From NCBI RefSeq assembly GCF_022984075.1, contig NZ_JALAAD010000001.1:2212455-2276454 (forward strand): a DNA stretch of 64,000 nt. Direction: 5' to 3'. Below are positions 1 to 64,000 of the stretch, piece by piece. Positions within the stretch are counted from its first letter, which is position 1; the number at the start of each line of letters is the position of its first letter. Both the position numbers and the translations under genes were made by a program. Origin of the DNA: Synechococcus sp. C9 (GTDB lineage: Bacteria; Cyanobacteriota; Cyanobacteriia; Gloeomargaritales; Gloeomargaritaceae). The notes under the pieces are model-generated. The model did not search any database. It saw only the letters and a list, made by a program, of their open reading frames with translations, and was not told where the DNA came from.

Positions 1-384
1 GTTATTAACGGTTTCTTTTTGCCGTTTCTTGTCAAGCCGGATAAACAAATCCACCAAGTCGGCGGTGGGGCGGTGGATTTTGATTTCCCACTTGTAAATA
101 TCGGAAGGGAAATACTCGCTAGGGCGGGGCAAATTGATACCGCTATCCGACTGGTGGCGGTAGCGGGTGACTTTGCCCTTTTCTAGCAGGTAATTAAAGG
201 TTTCCATTGCCGCTTCCACTGTCTCAAATGCGAGATACAGGAAAAACTTGGAAGCCGGGGGATAAAACCCTAACCGCACACGGGGGGCACCCACCGGGGC
301 ACTGATAACCAAACCGCCCTTATCATGAAGCACCTTCTCAATCTTGGAGCGGTGCCCTTGGGGTTGTGTCGCAGTTGTAGTCAT
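1..384 (-). CDS. hypothetical protein, 3' end beyond the window
   Basis: An open frame runs from ATG at 384 down to base 1 with no stop (128 codons seen), so the C-terminus lies outside the window. A good ribosome site (GGAGG) precedes the ATG by about 8 bases. The start reads MTTTATQPQGHRSKIEKV and the visible part ends ...LDKKRQKETVNN. It is a soluble, basic protein with no signal peptide or membrane segment, and I do not recognise the family. It lies upstream of the tRNA-Thr fragment at 1351, so it is probably part of an integrated element, in the same direction as the small gene at 447-632. Confidence 0.7.
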   Translation of the reverse strand, partial: MTTTATQPQGHRSKIEKVLHDKGGLVISAPVGAPRVRLGFYPPASKFFLYLAFETVEAAMETFNYLLEKGKVTRYRHQSDSGINLPRPSEYFPSDIYKWEIKIHRPTADLVDLFIRLDKKRQKETVNN

Positions 385-446
385 GGGAAAATACCTCCAA
401 AGAAATGTTTGTGAATTGCCCCGGAATTTCACCGGGGCTGTTTTGT

Positions 447-632
447 TTAACGGCGGAGCGCTTGCCGGTATACGCTCCCGGCAAGCTCACTGATCAGTCC
501 GAGTTGCTTCACCGGCTCCAGCGTGGCAAACAGCCGCCGAATTTCCGCCAGCGTTGCAGACTCCTCGTCCGTGAAATCCAAACTGCGAGGTGTCAAGTAG
601 TCGATCACCTTCGAGCGAGTTTTGTCGTCCAT
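447..632 (-). CDS. small hypothetical protein (61 aa)
   Basis: The frame begins at ATG 632 (MDDKTRSKVIDYL) with GGAG six bases upstream. A TTG at 644 in the same frame lies inside that ribosome site and is less likely. The protein is helical and charged, without recognisable motifs. It ends 62 bases before the next minus-strand gene, so the two could be co-transcribed. The 230-bp region upstream holds the GTATAC operator cluster shared with the divergent gene at 865. Function unknown; accessory-element context. Confidence 0.55.
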   Translation of the reverse strand: MDDKTRSKVIDYLTPRSLDFTDEESATLAEIRRLFATLEPVKQLGLISELAGSVYRQALRR

Positions 633-763
633 TGCTATCTCCAAAAAAAACTACAGATTGGAAGGCTTCAAACTTGGTTGACACCTATGTTGCGCTCAGG
701 GGCGGTTGTTGCCGGGCGTCCGCCTGCCCTATTTGATTGCCTTCCATATCTTTAATATAACCC

Positions 764-863
764 GGTATACAGCGTTATGTCAATCATTTTAGCAATGATA
801 ATTGATAACACTTTTTGCGGTATACAGCGTTATGTGATAAGATAGGCTTATCGCTGTATACAG
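764..863. promoter_or_regulatory. operator cluster: GTATACAG repeats between divergent genes
   Basis: A 17-base sequence starting GGTATACAGCG occurs identically at 764-780 and 819-835. A third copy is inverted at 852-861 (CGCTGTATAC) and forms the perfect palindrome CTGTATACAG at 854-863, directly in front of the start codon at 865/871. The same palindrome recurs inside the gene at 935-944. Repeated and inverted sites that overlap the translation start of a short gene with a ribbon-helix-helix-like segment are what an autorepressor operator looks like. Binding of that protein is inference. Confidence 0.6.
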
Positions 864-864
864 G

Positions 865-1278
865 ATGAGTATGCCTAACCCGTCACCCCGTCAAACTGAA
901 GAATTTAAGAAACACTGCTACCAGCCCAAAGGTGCTGTATACAGTGATTATCCTTTAGCAGATAAGCCTACGCAGGTGCGGTTAGCAGAGGATATTACGG
1001 CGGCGGTGGATGCGCTGGGCAACGACAAGACACCTTGGCTACGGCGGGTGATCACTGAAGCAGTCCGTAAGGAATTACTAAGCCAAGCACAGGGGACTGT
1101 ATCAGCAAACGAAGTGCCATCCCCACCACCGGCTAGTCCCCCCTTGGATGCAGATACCTTGGTGAAGGTGTTGAATGAAGTCTTAGCGGTACCACGACTG
1201 CCAGCGGCGGCTAAGAAAAAACTGGAAACCCTGCTAGAAACATTGAGCCAATCCCAGGGGCATTTACCGCTAGGCTAA
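865..1278 (+). CDS. putative ribbon-helix-helix DNA-binding protein
   Basis: 137 residues. Residues about 35-70 have the pattern of a ribbon-helix-helix (CopG/Arc-like) domain: a short beta segment (QVRLAE), a helix (DITAAVDAL) and a second helix (TPWLRRVITEAVRKELL). A Pro-rich linker and a C-terminal helical segment (VKVLNEVLAV...KKKLETLLETL) follow. There are two possible starts, ATG 865 and ATG 871; the second has AGGA five bases upstream and is as likely. Copies of a GTATACAG palindrome lie upstream and within the first 30 codons, suggesting autoregulation. It lies inside the presumed integrated element. Family assignment rests on pattern only. Confidence 0.6.
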   Translation: MSMPNPSPRQTEEFKKHCYQPKGAVYSDYPLADKPTQVRLAEDITAAVDALGNDKTPWLRRVITEAVRKELLSQAQGTVSANEVPSPPPASPPLDADTLVKVLNEVLAVPRLPAAAKKKLETLLETLSQSQGHLPLG

Positions 1279-1350
1279 TTGAGAATTGGATCAAAACTGG
1301 ATCATAAATTCCGGCTAATTCCTGTAAATCCCTGCTGGAGCCAACAGATA

Positions 1351-1398
1351 ACACCCTTGGTAAGGGTGAGGCCACGAGTTCAATCCTCGTCACGGGCT
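1351..1398 (+). tRNA. displaced 3' half of tRNA-Thr(GGU): attachment-site scar
   Basis: The anticodon arm is intact: stem CACCC/GGGTG (1352-1356/1364-1368) with loop TTGGTAA, anticodon GGU. A 5-base variable region follows, then the T arm ACGAG-TTCAATC-CTCGT and the acceptor 3' strand CACGGGC plus discriminator T. The matching 5' acceptor strand (GCCCGTG) and D arm are absent upstream. A 3'-terminal tRNA fragment of this kind is the classical footprint left when an element integrates into a tRNA gene. It should be non-functional; the intact copy is expected to the left of the window. Confidence 0.8.
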
Positions 1399-1574
1399 TA
1401 CCGGTTTACACGCTATAAACCCCGCCATAACCCGCATTCCACCGTTAGCACGTTAGTACAGATAGGGTTTAGATTGGGTACATTCGTGTTGATCTTTTAT
1501 TTAAGCCAGAAGAGGGCACAGACAAAGTAGAGAAAGCTCAGGAAGTTCCTTGCCAATTTATCACAACGAGAAAA

Positions 1575-1671
1575 TATAGCAATCCTAATTGATTAATAAA
1601 TAAAAATTCCCCAGAACCAAGGGCGGGGGTGCCCCCTGCGACCGCTAACTTTGAATTTATAGAAGTGCCCT
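1575..1671 (+). repeat. interspersed repeat copy 1 (TATAGCAATCCTA type)
   Basis: The copy begins TATAGCAATCCTA, passes through the core CCCCAGAACCAAGGGCGG and a GC-rich hairpin (GGGGGTGCCCCC), and ends with GCTAACTTTGAATTTATAG and AAGTGCCCTA. The same blocks recur through the window at 1693, 9011, 11775, 18876, 33515, 35880, 41061 and 52265. It lies in the 515-bp gene-free stretch between the tRNA fragment and the porin, which holds only this copy and the next. Confidence 0.75.
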
Positions 1672-1692
1672 AATTAATTACAGCTTTTTAAG

Positions 1693-1794
1693 TATAGCAG
1701 TCCTATTTGATTAGCGAACAGAAGTTCCCCAGAACTAAAGACGGGGGCGATGCCCCTGCGACCCCTATTCCATTTTCATTTAGGATTGCTATAG
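1693..1794 (+). repeat. interspersed repeat copy 2, MITE-like with terminal inverted repeats
   Basis: This 102-bp unit starts TATAGCAGTCCTA and ends TAGGATTGCTATA, a 13-base terminal inverted repeat with one mismatch. Between them are the family core (CCCCAGAACTAAAGACGGG) and the hairpin GGGGGCGATGCCCC. Short length, inverted ends and no coding capacity fit a miniature inverted-repeat element. It sits 77 bp beyond the 3' end of the divergent-direction porin remnant. Confidence 0.75.
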
Positions 1795-1913
1795 TTATGG
1801 AATCAAGATTTTTGTACCCTTTAATATTCATCAATACTTCAGCAAAAACGGCTAACCCGTGAGAGCCAGCCGCTTTAATCTCCTCACCCACGTTTGGGAA
1901 AAGGGTAAGTTAT

Positions 1914-3840
1914 TTAGAACGCAAATGTCGTCCGAATCGTATAAACTACCAAGGGGTCATTCTCGGACTGACCATTGGGGTTGAACACCACAAAGGCACC
2001 GGGGGTAACAGAAAGGAATTTGTTCACCTGGAAACGATAAAAGGCTTCCAAATGCACTGGCACCGAAGTATCCCGCAGGTTCAACTTACGAGGTCCTTGC
2101 GTATTCGTAGCACCAGCAACCCCCGCAGGAATATTGTTACCACTTGCCAAAGTACCCCCATTCCACTCACTCGCTGTCACGTATGGCGGAATCCCGACAA
2201 TCACCCCTCCCAAATCCCCACGACGACCAAATACATCCGGGAAAGCGAATTGTAGAGCGGCCGTTAACAGGTTGGCCCTGCGGGTGCCTTGTTTGACCCC
2301 CGGCAGAGGTGCCGTATCCGATTCACCCCGTACCCAGCCATAACCGAACCAACCTGCCAAGGTGAACTGGGGAATCGCCCGCCACTGGAACATCAGGTTC
2401 ACCGTCTGCATATTCACCGCCGTCCGACCGATTGCAGCCAACCCAGGTGTACCCGTCGGGCTGAAGGGATTGAAGGCAAAGTCCGTCCCGGTAGCACCTG
2501 TCAAATCGATACCCGATGCGGCTGTCCCACCAACACGATTCACATTCTCGTTGTACACCTGAGCAAAACCCACCCCAAATCGGAAGTCACGCCGGGGTTG
2601 CACATCCAATAAAAAGTTGGCGGTGTAATTGGAACCGAATAACCCCAAATCTGGGTTCCAGGCACTGGATTTCGCTCCTGCTGTTCCTGTGGAACTGGGG
2701 TTGGTGGCTTGATAGCTGGCACCAACGGCAAAAATGGGATTGAACTGATAATTCACAAAGAAGGATGAACCGCCGGGATTTCCTGGCCGATAAAACAGGG
2801 GATTGAACCGACCAAAGCGGGAAATGGCCGCCGTGCCATCCGAAGCCAAAGGAGCGTAACTAAAAAACTGAGCATCAATACCAGGACTGGCTGGACTGAT
2901 CTGAATCGTTCCCCGACCTTTATCAAAAGAGAAGCGGTAAAACAATTCATCCAACGTGACATTGCCGCCAGTAGCCGTATCAAAACTCAAACGAGCCTCG
3001 TTGGCACCCGTTGCCGCCGCTAAGTTGGCAATATCCGCCGCCTGCAACCGCACCCGCAGGAAGTCATTGCCCGTGAAGCTGGTATCAAAGTTCAACCGTG
3101 CCCGGTAGCTAAACGCCAGCTTATCCGCAGTGCTTGCCTTGAGTCCCCGTGGGTTAGCACCAGAAGCCACAACAGCACCCCGACCTGCCCCCGCAGTCAA
3201 CGCACCCGTATAAGGCCGGTTCCCGCTCAACAGAGCATTCTCAATCCGGTTGTAGGCAACTTCGGTATCATTTCACCCCATAGGGCGCAAAAATGATTTC
3301 ACTACGGAGCTTCGTCACCGTAGAAAACTGCTGTTGCTCCAACAATGCCGTCCGGGCTTCCAGCGCATCCACCCGCCCCCGGATAATGGACAACTCAGCG
3401 GCAAACTCCTCTTGCAACTTTTGCAAAACCAGCAAATCTTCCTTGGTCGCCAGAGGTTCCACAGCGGCGGCAATCAATTCATTAATCCGATCCAAACAGG
3501 CATTCAAACCAGCGGCAAACTCAAACCGGGTGGTCGCCCTGCGCCCCTGGTAGGTCGGGGGATTGGTGGGCAGACCAACGATACATCCATACCGCTCCAC
3601 CAGGGATTGCAGAGCCAAAAACGCCCAGTCCGTCGGCTTTACATCCACAAACTCAGAAACCGAAGTCACCTGCGCCTGATTCATCATCGAAGGGCCGACA
3701 TAATACTGTTCCGACCGTTGGAGCGTGGGATTGACCGGGTCAGCGGCAGGCACCGCTTGGGCACTGGTGATTCCCCCAAACGCCACCACACCGAAGGCGG
3801 CGGGGGCAACCTGGAAAATTTTCCGCAATGTACTACGCAT
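1914..3840 (-). pseudogene. SLH-OprB family porin, interrupted by a frameshift
   Basis: Two adjoining frames together encode one cyanobacterial outer-membrane porin. The upstream part (3840-3268) has a signal peptide, an SLH domain (FVDVKPTDWAFLALQSLV, residues about 65-120) and a coiled coil, and ends ...IIFAPYGVK-stop. The downstream part (about 3267-1914) continues in another frame with DTEVAYNRIENALL and the OprB beta-barrel, ending in the aromatic ...TTFAF typical of barrel C-termini. Removing one A from the AAA at 3271-3273 fuses the frames (V-N-D-T-E). Family members take up sugars or inorganic ions. The start is ATG 3840 (GTG 3843 also possible). The frameshift may be a real lesion or an assembly error; the rest of the barrel is uncorrupted. 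Confidence 0.8.
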
Positions 3841-3849
3841 CACAACACC

Positions 3850-4150
3850 TCACACGCTAACGCCTGGGCACTTGAAGAAAACTCTCAACTACCCAATTTA
3901 CTTTATTGATTTGCATTATCAGTAAAGTTGAGAATAAAATCAATAAGACAGTGGAGTAAATTTAATTTTTTTGTGCAAATATATTATTATTTTGTTTATA
4001 CAATTTTTACCTAAAAATCCTGTTTTAACTATAATTTCTGTAATCATTTAATTAAATGACAGATTAATAATTTTAGTACATTAAACTAAAAAAAATTAGT
4101 ACACTTACTAAGAAGCATTACTACACACTATTGCTTTATTGAGAACAGTG
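3850..4150. other. AT-rich gene-free stretch upstream of the porin
   Basis: About 300 bases of very AT-rich DNA lie between the porin start and the candidate small RNA. No plausible coding frame is present. It contains a perfect 16-base palindrome at 4044-4059 and a direct repeat of TTAGTACA near 4072 and 4098. The composition contrasts with the GC-rich surroundings and suggests a long regulated leader for the porin gene. Confidence 0.5.
4044..4059. promoter_or_regulatory. perfect 16-bp palindrome, candidate operator
   Basis: TCATTTAATTAAATGA reads the same on both strands. It lies about 200 bp upstream of the porin start and 100 bp upstream of the candidate small RNA. It could be a dimeric regulator site, but AT-rich palindromes also arise by chance. 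No regulator is assigned. Confidence 0.35.
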
Positions 4151-4163
4151 ATATAGTTTGGAA

Positions 4164-4267
4164 TGTGACAGTCTGTCCCTATGAGTTTTCGGACGGGCCC
4201 ACCAGGACTCAGACGACAGCACAACACAAAAAACACCTGAACAGCCCCTTTCCGAGGGGCTTTTTTA
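4164..4267 (+). ncRNA. candidate small RNA with 5' hairpin and intrinsic terminator
   Basis: A TATAGT -10-like box at 4152-4157 is followed about 7 bases later by a short transcribed-looking unit. GUCUGUCC (4171-4178) can pair with GGACGGGC (4191-4198) to form an 8-bp stem, counting G-U pairs. Then comes an A/C-rich single-stranded stretch (4199-4241) and a strong intrinsic terminator (4243-4266). No open frame with a ribosome site is seen. Hairpin, unstructured seed region and terminator is the usual build of a trans-acting small RNA. An attenuator for the gene at 4421 is the alternative. Confidence 0.5.
4243..4266 (+). terminator. intrinsic terminator
   Basis: AGCCCC-TTTCCG-AGGGGCT forms a stem with a GC-rich base and is followed directly by six Ts. 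It lies 145 bp before the next plus-strand gene, so it ends a transcript begun upstream, most simply the small RNA at about 4164. Confidence 0.8.
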
Positions 4268-4420
4268 GCTTTGGTGGTATAAAATTAGTGCGAAATCAGC
4301 GAATTTTTGCGGGGCACAGGTACCCGGAAAACCTGGGTAACACCGGGGTCGTAGGTTACTAAGTCGTCATTTGGCAAACTTTAAGCTAAGATTAAAAAAA
4401 GTTAGCCCAGAGTGATTGCT

Positions 4421-4741
4421 GTGTTTATTCGTTTAGCCAGTCAGCATCGAGAATTTGTCCGGGACTTGGTGATGAATCTCCAAGCCTTGGCGACGGTTTT
4501 GGAGCGGCAGGGGCGGTTGGCTTCCTGCTATACCTGTGGCCCGGCGATGAACAGTGCTTCGTTTATGGTCAGCTTGGGGGAAGGGCACCTGATTCGCTTT
4601 CTGGTGTCTGATTACGGTATTACCTGGACGGAAATGCGAGATGACCGGGAACTGATGAAGCTGGAAGGGGCAGAAGCCATTGCCCAGTTGCAGGAGTTAG
4701 CCAACTTGGTGCGCCAACCCGCTACCCCTGTGGAAGTTTAA
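4421..4741 (+). CDS. DUF1815 family protein
   Basis: About 106 residues: FIRLASQHREFVRDLVMNLQ, then LASCYTCG, ASFMVSLGEGHLIRFLVSDYGITWTEMRDDREL. This matches the conserved cyanobacterial DUF1815 family as I know it, including the SDYGITW block. Function unknown. GTG 4421 is preferred because the family begins at the equivalent of VFIRLA; GTG 4412 is the alternative. No clear ribosome site is visible. It converges with pdxA and overlaps it by 4 bases. Confidence 0.8.
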   Translation: MFIRLASQHREFVRDLVMNLQALATVLERQGRLASCYTCGPAMNSASFMVSLGEGHLIRFLVSDYGITWTEMRDDRELMKLEGAEAIAQLQELANLVRQPATPVEV

Positions 4742-5730
4742 GCCCCAAACCGCCGTTCCCACAGCCATTCTGCCCATTGCCACGCACTGATAAAGCTGGC
4801 GGGGTCGGCTTTGCCCTGCCCGGCGATGTCAAAGGCGGTGCCGTGATCCGGGGAAGTCCGCACCAAGGGCAACCCCAGGGTGGTGTTCACCGCTTGTGCA
4901 AAGGCTAAGGCTTTCACCGGAATCAACCCCTGGTCGTGGTAAAGGGCGATACAGGCATCCCAGGGGGAAGGGGTGTCCCGATGCCACCAGGCTTGGGCAG
5001 GGGCGACCCACAGGGTATCCGGGGGCACTGGACCGATGATCGTCACCTGGGGAACTTGCGCCCGCATGGCTTGCATCCAGGGTGCCAAAATGTCCTGCTC
5101 TTCCCTGCCCAGATGTCCTTGCTCCCCACTGTGGGGGTTCAGACCCGCTAGGGCAATCCGGGGTTGGGTCAGCCCGAAGTCCTGCTGTAAACTTGCCACC
5201 AGTAGCCTAAATTTTTCCGTCAGCAGTGTGGGGGTCAGGTGGGAAGGCACCTGCGCTAGGGGAATATGGGTGGTCGCCAGCACCATCCTCAGTACCCAAC
5301 CCGTATGGGGGGAGCGGGCAAAAAAAGCCATAGCGGTTGGGTGCGCCCCGACTGCCTGCGCCAAAAATTCCGTCTGCCCCGGGAAGGCATACCCCGCTTT
5401 CTGCCAGTAGGCTTTGGCAATGGGGGCAGTGACCAACGCCTGACACCCCAACGCCAGGGCGGTTTGCAGATACTGGACACTCAACGCCCCGGTGAGCGCC
5501 GAGGGTTGCCCCGGTTGGATCGGCTCTGGCGTGGGCACATCTACCACCTCCAACCGTGCTGGGTCAGCAACCACCTGTCCCAACGCCCGCAGACGTTCGT
5601 AGGTCGCCACCAGTACCGACCCGGAACCCACCACCCGCACGGGACAACGGGGGCGGTAGCGTGAGAATGCCCGCAGGATGATCTCCGACCCGATACCCGC
5701 CGGGTCCCCCAAGGTCAGGGTGATGGTCAC
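4738..5730 (-). CDS. pdxA: 4-hydroxythreonine-4-phosphate dehydrogenase
   Basis: 330 residues, the usual length. PdxA oxidises 4-phosphohydroxy-L-threonine with NAD in pyridoxal 5'-phosphate synthesis and binds a divalent metal through three histidines. Visible family blocks are LTLGDPAGIGSEI at the N-terminus, TAPIAKAYW, PGQTEFLA, TTHIPLAQV, LAGLNPHSGEQG, ALYHDQGLIPVKAL and TSPDHGTAFDIAG near the C-terminus. The three metal histidines are those in TTHI, NPHSG and YHDQG. The start is GTG 5730. It faces the DUF1815 gene and stands alone. Confidence 0.93.
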   Translation of the reverse strand: MTITLTLGDPAGIGSEIILRAFSRYRPRCPVRVVGSGSVLVATYERLRALGQVVADPARLEVVDVPTPEPIQPGQPSALTGALSVQYLQTALALGCQALVTAPIAKAYWQKAGYAFPGQTEFLAQAVGAHPTAMAFFARSPHTGWVLRMVLATTHIPLAQVPSHLTPTLLTEKFRLLVASLQQDFGLTQPRIALAGLNPHSGEQGHLGREEQDILAPWMQAMRAQVPQVTIIGPVPPDTLWVAPAQAWWHRDTPSPWDACIALYHDQGLIPVKALAFAQAVNTTLGLPLVRTSPDHGTAFDIAGQGKADPASFISAWQWAEWLWERRFGA

Positions 5731-5781
5731 AAATTAGGTGATCGAAGGGATGCCAAAAATGCCCAAACGTTGAGTCAGTTT

Positions 5782-6186
5782 CTATTCCTCTTCGCTGGGG
5801 ACAACCCCATTCAAAGAACGCTCCACTTGGGTCAGGTGGATATGCTTATAACCGGGCTTGATTTCAAACTCATCCCCCGGCTTCAAACCCATTTTTTGGG
5901 TGTAGGCGGCACCGATCACAATTTGCCCGTTGCGATGCACACTCACCCGATAGGTTGGTTCCCGACCCCGCCCATCCCGGGCATTATCAATCGCCACACC
6001 TTTGGCGAGCAAAACCGCATCCATGAAGTCGGATACGTTAATCCGTATTTTATCCCCTTTGACCCGGTAGTAACCACAGTATTTGGCTTTCTCCCGGCGG
6101 GTGAGATGACGCAATTCATCCACCTTTTTCAGGAGGGCTTTTCCCGTGAGTGGCTCCTTGGGTAATTCCAGAGTGGTTTCAGTCAT
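5782..6186 (-). CDS. cyAbrB-type transcriptional regulator
   Basis: 134 residues from ATG 6186 (MTETTLELPKEPLTGKALL) with AGGA six bases upstream. Upstream in-frame codons lack a ribosome site. The protein has the cyanobacterial AbrB form: an N-terminal segment (TRREKAKYCGYYRVKGDKIRINVSDF is the family block, residues about 30-60) and a C-terminal AbrB-like region (YRVSVHRNGQIVIGAAYT...LKPGDEFEIKPGYKHIHL). cyAbrB proteins bind DNA broadly and affect nitrogen and carbon metabolism genes. Single gene between pdxA and ilvH; promoter elements not clear. Confidence 0.88.
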   Translation of the reverse strand: MTETTLELPKEPLTGKALLKKVDELRHLTRREKAKYCGYYRVKGDKIRINVSDFMDAVLLAKGVAIDNARDGRGREPTYRVSVHRNGQIVIGAAYTQKMGLKPGDEFEIKPGYKHIHLTQVERSLNGVVPSEEE

Positions 6187-6343
6187 ATTGTTTCCTAGAA
6201 ATTCATCAATTTCTAGCATAGCAGAGTTGGTTTTATCCTCCTAGAGTTAAAAAGAATTTTTTTGGTCAATTTGCGAAACGTTTTGGGGAAATTTTGGGGA
6301 AATCGCCCCCATCCTCCCGGGAGAATCTGCCCAGACCATGTCC

Positions 6344-6862
6344 TCACCCACGAGTGACTAAGGTTTTGAGATATTCGGTGTTCACGCCCGACTCCCGCAC
6401 CAGGGCAATTTTACCGGTACGTGCTATCTCCCGAATGCCGAATTTCTGCAACATTTGTACAATTGCCACCATTTTCCCTGGGTCACCGGTCACCTCTACG
6501 GTGAGGGAATCTTCCGCCAAGTCCACCACCCTCGCCCGAAATACCTGGGCAATTTCGATGATTTCCCGCCGGGTCAGGGGCGTGGCATTGACCTTGATCA
6601 ACATCAATTCCCGCTCCACGCAGGGCACATGGGTAATATCTTGAACCTTGAGGACGTGGATCAGTTTGTAGAGTTGTTTGGTGAGTTGTTCGATTTCCCG
6701 TTCATCGCCGGGGACAACCATGGTGATGCGGGAGATGCCCACCTGTTCGGCGGGACCAACGGCGAGGCTCTCAATATTAAAGCCCCGGCGGGCGAATAAT
6801 CCGGCAATTCGGGTCAAAACTCCGGCTTCATCTTCCACTAGAACGGAAAGGGTGTGTTTCAT
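6344..6862 (-). CDS. ilvH: acetolactate synthase small subunit
   Basis: 172 residues from ATG 6862 ([35 protein letters not shown]). The N-terminal ACT domain (residues 1-80) is complete, and the C-terminal regulatory domain (ERELMLIKV...[23 protein letters not shown]) follows. IlvH activates the catalytic subunit IlvB and gives valine feedback control in branched-chain amino acid synthesis. ilvB is not nearby, as usual in cyanobacteria. A TTG at 6868 is in frame but less likely. Confidence 0.95.
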
Positions 6863-6946
6863 GGTCAATGGGTAGGAAAGGTGGTCTTATTATCCCTGGA
6901 AATTGTCCCGCTTGGGATGGGGTTGGGTCATTTCTGCCGGTGGCAC

Positions 6947-7252
6947 CTAATGATCCAATTCCGCCGCCGTAAAATCGCCTAATTCCACACGGGCTGGTGG
7001 CAGGTTTTTTAGTGCTTGCGGGGCTGGATGGGGGAGTTGGGCAATCGGGCAATAACGCAACTGGGGATGGGGGACAGTGATGTGGATCAAAGATGGGTGC
7101 AAATGGCTCTGAATTTGGGGGGGATTTGCCCACCAGGGGGATGAAAACTGCGGCACCCATTCCTCAGTAATTGTAGCGATTGGCGCACATGATTGGTACA
7201 CATTATAAATAGGAGATAAATCAGCGGGGCTTTGCACCCATGCAGTGCCCAA
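6947..7252 (-). CDS. small hypothetical protein
   Basis: The frame of up to 101 residues ends ...LKNLPPARVELGDFTAAELDH and includes WVPQFSSPWWANPPQIQ and HPSLIHITVPHPQLRYCPIAQL. Conserved-looking aromatic and Pro positions suggest a real protein, but there is no recognisable domain and the true start is unclear. The competing frame at 6828-7160 is lower in plausibility. It lies 84 bp upstream of ilvH on the same strand. Confidence 0.4.
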   Translation of the reverse strand: MGTAWVQSPADLSPIYNVYQSCAPIATITEEWVPQFSSPWWANPPQIQSHLHPSLIHITVPHPQLRYCPIAQLPHPAPQALKNLPPARVELGDFTAAELDH

Positions 7253-7284
7253 GGGTCTTGGCTATGGGCATAGGGATTGGGTAC

Positions 7285-7312
7285 TTGACATTGGTAATTC
7301 GAGTGTTAAAAT
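7285..7312 (+). promoter_or_regulatory. sigma70-type promoter for the phosphatase gene
   Basis: TTGACA (7285-7290) and TAAAAT (7307-7312) are separated by 16 bases. The predicted transcript would begin near 7319 and give a leader of about 25 bases before the ATG at 7345. Confidence 0.6.
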
Positions 7313-7344
7313 AACGCATTACATTTTGGCAGGATAGAGCGGGC

Positions 7345-8655
7345 ATGGCGGATCAGCCCTCGACTTCCACGTTGGCGGGAGTCCTCACCCTCAAGGAATT
7401 GGTGGCGCGTTCCCAGCGGGAGCATCGCAAGGTACAGGAATTGCTGAGCTATTTGGGTTCGGCTCTGCGGAATTTGCATAATTTGAACCAATTTCTCCAG
7501 TTAATTCCGGTGATTGCCACCCGGGTGTGTGATGGGGAGGGGGCGGCGCTATTGCTTTGGCAGGAACAGAATCGGCGTTTGACCCTGGCGCAGTTTCATT
7601 CCCACCGGGAGGACTGGTATGGGCAGGTGGGGGAACGGTTGGCGGACTATGTGCGGCAGTTGCCCGCCGGGTCAGCCCGGGCATTGTTTGCCCAAATTGA
7701 GCAAGAATTGCCTTCCGTCTTGCCGGTGGAGGCGGTGGGAACGGCGGTGATTGTGGCGGGTCAGGAGCAGGGGTGGCTGGTGGTGTTCAGCGACCGCCCG
7801 GAGTTGTTGCATACGGATGCCCGCAGGCAGTTGTTGAATTTGGTGGCGGATCAGACGGCGGTGGCGATTGAGCAGGAACAGTTGCGGCTGGCACTGCGGG
7901 AACGGGAACGGCTGGACCGGGAGTTGCAGTTGGGGGCGGAAATTCAAAAGCACCTGTTGCCGGAAACCCATCCCCAGATTCCGGGGTTGCAGTTGGAATC
8001 CCGTTATTTTACGGCGCAGTGGGTGGGCGGGGATTATTACGACTTTATCCCGGTGGCGGGGGGGCAACGCTGGGCGATTGTGATCGGGGATGTGATGGGC
8101 AAGGGGGTGCCTGCGGGGTTGATCATGACCATGACCCGGGGGATGTTGCGCTCGGAGGTGTTGCGGGGGCATTCACCGGCGGACATTCTCAGCCATTTGA
8201 ACCAGGTGATGTACGAGGATTTGACCAATTCCCACCGCTTTGTCACCCTTTTTTACTCGGAATATGACCCGGTTTCCCGCCAGTTGACCTTTTGTAATGC
8301 CGCCCACAACCCGCCCTTGCTGTGGCAGTGCGCTTCCCGGCAGATTCTCCAGTTGGACACCCCAGGGATGCTGATCGGTCTGGAACCCCAAAGTCAGTAC
8401 GAAAACGGTACGGTGACCCTCGCGCCTGGGGATGTGTTGGTGTACTACACGGACGGCTTTACGGATGCGGCGAACCTACAGGGGGCACGGTTTGAGACGG
8501 CGGGGTTGCTCCAGGCGGTGCAGGATGCCTGTGGGTTACACACCAGTGCCCAGGATATTTTGGAGTATTTATTTATGCAGGTGAAAGCCTTTGTGGGTGC
8601 CCGGGGGACGGCGGGGGATGACATTACCTTAATTGTGGCACGGGTGACGGATTAA
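7345..8655 (+). CDS. GAF-SpoIIE type PP2C protein phosphatase
   Basis: 436 residues. An N-terminal helical linker (residues 10-45) leads to a GAF-like domain (about 45-180, LQLIPVIATRVCDGEGAALLL). A short coiled coil (QLRLALRERERLDRELQLG) precedes a SpoIIE/RsbU phosphatase domain (about 205-436). The domain shows GAEIQKHLLPE, the metal-binding GGDYYDFI, IGDVMGKGVPAGLIM and a C-terminal DDITLIVARV. Such enzymes dephosphorylate anti-sigma-factor antagonists and act in partner-switching stress or carbon signalling. No partner gene is adjacent. A good promoter lies just upstream. It converges with and overlaps the DUF3007 gene by 4 bases. Confidence 0.88.
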   Translation: MADQPSTSTLAGVLTLKELVARSQREHRKVQELLSYLGSALRNLHNLNQFLQLIPVIATRVCDGEGAALLLWQEQNRRLTLAQFHSHREDWYGQVGERLADYVRQLPAGSARALFAQIEQELPSVLPVEAVGTAVIVAGQEQGWLVVFSDRPELLHTDARRQLLNLVADQTAVAIEQEQLRLALRERERLDRELQLGAEIQKHLLPETHPQIPGLQLESRYFTAQWVGGDYYDFIPVAGGQRWAIVIGDVMGKGVPAGLIMTMTRGMLRSEVLRGHSPADILSHLNQVMYEDLTNSHRFVTLFYSEYDPVSRQLTFCNAAHNPPLLWQCASRQILQLDTPGMLIGLEPQSQYENGTVTLAPGDVLVYYTDGFTDAANLQGARFETAGLLQAVQDACGLHTSAQDILEYLFMQVKAFVGARGTAGDDITLIVARVTD

Positions 8656-8963
8656 TCCGGGCTGACCTCGGTTTGCTCCACTTCCTGCTGTAACCGCTCC
8701 CATTCCTCCGGGGAAAGTTGTTCAATCTGGCGAGCCAGCCAAGCCCGGTCGTACTGTTCCCGTTGTTGATGGTAGGTCATGTCCTTGCGTACCACCCGCA
8801 GGGAGTAGGTGGCGACCCAAACAATTAAACCCACCGTCAGGGTCACTTGGCTCCACAACCCCGCTTGCAAACTATCCAGACCAAACGCTTGGAGGAATAA
8901 GTACAGTAATCCGCCCACCCCCAACAGGGCAAACCCCAAACCAATCACATCAATTCGGCGCAT
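8652..8963 (-). CDS. DUF3007 family membrane protein
   Basis: 103 residues from ATG 8963 (MRRIDVIGLGFALLGVGGLLYLFLQ). It has two membrane segments (residues about 5-25 and 35-57, VTLTVGLIVWVATYSLRVV), then a cytoplasmic basic and acidic tail (KDMTYHQQREQYDRAWLARQIEQLSPEEWERLQQEVEQ). This matches the DUF3007 family of cyanobacteria and plastid-bearing eukaryotes. Role unknown. Further in-frame upstream starts run into a repeat element and are rejected. Confidence 0.8.
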   Translation of the reverse strand: MRRIDVIGLGFALLGVGGLLYLFLQAFGLDSLQAGLWSQVTLTVGLIVWVATYSLRVVRKDMTYHQQREQYDRAWLARQIEQLSPEEWERLQQEVEQTEVSPD

Positions 8964-9010
8964 GGGTAAAACCATCTCCAATGCTGGCGGTATTCTAAAT
9001 TTTAACAAAT

Positions 9011-9133
9011 GTAGCAATCCTAAATAAAAATGAAACAGAGGTCGCAGGGGCACCGCCCCCGTTCTTGGTTCTGGAAAATTTCTGTATGCCTACGGCACGC
9101 AAGCTAACGTTAATCAAGTAGGATAGCCATAGT
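9011..9133 (-). repeat. interspersed repeat copy 3, reverse orientation
   Basis: It begins TGTAGCAATCCTAAATAAAAATG and contains GGTCGCAGGGGCACCGCCCC and CTTGGTTCTGGAAAATTTC, the reverse complement of copy 2. It ends TTAATCAAGTAGGATAGCCATAG. A segment near 9087-9109 (TGCCTACGGCACGCAAGCTAACG) is absent from copy 2 but recurs, diverged, near 33645-33672. The copy occupies the leader of the DUF3007 gene. Confidence 0.7.
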
Positions 9134-9171
9134 TGGGGACAGAATTTCTGGAGGGTTGATGTTTACCAATG

Positions 9172-9213
9172 ACTCCCGCCGGACTGAATTTTCAGTAACC
9201 TTAGGATGCCATC
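9172..9213 (+). repeat. 42-bp direct repeat, left copy (flanks toxin-antitoxin pair)
   Basis: This copy starts ACTCCCGCCGGACTGAATTT and ends GGATGCCATC. It is identical over 42 bases to 10211-10252. The two copies flank the toxin-antitoxin genes exactly, 25 bp beyond the toxin stop on this side. Confidence 0.9.
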
Positions 9214-9237
9214 AAAGGAATCAATTTTTTTGGACGG

Positions 9238-9690
9238 TTAGGGGACAGGCGGAATCACGAAATCTGCGAATAGCTGAACATTGAAGTCGTTAGTTGTTAG
9301 GATGTCAACAAGACGCTGGTCTTGAGTTAGTAAAGGAGCATTGTTTCTTTGGGATAGAACGACATAGCAAGCATCGTAAGCAGAAATGCTGTGAACTACA
9401 CTCAGGGAAAGGGCTGCTTGGATGAGATCAACCGTAGGAGTTGAGGTGAAACGGAGGAGTTGAAGATAAGACAAATTTGCCTGAGCTTCGGTACGGTCAT
9501 ACAACCCGGCACGAATATATTTCCAGAAAATGTTGGCACATTCGACATAAAATAAATCTGGAACATAAAAGTGAGCATTCGGATCATTAAGATGCAGAAA
9601 AAGCTGATCCACCTTGGGGGTCAAAGGCTCAATAATGAACTTCTTAATCCCCACGCTGGCATCAACTACACATTTGAGAGAAGCTGTCAT
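9238..9690 (-). CDS. PIN-domain toxin, VapC-like
   Basis: 150 residues. VDASVGIKKFI near the N-terminus, FYVECANIFWKYI (residues about 45-57), ISAYDACYVVLSQ (about 99-111) and LLTQDQRLVDI (about 117-127) are the four acidic PIN positions. PIN toxins are Mg-dependent ribonucleases that cleave tRNA, rRNA or mRNA. The start codon overlaps the stop of the antitoxin gene by 4 bases (ATGA), so the two are translationally coupled. Confidence 0.88.
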   Translation of the reverse strand: MTASLKCVVDASVGIKKFIIEPLTPKVDQLFLHLNDPNAHFYVPDLFYVECANIFWKYIRAGLYDRTEAQANLSYLQLLRFTSTPTVDLIQAALSLSVVHSISAYDACYVVLSQRNNAPLLTQDQRLVDILTTNDFNVQLFADFVIPPVP

Positions 9691-10055
9691 CGGTTGCGGT
9701 CTTGCTGAAGAAAAGTAAGGGTATCAGGCAAATGGTATTGCGCAGGGCAGAAAGTTCGACGCTGTTCAATTCTTTGCAAGATTTCCGCTTGGGAAGGCTG
9801 TACTTCTGCCTGATGGACACCATTGGCTTCTAAGTCAGTTAGGTCTTTCCCTAAGTCTGCAACACCGTCATCAATGGGAAGTTTACGACTCCTTAAAATG
9901 TGCAAAAACTCCTGTTGATTCATGCCTGCAAACTGGCTGGCAATACCCAAATTAATCTTATCCTGCTGAAATAAAAGAACGGCAATTTCCAGTTTGAGTT
10001 CGGCTTCAGAAATATGCGCCGTTTCTAAAAAATCATCGGGGATAACTAAACTCAT
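9687..10055 (-). CDS. UPF0175-type antitoxin with C-terminal extension
   Basis: 122 residues from ATG 10055 (MSLVIPDDFLETAHISEAELKLEI); GTG 10064 is an alternative. Residues 1-75 match the UPF0175 family (IAVLLFQQDKINLGIASQFAGMNQQEFLHILRSRKLPI), a helix-turn-helix protein found with PIN toxins. The remaining 45 residues (SQAEILQRIEQRRTFCPAQYHLPDTLTFLQQDRNR) are likely the toxin-neutralising tail, as in VapB proteins. AGGA lies 10 bases upstream of the ATG. It is the first gene of the pair, the usual order. Confidence 0.8.
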   Translation of the reverse strand: MSLVIPDDFLETAHISEAELKLEIAVLLFQQDKINLGIASQFAGMNQQEFLHILRSRKLPIDDGVADLGKDLTDLEANGVHQAEVQPSQAEILQRIEQRRTFCPAQYHLPDTLTFLQQDRNR

Positions 10056-10210
10056 AGCCTTCACTTCCTATTTTTATTTGGTTGGGGTATTTAGGATATG
10101 GGTATGCTCCTCAGAAAACATCCCAAGTGAAACCACACCAGAGACGGGTAGTTTACCAGAAGGAGTATGGTAATTTTAACCCAATTTTAGAAAGGCGTGG
10201 CAGGGGTGCA

Positions 10211-10252
10211 ACTCCCGCCGGACTGAATTTTCAGTAACCTTAGGATGCCATC
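10211..10252 (+). repeat. 42-bp direct repeat, right copy
   Basis: Identical to 9172-9213. It sits in the 243-bp gene-free stretch between the antitoxin start and the ABC ATPase stop. Nothing else was seen in that stretch. Confidence 0.9.
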
Positions 10253-10298
10253 GAGGGAATTTTCTTGCCAATAAGTAATCAATAAAAGTGTTCTGATC

Positions 10299-11069
10299 TT
10301 ACTCATCCCCACCGCCCAGGTAGGCGGCTAAAACAATGGGATTGGTTTGAATTTCCTGGGGCGTACCGACCGCTAAATTTTTCCCTTCCGCTAATACCCA
10401 CACCTGCTCACAGAGGGACATAATCACATCCATATTGTGCTCAATAATTAAAAAAGTCAGCCCCGCCTGATGCCACCGTTGAATGTAATCGCAGATTTGA
10501 TTGACCAAGGTGGGATTGACCCCAGCGGCGGGTTCATCTAACAACATCAATTGCGGTCGGGTCATCAGTGCCCGTGCCATTTCCAAAAGTTTGCGTTGAC
10601 CACCGGAGAGGGCCCCTGCGTATTCCTGGGCTTTAGCCGCCAAACCCACAGAATCCAGGATTTCCATCGCCGTCTCCCGCAGTTGCCGTTCCTGTTGGGC
10701 CACCCGTTGCGGTTGTAACCATAGGGGCCACACCTGTTCCCCCAGTTGCCCCGGTGCGGCTAGGAGTACGTTGTCCAGCACAGATAAACGGCTAAATACC
10801 CGTGCCACCTGGAATGTTCGCACCAAACCCCGCTGGGTAATTTGATGCTGGGGAAGGCCGGTAATGGGTTGATTGCGGAAGAGAATGTGACCACTATCGG
10901 GCTTGAGGGAACCGCTCAGCAGGTTGAATAACGTGGTTTTGCCCGCTCCATTCGGGCCAATCAGCCCCGTAATTGTCCCTGGTGCCACCGTGAGGGACAC
11001 GTGGTTCACCGCCGGTAGTCCCCCGAAACTTTTATGCAAATTGGTGGCGCACAAGAGGGGTTCGGTCAC
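10299..11069 (-). CDS. LivG-type ABC transporter ATP-binding protein
   Basis: 256 residues from GTG 11069. Walker A is GPNGAGKTT (residues about 37-45), the Q loop lies around LVRTFQVARVF, the ABC signature is LSGGQRKLLEMARALM and Walker B is LMLLDEPAAGVNP. The long insertion after the Q loop and AGVNP are typical of the branched-chain amino acid and urea uptake branch (LivG/UrtD). No permease, binding protein or LivF is adjacent, so the partners must be encoded elsewhere. Substrate cannot be told from this gene alone. Confidence 0.9.
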   Translation of the reverse strand: MTEPLLCATNLHKSFGGLPAVNHVSLTVAPGTITGLIGPNGAGKTTLFNLLSGSLKPDSGHILFRNQPITGLPQHQITQRGLVRTFQVARVFSRLSVLDNVLLAAPGQLGEQVWPLWLQPQRVAQQERQLRETAMEILDSVGLAAKAQEYAGALSGGQRKLLEMARALMTRPQLMLLDEPAAGVNPTLVNQICDYIQRWHQAGLTFLIIEHNMDVIMSLCEQVWVLAEGKNLAVGTPQEIQTNPIVLAAYLGGGDE

Positions 11070-11127
11070 GACAGCGAGGCGGCCAAGGTCACTAGGGGTG
11101 AATTAAATCAATTTTGCCACCCTTGGG

Positions 11128-11394
11128 TCAATCCTGCCGATTAGAACCGACGGAATACAGGTGGTCAAGCACATCCGCCCAGGGTAAATGCACCCAAAAG
11201 CTCTGTTCACTGCCTAAGGGGCGCACCCAATAACTGCTGTACCCCGGTGGGTCGGCAGGGACTCGCCCCCATTGCATCCGCACAAGACGGCAACAGGCTC
11301 CCGAAAGCAATTCAAAACAGTGGTTTTGACCGGCCAAATAGATGACCGTTCCTGGTGCCGGTAAGCGTTCAATGTCGTACATGGTGGGCACCAT
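11128..11394 (-). CDS. hypothetical protein (88 aa)
   Basis: The frame begins MVPTMYDIERLPAPGTVIYLAGQNHCFELLSG and ends DVLDHLYSVGSNRQD. It looks like a small beta-rich soluble protein with two neighbouring Cys (ACC). The start could be ATG 11394 or ATG 11382, and neither has a ribosome site. It lies 58 bp upstream of the ABC gene on the same strand. I do not recognise the family. Confidence 0.55.
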   Translation of the reverse strand: MVPTMYDIERLPAPGTVIYLAGQNHCFELLSGACCRLVRMQWGRVPADPPGYSSYWVRPLGSEQSFWVHLPWADVLDHLYSVGSNRQD

Positions 11395-11885
11395 TAGGGT
11401 TGAAGTTATTTCCTAATACCCCTATTTTAGATTTTTTTTATAATTTCGATCCTTGCGATATGTAAAGGGCATTGGGACGGGCTGGGGGTTGCGCCCTTCG
11501 GTGGAAACCCAAAAAGTAAAGAATTGTAAATAGTAGTGGAGGTGACGGTTTTTTGCCCAAAAATTGGCAAGGATGTCCTATCTTCAGGGTTGCGGATTTT
11601 AGGATACCTGTAATACAAGCAGAGAATGATCTCGCTGGCATCTGGTCATCTCAGATGATTTATGGGAATAACTTTATGCAAATGACGGGATTACCTTCAG
11701 AACTAGGGCAGTTTTATACCCTAAGATCATTGACTTTTTAAGTAGGCACTTTTCTAAATATGATGTGAGATTTGTGTAGCAATTTTAGACGGTCTATGTG
11801 AATCATAAAAGTTACTCAGAACCAAAGACGGGGGCGGTGCCCCTGTGACCGCTATGCTCATAACGACAGCATGGTTTAGCCATAC
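11395..11885. other. gene-free stretch with one degenerate repeat
   Basis: Short open frames here have no ribosome site and unconvincing composition. A degenerate repeat-family copy lies at 11775-11853. Near 11770 the bases TTTGTGTAGCAATTTTAGA resemble a decayed left end of the family. Nothing else was supported. Confidence 0.4.
11775..11853 (+). repeat. interspersed repeat copy 4, degenerate
   Basis: TGTAGCAATTTTAGA at the left, then TCAGAACCAAAGACGGGGGC and GGTGCCCCTGTGACCGCTA. This is the family core with its hairpin, but the right end is not recognisable. It lies just beyond the 3' end of tgt. Confidence 0.6.
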
Positions 11886-13016
11886 TCAGTTAGAATTTTT
11901 ATATATTGACGATGCAGATGAGCTTAGGATAGATTGGAGTTTTTCTACAAAATTCCCATTGATAATCGCTTGCCGTAAACCCAAACTAAAACGCATCAAT
12001 TCCGTCAAATTGTGAATGGAAAGCAGGGTATAACCCAGCAATTCCCGGGAACGAAATAAATGGCTGAGATAGGCACGACTGAAATGTTGACAGGTATAAC
12101 AAGGACAGGTGCTATCCAAAGGCTGTTCATCCCGTTGAAAGGCACGATTTTTCAAATTCCAGCGCTCCCCCCGTACCAACACCGCCCCATGCCGTGCCAA
12201 CCGGGTGGGAATCACACAGTCAAATAAATCCACCCCGGCACTGATCGCCAAAGCCATTTCCCGGTAGGTGCCCACCCCCATCAAATACCGGGGTTTGTCC
12301 TGGGGTAGGTAGGGGGCAACCGTCTTGACAATGTCATGAATTAACTCGCTCGGTTCCCCCACACTCACCCCGCCAATGGCATACCCGGGGAGGTCGTACT
12401 CGGTAATTTGTTGGGCGGATAACCGGCGTAATTCGGGATAAACACCCCCCTGGACAATCCCAAACAATGCCTGATCCGAACGGGCGTGGGCGTTGATACA
12501 GCGTTTTAACCACTGCGTCGTACGATTCACCGCATTGTTCACTTCGTCATAACTGGCGGGATAGGGGGGACATTCATCAAACGCCATGATCACATCCGCC
12601 CCCAACGCATTTTGAATTTGGATGGATTTTTCCGGCGTGAAATGAATGAGGTTCCCATTGCGGGGGGATTGAAAGGTCACACCCTCATCTGTAATCTGTC
12701 GCAAGGAACTCAAGCTAAAGACCTGAAACCCACCCGAATCGGTCAGGATGGGTCCCGACCAATTCATGAATCGGTGCAAGCCGCCGCAGTGCTGGACAAT
12801 TTCCTCCCCCGGTTGCAGATGCAGGTGGTAGGTATTTGCCAAAATCATCTGTGCCCCCGTGTGCGCCAACTGGTCGGGAGCCACCCCTTTCACCGTGCCC
12901 AAGGTGCCCACCGGCATGAAAGTTGGGGTCAGCACCGGTCCGTGGGGCGTGTAAAAGATGCCCGCCCGAGCGTGTCCAGCCGTTTTGATCACCCGAAAGG
13001 AAAAGGGTTGCGCCAC
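11886..13016 (-). CDS. tgt: tRNA-guanine transglycosylase
   Basis: 376 residues from GTG 13016. Visible blocks are [15 protein letters not shown], the nucleophile-region [58 protein letters not shown] and [12 protein letters not shown] with the catalytic Asp. The zinc site is [33 protein letters not shown]. The enzyme exchanges guanine 34 for preQ1 in GUN-anticodon tRNAs, the queuosine pathway. It is divergent from typA with a 72-bp gap. Confidence 0.96.
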
Positions 13017-13088
13017 ACGTTTGCCCCAAACTCTGCTAAATTTTTAACAAGATTTAATTTTTTTCTGTAGCCCTCATCCCCATTCTGT

Positions 13089-14879
13089 ATGACTGCCCAC
13101 ATCCGCAATGTCGCCATTATCGCCCACGTTGACCACGGCAAAACCACCCTGGTGGATGCCCTATTGAAACAGGCGGGAGCCTTTCGACAAGGGGAGGAGG
13201 TGCCCACCTGTGTGATGGATTCCAACGACTTGGAACGGGAGCGGGGGATCACGATTCTGTCCAAAAATACGGCAGTACGATATAAGGACTATTTGATCAA
13301 CATTGTGGATACGCCGGGACACGCTGACTTTGGGGGTGAGGTGGAGCGAGTGTTGGGCATGGTGGAGGGATGTTTGTTGATTGTGGATGTGAACGAAGGT
13401 CCCATGCCCCAGACCCGGTTTGTGTTAAAAAAAGCGTTGGAAAAGGGGTTGCGTCCGATTGTGGTGCTGAATAAAATTGACCGTCTGCGGACTGACCCCC
13501 ACGTGGCTTTGAATAAGGTTTTGGATTTATTTTTGGAACTGGGCGCGGATGATGACCAATGCGAGTTTCCCTATCTGTTTGCTTCGGGAATGGCGGGTCA
13601 TGCCCGTTTGCAATTGGCAGATGAACCGGTGGATATGCAACCGTTGTTTGAATCCCTTTTGCACCATGTCCCGCCCCCGGCTGGGGATGAAAATAAGCCC
13701 TTACAATTGCAAGTTACGACCCTGGATTATTCCGATTATTTGGGACGGATTGTGATTGGCAAAATCCACAACGGCAAAATTACCAGTGGTCAGCAGGCGG
13801 CGTTGATCAATGCGGAGGGCAAAATTACCCGCTCAAAAATCACCAAGCTCCTGGGTTTTGAGGGGTTGAAACGGGTGGAATTGGAGTCGGCAACTGCTGG
13901 TCATATCGTGGCGGTGGCGGGTTTTAGTGATGCCAATATCGGGGACACGATTACCTGTCCGGAAAACCCGATGGCTCTGCCTTTGATCAAGGTGGATGAA
14001 CCCACATTGCAAATGACGTTTTCGGTGAATGATTCCCCTTTTGCGGGTCAAGAGGGCAAGTTTGTCACTTCTCGGCAGTTGCGGGAACGCTTGATGCGGG
14101 AACTGGAAACCAATGTGGCATTGCGGGTGGAGGAAGCGGAAACCACCGATAGTTTCCTGGTGTCGGGGCGGGGGGAATTGCACCTGGGGATTTTGATTGA
14201 AACCATGCGCCGGGAGGGCTACGAATTTCAGGTTTCCCAGCCCCAAGTAATCTACCGGCAAATTGACGGACAACCCTGCGAACCCTACGAATATCTGGTG
14301 CTGGATGTGCCCGATGAGGCGGTGGGGAGTTGCATTGAAAAATTGGGGCAACGGCGGGGGGAAATGCAGGATATGCAAGCCGGGGGGAATGGTCGTACCC
14401 AGTTGGAATTTATCATTCCGGCGCGGGGTTTGGTGGGCTTCCGGGGTGAATTTTTGCGCCTCACCCGTGGGGAGGGAATTATGAGCCATAGTTTCCTGGA
14501 TTACCGTCCCCTGGCTGGGAGTGTGGAGACCCGCCGCAATGGGGTTTTGATTTCCATCGAGGAGGGAGAAGCCACATTTTATGCCCTCAAAAATGCGGAA
14601 GACCGGGGGGTGTTTTTCATCAGTCCGGGTACTCGGGTGTACAAGGGCATGATTGTGGGGGAACACAACCGTCCCCAGGATTTGGAACTGAATGTGTGCA
14701 AAACCAAACAGTTAACCAATATGCGTTCGGCGGGGGCGGAAGAACTCACCCAATTGCAAACGCCGGTGGATATGAATTTGGAGCGGGCTTTGGAATATAT
14801 TGGTCCCGATGAATTGGTGGAAGTTACGCCCAAATCCGTGCGCCTACGCAAATTAAATAAAAAGCTCGCCCGCCGTTAA
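13089..14879 (+). CDS. typA: translational GTPase TypA/BipA
   Basis: 596 residues. G1 is AHVDHGKTT (residues 13-21), G2 region [13 protein letters not shown]3 [12 protein letters not shown] and G4 NKIDR. EF-G-like domains II, III and V follow, and the C-terminal domain specific to BipA is present ([42 protein letters not shown]). TypA binds the ribosome under stress and aids 50S assembly. Start ATG 13089, no strong ribosome site. The 3' end overlaps the convergent Rieske gene by 4 bases. Confidence 0.96.
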
Positions 14880-15907
14880 CTACGCCAGCGCAATACCTGG
14901 GAGGAAAGGGGATTCACAAACGGGCGTTTTTCTAATACGGAACGGGCGTATTCTTGCTTGATTTGGTGATACCAACGGGCTTGGGTATCCGCATCTTTGA
15001 TTAACATGAGAGCGGGGTTATATTTCAAACCATCCTGTTGCTTGATCACCACCTGACGGTCTTGCTCGAAAAAGGTTCGCATGAACCAACGTAAAATTGG
15101 TTTGGCGAGGGTGAACCCCGGATGGCTCCAATAGAACTGGGAAATCACCTGGGTTTGCTGGGCGGAAATCGGGGTAACCGTGGTTAAGTTGGTGACCTGA
15201 TGCCGGTCGCCCTGGACAATTTCAATCCGCACCCCTGGCAGATGAAATTGGATTTCCGTCTCAGGATTGGCTCCCAATAACCGATAGAAAAAAGAAGTTT
15301 TTAACAAACGATGTCGGCGCATCACAAACCCCAAGGGCAGGGGGTCAAATTGCTTGGATTTAACAAACAATTCCCCCCGGGAACGCCACCACCACACCTG
15401 ATGCACAAACGGGCCGTGAGCCGGGTCCATGAGCCCCACAATCGCATGATCTACATAACAGGGAAAATCAAAGGATTCGCTCAACTGGGGGCGTTGGTTT
15501 GGATCACCTGGAACCAGCGGGATGGGGACTTGGGGGTCAGATTCCTCCCCCAAATAAATCCAGAGATTTCCCTGCACCTCCCGCACGGGATAGCTAGGCA
15601 CGTTAATGCGGGAAATATCCAAATCCGTTGGGTCACACAGGGAGGGAATGTGCGTACATTGACCACCGGGATTAAACCGCCAACCGTGATAGCAACACAT
15701 CAATTCTTCACCCAGCATTTTCCCATAGGAAAGGGGAATCCCCCGGTGGGGACAAATATCCCGTAGGGCGAAGGCTTTACCGCTAGTGGTACGCCCAAAG
15801 AGGATGGGTTCCCCCAGAAACACTCGCCCCAAAACGCTCCCTGGGGGCAACTGCCTGGCAGGTAGGGCGAAATACCAAAGATTGCGCAGGAAAACCGGCG
15901 ATGCCAT
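14876..15907 (-). CDS. Rieske-type ring-hydroxylating oxygenase, alpha subunit-like
   Basis: 343 residues from ATG 15907 (MASPVFLRNLWYFALPARQL). The Rieske [2Fe-2S] ligands are in CPHRG (about residue 50) and CCYHGWRF (about 69-76). The mononuclear iron motif D-x2-H-x4-H is seen as DPAHGPFVH (about residue 160). The family covers aromatic dioxygenases and the PAO/CAO-like oxygenases of phototrophs. No extended C-terminal CxxC redox tail is seen, so it is not a canonical pheophorbide a oxygenase. Substrate unknown. It lies 25 bp after the upstream hypothetical gene, probably the same operon. Confidence 0.85.
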   Translation of the reverse strand: MASPVFLRNLWYFALPARQLPPGSVLGRVFLGEPILFGRTTSGKAFALRDICPHRGIPLSYGKMLGEELMCCYHGWRFNPGGQCTHIPSLCDPTDLDISRINVPSYPVREVQGNLWIYLGEESDPQVPIPLVPGDPNQRPQLSESFDFPCYVDHAIVGLMDPAHGPFVHQVWWWRSRGELFVKSKQFDPLPLGFVMRRHRLLKTSFFYRLLGANPETEIQFHLPGVRIEIVQGDRHQVTNLTTVTPISAQQTQVISQFYWSHPGFTLAKPILRWFMRTFFEQDRQVVIKQQDGLKYNPALMLIKDADTQARWYHQIKQEYARSVLEKRPFVNPLSSQVLRWRS

Positions 15908-15932
15908 GATTACCAAAAGGAAAAGTACTTTG

Positions 15933-16862
15933 TCAGGATTCCCACCCTTCAAACCACACCCGCACCTGTCCATCGGGAGCCAATTCCAATTGAATTTTGG
16001 CGGTTTTGGGGATGGTACCCATGAAGGCTTCCCCCACCAACGGCATCGGGGTTTGATCCAAAAATACCCCCGCTTCTGGGGACAGGGGTATGATCCGGCT
16101 CAGGGTGCCCTGGGGCGTGATCACCAAGCGATAGGTGAGGGGTTGTTGCAAACTCTGCGGGGGTTGCCAGCGTTGGCGGAAATAGTTTTGTACCCCTTGT
16201 AGTTCCGGGGGAGCCACCGTTTTCGCTGGGGGCGTGGGGGCAGGACGTTCCCCAGGCGAGGGGGGTAAAGGAATGCTCTGAATCGTCCCTGGGGTCAAGG
16301 CGGGGGGGGGCGGCGGCAGGGTCGTCACCGTATTCAGGGTTATGGTTGCGCCGGGGGGTGGGGTCGGTGGCGGGCTGGGTAATGGGTTCGCTAACTTTGT
16401 CGGGCTACGGGGGATCAGCCGGGTCACCAGCGTCATCTCTACTGGGCGGGGCAACCGGGCTAACATCACCGCCAGTGCCAGCCCAACGCCCAAGGTCAGC
16501 CAGCCCAAACCTTGTTGCCACCAGGGAAAGCGGGGGGTTTTCGCCGCCTCCAACACCCAAGCCAGGTCATGCAATTCTTGTAGCGTTAAATTCATCGCCG
16601 GTGCCAAGCCCCCAAATTCCAGGGCGTAGCGGTGTGGTACGGGCAGAGATTCCTCCAGCGGTACCAATGCGCCTGGGGTTTCCGTCGGGGCAACCGGGGG
16701 GGGCGGTGTCGCCAGGTATGCCAAAACCAGCACCGTCAAGGCGGTCAACTGCTCCCGTTCTCCCCGAATTTCCAGACCATTGGCTAACTTCAGATCAAAA
16801 TAACGCCACCGCAGGCGCAACTGGCAACTGGGTCGCCGTATATTTTGCCATATCCTCATCAC
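15933..16862 (-). CDS. membrane-anchored hypothetical protein with Pro-rich spacer
   Basis: About 309 residues. An N-terminal cytoplasmic region (CQLRLRWRYFDLKL, ANGLEIRGEREQL; residues 1-115) recalls the cyanobacterial DUF4335 family, but I hold this loosely. One membrane segment follows (GLGWLTLGVGLALAVMLARL, about 118-137). Then comes a Pro-rich spacer (about 150-220) and a C-terminal domain (YFRQRWQPPQSLQQPL...LVITPQGTLSRIIPLS) of the TonB-C-like or DUF4335 C-terminal style. It may span the periplasm. It is upstream of the Rieske gene on the same strand. Confidence 0.6.
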   Translation of the reverse strand: MMRIWQNIRRPSCQLRLRWRYFDLKLANGLEIRGEREQLTALTVLVLAYLATPPPPVAPTETPGALVPLEESLPVPHRYALEFGGLAPAMNLTLQELHDLAWVLEAAKTPRFPWWQQGLGWLTLGVGLALAVMLARLPRPVEMTLVTRLIPRSPTKLANPLPSPPPTPPPGATITLNTVTTLPPPPPALTPGTIQSIPLPPSPGERPAPTPPAKTVAPPELQGVQNYFRQRWQPPQSLQQPLTYRLVITPQGTLSRIIPLSPEAGVFLDQTPMPLVGEAFMGTIPKTAKIQLELAPDGQVRVWFEGWES

Positions 16863-16918
16863 TGGCTATCCCCTGCACAACCCCTTCTACTTTACCCTGG
16901 TCACGGACTTGAGGATGC

Positions 16919-18538
16919 TCATTGCCCTTCCACAATCACAACGGGTTTGGTGCTACTTTCGAGGACGGCTTGAGACACGGAACCCACCAATACCTCATCC
17001 AGGGGACGATGCCCCCGTTTGCCGATCACAATTTCCGCCACATCATAATCCTGCGCCGCCCGCACAATTTCTTCTGGCACCGAGCCATTGACGACGATGA
17101 ACCGGTAGCGAATATCTGCCAAAATTCGTTTTGCCTGCGCCCGCAGTCGCTCAACCCCTGGCGGGTCATCCATCCGCATCACGTGGAGCACGATCACTTC
17201 CGCATCACTGCGCCGGGCTAACTCTGCCGTTTTGGTCAACACCGGCACCGCCAAAGGAGAGGTATCCACCGCCGCCAGCAGTACAATCCGTTGGGACACC
17301 GCCACCTTAGTCGGGTCAACCTCCCCCCGTGTCAATAGCTTGGGCGCAAAGGTGGGAATTGCCCAGGCTCCCAGGGGTGCTGTGACCAAAATGGAGAGAA
17401 CCGCCACCGCCAAAATGGTTTCCCCTCCAGGGATGCCTTGCGCCAAGGGAATTGCCCCGAGTGCCGCCTGTACCGTTGCTTTAGCGGAATTTCCCGGCAG
17501 TAAAAATAGTCGTTCTTTCCAAGTCCAATTACTTCCTAAAGTAGAAAGATACCAGCCCAAAGAACGCCCAACCAAAGTGCCAATGGCTAATACAACCAAT
17601 CCCACCCCCAGGGTATTGCCCAACACATCCAACTGAATACTCGCACCCAGCAACACAAACAGCATAATTTCAGCAATCACCCACAAACTATCAAAGCCAC
17701 CCCGTAACCGCCGTGCCAACGGGGCATCCATCTCCATCAAAAAAAAGCCCGCACTCATCACTGCCAAATAGCCAGAAAAAACGGGGAAATCTGCCGCTAG
17801 GACGACCAACAAGAGGGTAAAGCCGGTGGCAACTAAAACATCCTGTACCGCATTTTGTGTCCAATTTTGTTTAGCCAATAATGAGATCAACAGATGCGCC
17901 GTCAACCAGCCCAGCCCAACCCCTAACCCAATTTGCCCAAGGATTTGCAACGGCAACAATTGCCAGGGACTCAAGGTGAAACCACCGGGTAAGGTGATCC
18001 CGCCTGCTGTACCCTGAGATAAAAACGCCAGCAGTAAACTAAAGACCAGCAACAGCAACACATCTGACAGCGCACTGCCGGTTAAAATGGCATCTGGAAT
18101 CCCTTTGTTCACGCCCCATCCCAGACTTTTTAGGCGCAACATTCCAGGCACAATCACGGCGGGAGATTCCGCACCAATGACACAACCCAGCAATAGCCCA
18201 GTGGCAAAATCAAATTGGAGCAGACCCATCGCAGCCAGCGCAATGGCGACCGCCTCACCAGCCGCCGGCAAAACCCCTAATCGCAAAGCCACAGTGCCTT
18301 GCTGAGCCAGTTTTTCCCGGTCCAACCCCAGCCCAGCCTTCATCAAAATCACCATCACAGCGATGGTTCGTAGGGAATCCGCCGCATCCAACACCTCCGG
18401 CGCAATCCCATTGCCCAGGGAGGGACCAAGCACAATGCCGACCAATACCATTCCTACCAACGCAGGCATTCGCATTCGGCGTGCGATTTGCCCCACGAAA
18501 AAACCCATCAGTACAATCCCAATCATGCTCTTCAACAT
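16919..18538 (-). CDS. cation:proton antiporter (CPA family) fused to a UspA domain
   Basis: 539 residues. Residues 1-395 hold about 12 membrane segments of a Na+/H+ exchanger domain (MIGIVLMGFFVGQIARRM, GCVIGAESPAVIVPGML, and TGSALSDVLLLLVFSLLLA). Residues about 405-539 are a universal stress protein domain (RIVLLAAVDTSPLAVPVL, VIVLHVMRM, and the nucleotide-site-like IGKRGHRPLDEVLVGSVSQAVL). UspA tails are thought to sense adenine nucleotides and gate transport. ATG 18538 is used. Its 5' end overlaps a doubtful small frame at 18532-18735. Confidence 0.9.
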   Translation of the reverse strand: MLKSMIGIVLMGFFVGQIARRMRMPALVGMVLVGIVLGPSLGNGIAPEVLDAADSLRTIAVMVILMKAGLGLDREKLAQQGTVALRLGVLPAAGEAVAIALAAMGLLQFDFATGLLLGCVIGAESPAVIVPGMLRLKSLGWGVNKGIPDAILTGSALSDVLLLLVFSLLLAFLSQGTAGGITLPGGFTLSPWQLLPLQILGQIGLGVGLGWLTAHLLISLLAKQNWTQNAVQDVLVATGFTLLLVVLAADFPVFSGYLAVMSAGFFLMEMDAPLARRLRGGFDSLWVIAEIMLFVLLGASIQLDVLGNTLGVGLVVLAIGTLVGRSLGWYLSTLGSNWTWKERLFLLPGNSAKATVQAALGAIPLAQGIPGGETILAVAVLSILVTAPLGAWAIPTFAPKLLTRGEVDPTKVAVSQRIVLLAAVDTSPLAVPVLTKTAELARRSDAEVIVLHVMRMDDPPGVERLRAQAKRILADIRYRFIVVNGSVPEEIVRAAQDYDVAEIVIGKRGHRPLDEVLVGSVSQAVLESSTKPVVIVEGQ

Positions 18539-18735
18539 AACGCTACGTTGCCAACGAGTTGGTTTATCAACCTGACTTGTAGCGCCGGATTTGCTTTAGC
18601 CCATACAGACATAGCCCTACCGTTCTGCCACAAGTCGGCACAGTAGGAGCTATCAACCCTAGGAACGTTGTGACAATGCTCAAAACGCTGGGCGGTTTCG
18701 GCGAGCTCCATCGCCATCATCTCTTCTTGTAGCAT
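18532..18735 (-). CDS. small hypothetical frame upstream of the antiporter
   Basis: Up to 67 residues reading MAMELAETAQRFEHCHNVPRVDSS, then LWQNGRAMSVWAKANPALQVRLINQLVGN. The composition looks protein-like (helical N-terminus, LWQNGRAxSVWA). It ends 7 bases inside the antiporter start, which would allow coupling. No ribosome site stands out. I do not recognise it; it could be a remnant. Confidence 0.3.
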   Translation of the reverse strand: MLQEEMMAMELAETAQRFEHCHNVPRVDSSYCADLWQNGRAMSVWAKANPALQVRLINQLVGNVALC

Positions 18736-18918
18736 CCCTGTACCCCCGAAGGAAAGAAACTGACAGCAACACTATCAATCATTGGAATTGTGAGTGAAAT
18801 TTGATACTTAAAAAATCGAGAGTTTCCAGGGAACTTCTGTATTATTGCCACCAAGATTATTTCGCTAAAATGCCTATAATACCCAGAACCAAGGGCGAGG
18901 GAACGGCTAACTTTGAAC
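18736..18918. other. gap with a repeat fragment
   Basis: No supported gene. It holds part of repeat copy 5, which starts at 18876 and runs up to the stop codon of the yqeG gene. Confidence 0.4.
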
Positions 18919-18933
18919 TTATAGAGGTGCCCA
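18876..18933 (+). repeat. interspersed repeat copy 5, short form
   Basis: CCCAGAACCAAGGGCGAGGG is joined directly to ACGGCTAACTTTGAACTTATAG and AGGTGCCC. The GC hairpin of the core is deleted. The right end overlaps the 3' end of the yqeG coding region. Confidence 0.65.
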
Positions 18934-19413
18934 TCTATCAATCAGCCAATCTTCCAAGTTGCGGAGTTTTTGCCAACGGGGGGTCGCAATCGGTTCCACC
19001 AAAACGGTATACATCCCCAGGCGATTCCCCGCTAGGATGTCGGTCAAGCGACGGTCCCCGATCATGGCAGTTTGTTCCGGGGGCAAATTCATCCCCTGCA
19101 AGGCTTGGCGGAGTTTGCGGCGGGAGGGTTTCCCGGCACCACAGAGGTAGGGGCAATGTAACTGCTGGGCAATATCCCCAATCCGTGACTCCAGCAGATT
19201 GTTGCTCACCAACCAGACCGGGCCCAGGGTTTTGAGTTGCTCCATCCAGCCCCCCACCCCCGGCGGAATCACCTGCCCATGAGCGGGCACCAGGGTATCA
19301 TCCACGTCCAAAACAATTCCCCGTATCCCCTGGGAACGGAGGAACCCCACATCCAAATTGGTGATTGGGCCCGGGTGGGTGAAGCGGGGACGCAACAGGT
19401 CTTGCCAGGGCAT
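18919..19413 (-). CDS. YqeG family HAD IIIA-type phosphatase
   Basis: 164 residues. HAD motif I is VLDVDDTLVP (residues about 35-44), motif II is VSNN (about 69), motif III is the Lys in AGKPSRRKLRQAL and motif IV is MIGDRRLTDILAGNRLGM. This is the complete YqeG pattern with both nucleophile-region Asp residues. Substrate unknown in cyanobacteria; related proteins dephosphorylate lipid phosphates such as phosphatidylglycerophosphate, so a membrane-lipid role is possible. It is divergent from the diacylglycerol kinase gene, with 52 bp between starts. Confidence 0.88.
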   Translation of the reverse strand: MPWQDLLRPRFTHPGPITNLDVGFLRSQGIRGIVLDVDDTLVPAHGQVIPPGVGGWMEQLKTLGPVWLVSNNLLESRIGDIAQQLHCPYLCGAGKPSRRKLRQALQGMNLPPEQTAMIGDRRLTDILAGNRLGMYTVLVEPIATPRWQKLRNLEDWLIDRWAPL

Positions 19414-19465
19414 TGGGGAAATGGCTTGCTAAACTATAGGCTAACCGAGTGTGAGGATAACACTT

Positions 19466-19864
19466 ATGATGTCATCGGTTGTGCCTGGCACTCCCCCAAG
19501 CCCTACCCAACGAAGCAATTTGGTGCAGAGTTTTTTCTATGCGGGACAGGGGTTATACTACGCCGCCAGCACGCAACGCAATTTCCGCATCCACCTGGGG
19601 ATCGGCGCAGTGGCGTTGATCTGGGCCGCTGGGGTGCATTTACCTTTAACCCAAACCGCCATCATTGTCCTGACCATTGGCTTGGTGTTGGCCTTGGAAC
19701 TGGTGAATACGGCCCTGGAAGCGGTGGTGGATTTAACCGTGGGGCAAACGTACCATGAACTCGCCCGCATTGCCAAAGACTGTGCCGCCGCCGCCGTTCT
19801 GGTCACGGCCCTGGCCGCCGTGGCTGTGGCAGGGTTATTGCTGGTGCCTGCGTCCCTAACCTAA
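19466..19864 (+). CDS. dgkA: diacylglycerol kinase, DgkA family
   Basis: 132 residues from ATG 19466, with GAGG nine bases upstream; GTG 19451 is inside that region and rejected. The DgkA core is clear: FFYAGQGLYYAASTQRNFRIHL, a membrane segment, ALELVNTALEAVVDL (the catalytic Glu region), then HELARIAKDCAAAAVLV. Three membrane segments are present. DgkA-family enzymes phosphorylate diacylglycerol or undecaprenol at the membrane. It sits head to head with yqeG, another possible lipid-phosphate gene. Confidence 0.9.
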   Translation: MMSSVVPGTPPSPTQRSNLVQSFFYAGQGLYYAASTQRNFRIHLGIGAVALIWAAGVHLPLTQTAIIVLTIGLVLALELVNTALEAVVDLTVGQTYHELARIAKDCAAAAVLVTALAAVAVAGLLLVPASLT

Positions 19865-20361
19865 TCAGCGGGCAGGAAACGCCATTGCCACCAGAGCAAT
19901 CCCCCGGCCACCGTTACCTTCAGCAATTCCAAGCCAAAATAACCGCCGTGTAACAGGTTCATCGTGGCAGGGACGGCTATTTCCTGCATATCTTGATCCA
20001 ACCAGTCCAGGGATAAACCGGTTTCCCCCATCCAGGGGGTCAAAATATAGGTATAGAGCAGAACAATGCCCACCAAAATCCCGGCTAAGGCTAAACCCGG
20101 CCAGTAGCGCTGGGGTTGCCCCAGGGTTTGCGCCAACACACTGGTCATCACCAAAGCCGCACAGAGCAGTTCCGCATGGTTGAACCAGCTAAAGAGCAGA
20201 TAACCAAAACTGGCAAACCCGCTCTGGTGCATCATGCCGCCCCAATAGAGCCCCGGCATCACCAGTACATCCAGTACCAAAGTGGCGCCCAGCCAAAACA
20301 TCAACGTCAAACTGACCACCAGCGGCCAGTAATTGGTAGGTGTAAACAATCGTGGAGTCAT
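19861..20361 (-). CDS. four-helix membrane protein, DUF4149-like
   Basis: 166 residues from ATG 20361 (MTPRLFTPTNYWPLV). Four membrane segments: LVVSLTLMFWLGATLVLDVLV, FGYLLFSWFNHAELLCAALV, GLALAGILVGIVLLYTYILTP and a C-terminal one after LLHGGYFGLELLKV. The layout resembles DUF4149 proteins, but that name is tentative. It overlaps the dgkA stop by 4 bases in convergent orientation. Confidence 0.6.
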   Translation of the reverse strand: MTPRLFTPTNYWPLVVSLTLMFWLGATLVLDVLVMPGLYWGGMMHQSGFASFGYLLFSWFNHAELLCAALVMTSVLAQTLGQPQRYWPGLALAGILVGIVLLYTYILTPWMGETGLSLDWLDQDMQEIAVPATMNLLHGGYFGLELLKVTVAGGLLWWQWRFLPAD

Positions 20362-20596
20362 CGGGTAGGTATGCAATGAAGATTACTTTTATTCTCAGGG
20401 GCAATTCCCGGATTGGCTAGGTTTTGTGAAGCCCCCGTCGTTAAAATTACTGCTTGTTCACAGTGTTTTGAATTTTTAATACTTTCTTCAACTTTATTTT
20501 ATCCCGAAACCCTGGGGGTTTGCCCGCCGTCGGACAGTCATTGGGGCAGAAGTCCGCCTAAGATGGAATTATAAAAATATTCTGGAGTACGTTATC

Positions 20597-20767
20597 ATGG
20601 CTCAACCCAAACCAGTCGGTCCTGCCTCCCAGCCCGTGGGCACCCTGCCTGCCGCCCCGGAACCAGCGGGAGCATTGGTCAAACCCACGAAAGTCGTGAT
20701 GGGACGACCGGTCGCCCCCAATCAGGTTGACCCGCCGGTGGCGGATTTGATGGGTTATTTGGACTAA
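20597..20767 (+). CDS. small Pro-rich protein (56 aa)
   Basis: An ATG at 20597 is preceded by GGAG nine bases upstream. The frame of 57 codons ends at TAA 20767 and reads MAQPKPVGPASQPVGTLPAA, with the C-terminus PPVADLMGYLD. Codon use is GC-rich at third positions like the neighbours. The low-complexity N-terminal half is followed by a conserved-looking tail (KVVMGRPVAPNQ). It precedes the 195-residue gene by 27 bp, probably the same transcript. Function unknown. Confidence 0.6.
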   Translation: MAQPKPVGPASQPVGTLPAAPEPAGALVKPTKVVMGRPVAPNQVDPPVADLMGYLD

Positions 20768-20794
20768 GATTATCGCTCATCTCATGGTCGGTTC

Positions 20795-21382
20795 ATGCCC
20801 TACACTACCCGCGAGTTGATCCAGATTCTGGAGCAGGAATTGCAGGCCAATTGGCAGGGGCAACGCTGGCTTCCTTCGGTGCGGGAGCGGGTGGGTCATG
20901 CGGTGATTGCCCTGGCGATTCCCCCGGAGCGGCTGAGTATGGTGTTTGCGTTTGAGGATTTCCGGGCACAGGTGCATGAATACCAGCGCAGTCAGGGGGT
21001 TTCCGGGGTCATCTGGCGTACCTGTCGGTTTCGGGGGGGAGAAGTGGCGGTGCCGGAGGTGCATGGGCAGTTGTGTGCCATCGAGGGGGACAAGGAGCGG
21101 TTGATGGCCGCCAAAGCGGCGGTGCTGGATTTTTGGTGGCACCATACCCAGGGGCTAAATTTCTGGTGGGTGCATCCGGATACCCGGCCGGTCACGCCTG
21201 CGGAATTGACCCACGCCCTCACCCAGGCGGAATGGTTGGAATTGGATGCCACCCGCACGGAACTGTATTTGGGGTTATGCTGGGGCGACCCACAGGAATA
21301 CCGTTATCAATGGGCACGACCCGCTTCCGGGTGCGACCGGGTAGTGGCGGCGCAGTCCTTACCCCAGGCGATTAAGGTTTAG
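20795..21382 (+). CDS. conserved hypothetical protein (195 aa)
   Basis: Begins MPYTTRELIQILEQELQANW. A soluble protein rich in Trp and Arg, with no signal or membrane segment. Blocks such as WRTCRFRGGEVAVPEVHGQLCAIEGDKERL and LDFWWHHTQGLNFWWVH look conserved. I do not recognise the family. It follows the small gene at 20597. Confidence 0.7.
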   Translation: MPYTTRELIQILEQELQANWQGQRWLPSVRERVGHAVIALAIPPERLSMVFAFEDFRAQVHEYQRSQGVSGVIWRTCRFRGGEVAVPEVHGQLCAIEGDKERLMAAKAAVLDFWWHHTQGLNFWWVHPDTRPVTPAELTHALTQAEWLELDATRTELYLGLCWGDPQEYRYQWARPASGCDRVVAAQSLPQAIKV

Positions 21383-21454
21383 GGGGGCGCTGGAACATTT
21401 AGGTTCCTCAATTCCAGAGGCGGTAAGGTTCATCAAAAAACTCCAATCAGCCAA

Positions 21455-24400
21455 TCAACGCCGTGCCGATTCGGATAACACAGAAACGGGTCGCATTTTA
21501 CGCCCCCGCATATCCTGCAACAACTCCATCAACGCCGGGACAATCGTCGGGGTCAACACGGTAGAAAAAGCCAGCCCCCCCACCAAAGCAATCCCCAACC
21601 CCTGGTACAATTCCGCACCCTGCCCCGGAATCAACGCCAAGGGCAACATCCCCAACACACTCGTACCCGCCGCCATGAAAATCGCCCTCAGCCGGTCTTT
21701 GGTAGCCAAATATAACGATTCCGTGTATTCTTTGCCCTCGTTTTGCAACTGCAAGGCCCGGTCCACCAGCAAAATGGCATTATTCACCACCACCCCGGTC
21801 AAAATCACAAACCCCAACGCCGTAATCATGTCCAGAGGCACATTCATCCCTGGGATCAGATTCACCACCGCCAAGGCGAGTAAGGCCCCACTCATCCCCA
21901 AGGGCACCGTCGCCATGATCACCAACGGATAAATAAACGAACGGTACAGGGCAACCAGCAATAAATAAGTGATCAACAACGACAGCATAAAGGCTTGCCA
22001 CAACTGGCTCACCGTCTCCCGCAAACGGTCCGCCGTACCCGCCAATTCCACCCGATAACCCGCTGGCAATGCCGCCCGCAGGGGTTCCAAGACCTGTTTT
22101 TGCGCCTGTTGCACCACCCGTCCCAGGGGCGCATCGTCCGCCACACTCGCCGTCAACGTCACCGACCGTTCCAAATTCACATGGTTAATGCTGTCCGGCC
22201 CGGTCGTTTCCACCACCTCCGCCACGTCCGCCAACTGTACCCGCTGTCCCCGCCGACCAAACAGGGGCAAGGCTCGTAACTGGGCTGGCGTTTCCACCAA
22301 GACATTTTCTAACTCCACGGTGACATCAAGCTGACGTTTCCCGTCCACAAAGTCCGAGGCTTTGCGCCCCCCCAGCGCCGCTTCCACCAATCCCCCCACA
22401 TCGGCTTCCGACAAGCCCACCTCGCTCAACCGCTCCCGCACCGGCACCACCTGCAATTCCGGGGCACCAAACACATAATCGGAACGCACGCTCCGCACCC
22501 CCGCCAACCCCCGCAGTTCACCGCTGGCTTGCTGACCCAGTTGGTCTAATTTTTCCAAATCCGGGCCGATGATCTGCACCTCAAATTCCTTGCCCGGGTC
22601 CCGGAAAATGGAAATCCGACGGGCATTCATAAACCGATAGCCGGGAAATTGGTTGGACATTTTTTGCAACCGCTCGGTCATGGACTGTAACCCCTGAGCC
22701 GTCGCAAATTCCGGTTTCAAAATCGCCGCAATTGCCCTGCGCCCTGGCCGTTCAATAAACATCACCCGCTCCACCTCCGGCTGTTGCCGCAGAAAATCCC
22801 GTGGCCCCTGGGACAACTGCACCGCCTCCTCAATGCTGGTACCGGGAAACGGCTCCACTGCCCACAGGATTAAATTCCGATTTCCCTCGGGTAAATAATC
22901 CACCGGCGGTAATAATAAAATACTTACAACTATCAAACTGATGGGTACCGCCAGCACCAGCAATCTGCGCCCCCACCGCCCCGCCCCCAGCGACCAGTGC
23001 GCCGTAGTCAGCAAAAACCCTTCCAAGCGCTCCTGCACCGTCCGAAACCGCACGGAAGCCCCCCACACCCACCGTTCCCAGCGGTTGCCAAAGGGGACGA
23101 AATCCGGCTGGTTCAACCGTTGGGCTGACTGGGTATCCAAAAATAACCCGGACAGCATGGGCACTAGGGTCAGAGCGGCAAACAGGGACATCAACACGGC
23201 GGCACTCAGGGCAATGCCAATGTCGGCAAACAACCGCCCGGACTCCCCAGTCACCAACAGCAGGGGAATAAAGACCACCACCGTCGTCAGGGTCGAACCC
23301 AACATCGCCCCCCATACCTCCTGGGTACCGTCAATGGCCGCCCGCAGGACACTTTTGCCCCCCTGCAAATGGGTAAATACGTTTTCAATCACCACGATGG
23401 CATTGTCCACCACCATCCCCACCGCAAAGGCTAAACCCGCCAGACTGATGATATTCAACGACCGTCCCAACCAAGCCATCACGATAAACACAGTGATTAA
23501 CGTTGTGGGAATGGTCAGGGCAATCACCGCCACCGTCCGCAGGGAACCCAAAAATAACAGCAAAACCAGGGTGGCCAACACCGCCCCCGTGAGCAGATTC
23601 ACCTCCACCAACCGCACCGCCTGATTGATGTACTCGCTCTCGTCGTAGTTATAAATGAACCGCACCCCCTGATTTTCCCGCTGGAACTCCTGCTCCAACT
23701 CCCGCACGGTTTGGCGCACTCCCCGGGACACCGCCGGTACATTCGCCCCCACCCGCCGGATGATCCCCACCGCCGCCGCCTGCTGGTCATTGAAATACAA
23801 CGTACTGGTACGCACCTTGCGCCCCATTTGCGCCCGAGCCACATCCCGCAGATAGACTGTCCCCTGGGCATCCCGGCGCAGGACAAATCCTTCCAATTGC
23901 GAGACATCCTGAGAGCGGCTGACGGTACGCACCCGGTATTCCCGGCGCCCCAAATTCAAGGGGCCACCCCGCACATCCCGGTTATGATTCCGCAGGCTGG
24001 TGACCACCTCCTCCACATTCAAATTCCGTTCCGCCAGGGCTTGGGGGTTGACGACCACCTCCACCTCCCGTTCCCGGCCACCGACCACCAAAAATTGCCC
24101 TACCCCCTCCACCCGGCGCAGGCGGGGCACCACCACATCGTCCAGCAAATCCCGGTAGCGGTTGGGGTCGCTGGAAACCCCCTCCTGGGGCGCCATCACC
24201 AGCCAAATCATCGGGGCACTGTTGCCGCCCACCACCTCCACATCCGACGCTCCGGCTTCGGGGGGCAGGTCTTCCGCCTGTTGCAATTTGTTCAACACGT
24301 CCACCAGCCGCAGGTTGACATCCGTCCCCCACGCAAACTCCAGGGAAATGCTACTCGTCCCCGCCCGACTGGCACTTTTCACCTCCTGCACCCCCGGCAC

Positions 24401-24619
24401 CTCCTCCAACACCTCCTCCAAGGGCCGGGTAACCAAATCCTCCACTTCCGCCGGTGCCGCCCCCGGATAGGCAGTGGTGATGGTAATTTCCGGGCGGTCC
24501 CCCCCCGGTTGCAGTTCCAAGGGCAACCCCAGCAAACTGATCACCCCAAACACCGCCAACAGGCAAAACAGCACAAACGTCCCGTGCCGCCACCGTACCG
24601 CCGTTTCAATCCAGTTCAT
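21455..24619 (-). CDS. RND efflux permease
   Basis: 1054 residues, normal for the AcrB/MexF superfamily. N-terminal membrane segment (FVLFCLLAVFGVISLLGLPLEL), the first periplasmic loop with YPGAAPAEVEDLVTRPLEE, and membrane helices 2-6 with GMVVDNAIVVIENV (motif A with the proton-relay Asp pair in GMVVD). A second large loop and helices 8-12 end with GVVVNNAILLVDRA. No periplasmic adaptor or outer-membrane factor is adjacent. Substrate (drug, lipid or metal) cannot be assigned. An upstream gap of 157 bp to pilC holds nothing notable. Confidence 0.93.
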   Translation of the reverse strand: MNWIETAVRWRHGTFVLFCLLAVFGVISLLGLPLELQPGGDRPEITITTAYPGAAPAEVEDLVTRPLEEVLEEVPGVQEVKSASRAGTSSISLEFAWGTDVNLRLVDVLNKLQQAEDLPPEAGASDVEVVGGNSAPMIWLVMAPQEGVSSDPNRYRDLLDDVVVPRLRRVEGVGQFLVVGGREREVEVVVNPQALAERNLNVEEVVTSLRNHNRDVRGGPLNLGRREYRVRTVSRSQDVSQLEGFVLRRDAQGTVYLRDVARAQMGRKVRTSTLYFNDQQAAAVGIIRRVGANVPAVSRGVRQTVRELEQEFQRENQGVRFIYNYDESEYINQAVRLVEVNLLTGAVLATLVLLLFLGSLRTVAVIALTIPTTLITVFIVMAWLGRSLNIISLAGLAFAVGMVVDNAIVVIENVFTHLQGGKSVLRAAIDGTQEVWGAMLGSTLTTVVVFIPLLLVTGESGRLFADIGIALSAAVLMSLFAALTLVPMLSGLFLDTQSAQRLNQPDFVPFGNRWERWVWGASVRFRTVQERLEGFLLTTAHWSLGAGRWGRRLLVLAVPISLIVVSILLLPPVDYLPEGNRNLILWAVEPFPGTSIEEAVQLSQGPRDFLRQQPEVERVMFIERPGRRAIAAILKPEFATAQGLQSMTERLQKMSNQFPGYRFMNARRISIFRDPGKEFEVQIIGPDLEKLDQLGQQASGELRGLAGVRSVRSDYVFGAPELQVVPVRERLSEVGLSEADVGGLVEAALGGRKASDFVDGKRQLDVTVELENVLVETPAQLRALPLFGRRGQRVQLADVAEVVETTGPDSINHVNLERSVTLTASVADDAPLGRVVQQAQKQVLEPLRAALPAGYRVELAGTADRLRETVSQLWQAFMLSLLITYLLLVALYRSFIYPLVIMATVPLGMSGALLALAVVNLIPGMNVPLDMITALGFVILTGVVVNNAILLVDRALQLQNEGKEYTESLYLATKDRLRAIFMAAGTSVLGMLPLALIPGQGAELYQGLGIALVGGLAFSTVLTPTIVPALMELLQDMRGRKMRPVSVLSESARR

Positions 24620-24776
24620 GGCTCGCTCCTGGGGGGATACCGGGGCAAATCATAAAAAAATTCCTAAACTTACCCCAGGGTGTACTCCCCCATGATAAGC
24701 AAGGAATCTTAACTATTGCAAACTGAAATAGTGGTGGGGCACCTCTGTCCCCCGCCCCATCGGTGTTAGGGCTTGA

Positions 24777-26000
24777 TCACTTGATCAGGTCGAAGATTTT
24801 GAACATCGGCAAATACATCGCCACCAGGATCGACCCCACCATCCCCCCCAACACCGCAATCATCATCGGTTCCATGACGCTGGTGAGGGTTTTCACGGCG
24901 GCTTCCACCTCGGATTCGTAGAAATCCGCCACCTTGGTAATCATGGCATCCAATTCCCCGGTTTCCTCCCCGATGCTGATCATCTGAATCGCCATGTTGG
25001 GAAACACATTCGCCTTTTGCAGTGCCAGGGAAATCAAGCCCCCCGACTGAATGTCCTCCCGGGCATCATCAATGGCGTTGGCAATGATCTGATTCCCCGC
25101 CGTATCCCGCACGATTTCCAAAGAAGTCAACACCGGCACCCCGGAACGGGACAGGGAACCAAAGGTACGGCTAAACCGGGCCACCGCATTCTTGCGGATC
25201 AAATCCCCAAAAATCGGCACATTCAAAGCGATCCGGTCAATGATCTCCCGCCCCACCCGGGTGCTGTAGGCCGTCGTGTACCCAAAAGCCGCCCCCGCCA
25301 CCACCGCGGCAATCAACGCCAGGTTGACCGGGTTCCGCATCCACTTACTCAAATCCACCATAAATTGGGTAAAGGCCGGCAATTTCCCCCCCAAGCTCTC
25401 AAAAATCCCCCCGAAAATGGGAATCAAAAACAGCACCATCCCCAAAAACACCCCCACCGCCAGCAGGGTCACCGCAATCGGGTAGGCCATCGCCGATTTG
25501 ATCTGCTGTTCCAATTTGGCCGCATCCTCCAGCAGTTTCGCCAACCGGTTCAGCACCTCATCGAGCACCCCCCCCACTTCCCCGGACTGGATCATCGCCA
25601 CGTACAGATTGTCAAACACCTCCGGGTGCTGGCGCATGGCATCCGACAGGGTACTCCCCTGTTGCACATCCGCACTCACGGCGGCCAGAGCCTTTTTCAT
25701 CTTCGGGTTGGTCTGCTGGTCCACCAAAATCCCCAGCCCCCGCACCAGGGGCACCCCCGCATTCACCAGCGAGGCAAATTGGCGGGAAAAAACCGCCTTA
25801 TCCTTAACCGTAACACTGCTCAAAAAGGAAATATCGAGCTCCGTCTCCATGGGATTAAAGGGTTTAGCCTCCTTAATCTCCAGGACGAACATCCCCTCCT
25901 CCCGGAGCAAAGTCCGGGCATCTTTCATCGTTTCCGCTTTGATCCGGCGTTCCCGGGAACGGCCTTGGGCATCACGGGCACGGGCGACGTAGGTCGGCAT
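24777..26000 (-). CDS. pilC: type IV pilus inner-membrane platform protein
   Basis: 407 residues. Two T2SSF domains (about 65-190 and 270-395) with FSRQFASLVNAGVPLVRGL and FSRTFGSLSRSGVPVL, and three membrane segments. PilC anchors the motors PilB and PilT to the pilus base. The last gene of pilB-pilT-pilC, 50 bp after pilT. Expression could now depend on read-through of the IS inserted upstream in pilT. Confidence 0.95.
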   Translation of the reverse strand: MPTYVARARDAQGRSRERRIKAETMKDARTLLREEGMFVLEIKEAKPFNPMETELDISFLSSVTVKDKAVFSRQFASLVNAGVPLVRGLGILVDQQTNPKMKKALAAVSADVQQGSTLSDAMRQHPEVFDNLYVAMIQSGEVGGVLDEVLNRLAKLLEDAAKLEQQIKSAMAYPIAVTLLAVGVFLGMVLFLIPIFGGIFESLGGKLPAFTQFMVDLSKWMRNPVNLALIAAVVAGAAFGYTTAYSTRVGREIIDRIALNVPIFGDLIRKNAVARFSRTFGSLSRSGVPVLTSLEIVRDTAGNQIIANAIDDAREDIQSGGLISLALQKANVFPNMAIQMISIGEETGELDAMITKVADFYESEVEAAVKTLTSVMEPMMIAVLGGMVGSILVAMYLPMFKIFDLIK

Positions 26001-27015
26001 GGGCGTTTACCTCCAAATGAAAGTCACAGGTCAAACCTGGAGGGGCGAACCTAGTGGGCGGGCTTGGCACCCGTGGGCGCGGCACCTCCCCCAATCAAAC
26101 GTTGCAATTCTTCGGGTTTCGAGGTCTTGGCAATGGCATCCTCGTAACTGCATTCCCCCTTCTTGTAAAGGTCCGCCAACACCTTCTCCAAAGTCTGCAT
26201 CCCGTACTTCCCGCCGGTCTGAATCGCTGAATAAATTTGTGGGGTTTTCCCCTCCCGGATCAGGTTGGCAATCGCCGGGGTGACCACCATGATCTCCTGC
26301 GCCATTACCCGCCCAAACTGCCCCGGTTTGGGGTTTTTCCGCTTCACCAAAGTCTGGCTAAACACCGCCACCAGGGAACTGGACAACTGCACCCGAATCT
26401 GTTGCTGTTGCTCCGGTGGGAACACATCCACCATCCGGTCCACCGTCTGGGAAGCGGAACTGGTGTGCAGGGTGCCAAAGACCAGGTGCCCCGTTTCCGC
26501 CGCCGTCACCGCCAACTGGATCGTCTCCAAGTCCCGCATTTCCCCCACCAGGATCACGTCCGGATCCTCCCGCAGGGCCGCCCGCAGGGCATTGGCAAAA
26601 CTACGGGTATCCTCGTTCAACTGTCGCTGGTGAATAATGCTCTTTTGCGGCTCATAGACAAACTCAATCGGGTCCTCCACCGTGAGAATGTGCTCCGCCC
26701 GGGTGCGGTTGATATTGTCAATCATCGCCGCTAGGGTGGTGGATTTCCCCGACCCCGTAGGCCCGGTCACCAACACCAACCCCCGGGGTTTTTCCGACAT
26801 TTCCCGCACCACCGGGGGCAAATTCAAAGATTCAAAACTGGGAATTTTCGAGGGCAGTGCCCGTAAACAGGCCGCCACCGTCCCCCGGTCTTTGTACACA
26901 TTCACCCGGAACCGCGCCAGCCCCTTGATCCCGTAGGAACAGTCCAATTCCCAATTTTGCTCAAAAATTTTCCGCTGGTTGTTATTCAAAATGCTAAAAA
27001 TCAACCGCTGGCATT

Positions 27016-27024
27016 GCTCCGGGG
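27016..27024. repeat. 9-bp target-site duplication, left
   Basis: GCTCCGGGG, identical to 28112-28120, directly abutting the left end of the IS. Confidence 0.95.
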
Positions 27025-28111
27025 CAGTAGTGTTGAATGTCCGTAATAAAACTTAACATAAGGGGTCAGGGTTATCCTACGAGCGGCTCTACCCCTACGA
27101 GTTCCATGAAGCTACAGTGTCGGCCTATTTCTATTTGTAAATATCGCAACTTGTCAATCAATTCATAGGTCTTATTGTGACCTATCTCCAGCAATCTTAA
27201 AATTAGATAACCAATCAATACGGCATAAATCTGTAGCCGCACACCATTCTCATTCTTGGTAATGATTCTATCCAATTTCAAGTGCATCTTTAGTGCCTTC
27301 CAAAGCAACTCAATTCGCCAGCGCAAACGATAGGCTGAACAAATCTCTTCATCCGTCATCGAAGTCACGTTAGTCGCTAGCCTATATTCTGTGTTTTCCT
27401 CTTCATTAAAAAATTGAATTACCCGAATATCCGGATTGTCAGGTTGCAACTTCATATTATTTCTAATCCGCACAATAAACAATGTATTTCGTTTACACAT
27501 TTCGTCCATTAATTTCCAGGAAGCAAAACCCCTATCCATGATACCAACGGCATTCTCAGGTATCGTCCCAATCACAAGATGCCCAATTTTATGGTCATTA
27601 GTCTTTCCAAATATAATTGATTCGTCACCGATATTGCCCTCATTTATATCCAGGCCAAGCGTCAATTTTACCTGCTTGTAGTGCCAGAATAATTTGCTGG
27701 TCAGGGTGATAATGGTAGAATCTAATGGGAATAAGTGCTTAAATTCACCTTGATGATGTTTAAGCCGTTTTTGCAGTTCTCTTAGGATCACTTGAAACGG
27801 CTCGGTGCTACGATGTTTACACGCCTTAGAAAACGTTGATATGTCAACTTTAAAATTGAGATGATTCAAGAGGAAGAATAAGCCCCGCATGGTGGCGACT
27901 CTTGCATCTAAAATGAAGTGCATCCATATGAGTACAAACAAGCGAGTATCCAAGACTGGATAGTCGTTTTTGGGAAGAAGGTTCAGCAAGGGCTTGATAA
28001 GTCCCTGAATTTGTCGTCTCATAAAAATACTGTTACTCGTGGTTTCTACCAATCTAAAATACCATTTTTAGTCTCCCTTTTCCACCCTTTCGTTAACATT
28101 CAACACTACTG
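27025..28111 (-). mobile_element. IS4-family insertion sequence in pilT
   Basis: 1087 bp. The ends are perfect 16-base inverted repeats (CAGTAGTGTTGAATGT) flanked by the 9-bp target duplication GCTCCGGGG. It carries one transposase gene. It is AT-richer than the host genes. Intact ends, intact transposase and identical duplications indicate a recent, probably active insertion. Confidence 0.95.
27072..28052 (-). CDS. IS4-family transposase
   Basis: 326 residues as read from TTG 28052; ATG 28022 (MRRQIQGLIKPLL) gives 316. The DDE residues are in PLDSTII, GIMDRGF and the YREK motif YRLRWRIELLWKALK (Y-x2-R-x3-E-x6-K), diagnostic for IS4. It has the IS4-type inserted beta segment between the second Asp and the Glu. 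It lies 47 bp from the left end and 59 bp from the right end of the element. Confidence 0.92.
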   Translation of the reverse strand: MVETTSNSIFMRRQIQGLIKPLLNLLPKNDYPVLDTRLFVLIWMHFILDARVATMRGLFFLLNHLNFKVDISTFSKACKHRSTEPFQVILRELQKRLKHHQGEFKHLFPLDSTIITLTSKLFWHYKQVKLTLGLDINEGNIGDESIIFGKTNDHKIGHLVIGTIPENAVGIMDRGFASWKLMDEMCKRNTLFIVRIRNNMKLQPDNPDIRVIQFFNEEENTEYRLATNVTSMTDEEICSAYRLRWRIELLWKALKMHLKLDRIITKNENGVRLQIYAVLIGYLILRLLEIGHNKTYELIDKLRYLQIEIGRHCSFMELVGVEPLVG

Positions 28112-28120
28112 GCTCCGGGG
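28112..28120. repeat. 9-bp target-site duplication, right
   Basis: GCTCCGGGG, the partner of 27016-27024. Confidence 0.95.
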
Positions 28121-28294
28121 TCATCGGTTCATGATCCGTGGGGGTGAGCTTGCCACTGATGCGGATGTAGGGAGGCAACCCCGCCGACAGGTGCAAGTCC
28201 GACCCGCCCCGCTGGATCACCTCCTCCATCAAATCTTCCATCATCAATTCCATCGGCATCCTCCTCTAGGGCAGTCTCAACATTCTGTTACTCC

Positions 28295-30307
28295 TTACTC
28301 GCTAAACCGGGGGGTAAGGCAGTAGGGGCATTCCATCCATTCCGGCTTGAGGCTGGCATGGCAGTTGCGGCAGACCAACCCCTGCTTGCGCTTGGCCTTC
28401 AGTTCCGCCTCCAACCCCGTATCCGTAAAGGTCACCCGCTCCACCTCCTCCAGGGTGGTCAACCCCTGGCGCACCAGTTCCAGACTGTAGGCCAGCAGGG
28501 TCTTCATCCCCTCCTCCACCGCCACTTCCTTGATCACCTCCGTGGGGGCATTCTGCGTGATCAGGGATTGCAGACGCTCCGTCACCCGCATCACCTCGTA
28601 CACCCCGCACCGTCCCTTGTAGCCCGCCCCGTTGCACTTACCGCAGATGGGTTGCCCCTGGGCTTTGGCCTGGCGAATTTGCTCCGGGGAGAGGGTATTG
28701 GCCCGGTAGAAGGTCAACCCCTGCCCCGAACCACTCAGCCCAAACCGTGCCAGTTCCTCCTCCGTCGGCGTATAGGGAATGCGGCACTCACTGCACACCC
28801 GCCGCATCAACCGCTGGGCCAGCACCCCAATCAAAGACGCTGAAACCATGTGGGATTCCACCTCCATTTCGGAGAGGCGGGCCACCGCACTGGGGGCATC
28901 GTTGGTGTGCAGGGTGGTCAACACCAGGTGTCCCGTCAAGGCCGCCTCAATCGCCGTTTTGGCAGTTTCCTTGTCCCGGGTTTCCCCCACCAGAATCACA
29001 TCCGGGTCCTGGCGCAAAAAGGCCCGCAAAATGGCGGCAAAATTCATCCCCTTTTCCCGAATCACCTGCACCTGGGTCAAACCCGGCAAAGTGTATTCAA
29101 TCGGGTCCTCCGCCGTGCTGATATTCACCCCCGGGTCGTTACGCTCCGCCAGACAGGAATACAGGGTGGTGGTTTTCCCGGAACCCGTCGGCCCCGTCAC
29201 CAGGATCAGCCCAAAGGGCCGCTTCACCATCTCCCGCACGATACTCAGGGTCTCCGGGTCGGTGATCAATTTATCCAAGCCCAACTGGGTCGAGGAATTG
29301 TCCAAAATCCGCATACAGATTTTTTCCCCGTACCGCATGGGCAGGGTATTCACCCGGAAGTCAATCTTGCGCCCCTGGAATATCTTGCGAATCCGCCCGT
29401 CCTGGGGCATCCGCCGCTCGGCAATATCCAAATTCGCCAAAATCTTAAACCGGGAGGTCACCGCCGGGATCACCTGTTTGGGTAAATTTTCCCAGCCCTG
29501 GCGCAGTACCCCATCCTTGCGAAACCGAATCCGCAAAAACTCCTCCTGGGGCTCCACATGAATATCCGACACCCCCTCGCTCAGAGCCTTCGCCAGGATA
29601 TTGTTGACCAGGGCGACAATCGGCGCCTCATCCGCCCCCGCCAACGCCTCGGCCAAATCCACCTCTTCCTCGTCCTTGGCTTCCTCTAAGTCCACGTACG
29701 GGGACAGGTCAATTTCCGTGTTGATATTCACTTCCTGCTGGGTGCCCGCCACCTTGGAAGCCTGTAACTCGTTGGCGCATTGATTGATCAACCGCAAAAA
29801 GTCTTCCTGGGCGATCACCCGCCGCCGCAGACGCAAGCCCTTTTGCCGGGTAATGCGATTCAGTTCGTCCAACGCCTGTAAATTGTCCGGGTTGACCATC
29901 GCCACGGTCAGGCTGGGATTTTCGCCCTCCTGGCGTGCCACGGGTAAAAAACTATGGCGGCGGCAGGTATCCAAAGGCACCAGCACATCCACTAATTCTT
30001 TAATTTGGCTAAAAGAAATCGGGTTGAGTTCCGGGTCGAGGGATTCCACCCCGTAGAGCACCTTGAGTTCAAAAAGCTGTTGCCGTTTGTACTGGCGCAC
30101 CAGCTCGGCGGGCAGGGCTTTACCCGTGACTTCCTGTAATACCTCCGGCAGGGGACGACCCTCTTGCCGACTTTTCTGTAAGGCTCTGCTAATCTGCTCC
30201 CGGCTGGCAATCCCTTTCTTAACAATTTCTTTACCAATCGGACTTAACCCAGTCTGTTGCGTGACTAACGCCTTATTGCGCTGTATGGGAGTAGAGGTCT
30301 CAGTCAT
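28295..30307 (-). CDS. pilB: type IV pilus extension ATPase
   Basis: 670 residues from ATG 30307 (MTETSTPIQRNKALV); upstream in-frame codons are not needed. The N-terminal T2SSE-N domain (about 60-165) is followed by the ATPase with Walker A GPTGSGKTT, DPIEYTLPGLTQVQV, VGETRDKETAKTAIEAALTGH and the Asp/His boxes. The zinc motif is C-x2-C...C-x2-C (CSECRIPYTP, CGKCNGAGYKGRC). The C-terminus has a second zinc-ribbon-like motif (CRNCHASL, CPYC). First gene of pilB-pilT-pilC, 41 bp upstream of pilT. Confidence 0.95.
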   Translation of the reverse strand: MTETSTPIQRNKALVTQQTGLSPIGKEIVKKGIASREQISRALQKSRQEGRPLPEVLQEVTGKALPAELVRQYKRQQLFELKVLYGVESLDPELNPISFSQIKELVDVLVPLDTCRRHSFLPVARQEGENPSLTVAMVNPDNLQALDELNRITRQKGLRLRRRVIAQEDFLRLINQCANELQASKVAGTQQEVNINTEIDLSPYVDLEEAKDEEEVDLAEALAGADEAPIVALVNNILAKALSEGVSDIHVEPQEEFLRIRFRKDGVLRQGWENLPKQVIPAVTSRFKILANLDIAERRMPQDGRIRKIFQGRKIDFRVNTLPMRYGEKICMRILDNSSTQLGLDKLITDPETLSIVREMVKRPFGLILVTGPTGSGKTTTLYSCLAERNDPGVNISTAEDPIEYTLPGLTQVQVIREKGMNFAAILRAFLRQDPDVILVGETRDKETAKTAIEAALTGHLVLTTLHTNDAPSAVARLSEMEVESHMVSASLIGVLAQRLMRRVCSECRIPYTPTEEELARFGLSGSGQGLTFYRANTLSPEQIRQAKAQGQPICGKCNGAGYKGRCGVYEVMRVTERLQSLITQNAPTEVIKEVAVEEGMKTLLAYSLELVRQGLTTLEEVERVTFTDTGLEAELKAKRKQGLVCRNCHASLKPEWMECPYCLTPRFSE

Positions 30308-30583
30308 AAAGAGTAACGGTTTTGTGGGGATACAAATGGGACTTGGTGATGATCCTAGCTTACACGTTCTGCCCCAATTCCCCAAGGCTATTACCAATTT
30401 TGTTGCCCTTGTGTGATATGGGGCGGAATTTGGGTATATTTTCAGCTATTGGTTCCTGCCGCCTAAGGTGCTTGTGCAACGTTACGGTTGCGCCAATTTC
30501 CCCGAGGTCATGATGGCGGGATGAAAGGGATGGTAATTTAGAGATAGCAATAAATAATTCCCATTTTTGGTGGCGATTGGTTT

Positions 30584-31354
30584 ATGGTGAATGCTGGTTC
30601 CCCCCCGGAGGATTTAATTCCCGACCCGTTTGCAGAGGCGACTGACCCTGCCCAGCCGGTTGTGGCGCCGGAGGACAGGGCCCCAGAGGTGGCTCCCACT
30701 CCTGCGGCGGATGGAGAGATGGAACTCCCTGCCACGTTTGGGGAATTAGCGATTGCGGAAGAACCTACCCCGGAGGCGCTGGCGGCTTTGCGAGAAGAAT
30801 TGGTACAGGAGCGGGAACGCAACGCTACCCTGCGGGCAGAGAACCAACTGCTGGCGCAAAAACTCGCCCAAGCGGAACAGCAATCCGAGGAGCAACGGGG
30901 GCAATTGGTGCGTTTGGCCGCCGATTTTGACAATTACCGCCGCCGGGTGCAACGGGATCAGGAGGAGGCCAGCCTCAAGGCCAAGGCTAAGGTGCTGGAA
31001 GAACTGCTGGCAGTGGTGGACAATTTTGAGCGGGCCCGCACCCATATTCGCCCAGAGACGGAAGAGGGCATGGCCATCCACAAAAATTACCAGGGGGTCT
31101 ATAAGCAGATGGTGGAGGAACTGAAAAAATTGGGGGTGGCCCCCATCCCTGGGAAAGGCCAACCCTTCGACCCCAACCGGCACGAGGCGGTGATGCAGGA
31201 GGCCAGCCATGAGTACGAAGAGGGCATCGTCATTGAAGAACTGCGGCGGGGCTATTTCCTGAAGGTGGGGGAGGAAGACCGGGTTCTGCGCCATGCCCTG
31301 GTGAAGGTGTCCACCGGGAAGGTTGAGGCTTCCCCAACTGGGGGGACGGACTAG
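30584..31354 (+). CDS. grpE: nucleotide exchange factor GrpE
   Basis: 256 residues. A long acidic Pro-rich N-terminal extension (1-75) is followed by the paired coiled coil (ALREELVQERERNATLRAENQLLAQKLAQAEQQ). The GrpE head is clear (RLAADFDNYRRRVQRDQEEA, ELLAVVDNFERARTHI, PFDPNRHEAVMQE). GrpE promotes ADP release from DnaK. It lies 169 bp upstream of dnaK on the same strand. No hrcA box was recognised. Confidence 0.95.
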   Translation: MVNAGSPPEDLIPDPFAEATDPAQPVVAPEDRAPEVAPTPAADGEMELPATFGELAIAEEPTPEALAALREELVQERERNATLRAENQLLAQKLAQAEQQSEEQRGQLVRLAADFDNYRRRVQRDQEEASLKAKAKVLEELLAVVDNFERARTHIRPETEEGMAIHKNYQGVYKQMVEELKKLGVAPIPGKGQPFDPNRHEAVMQEASHEYEEGIVIEELRRGYFLKVGEEDRVLRHALVKVSTGKVEASPTGGTD

Positions 31355-31523
31355 GCGGGAAGCCCGGGTTCGGGGTATGATGGGGGGCAATGTCAATCTT
31401 GTTAGCCCTCTCAAGTTCCTTATAAATTTTTTCCCAGTAGGTGATCATTATCACTGACGTTTTGGGAATACTGTACAAAGCGTTACTCGTCTCATTCCTT
31501 CTCTAACTGGCTGGGTAGATGTT

Positions 31524-33398
31524 ATGGCGAAGATTGTCGGTATTGACCTAGGAACCACCAACAGTTGCGTGGCGGTGCTGGAGGGGGGACAGCCTGTAGT
31601 GATTACCAATTCGGAGGGGGGGCGCACGACCCCAAGTGTGGTGGGGTTTGGCAAGACGGGGGAACGTTTGGTGGGGCAACCGGCGAAACGGCGGGCGGTG
31701 ACGGATGCGGAAAATACGGTTTTTAGCATCAAACGGTTCATTGGCCGACGCTGGTCAGAGACGGAGGACGAGCGCAAGCGGGTGCCCTACAAATGTGTGC
31801 CGGGCAAAGACAGCACGGTGAATGTGGAAATCCGCAATCAGACCTACACGCCTCAGGAGATTTCCGCCATTATTTTGCAAAAGCTCAAGCAGGATGCGGA
31901 GAATTTTTTGGGGGAACCGGTGAAACAGGCGGTGATCACGGTACCTGCTTATTTTAGCGATGCCCAGCGGCAGGCCACCAAGGATGCGGGGACGATTGCC
32001 GGGTTGGAGGTACTGCGGATTGTGAATGAACCGACGGCCGCGGCTCTGGCCTTTGGATTGGACAAGCAGGATCAGGAGCAAACGGTATTGGTGTTTGACT
32101 TGGGCGGGGGCACCTTTGACGTGTCCATTTTGCGGATGGGGGATGGGATTTTTGAGGTGGTTTCCACCGCCGGGAACAATCATTTGGGCGGGGATGATTT
32201 TGATGCGTGTTTGGTGGATTGGTTGCTGAAGGACTTTCAAGAACGGGAAGGCTTGGATTTGCGCCAAGATAAAATGGCCTTGCAACGGGTGCGGGAGGCA
32301 GCGGAAAAAGCCAAAATTGAATTATCCAGTGCCAAAACCACCACGATTAACCTACCGTTTATTGCGTCGGATGCCACGGGTGCCAAGCATATTGATGTGG
32401 AATTGACCCGGGCGAAGTTTGAGGATTTGACCCGTTCTTTGGTGCAGGGAACCCTGGAGCCAGTCGCCCAAGCCCTGCGGGATGCGGGGATGAAGCCCCG
32501 GGATATTGACCGGATTTTATTGGTGGGGGGTTCGACGCGGATTCCGGCGGTACAAAAGGCGATCCAGGATTATTTTGACGGTAAAGCCCCGGAGAAATCC
32601 GTGAATCCTGATGAGGCGGTGGCAATTGGGGCGGCGGTGCAAGCGGGGATTGTGGGCAAAAACGAGGTGGTCAAGGACCTGTTGCTGTTGGATGTCACCC
32701 CCTTGTCCTTGGGGATTGAAACCTTGGGGGGGATTTTCAGCCGGATCATCGAGCGGAATACGACCATTCCCACCAGCCAGTCCCAGACCTTTTCCACCGC
32801 TACGGACAATCAAACGGTGGTGGAGGTGCATATCCTGCAAGGGGAACGACCCATGGCCGCTGACAACAAGAGTTTGGGGCGGTTGGAACTCAGCGGGATT
32901 CCCCCAGCCCCCCGGGGGGTGCCCCAGATCGAGGTCACCTTTGAGATTGATGCCAATGGTATTTTGCAGGTGACGGCGATGGATAAGGGGACGGGGCGGA
33001 GTCAGTCGGTGCGGTTGACCAATACCGGGGGCTTGAGTGCGGAAGAGATTAAACGTTTGACTCTGGAGGCAACGTTTAACGCAGAGGTGGATCAGCAGCG
33101 GCGGGAATTTGTGGAACTCAAGAATCAGGCGGATGCTCTGCTGTCCCTGTATGAATCTACCTTGCGGGAGCATGGCAACTACGTCAATGATGCGGTCAAG
33201 TCTGAGGCGGCGGCACGGGTGGGGCGGATTCGCCGGTTGATGGGGGATTCCATGACCCCCTTGGACAATTTCCGTCAGGAGTTGAACCAACTGAATAAAA
33301 ACCTCAGCCAGATGGGGGCGGAGATGTACCGGCGCAGTAGCAACCCTGGGGCGGTGACGGCGGGCAGTCCGGGTGGGGATTTTGAACAGTTGGACTAA
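31524..33398 (+). CDS. dnaK: molecular chaperone DnaK (HSP70)
   Basis: 624 residues. [20 protein letters not shown] at the N-terminus, [14 protein letters not shown] (about residue 190), [11 protein letters not shown] (about 335), the substrate-binding domain with [14 protein letters not shown] and an alpha lid. It binds unfolded peptides in an ATP-dependent cycle with GrpE and a J protein. dnaJ is not directly downstream; the next gene is convergent. The tail is short and ends GGDFEQLD, lacking the usual EEVD-like end, so this could be one of several DnaK paralogues. Confidence 0.95.
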
Positions 33399-33718
33399 TC
33401 CGAGTGGGTAACTGCCTTCTTAGATAATTGATGGCAGTAAAAAATGATTCAAAATAATTCAAAACGAGGGTGAGGGAATGCCCTGTAACCCTTAATTTTC
33501 TCAGGATAAAAATATGGGCACCTCTATCAATTCAAAGTTAGCGGTTTCCTCGCCCTTGGTTCTGGCTAATCGGGGCATTCCCACGATGGGATTGATGATT
33601 GGTTCAAATAAATAGAGGTTCCCCGATAGCAATCCCCCTCGATTAACGTCAGTTTGCGTGCCCTAGGCATCCAGAAATTCCCCAGAATGGGGTGCAGAAA
33701 TGAACCTACACCATTCCC
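33399..33718. repeat. interspersed repeat cluster 6 (reverse and forward pieces)
   Basis: The gene-free gap between dnaK and the outer-membrane protein gene consists mostly of repeat-family pieces. 33515-33568 is the reverse right end: GGGCACCTCTATCAATTC, AAAGTTAGCGG, then CCTTGGTTCTGG. Around 33618-33690 are AGGTTCCCCGATAGCAATCC, CGATTAACGTCAGTTTGCGT and CCAGAAATTCCCCAGAA. The pieces appear nested or rearranged. Confidence 0.6.
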
Positions 33719-35665
33719 TTAAAAGGCTCGGTAGTTGACATTGAAATAAATGCCATAATCCTGGGCATCATTCCCCCGGTCTTGGTTATAGATTAAAGGT
33801 GCGCCCAAATCTAAACGCACATCCATCCCCTGAATCGGATTCCAAAGCAAGCCCATGCCTATGCCCGCCAAGGTGTTGGGAGTGACCAGGGGATTGGGAT
33901 TGGCGCGATTATTCCACACCCGCCCAAACTCAATAAACGGTGCCAACTGGAAAACAACCTGCCCGTTTTTGTCCCGCACCATCGGCACCCGGGATTCCAA
34001 GGAAATACGAAAACCATTGTCCCCCGCCCGGGCGTTTTGGCGATAACCCCGCACCGACTGGGCACCCCCAATCACAAACTGCTGTTGCGCCAATAGGGGT
34101 GTAGCCGCCAGTTGCACATCCCCCCGCACAATCAGGAGAAAATCATTCCCCAAATTCTGCACCCGTTGCCCCTGCCCCTGAAAGCTAAAAAACCGCCCAT
34201 CCGGGATAATTTTGCCGGGAATAGAACCATCCGTATTTTGGGTGGCATTAAAAATGGGCAACCCCAAATTAAATTGCCCTAAAGCTAACCATGCCCCTGT
34301 CGCATCCCGATAAATGTAGTCCGCCCCAAATTTCAAAACACTGGTGGTACTGAATCCCTTTTCATCCGGCCCGAAACCAAAAGGCGTGGGTCCCGCAAAA
34401 GTAAACGTTTGGGAGCGTTGCCAAGTAAAACCCGTGGATAGGGCTAATTCCTGCCGCACGCTACGAATAATGGGTTGCCGAAAACTGAACTCATACAACT
34501 GGGATTCCCCGCTGATATTGAGCGCCTCAAAAGTCTCATCGGTAATGCGATTATTGGTCACCAATACCCGGGCTTGAACCGTTCCATCCATCGGGTTGAT
34601 CGGTGCCCGGTAGGTGAAATTGTATTCATTCAACGCCGCCCGTTCCCAATCCGTGAAATTTAACCCCACCGTGTAGGAACCAAAAATTTCATCCCCAATC
34701 CCACTGAGGTTTTGATACCCCAGGGACACATAGCCCCGTTGCGTAGCGATGCTTGGCGGCACATAATTATCCACCCCAAAGGACATGACAAAGGGTTGTT
34801 TATCCTCCTGCACCCGCACTACGAGGATACTTTCCCCCGGTTTGTCCCCCGGACGCAGGCTGGCTTCCACATTCTCCAGGTAGGGCACCGCCTTGAGCAA
34901 ACGCAACTGGTCTTCCAGGGCATTGCTATTGAGGGGGGTTTTGGCTCCCAGTTTCAGCCGATCCCGGATATAGCTGGTAAACAGGCGTTGGTTTCCCGTG
35001 ATTTGAATATCCGCCAACCGTCCTTCCGTCACATCAATCCGCAGTTTACGAGAGGGAATGGTCTCAGCGGCAATCGTCGCCCGGGACGTGATGTACCCCC
35101 CATCCACATAGATTTTGGTAATCGCATCCGCCACCTCCTGCACCTCCCGTAGGGTCACCTGGCGGTACAACACCGGCTCAATGAGTTTGGCAATTTCCTT
35201 GGGGGAAAGAATCGTACTGCCCACCACCTCCAGGGAGTCCACCACCAACAACTGGTTGGGGTCACCCGGTACGGTGCCCGGCACAAAGGGAGTTTCCTGT
35301 CGGGGGGGGGCAGGGGGAACCGGTTGCACCTGTTGGGGCTGGATCAACCGCTGTTGGTTCGGGTCGGGGTCAATTTGGGCAAAGGGAGTATTGGTGGGAT
35401 TGCCGCCGCTAAAAGGTTCCCGGGGTGGGGTGGCAACGGTGTCCGCCTGGGGAGACTTGGGCAATTTTACCCGCCGGGATGTGCCTCCTCCCTTGCGTAT
35501 CTGTGGGGTATCTTCGTTTTCTGAAATAACCTCGGACACCGGGGTCTTAAATTCCGGTACCTGCCCGCCCTTTCCCCGCTGAGGCATTGCCTGCGCCGCA
35601 GTAAGCAACCCTGCGACTGACAAGCCCTGAATGCAAAGCCCACACCACAACTTTTGCCAGGACAT
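33719..35665 (-). CDS. two-partner secretion outer-membrane transporter (ShlB/FhaC family)
   Basis: 648 residues. Signal peptide (LCIQGLSVAGLLTAAQAMP), a Pro-rich spacer, POTRA_2 domain (LVVDSLEVVGSTILSPKEIAKLIEPVLYRQVTL, about 145-215), a second POTRA (ADIQITGNQRLFTSYIRDRL) and a C-terminal 16-strand barrel. The barrel ends IYFNVNYRAF and carries the family VRGY motif (AQSVRGYRQNA). These proteins export large beta-helical partners across the outer membrane; no partner is adjacent. Start ATG 35665 lacks a ribosome site. Confidence 0.88.
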   Translation of the reverse strand: MSWQKLWCGLCIQGLSVAGLLTAAQAMPQRGKGGQVPEFKTPVSEVISENEDTPQIRKGGGTSRRVKLPKSPQADTVATPPREPFSGGNPTNTPFAQIDPDPNQQRLIQPQQVQPVPPAPPRQETPFVPGTVPGDPNQLLVVDSLEVVGSTILSPKEIAKLIEPVLYRQVTLREVQEVADAITKIYVDGGYITSRATIAAETIPSRKLRIDVTEGRLADIQITGNQRLFTSYIRDRLKLGAKTPLNSNALEDQLRLLKAVPYLENVEASLRPGDKPGESILVVRVQEDKQPFVMSFGVDNYVPPSIATQRGYVSLGYQNLSGIGDEIFGSYTVGLNFTDWERAALNEYNFTYRAPINPMDGTVQARVLVTNNRITDETFEALNISGESQLYEFSFRQPIIRSVRQELALSTGFTWQRSQTFTFAGPTPFGFGPDEKGFSTTSVLKFGADYIYRDATGAWLALGQFNLGLPIFNATQNTDGSIPGKIIPDGRFFSFQGQGQRVQNLGNDFLLIVRGDVQLAATPLLAQQQFVIGGAQSVRGYRQNARAGDNGFRISLESRVPMVRDKNGQVVFQLAPFIEFGRVWNNRANPNPLVTPNTLAGIGMGLLWNPIQGMDVRLDLGAPLIYNQDRGNDAQDYGIYFNVNYRAF

Positions 35666-35699
35666 ATTAAAAATTTTATGGGTTTAGCATCATTAAACC

Positions 35700-36259
35700 T
35701 GAGTTGAGTTTCATTTGTCAATAGCAAAAACTAAATCTGTAACCACCGAGAAGGTTGTATTACACCGCAATCCCATTTGATTGATACATATAGGGCATCT
35801 TGATTTATTTGCATGAATTGAAGGTCATTTTGCTGGAATGCCCATATTATCGAGAACCATATACCGCAGGTGCTTCTTCGACGGGGGCTACGCCCCTGCG
35901 ACCTGTTTTTAGAAGTGCCCTATAATGGTTAATAATGTTTAGAAGAACCAAGTCCGGGGGCTACGCCACCTATTGTTTAGAGGTTCCCTAATGACGATTA
36001 AAGCCTATTTCATAGGAATAGAATAAGTTATCAAAAGAACTAGGGCGTATCTATCAAATATCTATCAAAAAATATGAACAGGACGATGCCCTGCGACCCA
36101 AAGTAGCAAACCCAGGCTTTTGATCCAGGCAATGGGTTGCCCCAAACCGGCGGGCGGGTTGAGGTTCAAGAATGTTCAGGCGGATGTGATCTGGGCTACC
36201 AAGTCATTTGGGTTTTAGAAATCCCCTGGTTACAATCGGGGCAGGGTGCGGGGGAATTC
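35700..36259. repeat. gene-free stretch with repeat-family pieces (cluster 7)
   Basis: About 560 bp without a supported gene. Family pieces include GACGGGGGCTACGCCCCTGC and AGAAGTGCCCTATAATG (35880-35923) and a second core GTCCGGGGGCTACGCC (35953-35968) ending AGAGGTTCCCTAATG (35979-35993). Two tandem hairpin cores about 70 bp apart suggest one copy inserted beside another. Confidence 0.55.
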
Positions 36260-38509
36260 ATGGGCAAGTCTTTCAATTCGGAAGTGGTGGTGGTTCTCTG
36301 TGCCGCCTGGGTGTTGGGTTTGCTGGGGGCGTTGGTTCCCTACGGCTGGGGGGGCGTGGTGCTGGCGGGATTGGCGGTGGTATTGGCGGGATTGGCGTTG
36401 CGTCTGCCCCAGTTGCGCCGTTGGGGTCTGGTGTGGTGGGTGTGGCTGGTGGCGGGGGGGATTGCCCTGCTGGCGGGATTGTATTTGCAATGGCGAACCC
36501 CCCAACCGGGTCCCCAGGATATTAGCCGCAAAGCCCCAGAATTTGACGTGGTGGTGACGGGGAAGGCGTTGAATTTGCCCCGCCTCAATTCCAGTGGGAA
36601 ACGGCGGTTTTTCCTAGAGGCGCAACAGATGGAACTGGGGGAAGCTCCCTACACACGGACGGAACGGGTGACGGGCAAGTTGTATGTGACGGTGGCGCCT
36701 GACCAGGCGGAAGGCATTACCCCGGGGCGTAAAGTTGCCATCAAGGGAGATGTGTATTTGCCGGTGACGGCGGCATTTCGGGGGGGGTTCGATTTTAAGA
36801 ATTATCTGGCGCAACATAACACTTTTGCGGGGATGCGGGGGGAGGAGGTGTATTTCACGGACCCGACGGGGCAGGGCACCTGGGGGTTCTGGCGACTGCG
36901 GCAAAAAATTGTGGATGTGCATACCCAGGCGTTGGGAGCCTTGCGGGGACCGTTGGTGAGTGCGATGGTGGTGGGGGCACGGGTGGTGGATTTGGATGGG
37001 AATTTACGCACGGCGTTCACTCGGGCGGGGTTGGCGCATACGATTGCCGCTTCCGGGTTTCATGTGTCCCTGTTGTTGGGAACGGTGCTGGCCTTGACCA
37101 ATCGCCTGGGCTTGCGGACGCAAATGCTGGCGGGGTTGGGGGCTTTGGGGTTGTTTGTGATGCTGGCGGGGTTTGAGGCAGGGGTGGCACGGGCATCCCT
37201 GATGGGGGCGGTGGGGCTGTGGGGGTTGGTGCAAACGGGCGAGGGGGATGTAACGGGGAAACGTCAGCCGTTGCATTTGCTCCTGTTGGTGGCGGCGGTA
37301 CTGCTGTTGTATAACCCCAACTGGATTGGCAATTTGGGGTTCCAGTTTAGTTTTCTGGCGACTTTGGGATTGATGCTGTTGGCGACACCGATTGCCCAAA
37401 GTTTGACGTTTTTACCCCCGGCATTGGCGGAATTGATTGCGGTGCCGACGGCGGCTTATTTATGGACATTGCCCTTGCAGTTGTACAGCTTTGGGTTGAT
37501 TAACACTTATGCAATTTTGTTGAATGCGGTGGCGGCTCCCATTATCACTTTGCTGACTTTGGGGGGAATGGTGACGGCGGTGGTGGGGCTGGTGCTGTTC
37601 CCGGCGGGGGTATGGTCGGCGAAATTGTTAGCCTACCCGCTGGATTTTTTGTTGGCGATTGTCACCTGGACAAATCAATTGCCGTTTAATTCCCTGGCGG
37701 CGGGGAAAATTACGGCGGGGCAGATGGTGCTGGTCTATGTCCTGTTGGGGTTGGTCTGTTCCGGGTGGGACTGGTGGCGACGCCGCTGGGGGTGGGTGGC
37801 ACTGTTTGGGGTGGCGATGATTCTGGTGCCCCTGCTGTACAACCGCATGACCCAGTTGGAATTCACCGTCCTGGATACGGGGAGAATCCCGGTGATGGTC
37901 ATTGAGAACCGGGGCAAGGTGGGGGTGATCAACGCCGGGGATGAAAAGACGGTGAAATTTACGCTCCTGCCGTTTTTGCAACTGCAAGGGGTGAATCAGA
38001 TTGACCTGGGGGTTGCCCTGCCGGGGGTGTCCAACGAGGGCTGGACAAATCTGAGTGCGGTACTGCCGGTGCGAGAATTTTATGGGGAATTGCCCGACCC
38101 CAAACCCCCCAAAATTACGCCCCAACCCCTGAGTGCCCTCCAGGATGTGGTTCTGGGACAGGTGAATGTAACCCTGACCCCAACCAATCCATCCCTACTT
38201 CGCATTACTGCCGGAAACGAAAGTTTGGTCTGGTTGCCAGAGAGTAGGTTTGAGCAACAGGATGCCCTGGTCAAGCAGGGGGTACTCCCCGCCCATGTGC
38301 TGTGGTGGAGCGGCGGCAGTCTGGGAAATCGTTTGCTCCAAACCCTGCAACCCTACGGGGCGATTGCCTCCAACTTTCGGGTGAAAAAGAGCGACCTGGG
38401 GCGGTTGGAACGCTTACAAATTCCCACCTTTGTCACGGGGCAGGCGGGGGCGGTGCAGTGGCGACCGGGGCGGGGTTTTTCGGGGGGACGGCAGGAATCA
38501 GCCGGTTGA
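36260..38509 (+). CDS. comEC: ComEC/Rec2 family DNA-uptake channel
   Basis: 749 residues from ATG 36260, with GGGGGAA just upstream. N-terminal membrane segments (LCAAWVLGLLGALVPYG), an OB-like periplasmic domain (FDVVVTGKALNLP, KLYVTVAPDQ), and the Competence domain with AHTIAASGFHVSLLLG and LGFQFSFLATLGL. The C-terminal metallo-beta-lactamase-like domain starts FTVLDTGRIPVMVIENRGK. The usual HxHxDH metal motif is not visible, so nuclease activity is doubtful. ComEC carries single-stranded DNA across the inner membrane in transformation. It overlaps the convergent nuclease gene by 12 bases. Confidence 0.9.
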   Translation: MGKSFNSEVVVVLCAAWVLGLLGALVPYGWGGVVLAGLAVVLAGLALRLPQLRRWGLVWWVWLVAGGIALLAGLYLQWRTPQPGPQDISRKAPEFDVVVTGKALNLPRLNSSGKRRFFLEAQQMELGEAPYTRTERVTGKLYVTVAPDQAEGITPGRKVAIKGDVYLPVTAAFRGGFDFKNYLAQHNTFAGMRGEEVYFTDPTGQGTWGFWRLRQKIVDVHTQALGALRGPLVSAMVVGARVVDLDGNLRTAFTRAGLAHTIAASGFHVSLLLGTVLALTNRLGLRTQMLAGLGALGLFVMLAGFEAGVARASLMGAVGLWGLVQTGEGDVTGKRQPLHLLLLVAAVLLLYNPNWIGNLGFQFSFLATLGLMLLATPIAQSLTFLPPALAELIAVPTAAYLWTLPLQLYSFGLINTYAILLNAVAAPIITLLTLGGMVTAVVGLVLFPAGVWSAKLLAYPLDFLLAIVTWTNQLPFNSLAAGKITAGQMVLVYVLLGLVCSGWDWWRRRWGWVALFGVAMILVPLLYNRMTQLEFTVLDTGRIPVMVIENRGKVGVINAGDEKTVKFTLLPFLQLQGVNQIDLGVALPGVSNEGWTNLSAVLPVREFYGELPDPKPPKITPQPLSALQDVVLGQVNVTLTPTNPSLLRITAGNESLVWLPESRFEQQDALVKQGVLPAHVLWWSGGSLGNRLLQTLQPYGAIASNFRVKKSDLGRLERLQIPTFVTGQAGAVQWRPGRGFSGGRQESAG

Positions 38510-39928
38510 CCGGGTCGGCAGGGGGGTAGCCTGCTGTTGCCGCATGAAGTCCACCAGCCAGCGATACAGGTGGTAGGTGGCATAGCAATCATCCTGGTTG
38601 TATCGTTGCAACGCCTGGAGATAGCTGGGGTCTTGGGTTTGGAGCCATTGGTTGTACCACTGGGTACATTGCGCCCCATCCGCCCGGGGATTCTGCCAGC
38701 CAAACCCCAACCACCGGGCAATCGCCTTCAGGGTGTAATTTTCCACCGGCAGTACCACCGAGCGCACCAACCGGGCGTGCAAATCCACACACCGCTGGCG
38801 AATCGCCTGGATGCGGGCAGGTACCGTGCCATATTTTTGACCCAACCGTTGAATCGTCTGGGGTTCAAAGGGGCAAAAGTGATAAATGGGCGCCTGGGGA
38901 TAGCGCTCCAGCAAGGTTAATAATTCCTGCCAGACCTGCCCCTCCTGATGCACCTGCTCTGCCACCAGGGAATAAAACCTTTGTTCCTGGGGCGTGACCA
39001 ACAACACCCCATGCAGATACACGCAGTCCAAATAGGGTTCCGCTTCAATATCAAAAAAATAACCGATATTCCCTTGAGGCAAACGGGAAATGGGTGCCAC
39101 CGACAAGGCTTTCTGTTGGGCAATCGCCTGGGCTTGCCGCACTAATTTATTGCTGGTATTCACCCCCAAACTGGTGCGGTTGTAAATCAACAGGGGGTCC
39201 GCCTGCGCCAGGTCATCAATGCGGTTGAAGCCCAGATTTTGCAATTCCTCATAGCGTTTTAGCGTTACCCCCGGCACCAAACTTAGGTGATGCTTTTGTT
39301 TGGCAACCGTACTGCAATAATCCAACCAGGGACAGAGTTGACAGCGACTGCGGCTGATAAACACCTCCGGGGCATCCTTTTGTTTGAGGGTGTCCAGACA
39401 GGCGGCGAGCATTTGGTGCATCGGCGGTAGCGCTTGTTCCAGATTGACCCGCAAAAACCGCGGACCCGGCAGCGCCAATTCCCCCCACCGGGGCCAGACC
39501 CCCTGCAATTGCGCCAGCAACCAACTGTGAAACGCCGCCACTGCCTGATATTCCGGTTTGGGTCGTTGTCCCAGGCGAATTTCCAAAGGGCGGTAATGCC
39601 AATCCCCCCAGCGGGAAGCACCGGGTTCCCGAATCAGTAGGTCTGGGCGACCCACCAGCACGGCGGCGGGCGTAACCACCTGAAGTACCCCCTGGTGAAT
39701 GGCAGGCACCCCCTGGCGCATCATGTCTAGGGTCGCTTGGAAGCCGGTATGCCAATCGGGCGGCTGATATTGGGGACATTGCCCCGGCCAACGACTGGTG
39801 ACCTGCTCCCGGTGGCGGGAACGTTCGGGTTGGGGGACAACCCCTTGCCGGTGATCGAGAAAACTGCGACGGGAACAGCGATGATAGTAAAATAAATGTT
39901 CCGTGGTTACCACGGGTTGGGCATTCAT
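38498..39928 (-). CDS. TM0106 family RecB-like nuclease
   Basis: 476 residues from ATG 39928 (MNAQPVVTTEHLFYYHRCSR). The N-terminal RecB/Cas4-like domain has PDLLIRE, LEIRLGQRPKPEYQAVAAFHSWLL and the Cys cluster CQLCPWLDYC, possibly a Fe-S or zinc site. The C-terminal RNase H-fold part has YFFDIEAEPYLD, IYHFCPFEPQTIQRL and YNQDDCYATYHLYRWL, as in the predicted RecB-family nucleases seen with helicases. A role in DNA repair is inferred. No helicase is adjacent; comEC converges on it. Confidence 0.85.
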   Translation of the reverse strand: MNAQPVVTTEHLFYYHRCSRRSFLDHRQGVVPQPERSRHREQVTSRWPGQCPQYQPPDWHTGFQATLDMMRQGVPAIHQGVLQVVTPAAVLVGRPDLLIREPGASRWGDWHYRPLEIRLGQRPKPEYQAVAAFHSWLLAQLQGVWPRWGELALPGPRFLRVNLEQALPPMHQMLAACLDTLKQKDAPEVFISRSRCQLCPWLDYCSTVAKQKHHLSLVPGVTLKRYEELQNLGFNRIDDLAQADPLLIYNRTSLGVNTSNKLVRQAQAIAQQKALSVAPISRLPQGNIGYFFDIEAEPYLDCVYLHGVLLVTPQEQRFYSLVAEQVHQEGQVWQELLTLLERYPQAPIYHFCPFEPQTIQRLGQKYGTVPARIQAIRQRCVDLHARLVRSVVLPVENYTLKAIARWLGFGWQNPRADGAQCTQWYNQWLQTQDPSYLQALQRYNQDDCYATYHLYRWLVDFMRQQQATPLPTRSTG

Positions 39929-40097
39929 GCCTGTCCCCCTATGATAGAGACAGGGAACGATTTTTGCTTCAATAGGAAGAAAGCGTTCTTTATCATACCT
40001 CACCCACTGTTAATTTTGTTCACATTCCCTCTGTACAAACTGTAGCATAAGGTCTTGCCAATTCGTTTACATTGTTGGACAGGAGTGTCGTCAATCC

Positions 40098-40829
40098 GTG
40101 GAAAAGTCCACCCCCGATGTTCTGGTTGCCCTGCGTGATTCGCCCCTGTTTGAGGGTTGGTCAAGCACGGCGCTGGAACGGATCAGTCAACGGTTATTTC
40201 TAGCTCAGCATGAGCCGGAGAAGCTGTTGATCATGGAGGAGGATGGGGGCGGTACGGTGTACTTCATCATCGAGGGCTGGGTGAAAATCCGTACCCACAA
40301 CCGGGAGGGTCGGGAGATTACGCTGAATATCCTGGGGCCGGGGGAAATTTTTGGGGAAATGGCGGCGTTGGCGGCTTCGGCTCGTTCCTGCGATGTCTTG
40401 AGCGTGACCCAGGTGCTGTTGGGGAGTTTGTCGGCTCGGGATTTTATGAACGTGGTACAGACGGAACCGTTGATGGGCTTGCGGTTGTCCCAGTTGATGG
40501 CACGGCGACTGCGGCAGTTGAATCGCCGGTTACGGGTGCGGGAATCGGACAGTGTGGCCCGGGTGGTGGATGTCCTGCTCTTTCTGGCGGAGGGGCAAGG
40601 GCGCACCAGTGCCCAGGGGATTGAAATTCCCAATTTGCCCCATCGGGAGTTGGGCAGTTTGAGTGGATTGACCCGGGAAACCGTCACCCGTGTCTTACGC
40701 AAGTTGGAACAGGAGGGCATCATTGAGCGGCTAACGGGGAAAACCGCCCGCCGTGACAAGGACGATACGAACCCCCGGGGGTTGATCCGGGTGCCGAATT
40801 TAGCCCAGTTGGAATCCCTGTTGGGCTAG
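40098..40829 (+). CDS. Crp/Fnr family transcriptional regulator
   Basis: 243 residues from GTG 40098. A cyclic-nucleotide-binding domain (20-135) includes GEIFGEMAALAASARSCDV, with the GE and RS positions of the phosphate-binding cassette, so cAMP binding is possible. The winged helix (170-215) has the recognition segment LSGLTRETVTRVLRKLEQEGII. It is not NtcA by its helix-turn-helix sequence. The C-terminal tail is longer than in Crp. The target genes are unknown; the gene stands alone. Confidence 0.9.
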   Translation: MEKSTPDVLVALRDSPLFEGWSSTALERISQRLFLAQHEPEKLLIMEEDGGGTVYFIIEGWVKIRTHNREGREITLNILGPGEIFGEMAALAASARSCDVLSVTQVLLGSLSARDFMNVVQTEPLMGLRLSQLMARRLRQLNRRLRVRESDSVARVVDVLLFLAEGQGRTSAQGIEIPNLPHRELGSLSGLTRETVTRVLRKLEQEGIIERLTGKTARRDKDDTNPRGLIRVPNLAQLESLLG

Positions 40830-41263
40830 GGACGGGGCAAAAAAAAAAGGCCGGTACTGGCTCTGCCACCCCGGCTCTGCGTCTGTCCTCAATCCTCTAA
40901 TGGTGTATAGACTGAGGGGGGTTGGGTCAGGTTCAATCCAGGCTAAAGATTTTTTTTGGGGGTCGCTGGCTAGGGGTTATTAGGTATTTATGGGATACAT
41001 TGGCAATTTAGCGAATGGGTACGCATGGGTACTATTTTTAGAGCAATCGCACGTGCATGGTGAACTATCGCAACCTTACTTAATTAACAAACAAAAATTC
41101 CCCAGAACCAAGGATGGGAGCCGTGCTCCTGCGACCGATATTCCCAATTCAATCCTTGGGCACTTTTATTTATTAGTACCTATTGAAGGTTATCTGGCTG
41201 GCATACCCATACCGACCGCTAACTTTGAAGTGCTAGAGGTGCCCTTAATTTACTTTTTTACTT
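40830..41263. repeat. gene-free stretch with repeat copies (cluster 8)
   Basis: From 41061 the family pieces are recognisable: ATCGCAACCTTACTTAATTAA, CCCCAGAACCAAGGATGGG, CCGTGCTCCTGCGACCG, and after an interruption GACCGCTAACTTTGAAGTGC and TAGAGGTGCCCTTAATT at about 41215-41252. The part before 41055 shows nothing I can name. Confidence 0.55.
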
Positions 41264-41533
41264 TTACTTATTGGAGCTGGTTGGGCTTGCGGGGGCGTCG
41301 GTCAAACCATCCCCAACCAGTTCGGGCTTGAGTTTTTCCGCCATTTCAATAATGGCTCGGATAACGGGCTTATTAAAAGGGTCATCCAGGGCATCCATGT
41401 CTTCGTAACGACAGCGTTTGGCGCACAGGGAAACCTGGTGGGTGACTTCATAGCGGTTACGGGCATCCCGCAGGAGTTCCTCAGTGCGGAACAGAATATG
41501 GGTTGGGTCAAATCGGCTACGGCGTTGCATCAT
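41264..41533 (-). CDS. rpoZ: RNA polymerase omega subunit
   Basis: About 89 residues from ATG 41533 or ATG 41530 (MMQRRSRFDPTHILFRTEELL). RYEVTHQVSLCAKRCRYEDMDALDDPFNKPVIRAIIEMAEKL is the cyanobacterial omega pattern, which differs from E. coli RpoZ. Omega supports assembly of the polymerase and holds the beta' C-terminus. The upstream in-frame codons to 41575 are not in the family. It is divergent from the channel gene. Confidence 0.85.
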   Translation of the reverse strand: MMQRRSRFDPTHILFRTEELLRDARNRYEVTHQVSLCAKRCRYEDMDALDDPFNKPVIRAIIEMAEKLKPELVGDGLTDAPASPTSSNK

Positions 41534-41625
41534 GGAATAGCCCAGAGAACTTAGGAACGTACCTACACATTTCATCAGCTTATTTATGATAGCATCCTTT
41601 TGGGAACACCAGGGGGGCGAGCACC

Positions 41626-42768
41626 ATGCCCGGATTCAAGCTGGTAGCCGTTGGGGGCACTGCGAAACATCGCTTCCCAAGGGGCATAAAATGGGCGTTC
41701 CCGCCGGGTCAGGTTTGGTTGGTTCTCAGAAAAATCCCTCGGGATACCCGGTGGGTGCTCGGGCTAGGCATGGTCGGGGCGGTGGTGGGAATCCTGCTCT
41801 GGAGCGAAGGGGGATTTGCTGACCCTGCTACGGCTTGGGAGATTATCACCAATGTTTTGATTACCTTGGTGGGGGAATATCCCGATAAACCCAAAACCAT
41901 TTTGGGGCAAGTTTTTCAGCTATTGCTTCTGCTTTTTGGTACGTTTATCTTTGGGGCATTAGTGGGAAAATTTTCCTCGTTCTTTGTCACCCAAGCCCTC
42001 CTACAGGAGAAAAATATGCAGGTATTCAATGACCATATTATTATCTGTAATTGGAATGAAAAGGCTCCGGCGGTGATTCACCAATTATTACAAGGGAATC
42101 AAAAACAACCCCGGGATATTGTGGTGATTTCTGCTTCGGAAATTCCCCAAAAAACAGAATTTTCTTCCCAGACACACGTTTACTTTATCCAGGCTGACCC
42201 CACCCACCATGCCACGTTACAAAAATTTTTTGCTCCCCAGGCGAAAGCCATTATTCTATTAGCGGATGAGGATACGCAAGGATCGGATGAAAAGAATGCC
42301 CTCATTGCCCTAGCGATTAAACATTTAGAGCAAATCCCCCATTCCCAACGCAATATCCATGTGGTTGCCGAACTGGTGAATCTTGACCGCTATCGCCATC
42401 TCAAAGAAGCGGGGGTGGATGAAGTGGTGTCGGCACGGGACTACAGTTCGGGAATTATTGCCCAAAGTGCTTTATTCAAAAATATGTCGGTGGTTTATCA
42501 ACAACTGCTGACTTACACAGAGGATACGAATGAATTTTATTTTATTGAACCGGGGCATTATCCGGTCAGTTGGCGGGGGTTATCCTTTGGGGAATTAAGC
42601 CAGCAGGTGAGCCGATTCAGCCAACCGGAACAGCCCTTGATGCTGGTGGGCATTCGCCGGGGGGATGGAGCCATTTTACTCAACCCCAAACGCAGTCAAT
42701 TTCAGTATTTAGCCCCGGATGATACCCTGATTATTATGGCATTTCAACCCATTGCCACGTTGGGGTAA
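41626..42768 (+). CDS. K+ channel-like protein with RCK/TrkA-N domain
   Basis: 380 residues. A first membrane segment (WVLGLGMVGAVVGILLW, about 43-60), a pore region (AWEIITNVLITLVGEYPD, about 70-88), a second segment (VFQLLLLLFGTFIFGALVGKF) and an RCK-like Rossmann domain (HIIICNWNEKAPAVIHQLL, about 140 on). Further pieces are the binding-loop Asp in IQADPTHHATL and a C-terminal TrkA-C-like part (PLMLVGIRRGDGAILLNP). The layout resembles CASTOR/POLLUX-type channels. The selectivity filter lacks T-x-GYG. Ion specificity is unknown. Confidence 0.75.
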   Translation: MPGFKLVAVGGTAKHRFPRGIKWAFPPGQVWLVLRKIPRDTRWVLGLGMVGAVVGILLWSEGGFADPATAWEIITNVLITLVGEYPDKPKTILGQVFQLLLLLFGTFIFGALVGKFSSFFVTQALLQEKNMQVFNDHIIICNWNEKAPAVIHQLLQGNQKQPRDIVVISASEIPQKTEFSSQTHVYFIQADPTHHATLQKFFAPQAKAIILLADEDTQGSDEKNALIALAIKHLEQIPHSQRNIHVVAELVNLDRYRHLKEAGVDEVVSARDYSSGIIAQSALFKNMSVVYQQLLTYTEDTNEFYFIEPGHYPVSWRGLSFGELSQQVSRFSQPEQPLMLVGIRRGDGAILLNPKRSQFQYLAPDDTLIIMAFQPIATLG

Positions 42769-42785
42769 GTTTGGGGGGTTTCCTG

Positions 42786-43397
42786 ATGACTCTTGCGCCG
42801 CAACTCCTGACGACCCAAGCCCAGACCCATTTGGGGGGCGTAACGGTGTTTTTGGTGGGGATGATGGGCTGTGGCAAAAGCACCACCGGGAAACGGTTAG
42901 CCAGCCGTTTGGGGTACACCTTTTGCGATACGGATCAGTTGATTACCCAAGTCACGGGGCTGGGGATTGCGGAATTGTTTGCCCAGGAGGGGGAGGCGGG
43001 GTTCCGGCGGTTGGAATCCCAGGTGTTGGCGCAGGTGGCGAGTCATACCCGCTTGGTGGTGGCGACGGGGGGCGGCGTGGTCACCCAACCCCTGAATTGG
43101 AGTTATCTGCATCATGGGGTGGTGGTTTGGCTGGATGCGCCCCTGGAGGTGTTGGTGTCCCGGCTGAGTCAGCGGCAGGATCGTCCTTTGCTTGCCCAGG
43201 ATAGCCACGACCCGGAGCGGTTGCGCCAGCGTTTGCAGGAATTGCTTGCCCAACGGCACAGTTACTACGCCCAGGCGGATGTACGGGTGGGGATTGGGGC
43301 GGGGATGACCGTCGGGGGGGTGACCAGGGCGATTTTGCGGGGGATTGTCGGGAACACCCACCCCCGTAGTCAGTCACTACCTAAGCTCCTAGAATAA
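42786..43397 (+). CDS. aroK: shikimate kinase
   Basis: 203 residues from ATG 42786, following GGGGGG; TTG 42771 is the alternative. Walker [24 protein letters not shown] with the shikimate-binding Asp, [21 protein letters not shown] and the lid region [11 protein letters not shown] are all present. It phosphorylates shikimate at O3 in the aromatic amino acid pathway. The start lies 17 bases after the channel stop and the stop 44 bp before the protease, so these may be one operon. Confidence 0.94.
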
Positions 43398-43441
43398 AAA
43401 CAGCAACCATGAGAACCTATCGGCAAACTGGGGGAAAGGCG

Positions 43442-44647
43442 ATGCAACCAAAAACCTGGTTCCAATTGTTGACCCACGCTTTGGCGGTTTTGGTGGGGGT
43501 GATGGTGACAGTGGTGGGGTTCCACGCCCTGCCCTCCCAGGCGGACCCGTTGGACCGGGTGGTGGCGAGTTCCCCGGTGGCTTTGACCAGCAGTAATGCC
43601 AAACCGGCAACCAATTTTGTCGTCGCCGCTGTGCAAAAGGTGGGACCGGCGGTGGTGCGGATTGATACGGAGCGCACGGTGAGCCTGGGGATTGACCCGT
43701 TTTTGGACGACCCATTTTTCCGCCGCTTCTTCGGCGACAGTGGCTTTAATATCCCCCGGGAGCGGACTGAGCGGGGTCAGGGTTCCGGGTTCATTGTGGA
43801 TAAAAATGGCACGATCATCACCAATGCCCACGTGGTGGAAGGGGCGCAAAAGGTGAGCGTTACCCTCACGGATGGGCGGCAGTTGTCGGCACGGGTGCGG
43901 GGGACGGATGAGGTGACGGATTTGGCGGTGCTGAAACTGGACAATCCGCCGGGGAATTTGCCGGTGGCGACTTTAGGGGATTCCAGTCAGGTGCAGGTGG
44001 GGGACTGGGCGATTGCGATGGGGAATCCCTTGGGGCTGGACAATACGGTGACGTTGGGGATTATCAGCAATTTGCGCCGGAGCAGTTCGGAGGTGGGGAT
44101 TCCCGATAAGCGGTTGAATTTCATCCAAACCGATGCCGCCATTAATCCGGGCAACTCCGGTGGGCCTTTGCTCAATGCCAATGGGGAAGTGATTGGGATC
44201 AATACAGCGATTCGGGCGGGGGCCGAGGGGATTGGCTTTGCGATTCCGGTGGATTTGGCGAAGACCATTACCCCGATTTTGGCGGAAGGGAAGACCGTGC
44301 CCCATCCCTACATTGGGGTGGTGATGAGTACCCTCACCCCGGAACTGGCACGACAAATCAACAGCGACCCGAACAGTACCATCCAGGTGCCCGAGACCAG
44401 CGGGGTGATCATCCGGCAGGTGATTCCCAGCAGTCCGGCGGCGGAAGCGGGTTTGCGCCGGGGGGATGTGATCACCGAGGTGGCGGGGCAAAAAGTGACC
44501 ACCGCTGACCAACTCCAACGGGTGGTGGAACAAAGCCAGGTGGGTCAAAGGCTGGAAATGCGGGTACGGCGGGGCGACCAAACCGTAGCCTTGAATGTCC
44601 GCACGGGGGACCGCAAGCAGGTGATGGGGCAAAATCCCCGCAATTAA
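43442..44647 (+). CDS. HtrA/DegP-family serine protease
   Basis: 401 residues from ATG 43442 ([19 protein letters not shown]), with GGGGG and AAAGG upstream; ATG 43409 lacks a ribosome site. A signal anchor (about 8-28) is followed by the trypsin-like domain with His in [11 protein letters not shown], Asp in DLAVLKLD and Ser in [12 protein letters not shown]. One C-terminal PDZ domain ([24 protein letters not shown]) completes it. Single-PDZ layout fits cyanobacterial HhoA, HhoB or HtrA; which one is not decided. Acts in the periplasm or at the membrane under stress. Confidence 0.92.
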
Positions 44648-44656
44648 CCGGGCAGG

Positions 44657-46798
44657 CTACCCCTGGCTCTCCTGGTAAAGGCGCCACATTTCCTGCAGGA
44701 CAGAACCAAACTGTTGGGCAAACTGCTTGCCGTTCCACAAGGGAGAAGTGCGGCGGCTCTCCAGCAACCGTTGGCGGATGTCCTGGCGTAAGGCACTGTC
44801 CGTCCCCAACCGCACCCCCCAGTCCACATATTCCTCAGCGCTGTGGGCAATCCCCTCGCTGATGCCACATTGGGTCAAAAACGCATAACTGTTGCGGGCG
44901 GCAAATTGTTGCCCCACCCGAGTCACCAGGGGAATCCCCAGCCAGAGGGCTTCCAAGGTGGTCGTGGCACCATTGTAGGGATAGGTATCCAAAATCACAT
45001 CCGCCAGACATTGTAAGTTAGCCCGATGCACATATTCGCTATCCACCGGCGGCAAAAAGCGCAGGCGTTGGGGGTCAATGCCCAGGGCTTGGGCTTGGGT
45101 GCGGAATTGTTCATACAAACCCTCTCCATCGTAGATATATTTCACGCACAGGTAGCTATTGGGCACCTGTTTTAATACTTGCAGTTGCCAGTCCACCACA
45201 TCGGGATGGCGTTTGTAGCCACTTTGCGCTGTGTAAAAAATCACTGCTGTCGGGTCAATCCCCAGGTCTTCCCGCCGTACATCCGGCACACCAATTTCAA
45301 AACCATCCACCGCAATATAGGTTTCCGGGAGCCGCCAAATAGTCTCCTGGTAATAATCTTGGGCATTTTCTGGCAATACCCAGGGGTCAGCGATGAAATA
45401 ATCAATGGTGTCCATACCCGTCGCATCCCAACCCAACCAGGTCACTTGAATTGGAGCCGGTTTCTGCGCCAATACCACACAGGAACCAGTCAAAGTTAGG
45501 CTATCAAGATCAATCAAAATTTGAATTTGGTCAGCGGCAATCTTCGCCGTTAGGGGTTCGGGATAATTATGATAAAAATAATGGTCACATTTCTCAACAA
45601 ACCAGGATTGTCCCAACGTATCCGGTGGGTTACCAATGTAGTATAAAAAAAACTCAAATTGCTCTCGGTCATAATGGTTAAAAAACGTGCGAGCCAGCCA
45701 ACCCACCGAATGACGACGTAGGGTCAGGGACAAAAATCCTACCCGCAACCGAGAACCTGTCAGGGAATTGTCCCAAACGAATGGCTGGGGTGGAGATTTG
45801 CATAATGCCCGCCCAATTTGAGAGGTAATTTGATTAAATAAGGGACGGTCTTGGTGGGGTTCATCCCGGAAGTAGGGGAGAAAGAAGGGGAGATGAAATA
45901 AATTGGCTCCTAACTTTTTGATGGTAGGAGTTTGATCGATCTCCCCAGCGGCTAAGGCTGTTAATACCTGGCGGTAACTGTCCACCGTGGCAAGAGCTTC
46001 CTGCCAAGCCGCTCCCCCCGCATTCAATAATTCTCGTAACCGACAGGTTAAGGCATATCCTTGGGCACTCAGAGACTGGGTCTGGGCAACAGCCATCTGG
46101 CGGTCACATATTTGTAATGCCCGTTCATGCTGGTGGGTTTCCCCATAGATACTGGCTAAAGACCCCAGGATTTCGAGATTTTCCGGGTCAGCATCTAAGG
46201 CAATATTCAGTAATTTTTCCCGAACTTCCAGGGCATTCTGCCATTGTAAATTGATACTACTTAGGGATAGGGCTTTGGCATAAATATGGGCTGGCAAATG
46301 GGGACGGCAAGCCAGGATAAACTGTTGAATTTGAGGATTAAATTCCACCAGGGAAACCACATCTAAAAGTGTTTTATACAGGGGTTTAATTGGCAAGGAA
46401 TTACTGGGTTTCAGGATATGAACTAAACTCTCTAATTCTTCGGGAGTCAATGCACCAATTGAGGCAGCCAACTGGATCAGAGATAATAACCGTTCTGGGC
46501 TGGGAGCCAATTCCTGCGCCGCCCGGTAGAGTTCCAAACCGACCTGGGGTTGGGTGTCCCGATACCCCTCAGCCTGCGCTCCCAACCATTCCCCCAAAGC
46601 CTGGATTTGTTCAGAATTCAGCACGGTCAAGGCTTGAAACCACCACCCCTGCGCCGCCTCGGTATCCCCTTGCAAAAGATAAGCCAAGCCCCCATAGCCC
46701 CAGGCCGGGATGTCCTCAGGATGGGTGGTTAAAACCGTTTCCGCCTGGGCGATTAACCCCGGATAATCCTCGTCAGCTAACCAGGCTTCCCAATTCAT
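44657..46798 (-). CDS. SPINDLY-type O-GlcNAc/O-fucosyl transferase with TPRs
   Basis: 713 residues. The N-terminal third has helical TPR-like repeats (about 1-270). The C-terminal GT41 part begins near residue 330 with LRVGFLSLTLRRHSVGWLARTFFNHYDREQFEFFLY. Further blocks are LIDLDSLTLTGSCVVLAQKPAPIQVTWLGWDATG, FYTAQSGYKRHP, DVILDTYPYNGATTTLEALW and GIPLVTRVGQQFAARNSYAFL. In plants and bacteria this family glycosylates Ser/Thr of proteins. The start overlaps the MerR stop by 4 bases (ATGA), so the pair is translationally coupled. Confidence 0.88.
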   Translation of the reverse strand: MNWEAWLADEDYPGLIAQAETVLTTHPEDIPAWGYGGLAYLLQGDTEAAQGWWFQALTVLNSEQIQALGEWLGAQAEGYRDTQPQVGLELYRAAQELAPSPERLLSLIQLAASIGALTPEELESLVHILKPSNSLPIKPLYKTLLDVVSLVEFNPQIQQFILACRPHLPAHIYAKALSLSSINLQWQNALEVREKLLNIALDADPENLEILGSLASIYGETHQHERALQICDRQMAVAQTQSLSAQGYALTCRLRELLNAGGAAWQEALATVDSYRQVLTALAAGEIDQTPTIKKLGANLFHLPFFLPYFRDEPHQDRPLFNQITSQIGRALCKSPPQPFVWDNSLTGSRLRVGFLSLTLRRHSVGWLARTFFNHYDREQFEFFLYYIGNPPDTLGQSWFVEKCDHYFYHNYPEPLTAKIAADQIQILIDLDSLTLTGSCVVLAQKPAPIQVTWLGWDATGMDTIDYFIADPWVLPENAQDYYQETIWRLPETYIAVDGFEIGVPDVRREDLGIDPTAVIFYTAQSGYKRHPDVVDWQLQVLKQVPNSYLCVKYIYDGEGLYEQFRTQAQALGIDPQRLRFLPPVDSEYVHRANLQCLADVILDTYPYNGATTTLEALWLGIPLVTRVGQQFAARNSYAFLTQCGISEGIAHSAEEYVDWGVRLGTDSALRQDIRQRLLESRRTSPLWNGKQFAQQFGSVLQEMWRLYQESQG

Positions 46799-47796
46799 GC
46801 GGAACCCAGGTGGGGGGCATACACTTGGCCGTCCGGCAGGGTCGTCCCCCAGAGGTTGGCGGTGGCGAGGCTATCGGGATGGAGCCGGGCTTGGGTCAAA
46901 TCCGCCCCACTCAAATTGGCTCCCCACAGAGATGCCCCCTCCAGGTTGCTATCCCGTAAATTTGCCCCAATCAGTACCGCCTCACTCAGGTTGGCATTGT
47001 GCAAATTCGCCCCCGTGAGATTCGCCCCCCCCAAATTTGCGCCCACTAAATTTGCTCCCAGCAAATCCGCTTCACTCAAATCTGCGCCAATCAGAATCGC
47101 CCCAATCATTTGGCTATGGCGAAAGTAGCCCCCAATCGCATCCGCCCCGGTGAGATTTGCCCCGATCAGACGGCTGTCCTCCAAGACCACCTCCTCTAAA
47201 TTGGCCAGCATCAACTGCACCCGGCTCAAATCGGCACCACTCAGATTCACCCCCGACAAATTGGCTTGGATCAAATCCAACCCCTGAAAATCCCGTTCCC
47301 CCGCCATATAGCGTTGGATCAACCGCTCTCGCTCTACCCCGTTTCCCCCCAAAGCCGGAACATCGGTGGGATGGGCGGCTTCCCGCAACCAATCCGCTAG
47401 GGTACGGTCATCCCCCTTTGCCCCATCCGTTTCCGGCAATTGGGTCGCCAACCGCTCAAACCGCTGAACAATCGCCTGGTGGGTGGCTTGCAATTGTTTC
47501 GCCTGTTGCGCTAAGGTCTGTAACCGTTCCTGCACCAGCCGACGAAAACTGCCACAGGGATTGACCCCCTGGGTTTGCAGATTCACCAGATGTTTAATGT
47601 CCTCCAGGGTGAGACCGAACTGCTTACTGTGCTGGATGAAGAGCAACTGGGTTAAGGATTCCGCCGGGTAGAGCCGGTAGCCACTCTTGTTGCGCTGGGG
47701 GGGTGCCAGGAGTCCCTCCCGCTCATAGAAGCGAATCGTCTGGGGCGATACCCCCGCCTGGGTACTCAATTCGCCAATCAGCCAGCCCCGCTCCAT
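46795..47796 (-). CDS. MerR-type regulator fused to pentapeptide repeats
   Basis: 333 residues from ATG 47796, with AAGGA five bases upstream. Residues 4-73 are a MerR helix-turn-helix and wing (LIGELSTQAGVSPQTIRFYEREGLL, RLYPAESLTQLLFIQHSKQFGL). A Cys (VNPCGSFRRLVQERL) and a dimer coiled coil follow (80-125), as in metal-sensing MerR proteins. From about residue 170 to the end the protein is pentapeptide repeats, A(D/N)LxxA type, about 25 units (LSGANLTGADA, GANLVGANLGGANLTGANL). The repeats form a right-handed helix that can mimic DNA. The effector is unknown. It is divergent from the tubulin-like gene, 136 bp apart. Confidence 0.85.
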   Translation of the reverse strand: MERGWLIGELSTQAGVSPQTIRFYEREGLLAPPQRNKSGYRLYPAESLTQLLFIQHSKQFGLTLEDIKHLVNLQTQGVNPCGSFRRLVQERLQTLAQQAKQLQATHQAIVQRFERLATQLPETDGAKGDDRTLADWLREAAHPTDVPALGGNGVERERLIQRYMAGERDFQGLDLIQANLSGVNLSGADLSRVQLMLANLEEVVLEDSRLIGANLTGADAIGGYFRHSQMIGAILIGADLSEADLLGANLVGANLGGANLTGANLHNANLSEAVLIGANLRDSNLEGASLWGANLSGADLTQARLHPDSLATANLWGTTLPDGQVYAPHLGSA

Positions 47797-47878
47797 GTCT
47801 GTCCTTACCACCATCGTTCCCCATTGTAGAGGCTTTGGTTGAAGGAAAAGTTAAAAGACAAACGGAAAAAGAATCCTT

Positions 47879-47884
47879 TACAAT
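47879..47884 (+). promoter_or_regulatory. candidate -10 box for the tubulin-like gene
   Basis: TACAAT lies 48 bp upstream of the ATG at 47933, preceded by an A-rich tract. No good -35 box was found. The shared 136-bp divergent region is where the MerR-type protein would be expected to bind. Confidence 0.35.
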
Positions 47885-47932
47885 ACAGCCAACCACACAA
47901 CAGGTGAACCGCTCCCTACAGGAACCGGAATT

Positions 47933-50900
47933 ATGGCAGATTACCTCGGCATGACCCCCACCATCATCGTCGGTCTCGGCGGCACGGGTAAGGAAGTGAT
48001 CATCAAAATCCGGCGCATGATTGTGGAAACCTACGGCAGTTTGGATGCCCTGCCGATTGTTTCTTTTCTGCATTTGGATACGGAGCAAAATGCCAAAGTA
48101 TCCGAACCCCAAACCGTCTTGAAACAGGACATTTCCCTGCGCCCGGTGGAACAAGTGTGGGCAAAAGTGGACAATGCCAAAGCCATTTTGAACCGCATCG
48201 CCGACTACGAATATCTCACCGAATGGTTTCCCCCGGAACTCGCCGGTACGGATTCCATTTTGGCGGGGGCGGGACAAATTCGTGCCCTGGGTAAATTCGC
48301 TTTTACGGTGAATTATCAAACCATTAAACAAGCCTTTGCCAATGCCCGTTCCCGGATTGTGGGGCATGAGAAATTTATGCTCGACCGCTGGGGTGTCCAA
48401 CTCGATAAAGGGGTGAATGTGTTTGTGATTTGCTCCCTAAGTGGGGGCACGGGTTCTGGGATGGTGTTAGACCTGGCTTATAATGTGCGGGATTGGGTGC
48501 CGCCTTCCGATTTGCCCCAAACCTGTGCCTTTCTTGTCCTCCCTGGGGCATTTTCCGGCTTGGGCGACCGGGTGATTGCCAATGCCTACGCCGCCTTGAG
48601 TGAACTCAACCACTATTCCCGTCCCAACACCCGTTTTGAAACCCAATATAGCAATAATATTACCGACCGGATTAGTAGCCAAAATGCCCAGGATACCCCC
48701 TTCGGCTTCTGCTATTTGGTGGGCAATAGCAATGATAAAGTCACCCTGCCCAATTTGGAATCGGTTTTGGAAATGGTGGCGCAAAATGTATTTTTAGATT
48801 TTTCCTCCGGGTTCAGCCAGTATAAAAAATTGGTGCGGGATAACATTCGCAAACATTGGGCGAGTCCTGACCCCTTGGGTTATCCCCAGAATTACATTAC
48901 GTTCGGGTTAGCCAGTATTCAATTTCCGGTACAACGGGTGCTGAATGCCTGTGCCTCCCGGTTGGCAGTGGCTCTGGCGGATTGGTGGAGCAACCCCACC
49001 CCGGCGCCGACGGCCATGCGGGATGTGATTAAAACGGAAATTTTACCCAATTTGGGCTTGGCAGAATCGGAAAACAACCATCAACTTTTGGATAATTTGA
49101 GTGTGGGGGACAACATGAAACCCTACAGCAAAGAGGTGGCGGATTGGGTGGCGGGTTTACGCAAAAAACGGAATGATTTGAATGTCCCCTTTGAGAATTT
49201 ATTGCGGTTTATTTCCGTAGAAGAAGAAAAATATCGGGTGCATTTTAACGATGCGGACAGCGACCCCCGCCGTTGGAGCGATTACTTCCAAAAAATGTGG
49301 GACAATCTCAACCGCATGATCCCCCAAAAAACCAAGGAATTGCGAGAAACCGTGGCGCAAATGGTGGAAGACCGCTTCCGGGGACCGAAATGGACTAGGC
49401 AATTTTTAGAAGTATTGCTGGAAGTTTTATTGGAATTTCGCACTACCTTTGACCAGTCCCGGCAGAAGGATTGGCTGGTGCGGGAGCGTTCAGCGAGTCA
49501 AGCCCTGCAAATTTTGCTCAAACAAATTGATAACCACGCCAAGCAGATGATGTTGCTGAATCGCAAAAAAGTCATTGATGACGATTTCAATGCGATCATG
49601 CAAGCCTTGGAGTCTATTTATGTTTCAAAAGTCGAGGTGAAAGCCCGTACCTTGGCGGCTCCGCTTTTGGATGCCCTGCGGGAAGAAACCCAACGGTTAA
49701 TTAATGACCTGAATAATTTTGATAAAAATTTGGAAACCCTGCGGCGGAATTTGGCGGAACGGGAGCAGGTCTATACCCGGGAAACCAGCACCCTGACGGT
49801 GAATGGAATTTTACTTTATGACCCCCAGGATATTGAACAGGTCTATCAAAAAACCCTGGCGAATCGGACAGAAACTGTCTATCAAAGTATCACCCAAGAT
49901 GTGTTAAATGGCATGGGCTGTCGGTTATTTGACCTCCATACCTTTGAGCATTTGCGGCAACAGGATTTGTACCAGCGGATTCTCAACCGTGCCATTGATG
50001 AATTTAGTACCAGTGAGCAATTGAAAATCTCCGTTGCCCAAAAATTTATTACCCAATATCCCACCCTGGAGCAACAGGAATCCCAGTTAAAAACCACCTT
50101 TGAAAAAAGTGAGGCGTTCTTGCGCTTCAGCCAGGAACAATCCCGTTTGGGTTGGGATGACCGCCCGGAAAAACGGCAAACACTGGTGGGGATTCAAGGG
50201 GGGAATAAGCCGACCGATCCCGCCGTTTCTGCCCTCTTGCCCCTCCTGCGAAAAAGTACCACGTTAACCGATAAAGATATTCGCCCTTATAACGACCCCC
50301 ATCATATTTATTTTGTGCGGGAAATTGGGGCGTTTCCCCTGCGGTTGATTGAAGGCATGGAGCGGATGCGTACCATCTACCGCACGGTTTCCCAAATGGA
50401 CCGCAATCCCCTGCATACCCACAAGGACAGTCAACGGTTTGGGGATATTATGCCCGCTTCGTCGGAAGAGATTCAGGTGCGGGAAAATCTGGTTTTAGGG
50501 CGGGTGTTTCAACTGGTCACTGCCTCGGAAAATCAAATTACGGGTTACACGGAAATCAAACTCAGCTATCAAGATAGTGCCACGGGTTTGGAACGAAATT
50601 TGAACCTGGGAACCACCTGGAAAGAGGCGGAAGACTATCTGTTAGCTGACCAAAACCGGCGGGCGAGGGAATTACTCAATGATGGGATTCAAAAAATATT
50701 GAAACAGGCGAATAATCGGGATAGCAAACGGGTATTGTACGAGCAATTAATGGGCTATTTGCAAGCATTTGAACAAACCATACCGGGGGGGCGGGACAAT
50801 CCTGAATACCAAGCGGTGGAAACTGCGATTAGTAATTGTGTGCGAACCCATCGCCTATTTGAACCGGGGGCAACTGCAACTCCGACGACGCCCAAACCGG

Positions 50901-51301
50901 CGGTTAAACCCCCGGCGGTATCCCCCAAACCCCCAGCCGTTACCCCTGCGGTTGTTGATGGGGCGGTGGAGAAATTTACCAAATTGGTAGAAGCCTGTTA
51001 CAAGGGGGGCAAAACTCCTTCGGAAAAAGAATTACAAATGTTAGATAAATTGCGGGAGAAATATGGTGTTACCCCGGAAATGGCGCAGGAAATTATTGCC
51101 CGGTTTCAACCCAAAAACCATGACCCAGAATTAGCAGGTTATGAATATGCCCTGATGTTCCGAGCCTGTCTGGAAAATGATGGGGAAATTGGTTTGGATG
51201 AACGGGCGCAACTTTTGGAACTTCAGGAGGAATTGGGATTGAGCGATGACCAGGTCGCCACCATTGAAGCCAACGTCCAGGAGGAATTGGGTCTCGGTTA
51301 A
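47933..51301 (+). CDS. Tubulin-like (Tubulin_2) giant GTPase-fold protein
   Basis: 1122 residues. The N-terminus has the nucleotide-binding start PTIIVGLGGTGKEVIIKIRR (G14-K20) and the tubulin signature SGGTGSG (170-176), preceded by VFVICSL and followed by MVLDLAYNVRDW. This fits the Tubulin_2 family. A long helical and coiled-coil centre (about 400-780) and a Pro-rich linker (about 985-1005) follow. Two C-terminal modules come last (VEKFTKLVEACYKGGKTPSEKELQ..., EYALMFRACLENDGEIGLDERAQL...), which look like paired acidic TerB-like or helical repeats. Function unknown; GTP-dependent polymerisation is an inference from the fold. Start ATG 47933 has an AGGA-like site. Confidence 0.8.
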   Translation: MADYLGMTPTIIVGLGGTGKEVIIKIRRMIVETYGSLDALPIVSFLHLDTEQNAKVSEPQTVLKQDISLRPVEQVWAKVDNAKAILNRIADYEYLTEWFPPELAGTDSILAGAGQIRALGKFAFTVNYQTIKQAFANARSRIVGHEKFMLDRWGVQLDKGVNVFVICSLSGGTGSGMVLDLAYNVRDWVPPSDLPQTCAFLVLPGAFSGLGDRVIANAYAALSELNHYSRPNTRFETQYSNNITDRISSQNAQDTPFGFCYLVGNSNDKVTLPNLESVLEMVAQNVFLDFSSGFSQYKKLVRDNIRKHWASPDPLGYPQNYITFGLASIQFPVQRVLNACASRLAVALADWWSNPTPAPTAMRDVIKTEILPNLGLAESENNHQLLDNLSVGDNMKPYSKEVADWVAGLRKKRNDLNVPFENLLRFISVEEEKYRVHFNDADSDPRRWSDYFQKMWDNLNRMIPQKTKELRETVAQMVEDRFRGPKWTRQFLEVLLEVLLEFRTTFDQSRQKDWLVRERSASQALQILLKQIDNHAKQMMLLNRKKVIDDDFNAIMQALESIYVSKVEVKARTLAAPLLDALREETQRLINDLNNFDKNLETLRRNLAEREQVYTRETSTLTVNGILLYDPQDIEQVYQKTLANRTETVYQSITQDVLNGMGCRLFDLHTFEHLRQQDLYQRILNRAIDEFSTSEQLKISVAQKFITQYPTLEQQESQLKTTFEKSEAFLRFSQEQSRLGWDDRPEKRQTLVGIQGGNKPTDPAVSALLPLLRKSTTLTDKDIRPYNDPHHIYFVREIGAFPLRLIEGMERMRTIYRTVSQMDRNPLHTHKDSQRFGDIMPASSEEIQVRENLVLGRVFQLVTASENQITGYTEIKLSYQDSATGLERNLNLGTTWKEAEDYLLADQNRRARELLNDGIQKILKQANNRDSKRVLYEQLMGYLQAFEQTIPGGRDNPEYQAVETAISNCVRTHRLFEPGATATPTTPKPAVKPPAVSPKPPAVTPAVVDGAVEKFTKLVEACYKGGKTPSEKELQMLDKLREKYGVTPEMAQEIIARFQPKNHDPELAGYEYALMFRACLENDGEIGLDERAQLLELQEELGLSDDQVATIEANVQEELGLG

Positions 51302-51337
51302 TGTGATAGGCTACAAATCACCGTATCTCCTGAATTC

Positions 51338-52264
51338 ATGCGTGTTTTGATTACCGGCGGGGCGGGTTTTATTGGCTCCGCTATCCAAGATATTTATCTG
51401 CAAGCCGGGCATGAGGTGGCGATTTTGGATAATTTTGCCGCTGGGAATCCTGCCTATGTCCACCCCCACAGCCGGGTTTATCAGGCGGATTTGCGGGAAT
51501 CCAACCTGGTATGGCAGATTTTCCAGGATTGGCAACCGGAAGTGGTCAGCCACCATGCGGCTCAGATTGATGTGCGGCAGTCCGTTGCGGAACCGGTGGC
51601 GGATGCCCAGATTAATATCTTAGGTTCCCTGAATGTGCTGGAAGCGGCGGCGCAGATGGGGGTTAAACAATTTATTTTTGCCTCATCTGGGGGGGCGTGT
51701 TATGGAGAATTGCAACAGATTCCCGCCCCGGAAACCCATCCATTGCAACCCATTTCTCCCTATGGAATTGCCAAAGTAACCCTAGAGCATTACTTGCATT
51801 TTTATTACCAGGCTTATGGGTTATGCTATGGGATTTTGCGCTATGCGAATGTGTATGGTCCTCGCCAGGGAATTACGGGGGAAGCGGGGGTGATTACGGC
51901 TTTTATTACGGCTTTATTGACGGGACAAACGCCGGTGATTTATGGTCAGGGTACCCAAACTCGGGATTATGTGTATGTGGATGATGTGGCGCAGGTAAAT
52001 TTGCAAATTTTAGGTAAATTAGAACCCTTGACGCTGAATATTGGCACGGGTCAAGAAACCTCCGTATTAGCTTTATATGAACTGCTCCAAAAACTGATCC
52101 CCAGCAAAGTAACGCCCCAATTTTTACCGAAACGGGTGGGGGAAATTACTCGCAGTGCCCTGGATGTGACCCGAGCGAGGGAAACCTTGGGGTGGCAGGC
52201 GCAGACATCCTTGACCCAGGGGTTACAAGCCACCTTGGACTGGTATCGCCAGGTATTGAATTAA
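51338..52264 (+). CDS. NAD-dependent sugar epimerase/dehydratase
   Basis: 308 residues. Rossmann motif GGAGFIGS (residues 7-14), then the short-chain catalytic set: S in FIFASSGGACYG, and Tyr-x3-Lys in SPYGIAKVTLEHY. RYANVYGPRQG and RDYVYVDDVAQ are typical of UDP-glucose 4-epimerase and related enzymes. The substrate is not settled. It could supply a nucleotide sugar for the nearby GT41 enzyme, but that link is only neighbourhood. Confidence 0.9.
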   Translation: MRVLITGGAGFIGSAIQDIYLQAGHEVAILDNFAAGNPAYVHPHSRVYQADLRESNLVWQIFQDWQPEVVSHHAAQIDVRQSVAEPVADAQINILGSLNVLEAAAQMGVKQFIFASSGGACYGELQQIPAPETHPLQPISPYGIAKVTLEHYLHFYYQAYGLCYGILRYANVYGPRQGITGEAGVITAFITALLTGQTPVIYGQGTQTRDYVYVDDVAQVNLQILGKLEPLTLNIGTGQETSVLALYELLQKLIPSKVTPQFLPKRVGEITRSALDVTRARETLGWQAQTSLTQGLQATLDWYRQVLN

Positions 52265-52436
52265 GGGCACTTCTATCAATTCAAAGTTAGCAGTCGCAGG
52301 GGGGCACTCCCCGTCTTTGATTCTGGAAAATTTCTATTTGTTCCCTGAATTTAGCACAGGGGTCGCAGGGACACCGCCCCCGTACTTGGTTCTGGAAAAT
52401 TTCTATTGGTTAATCGCCAAGAATTGCTATAAACTA
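52265..52436 (-). repeat. interspersed repeat cluster 9, two tandem reverse units
   Basis: Unit one starts GGGCACTTCTATCAATTC, AAAGTTAGCAGTCGCAGGGG and ends TTCTGGAAAATTTCTATTTG. Unit two begins GGGGTCGCAGGGACACCGCC, CCGTACTTGGTTCTGG and ends AAGAATTGCTATAAAC. This shows both family ends in one site. It fills the gap between the epimerase and ssb. Confidence 0.7.
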
Positions 52437-52508
52437 GACTTGGGTAATTCCCTGAACGTTACCCTTTGCCGTTATACTGAAAACAAATTTTTTGGTGGAA
52501 CTGATGCC

Positions 52509-52934
52509 ATGAACCTGTGCATCCTCCAAGCGGAAATCATGCAGGAACCCCAACTGCGTTACACCCCGGATAATCAACTGGCGGTGACGGATATGTTGGT
52601 GCAGGTTCCGGGTTTGCGCCCCGATGACCCCCAGGGACGGCTGAAGGTGGTGGTCTGGGGTGGGTTGGCGGAACAGACGGTCAAGCAGTTCAAAGTTGGC
52701 GACCAGGTGCTGATCGAGGGGCGATTGGGCATGGTCAAGGTGGATTTACCCAATGGCAGTCGCACCACCCGCCCGGAATTGACCGCCTCTCGTATCTTTC
52801 CGGTGCATGTGGGGGATGCTTTGGTGGCAGAAGACGCCCCGCCCCGCCGAACCCCTGTGACCGAGGTTCCTGCCCCTCATTCTCAAACCATGACCCCCAC
52901 CGATGAATCCTCTGGTGACTCCACCCCCTTTTGA
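52509..52934 (+). CDS. ssb: single-stranded DNA-binding protein
   Basis: 141 residues from ATG 52509 (MNLCILQAEIMQEPQLRYTPDNQLAV), with GGTGGA upstream. The OB fold shows LRYTPDNQLAVTDMLVQVPG, LKVVVWGGLAEQTV and GDQVLIEGRLGMVKVDLPNGS. The C-terminal tail is Pro/Thr-rich and ends SSGDSTPF, close to the acidic-Pro-Phe end of bacterial SSBs. A longer frame beginning at 52317 enters the repeat and is not coding. The end overlaps the next gene by 32 bases. Confidence 0.85.
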   Translation: MNLCILQAEIMQEPQLRYTPDNQLAVTDMLVQVPGLRPDDPQGRLKVVVWGGLAEQTVKQFKVGDQVLIEGRLGMVKVDLPNGSRTTRPELTASRIFPVHVGDALVAEDAPPRRTPVTEVPAPHSQTMTPTDESSGDSTPF

Positions 52935-53493
52935 CCTGGTGGTGGCTACCACCAATCCCGGCAAGGTGCGGGAAATTCGGGCTTATTTACCGGACTGGAA
53001 TTGCCTTATCCCCCCGGCGGATTTGCTGTTGGAGGAAACCGGGAATACCTTTGCCGCCAATGCCCAGATGAAGGCGACCCAGGCGGCGCTGGCTCTGGAT
53101 GGGTGGGCGATTGCGGACGATTCCGGGTTGGAGGTGGACAGTTTGGACGGGGCACCGGGGGTGTTTTCTGCTCGCTATGGTCGCACGGATAGGGAACGGA
53201 TTGAACGGCTGTTGTTTGAATTGGGGGACGAGCGGGAACGGGGGGCGCGGTTTGTCTGTGTGGTGGCGGTGGCGAATCCCCAGGGGGAAATTGTCGCCCA
53301 GGCGGAGGGGGTGTGTCGGGGGGAAATTTTGTTGGCACCCCGGGGTACGGGCGGGTTTGGCTATGACCCGATTTTTTATGTGCCACAGCAGGGGTTGACC
53401 TTTGCCCAGATGACTCCAGCGCAGAAACAGCAGGTCAGCCATCGGGGGCAGGCATTGCAGGCTTTGGTTCCGCAATTGCGGCAGTTGCGGTGA
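52903..53493 (+). CDS. rdgB: RdgB/HAM1 family non-canonical purine NTP pyrophosphatase
   Basis: 196 residues. VVATTNPGKVREIRAYL (substrate and Lys), ETGNTFAANAQMKA, IADDSGLEVDSLDGAPGVFSARYGR with the catalytic Asp, FGYDPIFYVP and QQVSHRGQAL make a complete set. It removes ITP, dITP and XTP from the pool. Start ATG 52903 lies inside the ssb reading frame; an internal start is hard to exclude. It overlaps the next gene's start by 4 bases. Confidence 0.94.
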   Translation: MNPLVTPPPFDLVVATTNPGKVREIRAYLPDWNCLIPPADLLLEETGNTFAANAQMKATQAALALDGWAIADDSGLEVDSLDGAPGVFSARYGRTDRERIERLLFELGDERERGARFVCVVAVANPQGEIVAQAEGVCRGEILLAPRGTGGFGYDPIFYVPQQGLTFAQMTPAQKQQVSHRGQALQALVPQLRQLR

Positions 53494-54374
53494 AGCTCTG
53501 GCGTTGGCTGGTTTGGCTATTGGTCTTGGGTTTTTTGGGGCGAAAACTGGGGCAATCCTGGGGGGAAGTCCAGCACCTGCCTTGGCAACAGCAGATTCTG
53601 GTCTGGTGGTTGGGGGCGGGGGTGGTCACCACCGGGGCGCACCTGTGGGCGGGGTGGTTGTGGGGGCGGACGCTGGGGTTTTTGGGGTATCCCGTTGCCA
53701 GTCGCTGGGCGGTGCCCCTCTATGTGCGGACCAATTTAGCCAAATACATTCCGGGCAATGTCTGGCATTTCTATGGACGCATTCAAGCCGCCCAAACCCA
53801 GGCGATTCCCGTGCCGGTCACGGTGCTGAGCATTCTGCTGGAAGCCCTATTGCTGGCGGCGACGGCGTTGATTGTGGGGGCGACCCGGTGGGAGCAGTGG
53901 GGGTGGCCGCTGTTGGCTCTGCTGGCCGTCTTGGGGGGGATTCATCCCCGCTGTTTGAATCGGGTGTTGGCCTGGGCGGGGCGGCGCAAGGGACAGGGAA
54001 CGGCTTTGCCCCGGATTCGGCGTTATCCTTTGCCCCTACTGCTCGGTGCCCTGGGATTTCTGGGACTGCGGGGGCTGGGTTTTCTGCTGGTGCTGGGGGC
54101 GTGGGTGCCCTTCACCTGGGAGACGGTGCCCCCTGGGTTGGGAGCGTTTGGGTTGGCCTGGTTCATGGGGTTTATCGTGCCCCTGGCGCCGGGGGGGTTG
54201 GGGGTGTTTGAAGCCACCTTGACCGCCAGCCTGAGCGGCTTGGTTCCCACCGGAATTGTTTTAGCCGCCGCCGTTGGGTATCGCCTGGTCAGTATCTTGG
54301 CGGAGTTGGCCGCCGTTGGCGTAGGGGTTTGGGTAGGATGGGGGCGGAGGGACTTGAACCCTCACGACCTTTAG
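53490..54374 (+). CDS. lysylphosphatidylglycerol synthase-type membrane protein (UPF0104-like)
   Basis: 294 residues from GTG 53490. Seven or eight membrane segments; YVRTNLAKYIPGNVWHFYGR (about 83-102) is the signature loop of the UPF0104/LPG_synthase_TM family, and FIVPLAPGGLGVFEATLT (about 228-245) is the second. Role unknown; flippase-like or lipid transport functions are suggested for the family. The last 12 residues (GRRDLNPHDL) are read through the 3' end of the tRNA-Leu gene on the other strand, and the stop lies within it. Confidence 0.85.
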   Translation: MKLWRWLVWLLVLGFLGRKLGQSWGEVQHLPWQQQILVWWLGAGVVTTGAHLWAGWLWGRTLGFLGYPVASRWAVPLYVRTNLAKYIPGNVWHFYGRIQAAQTQAIPVPVTVLSILLEALLLAATALIVGATRWEQWGWPLLALLAVLGGIHPRCLNRVLAWAGRRKGQGTALPRIRRYPLPLLLGALGFLGLRGLGFLLVLGAWVPFTWETVPPGLGAFGLAWFMGFIVPLAPGGLGVFEATLTASLSGLVPTGIVLAAAVGYRLVSILAELAAVGVGVWVGWGRRDLNPHDL

Positions 54375-54659
54375 GGTCAACGGATTTTCATCCTCCACCG
54401 ACTTTCGCCGGAGGGCACATACCCCTGGAGAATCGGACTCTCCCTTTACCCACGAAGTTGACCGGACGCACCGGCTTCGCTAGGGTAGCTCCCGTCGAGT
54501 CTCTGCACCTTCCGGGTCAATCCCCGGCTTGGCTCAGGATTGCCATATCTACCGCAGTAGGGTTAGGTTTCCCTGAATTTGAGAGCATTCACTTGTGGGA
54601 TTTCTCCCCCAAGGCTCAATAGCTTAAGTCCGTAGCGTCTACCATTCCGCCACGCCCCC
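54339..54659 (-). tRNA. trnL-UAA: tRNA-Leu(UAA), split by a group I intron
   Basis: The 5' exon is 54659-54626 and the 3' exon 54388-54339 (84 nt joined). Acceptor GGGGGCG pairs with CGCCCCC, discriminator A. Anticodon stem ACGGA/TCCGT with loop CTTAAAA, anticodon UAA. The T arm is GAGGG-TTCAAGT-CCCTC-like. The long variable arm fits tRNA-Leu. The intron interrupts the loop after U34. The gene is on the minus strand and overlaps the end of the CDS at 53490-54374 by 36 bases. Confidence 0.92.
54389..54625 (-). other. group I intron in tRNA-Leu(UAA)
   Basis: 237 bases, reading AAGCTATTGAGCCTTGG at the 5' end on the minus strand and ending GGTGGAGGATG with the terminal G. Internal blocks such as GGATTGACCCGGAAGGTGCAG, GAGACTCGACGGGAG and GTCCG are like the P, Q, R and S elements of group I introns. 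The 5' exon ends in U, as needed for the U-G splice pair. No open frame is inside. This site carries the well-known ancient intron shared by cyanobacteria and plastids. Confidence 0.85.
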
Positions 54660-54713
54660 AAGTGAATTAATAGAATAGCACATTGGCTAAGAACACCGAT
54701 CCTCCGGGTGAAG

Positions 54714-55757
54714 TTAAGATTTGTTCCCATCCACCAAACAGGCTTCTAAGTCTCGTAATAGGGATTTTTGATCCAAATTTTGCCCAATAAAAACCAATTG
54801 ATTTTGGGGCGGCACCGGTCGGTCATCCACATCCAAACTATAGCGTTTCCCGCTCAGTTGAAAAACATAACGGAGGCTACTGCGGTCAAACCACAAAACC
54901 CCCTTCGCTCGGAATACATTGGTCGGCAATTGATCCGTCAAAAAGAATTGAAATTTTTCCAGATGCAAAGGCCGTTCACTGGTAAACGAAACCGCCATAA
55001 AGCCATCATTTTCCAAGTGGTGGGGATGGTGATGATGATCATGATGATGGTGGTGATGATCCGGTTCTTCATGATTGTGATGGGAGTGCGCCTGATGCTC
55101 TTGGGCAATTAGTTCTGAGTGGGGCGCTTCCACCCCCAAAATCAAGGGGAGCGATACCTGTCCCTTAATCGTAGTTAAAATCCGGGCACCGGCTTTCATT
55201 TCACTGATCCGCCGGGTCAATTCCTGCACCCGTTCCGGGGAGACCAAATCCACCTTATTGAGTAAAATAATATCCCCGTAGGTAAGCTGACTCAAAGCCG
55301 CTTCGCTATTAAATAAATCCGGGGCAAACGCCGAGGCATCCACCACCGTTAAAATCGAATCCAACTGGGTCAAATCCCGCAGTTCCGTGCCCAAAAATGT
55401 CAGGGCAACGGGCAGGGGATCAGCCACCCCCGTGGTTTCCACCACCAAATAATCAATCCGTTCCTGCCGCTCCAAAACGTTATAAACCGCATCCACCAAA
55501 CCATCATTAATCGTGCAACAAATACAGCCATTGCTTAGTTCAATCATTCCCTCATCCACCGACACCAAAAGTTGGCTGTCAATGTTAATATCCCCAAATT
55601 CATTCACCAGCACCGCCACCTTCAAATCCTGCCGGTTTTGCAAAATATGGTTGAGCAACGTGGTTTTGCCACTGCCCAAAAAACCCGTGATAATCGTCAC
55701 CGGCAAACCCCGCTTGGGCAAATCCAATTTAATTGGCGCAGAGATAGATTGGGTCAT
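54714..55757 (-). CDS. COG0523/CobW-type GTPase, zinc chaperone
   Basis: 347 residues. Walker A GFLGSGKTTLLNHI (residues about 25-38), the metal-binding CXCC in NGCICCTI (about 77-84), ETTGVADPLP and LNKVDLV (G4). A histidine-rich stretch (about residues 222-245, HHHHHHDHHHH-like) precedes the C-terminal CobW domain. The family transfers zinc or other metals to client enzymes. ATG 55757 has GAGGG five bases upstream. A Zur/Fur-like box precedes it by 14 bases, so zinc limitation is the likely trigger. Confidence 0.9.
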   Translation of the reverse strand: MTQSISAPIKLDLPKRGLPVTIITGFLGSGKTTLLNHILQNRQDLKVAVLVNEFGDINIDSQLLVSVDEGMIELSNGCICCTINDGLVDAVYNVLERQERIDYLVVETTGVADPLPVALTFLGTELRDLTQLDSILTVVDASAFAPDLFNSEAALSQLTYGDIILLNKVDLVSPERVQELTRRISEMKAGARILTTIKGQVSLPLILGVEAPHSELIAQEHQAHSHHNHEEPDHHHHHHDHHHHPHHLENDGFMAVSFTSERPLHLEKFQFFLTDQLPTNVFRAKGVLWFDRSSLRYVFQLSGKRYSLDVDDRPVPPQNQLVFIGQNLDQKSLLRDLEACLVDGNKS

Positions 55758-55770
55758 AATCCCTCGTCAA

Positions 55771-55785
55771 TGATAATGATTCTCA
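55771..55785 (-). promoter_or_regulatory. Zur/Fur-like box in front of the CobW-type gene
   Basis: TGATAATGATTCTCA, an imperfect palindrome in the Zur/Fur style (TGATAAT-n-ATTATCA), 14 bases upstream of ATG 55757. The surrounding bases (CAATGATAATGATTCTCATT) extend the symmetry. The His-rich CobW product favours Zur over Fur. Confidence 0.7.
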
Positions 55786-55802
55786 TTGTAGCTCCCTGGG
55801 GT

Positions 55803-58800
55803 TCAATTGTTGGGGGCAACCAGGCTTTCCCCTTCCAGGAGTCGGCGCGCCGCATCCAGCAGGGTTTCTTCCAGGTAGGGCTTGGTAAAGTAGGCGTTGG
55901 CGCCCAGTTGGATCGCCATTTGCCGGTGCCGTTCCGCCCCCCGGGAGGTGAGCATGGCAATGGGCAATCCTTTCAACGTTGCATCCCGGCGCACCTTGGA
56001 GAGGAGTTCCAGTCCGTCCATGCGGGGCATTTCAATATCGCAGAACATCAGGTCGCAGGGCAGACCATCCCGCAGTTTTTCCCAAGCTTCCTGCCCATCC
56101 CGGGCTTGTTCCACCCGGTAGCCCTTGTTGCTAAAGGTCATGGAGAGCATTTCCCGCACCACAATCGAGTCATCCACGATCAGCACGGTGGGTTCATCGG
56201 TGGTTTCCACTTCCGCTGGCATAGTCCCCTGCCATAGGGGCGCACTTGGGGGCGGCATTTGCCCCAACGCCAAATCCACCAACTCCAGGATGTCGGCGAT
56301 CATCATGATCCGCCCATCCCCCAAAATGGTTGCCCCGGCAATCCCCAGAGGTTTCTGTACTGGCCCGGAAAGCTGTTTGATCACCACCTCCTGCTCATTC
56401 AGCACCTGATCCACCTGAAACGCCACATACCGCCCCAGGCTTTGCACCACGACCACCGACACCCCCTCCTGGGTATTGGTGCCGAAAATACTGCCCCGCC
56501 CAATCATCCGCCCGTAGCGCAGGAGTTCGTTCAACGGGCGCAGGGGAATCCGTTGTCCCTGCCAATCCAAGGTCAATTTCCCATCCACCCCCGTGTGAAT
56601 CATTTCCTGGGTCACATCCACCGGCACATCCGCCACCCCATCCATCGGGAACGCCACCTGGGCATGGTTGACCACGCAGGGCAAGGACTTGGAAATGCTC
56701 AGGGTCAGGGGCAAACGGATGGTAAAGGTCGTGCCTTTGCCCAACTCCGAATCCACCACCACTGTCCCCCGAATCTCCGCCAAATTCTGGCGCACCACAT
56801 CCAGACCAACCCCCCGACCGGCAAATTCATCCGCCTGATCCTTAGTACTAAACCCAGGCATAAACAGCAGTTGGTAAATGTCCTGCTTGCTCATGGTCGC
56901 CGCCTGCTCCGGCGTAATCACCCCCCGCTCAATCGCCTTGGCTTTCACCCGGTCGGGATTGATCCCCACCCCATCATCGCTGACCGTGATCACCGTTTGG
57001 TTCCCCTGGTACGCCGCCCGAATCACAATCCGTCCCGCTGGGGATTGTCCAGCCGCCTGGCGTTGGGCAGGGAGTCCGATTCCATGCACAATGGCATTGT
57101 TGACCAAGTGGGTCATGGGGTCGGTGAGCTTTTCCAGGATCATCTTATCTACCAAGGTTTCCCGCCCTTCGATTTCCAGAGTCACCTGTTTGCCGCACTT
57201 GAGCGCCACGTTGCGGACTGCCCGGGGGAGCCGATCCGTCACCCGAGAAAAGGGTTCCATGCGGGCGTTGTTGATCCCTTCCTGCAAACCCTGGGTAATC
57301 CGTTGGAAACTGCGTACCACCTCATCAAAGGCTTCCACCATGAACCCGATGTCCTGGGCAGACTCCCGCACCCGCAATACCCGCTCTGCAATCTCCTGAG
57401 AAAGGGTGTGAAACCCGGTAAATCGGTCCATCTCCAGGGCATCAAATTCCGCCCCCGTGCTGTGCTGTGACCCCGCATTCCCCGGATTCAAGAAATTGCC
57501 TACCCCCGCGCCCCGACTGGCATTCAAGGCTCCTTCCAGCAGAGAACGCTCATACAAATCCTGCATCCGTTGGCTGAGGTCATTCAGTTGGTGCGCCTGG
57601 TGCAAAAGATTTTCCAAAAATTGCCGCAGTTGGTTTTGGTCTTCCTGCAAAGTGTTCCGGGAAACCACCAATTCCCCAATCAAATTGCTCAGGTTATCCA
57701 ACTGCCGGATGGGCACCCGCATGGTCTGATCCATCACCGGGGCACTGGTTGACCCACTGGTACGGGTTTCCGCCGCCGCTGGACTGGGTTCTGCCGCCTT
57801 CGCCGGGGGGGTGTTCGTCGTCCCAGGGGTCGAAGCCAAAGCCTCCTCCAGGCTGGTCAAATCGGTTGGTGCCGCCGCCAATAACTGCTCCAGGTCGCCG
57901 AAATCATTGTTATCTAAGGCAAATTCTTCCCCTGAAACGGGCAACTCCAAGTCTCCCAAATCCGGCAGTTCCAAATCCCCGGTTAAGTCGGGCAGGGCAG
58001 AATCGGAGAAATCCAGGTCATCACCCAAGTCTGTTTCCAATGCCGTTAAATCATCCAAATCCGCCAATTCTAGGGATTCATCCAAGGATTCGAGGCTCGT
58101 TTCTAGGGCATTCGAGGCAGACAAGTCATCAGATTCCGGCTGAGGCAAAGGTTCTTCCTGTTCTGACCCGACAAATGAAGAAAGGGCGGCTTCCAAATCG
58201 CTTCCCACATCACCAATCAGTCCTGAAGTTGTTAATGTCAATTCTTCAGGAATTGGCGGCACATCTTCAAAAGTTAATTCTCCCAATGTTTCAGTATCCA
58301 GGGTGACATCATCAAAATCAAATTCACCCAAGGTTCCCCCCGTTTCCTCGCTGAAATCTGAAGCGGGAATATCCCCTAGACTTTCCTCAAAATCAAACTC
58401 ACTACTAGCAGTTTCTAATTCTTGTTCTGCTTCCAACTCCGATTGAGGGGTAAAGGATTCAAAATCAAATTCACCCAAACTCCCTTCTGTCCCCTCACTG
58501 AAATCTAAGGTGGGAATATCGGCTAGGCTTTCTTCAAAATCAAACTCACTACTAGCAGTTTCTAATTCTTGTTCTGCTTCTAACTCTGATGGAGGGGTAA
58601 AGGATTCAAAATCAAATTCGCCCAAACTCCCTTCTGTCCCCTCGCTGAAATCCAAGGTGGGAATATCCCCTAGACTTTCCTCAAAATCAAACTCACTACT
58701 AGCAGTTTCTAATTCTTGTTCTGCTTCTAACTCTGATGGAGGGGTAAAGGATTCAAAATCAAATTCACCCAAACTCCCTTCTGTCCCCTCACTAAAATCC

Positions 58801-60524
58801 AAAGTGGGAATATCCCCTGGGGTTTCTTCAAAATCAAATTCATTACTGGCTAATTCTAATTCCTCTTGTAATCCTGCTTCCGGGGCAAACGATTCAAAAC
58901 TAAATTCACCCAAATCGCCACCCGACTCCTCACTAAAATCCAAAGTGGGAATATCGGCTAAAGTTTCCTCAAAGTCAAAATCGTTAGCGGTTTCTAGTTG
59001 TTGCTCTTCTGCCAACTCTGATTGAGGAGTAAAAGATTCAAAGTTCAGTTCACCCAAACTTCCCTCAGTTTCCTCACCGAAATCTAAAGTGGGAATATCC
59101 CCTAGACTTTCCTCAAAATCAAATTCACTACTAGCGGTTTCTAATTGTTGTTCTGCTTCCAACTCTGATTGAGGAGTGAAAGATTCAAAGTTCAGTTCAC
59201 CTAAAGTTTCCCCTGCTTCCTCGCTAAAATCCAGGCTGGGAATATCCCCTGGGGTTTCCTCAAAATCAAACTCGCTAGCAGTTTCTAATTCTTGTTCTGC
59301 TTCTAACTCCGATTGAGGGGTAAAAGATTCAAAGTCCAGTTCACCTAAAGTCCCTTCAGTTTCCCCATTGAAATCCAAAGTGGGAATATTGCCTGGGGTT
59401 TCTTCAAAACCAAATTCATCACTGGCGGTTTCTAACCCTTGTTCTAATCCTGCTTCCGGGGTAAACGATTCAAAACTAAATTCACCCAAATCGCCACCCG
59501 ATTCATCCCCAAAATCCAAAGTGGGAATATCGGTTAGGCTTTCCTCAAAATCAAATTCACTACTAGTAGTTTCTAATTGTTGTTCTGCTTCAGGACTAAA
59601 AGATGCAAAGTTAAACTCACTTTCATCCGACTCTGGCAGGGGTTCCAATTGGGACAAAGATTCCAAAGCCATCGCTTCTGCACTCGCCCCAGTATCCAAA
59701 AAGTTAAAATCTTCCTGCTCAGCCGTTGCTTCCCCTTCCTCCTCCAATGTGAACAATTCCGCCAGGGCACCCAAATCCTCAACCGTTTGCTCTCCCTCAA
59801 TGGCAACCCCCTCATTCCCTGAAAACTCTGCCCCTCCTTCTTCAGGCGTTAAGGAGAACAATTCTGCCAAAGAAGCCAACTCCTGGGTTGTATTGGCAAG
59901 TGGGACAGGTGCTTCTGCGGCTACCACTTCCCCAACCGTTGCCTGAGCATCCAAGCTGGCGAATAATTCCACCAAATCCAACTCTTCGCTCTCCGTTGCC
60001 ATGTCAACCGCCGTCACCTCCGGTTCAGGGGTGATTCCCGACACGGCTTCATCGGCAGGCGTTGCCTCCCATCCCGCCATGACCCCTTCCCCTTGCACCA
60101 AAATTTGCAATAGGGCTTCCAATTGGATAAAGACCGGCTGGTATTCCCGCACCACCTGCAAACCCATCTCTGAAGGAATACTCCCCTCCTGCTCTAGGTG
60201 GCTGACCAACCCCGTCAACGCCGCCACCCCTTGTTGGAACAACGCTACCATCTCAGGACTGAGGCACACCTGCCGCCCCACGCCCTCATCCCGCAGGATT
60301 TTCAGACAGTTCTCCAAGCCCAATGCCATCTCCTGTAGGGCATCCAACCCCAACATGGCGGCTCCCCCCTTGATCGAATGGGCGGCTCGAAACCAATCAC
60401 TGACCTGCTCCGGGTCGGTCAGGGGTTGCCCCATCGCCGGGATCGCCTGATAGAGGGTCGCCAGGTGTTCCTGGGTTTCCTGTAGAAAATACCCCAGAAT
60501 CCGTTGTTGTTGAGCGGCATCCAT
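55803..60524 (-). CDS. hybrid CheA-like histidine kinase with C-terminal receiver
   Basis: 1573 residues, far above the usual 650-1000. Hpt domain (1-120) with the phosphorylated His49 in AAHSIKGGAAMLGL. An acidic region (about 160-910) contains the tandem repeats. The kinase has a dimerisation helix, N box DPMTHLVNNAIVHGIG, G1 VSDDGVGINPDRV and G2 GRGVGLDVV. CheW-like domain, then a receiver with LIVDDSIVVREML (Asp), DIEMPRMDG (phospho-Asp) and Lys in ANAYFTKPY. Last gene of the chemosensory operon. The likely output is pilus control or phototaxis; start ATG 60524. Confidence 0.9.
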   Translation of the reverse strand: MDAAQQQRILGYFLQETQEHLATLYQAIPAMGQPLTDPEQVSDWFRAAHSIKGGAAMLGLDALQEMALGLENCLKILRDEGVGRQVCLSPEMVALFQQGVAALTGLVSHLEQEGSIPSEMGLQVVREYQPVFIQLEALLQILVQGEGVMAGWEATPADEAVSGITPEPEVTAVDMATESEELDLVELFASLDAQATVGEVVAAEAPVPLANTTQELASLAELFSLTPEEGGAEFSGNEGVAIEGEQTVEDLGALAELFTLEEEGEATAEQEDFNFLDTGASAEAMALESLSQLEPLPESDESEFNFASFSPEAEQQLETTSSEFDFEESLTDIPTLDFGDESGGDLGEFSFESFTPEAGLEQGLETASDEFGFEETPGNIPTLDFNGETEGTLGELDFESFTPQSELEAEQELETASEFDFEETPGDIPSLDFSEEAGETLGELNFESFTPQSELEAEQQLETASSEFDFEESLGDIPTLDFGEETEGSLGELNFESFTPQSELAEEQQLETANDFDFEETLADIPTLDFSEESGGDLGEFSFESFAPEAGLQEELELASNEFDFEETPGDIPTLDFSEGTEGSLGEFDFESFTPPSELEAEQELETASSEFDFEESLGDIPTLDFSEGTEGSLGEFDFESFTPPSELEAEQELETASSEFDFEESLADIPTLDFSEGTEGSLGEFDFESFTPQSELEAEQELETASSEFDFEESLGDIPASDFSEETGGTLGEFDFDDVTLDTETLGELTFEDVPPIPEELTLTTSGLIGDVGSDLEAALSSFVGSEQEEPLPQPESDDLSASNALETSLESLDESLELADLDDLTALETDLGDDLDFSDSALPDLTGDLELPDLGDLELPVSGEEFALDNNDFGDLEQLLAAAPTDLTSLEEALASTPGTTNTPPAKAAEPSPAAAETRTSGSTSAPVMDQTMRVPIRQLDNLSNLIGELVVSRNTLQEDQNQLRQFLENLLHQAHQLNDLSQRMQDLYERSLLEGALNASRGAGVGNFLNPGNAGSQHSTGAEFDALEMDRFTGFHTLSQEIAERVLRVRESAQDIGFMVEAFDEVVRSFQRITQGLQEGINNARMEPFSRVTDRLPRAVRNVALKCGKQVTLEIEGRETLVDKMILEKLTDPMTHLVNNAIVHGIGLPAQRQAAGQSPAGRIVIRAAYQGNQTVITVSDDGVGINPDRVKAKAIERGVITPEQAATMSKQDIYQLLFMPGFSTKDQADEFAGRGVGLDVVRQNLAEIRGTVVVDSELGKGTTFTIRLPLTLSISKSLPCVVNHAQVAFPMDGVADVPVDVTQEMIHTGVDGKLTLDWQGQRIPLRPLNELLRYGRMIGRGSIFGTNTQEGVSVVVVQSLGRYVAFQVDQVLNEQEVVIKQLSGPVQKPLGIAGATILGDGRIMMIADILELVDLALGQMPPPSAPLWQGTMPAEVETTDEPTVLIVDDSIVVREMLSMTFSNKGYRVEQARDGQEAWEKLRDGLPCDLMFCDIEMPRMDGLELLSKVRRDATLKGLPIAMLTSRGAERHRQMAIQLGANAYFTKPYLEETLLDAARRLLEGESLVAPNN
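58310..59635 (-). repeat. in-gene tandem repeats, about 9 units of 45 codons
   Basis: Within the CheA-like gene the segment reads roughly DFEESLGDIPTLDFSE then LGEFDFESFTPQSELEAEQ, repeated nine times with the IPTLDF hallmark. Units are acidic and low in hydrophobic residues. Several adjacent units are near-identical at DNA level (e.g. around 58390-58730), so slippage or recombination has expanded or homogenised them recently. Confidence 0.9.
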
Positions 60525-60542
60525 GGCTTGACTCCTATCGGT

Positions 60543-62873
60543 TTAGAGGGGTTCGGTCGTACCTAAACGGAACCGTTCCACCGAGGCTTGCAACCCTCGG
60601 GATACTTCCGCCAGATTTTGCAACGCAACGGAAACCCGTTGGGACTCCTGGGAGGTTTCCTGGGCGGTCAATTCCACCGACTGCATCACCTGGGTGACGT
60701 TCCGGGATACCTCGGTCTGCCGCACCGTGTCCGCTGTAATGGACTGCACAAGCGCATCAATTTGTTGGGACACTTGAATAATTTCCTCCAAGGCTCGCTT
60801 CGCCTGTTCCGCCACCCTTGTCCCCCGAATCACCTCCTGAGTACCTTCTTCCATAGCGGTCATCACCAAGCCGGTTTCCCCCTGAATCTGGAGCACGATT
60901 TGTTCGATTTCTTTGGATGCCCGACTGGTGCGATCCGCCAACTGCCGCACCTCGTCCGCCACGATGGCAAACCCCCGCCCCGCTTCCCCCGCCTTAGCCG
61001 CCTCAATACTGGCATTCAAAGCCAATAGGTTGGTGCGTTGGGCAATTTGACCAATCGAGTTCACAATCTTGTTGATCTCCTGGGTGGACTCCGCCAGCCG
61101 TTTCACCTTGCGGGTGGTTTCCGCCACCGATTCCCGAATGCTCTGAATCCCCGCCACGGTTTGATCCACCGCTTCCCCACCCCGTTGGGCAGTTTCCGAG
61201 GCGGTGCGGGCGACCTCAGCGGCTTCCCGGGCACTCTCCGCCACCCGTTGGATGGAGTCGGTCATCATCTGCACGGAGTTCAACGTACCCGCCAATTCCT
61301 GGGCTTGCCGCAGGGCATTGGCAGAAAGTTCCCGAGCGAAAAATTCACTGTCCGTCGCCGCTCGACCCACTTGCAAGGTGGAGGTTTTCACCTGTTGCAC
61401 AATCTGACGAATGTTTTGAATAATCAAGTTAAACGAGTCGGCAACGGCTCCCAAAATATCCGCTGAAACCTCCGCTTGTACCGTCAAATCCCCCCGGGCG
61501 GCTCCCTCCACGTCATCCAGCAGACGAATCACCTGCCGTTGCAAATCCTCCCGGGAACGCTCCACTTCCTCCGCCTTATCCTGCAATTCCTTGAACCGCT
61601 CCCGAATTTGGGTGAGCATTTGGTTAAAAGCTAAAGCCGCTTCCGCAAAGTCATCCTGACCCACCACGCTTAGGGAGGACTGGAATTCCCCCCGCCCTAG
61701 GGCTTCGCAACTCAAACGCAATTCCTCGGAAAATTGGCGCACCCGTTGGGACTTCACCCCACCCCCACCACCTCCTAGGGCAACGGCGGCTCCCCCACCC
61801 AGCACGGCGGCCAAGACCGCTCCCAGAGGCTTGTTGGGTACGGCAAAAGCGGCTCCCCCCGCCAATACCGCCACCACCGCCCCGGTGAGCAGGGATTTGG
61901 GCAACCCCCCCGCCGGTTTCCGCATCGGTGCCATGGGTACCACCACGTTGTTGGGGGTAGAGGCTGGAGTATTTTTCAAACTGGGGCGGGTAACTTGGGT
62001 TTGGGTTGAGGGTACCACGCTCAGCGCATCCGTATTGTCCACCTGGGAACGGGGAGTGCCCCCGGTCAAGGGGTCGTCATCGTCGGTGGTGGGGGTGGAT
62101 TGAAAACTAAATAAACCCGGTTCTGCCGCCGGTTCTACCCAATTGGCACTGCGCCCCGTCCGAGCCTCCAAATCCATCAAAAGGGTATCCCCCTGGTCAT
62201 CCTCGTCCTGAGGTGAGCCAGCCTCGCCAAAATTATCGGCAAAGTTATCCGCAAAACTGTCGGTCTGCTGGGCAAAGGGTTGGGGCTGGGGGCGACTGGG
62301 GAAGGGGGCATTCATAATCAGGGTGTGATCGCCGCTAGGTTCCGGTTCCTCCGGCATCTCCACATCGGTAAAAGGGTTGAAACCACCCATAGTCGGTTCC
62401 TCATCCTCCAAGGCACTGCTCGCCGCAAACGGGTTCGCATCAGGGGTAAAAGGATGATCTGCCTCGGACTGTTCAGGCAAGACCCAGGTTTCCGATGGGG
62501 AATTTTGCCCCGCCTCCAAATCCGCCACCGCAAAGGGATTGTCCCCCCCGTCCCCATTCATGTTCAGGGGTGCGGTGAAATCGTCCTGAGCGGGTTGGTG
62601 CGCCAAATACTGATTCACATCATTAATACCATTGCGGGCGTATTCCACCAATTCCGGGTCGTCGGTCAACGCCATCACCCGTTGGTAATGCTCCCGTGCC
62701 TGGGCATAATTCTGGGTACACAGATAAATATGTCCCCGCAGGAGGTGCAGGTTGGGCATTTCGTCATATTGTTTCAGCAGACTGTCGGCAATCGCCCCCG
62801 CCTCCGCATAATCACCCGTGACATAGGCACTGGTCGCACGTTCATAATCACTAAGATAATTGCTGGTTGCCAT
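60543..62873 (-). CDS. methyl-accepting chemotaxis protein, PilJ-like
   Basis: 776 residues. The N-terminus is TPR-like ([28 protein letters not shown], about 1-105), followed by a disordered acidic region (120-330). A pair of membrane segments ([21 protein letters not shown] and [18 protein letters not shown], about 325-375) is followed by HAMP-like segments and the signalling hairpin with [42 protein letters not shown]. No GAF chromophore domain, so it is not a PixJ-type photoreceptor. Unusually, the N-terminal TPR replaces a periplasmic sensor. It lies 18 bp upstream of the CheA gene. Confidence 0.9.
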
Positions 62874-63052
62874 TGACCCTGACTCCTTATTGGCTGTCCA
62901 TGACGGCTAGTGGGGCGGTAACGCAGTGGATGGGATGACAGTTGAGTGAGCGGAGTTTTGGATTACCTACTTGACATCCATTTTAGTTATAACCTGTCAA
63001 CTCGAATTTCCTCAATCATTTACGGGCTTTTTTTCGACCTTTGTGATCCCCC
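62874..63052. other. short gene-free gap in the chemosensory operon
   Basis: 179 bp between the CheW-like and MCP genes. It contains an AT-rich tract around 62975-63035 and no frame I could support. A secondary promoter for the large downstream genes is possible but not seen clearly. Confidence 0.3.
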
Positions 63053-63580
63053 TCACGCAACGGTATGCCACAGGTGCGGAGCGACTAAGGCTTGGGGTTC
63101 GAGCAACCGCACCACCGTCCCGTCGGCGAGGAGCCATTCCCCCTGGACCAGCAATTTGCCCTGGGGGCGGTCTTCTCCACTCAAGGGGGGGCGCAACTGC
63201 CGGGGGTCAAGGAACTCGGCTCCCACCACCCGGTCAATGGCTAACCCACAGGTCACCCCCTGATCCGTCACCACAATCACGGAAAGTTCCGGTCGGTTGG
63301 TATTCAAAGGGGGGAGCCCCAAAAATTGCCCCAAATCGCCTATCCAAATCACCTGCCCCCGCCAGTTGTAGGCACCCATCACCACCGGCGGCACATTCGG
63401 CACACTACTGATCCGGTCAGGACTCATCGCCGCCACCTCCTGCACCCCCATCGCCGGCAGGGCAAATTCTTCCCCAGAGGACAAGACAAACCGCAGGTAT
63501 AGCTCCCCCTGCACCCCGATGCCCTGGTCAGCGGCACGTTCCCCGGACCCATCCCAAAAACCAGCAACAGCATCCACCAT
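63053..63580 (-). CDS. CheW-like adaptor, PilI-like
   Basis: 175 residues from ATG 63580 (MVDAVAGFWDGSGERAADQ). The CheW domain shows RFVLSSGEEFALPAMGVQEV, VVMGAYNWRGQVIWIGDLG and LAIDRVVGAEFLDP, then the C-terminal LVQGEWLLADGTVVRLL. It links the MCP to the kinase. It starts 4 bases before the end of the response regulator gene, so the genes are a tight operon. Confidence 0.88.
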   Translation of the reverse strand: MVDAVAGFWDGSGERAADQGIGVQGELYLRFVLSSGEEFALPAMGVQEVAAMSPDRISSVPNVPPVVMGAYNWRGQVIWIGDLGQFLGLPPLNTNRPELSVIVVTDQGVTCGLAIDRVVGAEFLDPRQLRPPLSGEDRPQGKLLVQGEWLLADGTVVRLLEPQALVAPHLWHTVA

Positions 63581-63584
63581 AGAC

Positions 63585-63962
63585 CTATCCTTTGGGGGTT
63601 CGTAAAAGATGGCGGACCGTACCCAAAAGGTCTTGCGGTTCAAAGGGTTTGACAATGTAGGCATCCGCCCCCTGTTTCAAACCCCAATGCTTATCAAAAG
63701 TTTCCCCCTTAGAGGAACACATCAACACCGGCACCTGTTTTGTTTGGGGATACTCCCGCAACTGCCGCACCAATTGGTAGCCATTCATGCGGGGCATGAC
63801 CACATCCATCACCACCACATCGGGAATTTGCCCCCCCTGTACCATCGCCAGGGCTTCATCCCCATCCCCGGCGGCGAGAACCTCCCAGCCATCCTGTTCC
63901 AGCAGGGAAACCATCATCTCCCGCTGTGCCTTTTGGTCTTCGACCACCAACACGGTTGCCAT
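63585..63962 (-). CDS. CheY-like response regulator, PilH-like
   Basis: 125 residues, a single receiver domain. The acidic pair is in VLVVEDQKAQREMM, the phospho-Asp in VVVMDVVMPRMNGYQL, Thr/Ser in LMCSSKG and the conserved Lys in AYIVKPF. No output domain, so it acts by protein contact, presumably on the pilus motors. It is the first gene of the operon in the window; upstream sequence is cut by the window end. ATG 63962. Confidence 0.9.
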   Translation of the reverse strand: MATVLVVEDQKAQREMMVSLLEQDGWEVLAAGDGDEALAMVQGGQIPDVVVMDVVMPRMNGYQLVRQLREYPQTKQVPVLMCSSKGETFDKHWGLKQGADAYIVKPFEPQDLLGTVRHLLRTPKG

Positions 63963-64000
63963 AGTACCACCACCCGTGAATGCCTCAATTGTACACGCTT

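Follow-up and report, generated by a model that had tools for sequence, protein, structure and literature searches.

The first 1,403 bp of the analysed window (a stretch of 64 kb, G000:C1:2212455-2276454, from a cyanobacterial assembly of 2.96 Mb) are, to judge from the sequence, the right end of a 9,501-bp mobile element inserted into a tRNA-Thr(GGT) gene. Taken together, the data are best explained by a site-specific integrative element in tRNA-Thr(GGT) that lies in tandem with an older one and would spread in a helper-dependent manner, a reading to which we assign a probability of about 0.86. The coordinates of the features are listed in Table 1.

A split tRNA-Thr gene delimits the element

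The 3' half of tRNA-Thr(GGU) is exact and intact at positions 1351-1398 of the window, where the letters ACACCCTTGGTAAGGGTG-AGGCC-ACGAGTTCAATCCTCGT-CACGGGCT comprise the anticodon arm with the GGT anticodon, the T arm and the 3' acceptor strand. As an earlier, sequence-only reading of this stretch had stated, the 5' part is missing: the Rfam tRNA score is 18.2 bits, under the gathering score of 29 bits because the 5' part misfits, and no complete tRNA was found in the 64-kb window by ARAGORN or Rfam. The initial 21 bases of the fragment occur once in the window, with zero occurrences expected from shuffles.

A search with 89 nt from position 1351 returned one other match in the genome (89% identity, E 4e-27), namely a complete tRNA-Thr(ggt) gene at L036:7281-7352 (G000:C1:2204280-2204351), preceded by a tRNA-Tyr gene at a distance of 5 bp. 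Identity between the two copies extends over 53 bases, starting from ACACCC of the anticodon stem, with a weaker match of about 62 bp beyond; the copies are direct repeats 9,501 bp apart, start to start, with the fragment downstream on the same strand. The sequence-only reading had predicted that an intact tRNA-Thr(GGU) sharing the 3' bases of the fragment would lie to the left, next to a tyrosine recombinase; both are present, the gene of a 384-aa recombinase beginning 143 bp past the intact tRNA-Thr. Its interpretation of the fragment as the trace of site-specific integration is thus borne out by a 53-bp att pair with an integrase beside the intact tRNA-Thr.

A comparison with relatives lacking the insert had also been proposed, and the tRNA-Thr sites of two genomes of the same genus, G003 and G006, are empty, with other DNA downstream. 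The integrase has no match in G001, G003 and G005, and G006 contains only a 31% relative on a different contig. None of the three findings named beforehand as contrary to integration (no intact tRNA-Thr, no integrase, or the same three small genes syntenic in all relatives) was obtained.

The fragment might instead be a chance or decayed tRNA duplicate with no tie to integration, in favour of which it counts that free-standing tRNA fragments occur in genomes. However, an integrase adjoins the intact copy, the orientation of the copies is direct, the repeats end inside paired arm sites, and an identical layout was found at 32 further loci; the matching att pair and the integrase rule such a duplicate out, leaving it a negligible probability.

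Arm-type repeats and the probable crossover site

The repeat AACTGGATCAAAACTGGATCA lies within the element at a distance of 112 bp from attL, and a copy with a single change is found about 46 bp from attR. Altogether, the two ends of the element share 13 10-mers versus 0.09 expected. Arm repeats common to both ends were also detected in the three other delimited elements (L186, L221 and L223), for which 0.08-0.13 shared 10-mers are expected. The repeat differs from element to element and is the same in both arms: TAGTCAAGATTTAGTCAAG in L186, AACTACCCCGA in L221 and AATTGGCCGGA in L223. Such element-specific sharing is what would be predicted for the arm-binding sites of a lambda-type integrase.

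The att repeats start at tRNA position 25 in L036 and at positions 26-30 in L186, L221 and L223; therefore, on the most economical reading, the crossover would take place in the anticodon stem-loop. Anticodon-centred sites account for about half of the mapped islands and represent one of two common subsites (PMC4383910).

Table 1. Features of the element, its surroundings and delimited related elements (plain numbers are window positions; locus L036 holds the intact tRNA-Thr and reaches into the window)
Feature	Coordinates	Strand	Remarks
Element right end	1..1403	+	Remainder at G000:C1:2204304-2212454, left of window
Integrase int, 384 aa	L036:7496-8650		Tyrosine recombinase, PF00589 Phage_integrase 9e-21
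279-aa int-contiguous gene	L036:8656-9495		Starts 5 bp past int; no family
HTH_17 gene (AlpA/Xis-type), 73 aa	L036:9614-9835		HTH_17 7e-10 (PF12728)
DUF3854-DUF3987 primase/helicase, 797 aa	L036:9910-12303		DUF3987 6e-49 (PF13148), DUF3854 6e-20; PHROG DNA helicase
236-aa gene	L036:12288-12998		
57-aa gene	L036:13054-13227		Weak DUF2281
Hairpin repeats, intergenic	L036:13839-14130		Four imperfect copies, CACCA...TGGTGAAAC
Leftward small genes	L036:14213-15839		Extend into window
160-aa small gene	1..384 (5' part); whole L036:15357-15839	-	
65-aa small gene	447..644	-	
Four CTGTATACAG-like palindromes	763-772, 818-827, 854-863, 935-944	strandless	
137-aa right-end regulator	865..1278	+	Ribbon-helix-helix-like by reading: QVRLAEDITAAVDALGN..WLRRVITEAVRKEL; adjoins attR
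Arm-type repeat AATTGGATCAAAACTGGATCA (P arm)	1284..1304	+	Putative integrase-binding; partner AACTGGATCAAAACTGGATCA at L036:7470-7490 beside attL
attR core	1351..1403	+	53 bp = anticodon stem to 3' end of tRNA-Thr(GGT) + 5 bp; tRNA 3' half 1351-1398
Decayed second copy of integrase-side att arm (P' arm)	1404..1465	+	Outside element
Host chromosome right of element	1914..6219	-	OprB porin (two pieces), PdxA, cyAbrB-type regulator; DUF1815 on +
L186 element, G001	L186:2228-7648		5.3 kb, tRNA-Trp(CCA); 78-bp perfect att repeats; DUF3987 domain 64% identical
L221 element			13.0 kb, tRNA-Ala
L223 element			10.3 kb, tRNA-Val

Gene content and the right-end regulator

No capsid, terminase, relaxase or conjugation genes were recognised in the element. 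NCBIfam gave no match for the primase/helicase, and the predicted structure of the 279-aa protein (mean pLDDT 35.1) was too poor for a fold search. The hairpin repeats between the 57-aa gene and the leftward genes, with a fold z of -3.2 and a pattern absent from the other fetched loci, could possibly represent a replication origin.

The description of the three small genes left of the fragment as unrecognised agrees with the lack of any convincing Pfam, PHROG or NCBIfam match, and the suspicion of unusual regulation proved well placed: the four CTGTATACAG-like palindromes are confined to positions 763-944 and absent elsewhere in the 64 kb, against an expected number of 0.42. They are probably operators of the right-end regulator. 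This protein has no Pfam match, and its structure model is poor (mean pLDDT 51.5) and unfit for a fold search. Its homologues are encoded in six loci (L036, L179, L181, L221, L223 and L235), and wherever it occurs in a delimited element (L036, L221 and L223) it is the final gene ahead of attR. Upstream of the regulator gene, the motif TGTATACA is present in L036 and L223 and, as three exact copies, in L181; TGTTTACAG stands at this place in L179. The motif TGTATACA recurs in distant genera.

The relic of an older element to the right

The fragment abuts the relic of an older related element at the same tRNA. Positions 1404-1465 match the integrase-side att arm (46 nt at 89%, E 1e-10), with an alignment z of 8-17 against ten arms; the match spans just 62 nt at reduced identity, which counts against our explanation. 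The same arm follows tRNA-Thr(GGT), tRNA-Val(GAC), tRNA-Arg(ACG) and tRNA-Pro(GGG) in G000, where only integrase scraps remain behind the Val, Arg and Pro genes; it is also present in G002 and G004, and absent behind tRNA-Thr of G003 and G006. Since it accompanies integrase scraps at other tRNAs and is lacking in the empty relatives, the arm is element-borne, and its copy to the right of attR therefore implies an older element that occupied tRNA-Thr first. The series of arms following four tRNA genes in a single genome, along with integrase scraps, documents successive insertions and their decay. No further tRNA fragment was found in the window. By reading, the outer arm starts with ACCGGTTTACACGCTA, near the CCCGGTTGACACGCTA of the G004 tRNA-Thr arm, a likeness that would fit an ancestral insertion.

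A normal tRNA-flank repeat was rejected as the identity of the downstream arm, which is close only in Thr-ggt, Val-gac and Arg-acg among 33 tRNA records, the next-best of these records scoring 21 versus 75 (Pro-ggg was found separately), and which is lacking in the empty relatives. Most other similarities behind tRNAs were discarded as att arms, as they begin off the tRNA end and resemble interspersed repeats.

For the tRNA-Thr of G002 and of G004, the latter a complete genome of the same genus, no second att copy was found in the approximately 20-32 kb searched, and these element copies therefore look truncated. To the right of the tRNA-Arg element of G004, a Pro-type att arm was observed in L179 (reversed 9365-10913, G004:C1 at about 2614000), leading into an integrase N-terminus in frame with what reads as phage-head-like sequence. 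This arm with its fused integrase suggests a decayed prophage that used the same integrase family.

Several other features were noted in the window. An interspersed repeat with terminal inverted repeats of about 21 nt (TATAGCAATCCTA..., 90% identity) occupies positions of about 1573-1796; dozens of copies occur in G000, G002 and G004, including one inside the integrase relic behind tRNA-Val. The OprB porin is split into two frames on the minus strand (1914-3230 and 3268-3843), both with PF04966, owing to a frameshift or a sequencing error. A fluoride riboswitch (RF01734, 41 bits) and a Group I intron (RF00028, 71.5 bits) are located on the minus strand at 18637-18724 and 54422-54635.

Related elements in cyanobacteria

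Relatives of the DUF3987 protein were identified in 65 of 390 cyanobacterial genomes at a cut-off of 1e-20. Among 47 loci, which include L036 and are non-independent, many coming from a few related genera, 37 contain an integrase gene, and in 33 of these the 3' end of a tRNA faces the integrase within 233 bp; these 33 loci involve 14 isoacceptors. The L186 element, consisting of int, two small genes and the primase in 5.3 kb, illustrates how small the unit can be. The L036 element is one member of a widespread cyanobacterial family.

One could tentatively go further and propose, with rather less than even confidence, an apparently undescribed capsid-free satellite or hitcher family, widespread in cyanobacteria, that comprises int, an int-contiguous gene, an HTH_17 gene, the DUF3987 primase and a conserved right-end regulator acting on TGTATACA, inserts at the anticodon stem-loop in at least 14 isoacceptors, and would switch targets via the att core while keeping its arms. 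No description of a cyanobacterial family with a PICMI-like core and its own regulator was found in the accessible literature, which excludes most subscription papers, the one on tycheposons included, and novelty is thus unproven.

Proposed mechanism and mode of transfer

The following scheme builds on what can be read directly from the DNA, namely both att copies, the integrase, the arm repeats, the gene order, the palindromes, the second arm and the empty sites of the relatives. The circular form would carry an attP whose core is the tRNA 3' half flanked by paired arm sites spaced by 11 bp. The integrase would recombine attP with the tRNA at the putative crossover site in the anticodon stem-loop, yielding a restored tRNA as attL next to int and a displaced 3' half as attR in the window. 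In PICMI, excision needs alpA, int and the int-overlapping gene, and prim is needed for copy number (PMC10803314); by analogy with these genes, the HTH_17 protein, possibly together with the int-contiguous gene, could act as the excision factor, and the DUF3854-DUF3987 primase/helicase could replicate the excised circle. The right-end regulator may control the divergent early genes via the TGTATACA operators. Because no capsid or conjugation genes were recognised, spread would occur solely with a helper, either a phage or a conjugative plasmid. Insertion would have taken place at a tRNA where an older related element already resided, and the att arm of that earlier insert was left to the right of the fragment. 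The element may still be able to excise and be active at present.

The mode of transfer can be read in two ways. The gene order points to phage particles: as in a PICMI-type satellite, a helper phage would switch on the HTH_17/AlpA gene, excision would be carried out by int together with the int-contiguous gene, the DUF3987 primase would amplify the element, and helper particles would package the concatemer. Besides the shared order, the presence of PF13148 and PF12728 and the lack of recognised capsid and conjugation genes, this agrees with the 4-nt overlap of int and the next gene in L181, the commonest PICMI arrangement. However, there is no fis site and the host belongs to another phylum; 2.9 million viral contigs (IMG/VR) contain no close relatives of the element, with no match to int and one weak partial match to the primase; and phage records match the primase only partially, at 25-27%. 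We consider phage-borne transfer a tentative option, rather less than an even bet.

Transfer as an integrating plasmid (a plasmid-like IME), with an initiator of the cyanobacterial plasmid type and spread by mobilisation or natural transformation, is suggested by the primase, which is nearer to cyanobacterial plasmid versions than to phage ones and matches 56 plasmid records, nearly all cyanobacterial among the matches listed. The DUF3854 domain, a plasmid replication domain in CyRepA1/2 (PMC10079941), and the ParA-type ATPase encoded in the related L221 element, a plasmid feature that speaks against a phage satellite, point the same way. On the other hand, no relaxase was recognised, the C-terminal part of CyRepA is DEXDc rather than DUF3987, and the related element of G004 has, by reading, RusA- and Rad52-like genes, which look more phage-like. 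This route is possible, at slightly under even odds. Few phage satellites or small integrative elements have been described in freshwater and terrestrial cyanobacteria, and a delimited family with known ends and a conserved regulator and operator offers genome markers and a direct test of phage-borne versus plasmid-borne spread.

Comparison with known systems

Tycheposons are satellite-like cyanobacterial elements that integrate into tRNA genes by means of a tyrosine recombinase, and the L036 element resembles them in these respects. The name tycheposon is found in PMC11389934.

Islander defines islands by a complete tDNA plus a 3' fragment of the same tDNA that has the same orientation, lies on the correct side and is 2-200 kb away, with a tyrosine integrase in the interval (PMC4383910). 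The L036 element has its fragment 9,501 bp downstream on the same strand and encodes an integrase with PF00589 (9e-21), while its absence from the same site in G003 and G006 is a supporting feature outside the formal definition; with no essential difference from Islander-type islands, it is a clean new member.

CyRepA1 and CyRepA2 are DUF3854 proteins experimentally shown to be plasmid replication proteins of cyanobacteria (PMC10079941). As in the L036 primase, a large replication protein carries the Toprim-related DUF3854 towards its N terminus; the C-terminal part is DEXDc in CyRepA, whereas the L036 primase has DUF3987 there, which sets it apart from the CyRepA proteins. Moreover, CyRepA1 and CyRepA2 belong to plasmid replicons, while the L036 primase gene sits in an integrated element with int.

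The element also resembles PICMI, a known minimal kind of phage satellite in Vibrionaceae, with the same order of int, int-contiguous gene, AlpA/HTH_17 gene and DUF3987 primase, a small size and no recognised capsid gene. The mandatory PICMI genes are int, alpA and prim, and the model uses PF13148 and PF12728 (also PF05930) (PMC10803314); the integrase, PF12728 and PF13148 are co-located in the L036 element. PICMI integrates next to fis, which was first an optional marker and later mandatory in its definition (PMC10803314), whereas the L036 element occupies the anticodon site of tRNA-Thr(GGT). The L036 element also differs in its cyanobacterial host, the extra DUF3854 domain and the extra right-hand regulator with predicted TGTATACA operators. 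PICMI DNA is packaged as a concatemer after induction by a helper phage, and the same may apply to the L036 element. Among tRNA-integrated islands the element is ordinary; it is a variant in that it represents a cyanobacterial family whose core is PICMI-like and which has a regulator of its own.

Follow-up and report, generated by a model that had tools for sequence, protein, structure and literature searches.

An acidic, phenylalanine-rich tandem array in the P1-P3 linker of a cyanobacterial PilL-like CheA, a candidate multivalent docking tether

The window, by which we mean the whole 64-kb stretch of DNA analysed here, contains an operon-like row of chemosensory genes on the minus strand. 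From open reading frames (ORFs) and Pfam matches these run in the order receiver, CheW, chemoreceptor (MCP) and CheA. The genes, and the domains of the CheA, are as follows:

55803..60524, minus strand: CheA of the PilL-like kind, 1573 aa (ORF with Pfam Hpt, H-kinase_dim, HATPase_c, CheW and Response_reg matches)
60228..60500, minus strand: Hpt domain (P1) of CheA, aa 9-99 (PF01627, E=1.3e-14; confidently modelled helices)
57558..57728, minus strand: dimerisation domain (P3) of CheA, aa 933-989 (PF02895, E=3.1e-9)
56703..57113, minus strand: HATPase domain (P4) of CheA, aa 1138-1274 (PF02518, E=5.8e-19)
56274..56672, minus strand: CheW-like domain (P5) of CheA, aa 1285-1417 (PF01584, E=1e-15)
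55848..56186, minus strand: C-terminal receiver of CheA, aa 1447-1559 (PF00072, E=6.8e-26)
60543..62873, minus strand: partner chemoreceptor (PilJ-like) with TPR, an acidic NPF-bearing segment, HAMP and MCP signalling domain (Pfam and composition)
63053..63664, minus strand: CheW (PilI-like; PF01584, E=2.2e-27)
63585..63962, minus strand: stand-alone receiver (PilH-like; PF00072, E=1.8e-29)

The order of Hpt, dimerisation, HATPase and CheW domains, all over the Pfam cut-off, together with the adjoining CheW, MCP and receiver genes places this protein in the Tfp/PilL class of CheA, and the receiver at its C-terminus makes it a hybrid CheA. It is of the type IV pilus (PilL) kind, and by analogy with its Synechocystis homologues would act in pilus control. 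The nearest named relatives in the genome collection were Gloeomargaritales cyanobacterium VI4D9 (99% identity in the kinase) and Gloeomargarita sp. SKYG116 (86%). The segment between P1 and P3 matched neither the P2 nor the CheY-binding model of Pfam (E up to 0.001), so we infer, rather than read from a domain match, that this linker might work in a P2-like way.

Several neighbours of the CheA gene have features of their own. In the partner MCP, the acidic segment (aa 85-330) is of low complexity, carries several NPF motifs and phenylalanines, and lies between the TPR and the membrane/HAMP parts. Directly downstream of CheA, 54714-55757 (minus strand) encodes a GTPase with a long His-rich stretch, HHHHHHDHHHHPHH, which looks to be of the CobW/metallochaperone type. 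The upstream neighbour of the row, just past the window end (L115:970-1827, minus strand), has the look of a double bacterial-microcompartment shell protein, presumably CcmO-like as judged by eye, and not of PilG. Elsewhere in the window there was a Group I intron match at 54422-54635 (minus strand; RF00028, 71.5 bits), whose host gene is possibly an interrupted tRNA (ARAGORN found no tRNA in the window), a fluoride riboswitch match at 18637-18724 (minus strand; RF01734, 41.2 bits), and a 1122-aa protein at 47933-51301 (plus strand) with, by eye, an N-terminal tubulin/FtsZ-like GGTG nucleotide-binding look.

The Hpt and dimerisation domains of CheA are separated by a linker of 834 aa, which is 53% of the protein. 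Its features are:

58317..59561, minus strand: tandem array of nine acidic Phe-rich units, aa 322-736 (TRF 58312-59591; unit table)
58404..58844, minus strand: units 6-8, near-identical, aa 561-707, 92-93% DNA identity (unit comparison)
57801..60146, minus strand: K/R-free stretch of 782 residues, most of the linker (composition)
59856..59882, minus strand: conserved linker motif ELASLAELF, aa 215-223, the LAELF form of LADLF
59751..59777, minus strand: second copy of this motif, LGALAELF, aa 250-258 (motif scan)
57735..58316, minus strand: C-terminal part of the linker, aa 737-930, with a DFGDLEQLL motif (ORF and composition)

The nine-unit array is real. TRF reported it at 58312-59591 with a period of 147 bp x 8.8 (score 1317) and also of 432 bp x 2.9 (score 1420), and it is the sole array with a score of at least 100 in all 64 kb. 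The units follow one another head-to-tail and in frame with lengths of 47, 48, 49, 48, 47, 49, 49 and 49 aa, then a shortened ninth, and a degenerate half-unit (aa 302-321) directly precedes them. In the protein they appear as nine IP[TS]LDF/IPASDF blocks (aa 333-719) and nine GE[FL].F[ED] blocks, and the best self-match score of the linker was 110, whereas 20 shuffled versions of it scored 6 or less. The 415 aa of the array use only 12 residue types, without K, R, H, W, Y, V, C or M, and include 97 E, 35 D and 49 F; with 132 D/E and no K/R the net charge is -132. The initial annotation had rightly recognised a CheA-like kinase of the PilL kind with nine acidic units between its Hpt and kinase domains. 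Its estimate of about 45 residues per unit was too short, and the repeats do not double the protein as it had held, since the array makes up 26% of CheA (415/1573 aa) and only the linker as a whole reaches about half. The near-identity it described holds for units 6-8 and not for the array overall, in which unit pairs share 66-93% DNA identity with a mean of 78% and reach 92-93% only among these three.

The absence of basic residues extends well beyond the array: no other K/R-free run in the window, whatever the reading frame, exceeds 119 residues. Without K or R there are no tryptic sites, and these 782 residues would therefore be invisible to ordinary proteomics. By charge-hydropathy, a coarse rule, the array falls on the disordered side. 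In an AlphaFold2 model of aa 1-770 built from three sequences, the Hpt region was confident, with helices that run to about residue 153, whereas the chain had no confident fold from aa 148 onward and pLDDT block means were 23-41 beyond the helices. A model of aa 691-1573 had a mean pLDDT of 33.5 and was poor even on the conserved kinase core; because the core fails too and the alignment is shallow (three sequences), the low linker pLDDT is weak evidence for disorder. Charge-hydropathy and pLDDT point the same way, and the linker with its array is probably disordered.

We compared the linker across seven Gloeomargarita genomes including that of the window, with one genome per species. The closest genome, VI4D9, has eight units at a kinase dS of 0.146 and dN of 0.007, and thus copy number varies between close genomes, each of which stands for a species; the initial annotation had thought variation between strains probable. 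The terminal units are orthologous, with 91% DNA identity between the first units (W1-V1) and 83% between the last (W9-V8), and the inner units are rearranged; unit 4 here, for example, is closest to unit 7 of VI4D9 (89%). G001 (L017) had a 177-bp, 59-aa unit with a common core (FEETLTDIPALDF, LGEFDFES) and a different spacer, as well as a stretch reading N. G006 (L018) had at least one core copy, after which its contig ends. The acidic linkers of congeners G002-G004 (436-511 aa) and of G007 from the sister genus (347 aa) contained neither the core motif nor an array.

The window's genome and VI4D9 also have a second CheA with two Hpt domains and a tandem array of its own (L022:6202-6749 and L023:6074-6715). 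This array consists of 135-bp (45-aa) SFWEEIGEL..SSFWEE units, x 4.1 and 4.8 respectively, so that one genome has two CheAs, each with its own unrelated aromatic-acidic array. The second CheA resembles the main one in having a tandem array and differs in its Trp motif, in the location of the array between two Hpt domains, and in its kinase, which is 40% identical.

Divergence among units was estimated by the Nei-Gojobori method from codons 1-38 in each of units 1-8. The mean dS between units was 0.98 (26/28 pairs; two saturated) and the mean dN was 0.146 (28 pairs), for a dN/dS of about 0.15. Because the between-unit dS of 0.98 far exceeds the kinase dS of about 0.15, most units predate the split from VI4D9, and the suggestion that all units had expanded recently is rejected. 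Concerted homogenisation of whole arrays in each genome was likewise not supported, as within-genome identity (78/80%) equals between-genome identity (80%). The low dN relative to the high dS indicates that protein change among the units has been held back. F3, F5, F17 and F30 were invariant in 17/17 units of the two genomes. F3, F5 and F30 were encoded by TTT in all 17, codon change being seen only at F17 and F33, and TTT also outnumbers the other Phe codon elsewhere in the CheA gene and in two further genes. Since the codons are invariant too, the invariance of F3, F5 and F30 alone is not proof of selection, recent copying being a possible source of the same pattern.

Of 195 genomes searched, 165 had an orthologue of the kinase (E up to 1e-150). 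We assembled 86 loci, consisting of the window, seven others of its family, and 78 of the class hand-picked for spread from part of the 165, skipping ORFs that looked cut by contig ends. Removing six by a strict kinase pattern left 80, and removing four without Hpt in the same ORF left 76 in which a single ORF encodes both Hpt and dimerisation domain. These 76 fused linkers spanned 347-1969 aa, a 5.7-fold range with a median of 1103.5, and had a mean D+E of 25% (range 18-30%), K+R of 2.7% and F of 4.5%. Linker self-match scores reached at least 20 in 25/76, and shuffles (20 each) never scored above 9. Tandem DNA arrays (TRF score at least 150, period at least 24) were present in 29/76, the three from Gloeomargarita included, and every period was divisible by three.

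The units of these 29 arrays were mostly unlike between lineages. For example, the unit of L063 has 33 aa and contains FDALLGGGSELDFDLGMESSELTES, that of L047 has 93 aa and contains ADLLDFSESSTDLSIEEASLEESLNFDALMG, and that of L093 has 25 aa and contains EPESQETADEDLEFDLDAFN. The Gloeomargarita core [IV]P[TAS][LS]DF occurred in 0/76 other rows of the 80 compared. Neither repeat number nor sequence is common to the distant homologues, and with both differing, the objection that the initial annotation had foreseen to a recent expansion, shared repeats in distant relatives, did not arise. Array presence on the kinase tree required a minimum of 19 state changes (12 when restricted to the 16 strongest arrays), by a quick method that gave long-branch warnings. 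Short patterns were more widely shared. L..LF was enriched 4.4-fold over shuffled linkers (above the shuffle mean in 73/76) and [DE][FLI].[DE][LFI] 3.3-fold (74/76), linkers without arrays included and with counts inflated by tandem duplication; LADLF was present in 50/76. F-x-F was not supported as a class-wide motif, its F.F spacing being at 0.89 of that in shuffled linkers. Linker length rose with the count of two-component-like candidates (rho 0.70) and nearly as strongly with genome size (0.67), and the partial correlation of 0.34 with phylogeny uncontrolled is a hint only. In L133 (G166) the orthologue's linker is broken by an opposite-strand ORF that by eye is transposase-like.

Some lineages carry the two halves of PilL on separate proteins. 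The kinase ORFs of G064 and G149 lack an Hpt, and their dimerisation domain is preceded by just 363 and 257 aa, respectively; their Hpt is on a separate ORF elsewhere in the genome (309 and 314 aa), together with further sequence. In G040 the halves are adjacent ORFs and the kinase tail is roughly 360 aa by subtraction. No arrays were seen by eye in the kinase tails of G064 and G149 or in part of that of G040. Four other candidates were set aside as split cases: the kinase ORF of G017 has its own Hpt, the kinase of G142 is not cleanly orthologous, G014 has a frame break inside the linker, and in G166 the inserted transposase-like ORF interrupts it. Long linkers thus go with covalent tethering of the Hpt in these few cases, and a single fused linker, at 347 aa, is comparable in length to the split tails.

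Our leading explanation, to which we give nearly even chances, is that the linker is a disordered P1-P3 tether that doubles as a multivalent docking surface at the canonical P2 position. A hyperacidic, basic-free linker would let the phospho-carrying Hpt reach its own kinase core and receivers, while displaying many short acidic-hydrophobic docking motifs in place of a single folded P2. Each unit has two candidate docking motifs, EFDFEE..xDIPTLDF and LGEFDFESFTP, for which PilH/PilG-type receivers or the kinase core would be the possible partners. PATAN-REC proteins are further candidates in this genome, which has five PF14332 matches, four of them above the cut-off. Unit number would set both the reach and the number of sites, and may shift by unequal recombination between units, such that each lineage would rebuild its own array with composition and motif rules kept constant. 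The free change of unit number, order and sequence speaks against a folded domain that has a single, fixed partner. Since the unit motif is bound to the genus (0/76), docking to a conserved partner would demand very loose rules. Overall, the linker has the appearance of a flexible tether that evolves quickly and offers many small binding sites.

Length and charge could matter alone, in a purely entropic or polyelectrolyte tether for which repeats are simply an easy way to gain length. All 76 fused orthologues do have a long acidic linker, and the kinase tails of the split lineages are short relative to the fused median. We nonetheless consider this unlikely: the unit sequence is constrained even though linker length varies 5.7-fold, short motifs are enriched, and one fused linker falls within the length range of the split tails. 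Together, unit constraint and motif enrichment speak against a pure spacer and favour binding sites.

The same two observations bear on neutral or nearly neutral minisatellite growth, in which recombination would expand repeats within a disordered region where any acidic insertion is tolerated as long as it keeps the frame. The coming and going of arrays on the kinase tree fits such growth, as do the mostly unlike units across lineages and the difference within one genus code between L037, with a 77-aa array, and L038 and L039, with none. However, units have been kept over a dS of about 1 with a dN of 0.15, and the L..LF and acid-hydrophobic patterns are enriched in 73-74 of the 76 linkers, array-free ones included, and we regard neutral growth as improbable.

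We give little credence to a condensate scaffold, in which aromatic stickers on an acidic chain would cluster chemosensory proteins, for example at the cell pole. Phenylalanines are regularly spaced along the acidic, basic-free chain, a low-complexity segment of the partner receptor is likewise acidic and contains phenylalanines, and the SFWEEIGEL units of the second CheA form another aromatic-acidic array in the same genome, but a net charge of -132 over 415 aa opposes self-association unless there is a basic partner, and 0/4 operon products are basic. Members of Gloeomargarita are known for intracellular carbonates; calcium or carbonate binding was rejected as the main idea, as acidic linkers are found in 76/76 orthologues and the repeats are missing in three congeners.

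More tentatively, docking on a disordered tether may extend to cyanobacterial Tfp-class CheAs in general. The folded P2 would there be replaced by a multivalent, disordered, nearly basic-free linker of up to about 2000 residues, in which unlike arrays with a common acidic-hydrophobic grammar are repeatedly gained, lost and rebuilt, making the number of docking sites and the reach of the Hpt a fast-evolving tuning knob. If so, a phosphorelay can give up a folded docking domain in favour of a multivalent linker that can be tuned, and a natural series exists in which reach, site number and signalling could be compared: zero, eight and nine units plus unlike arrays within one genus, linkers of 347-1969 aa across the class, and split versus fused PilL.

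A literature search of partial coverage, with most subscription papers outside it, returned no description of acidic arrays in CheA linkers. A survey of CheA reports very long dimerisation domains and additional receivers for cyanobacterial members of the Tfp class, as well as domain gains and P2 duplications; in its main text 'disorder' and 'repeat' occur 0 times and 'linker' once, so acidic arrays are not treated there under those words (PMC10782961). The CheA described here is like the canonical proteins of E. coli and T. maritima in its order of P1, P3, P4 and P5 and, in position, in the P1-P3 segment where receivers dock in those proteins (PMC10782961), and is unlike them in having no Pfam P2, an acidic and repetitive linker, and an added C-terminal receiver. 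Synechocystis PilL/TaxAY3 (Hik36 + Hik43, slr0073 + slr0322) shares the kinase type and the CheW, MCP and receiver partners (PMC7656254, PMC7076178). In two-hybrid tests reported for it, PilL-N (Hik36) interacts with PilL-C (Hik43), and both interact with the receiver Rre6/PilG; the N-terminal region of Hik43 is required (PMC7656254). These results make docking of receivers or of the kinase plausible for the linker here. The Hpt and kinase of Synechocystis PilL are separate proteins (PMC7656254, PMC7076178), as in G064 and G149, whereas in the CheA described here they form one chain, joined by an 834-aa linker with a nine-unit array.
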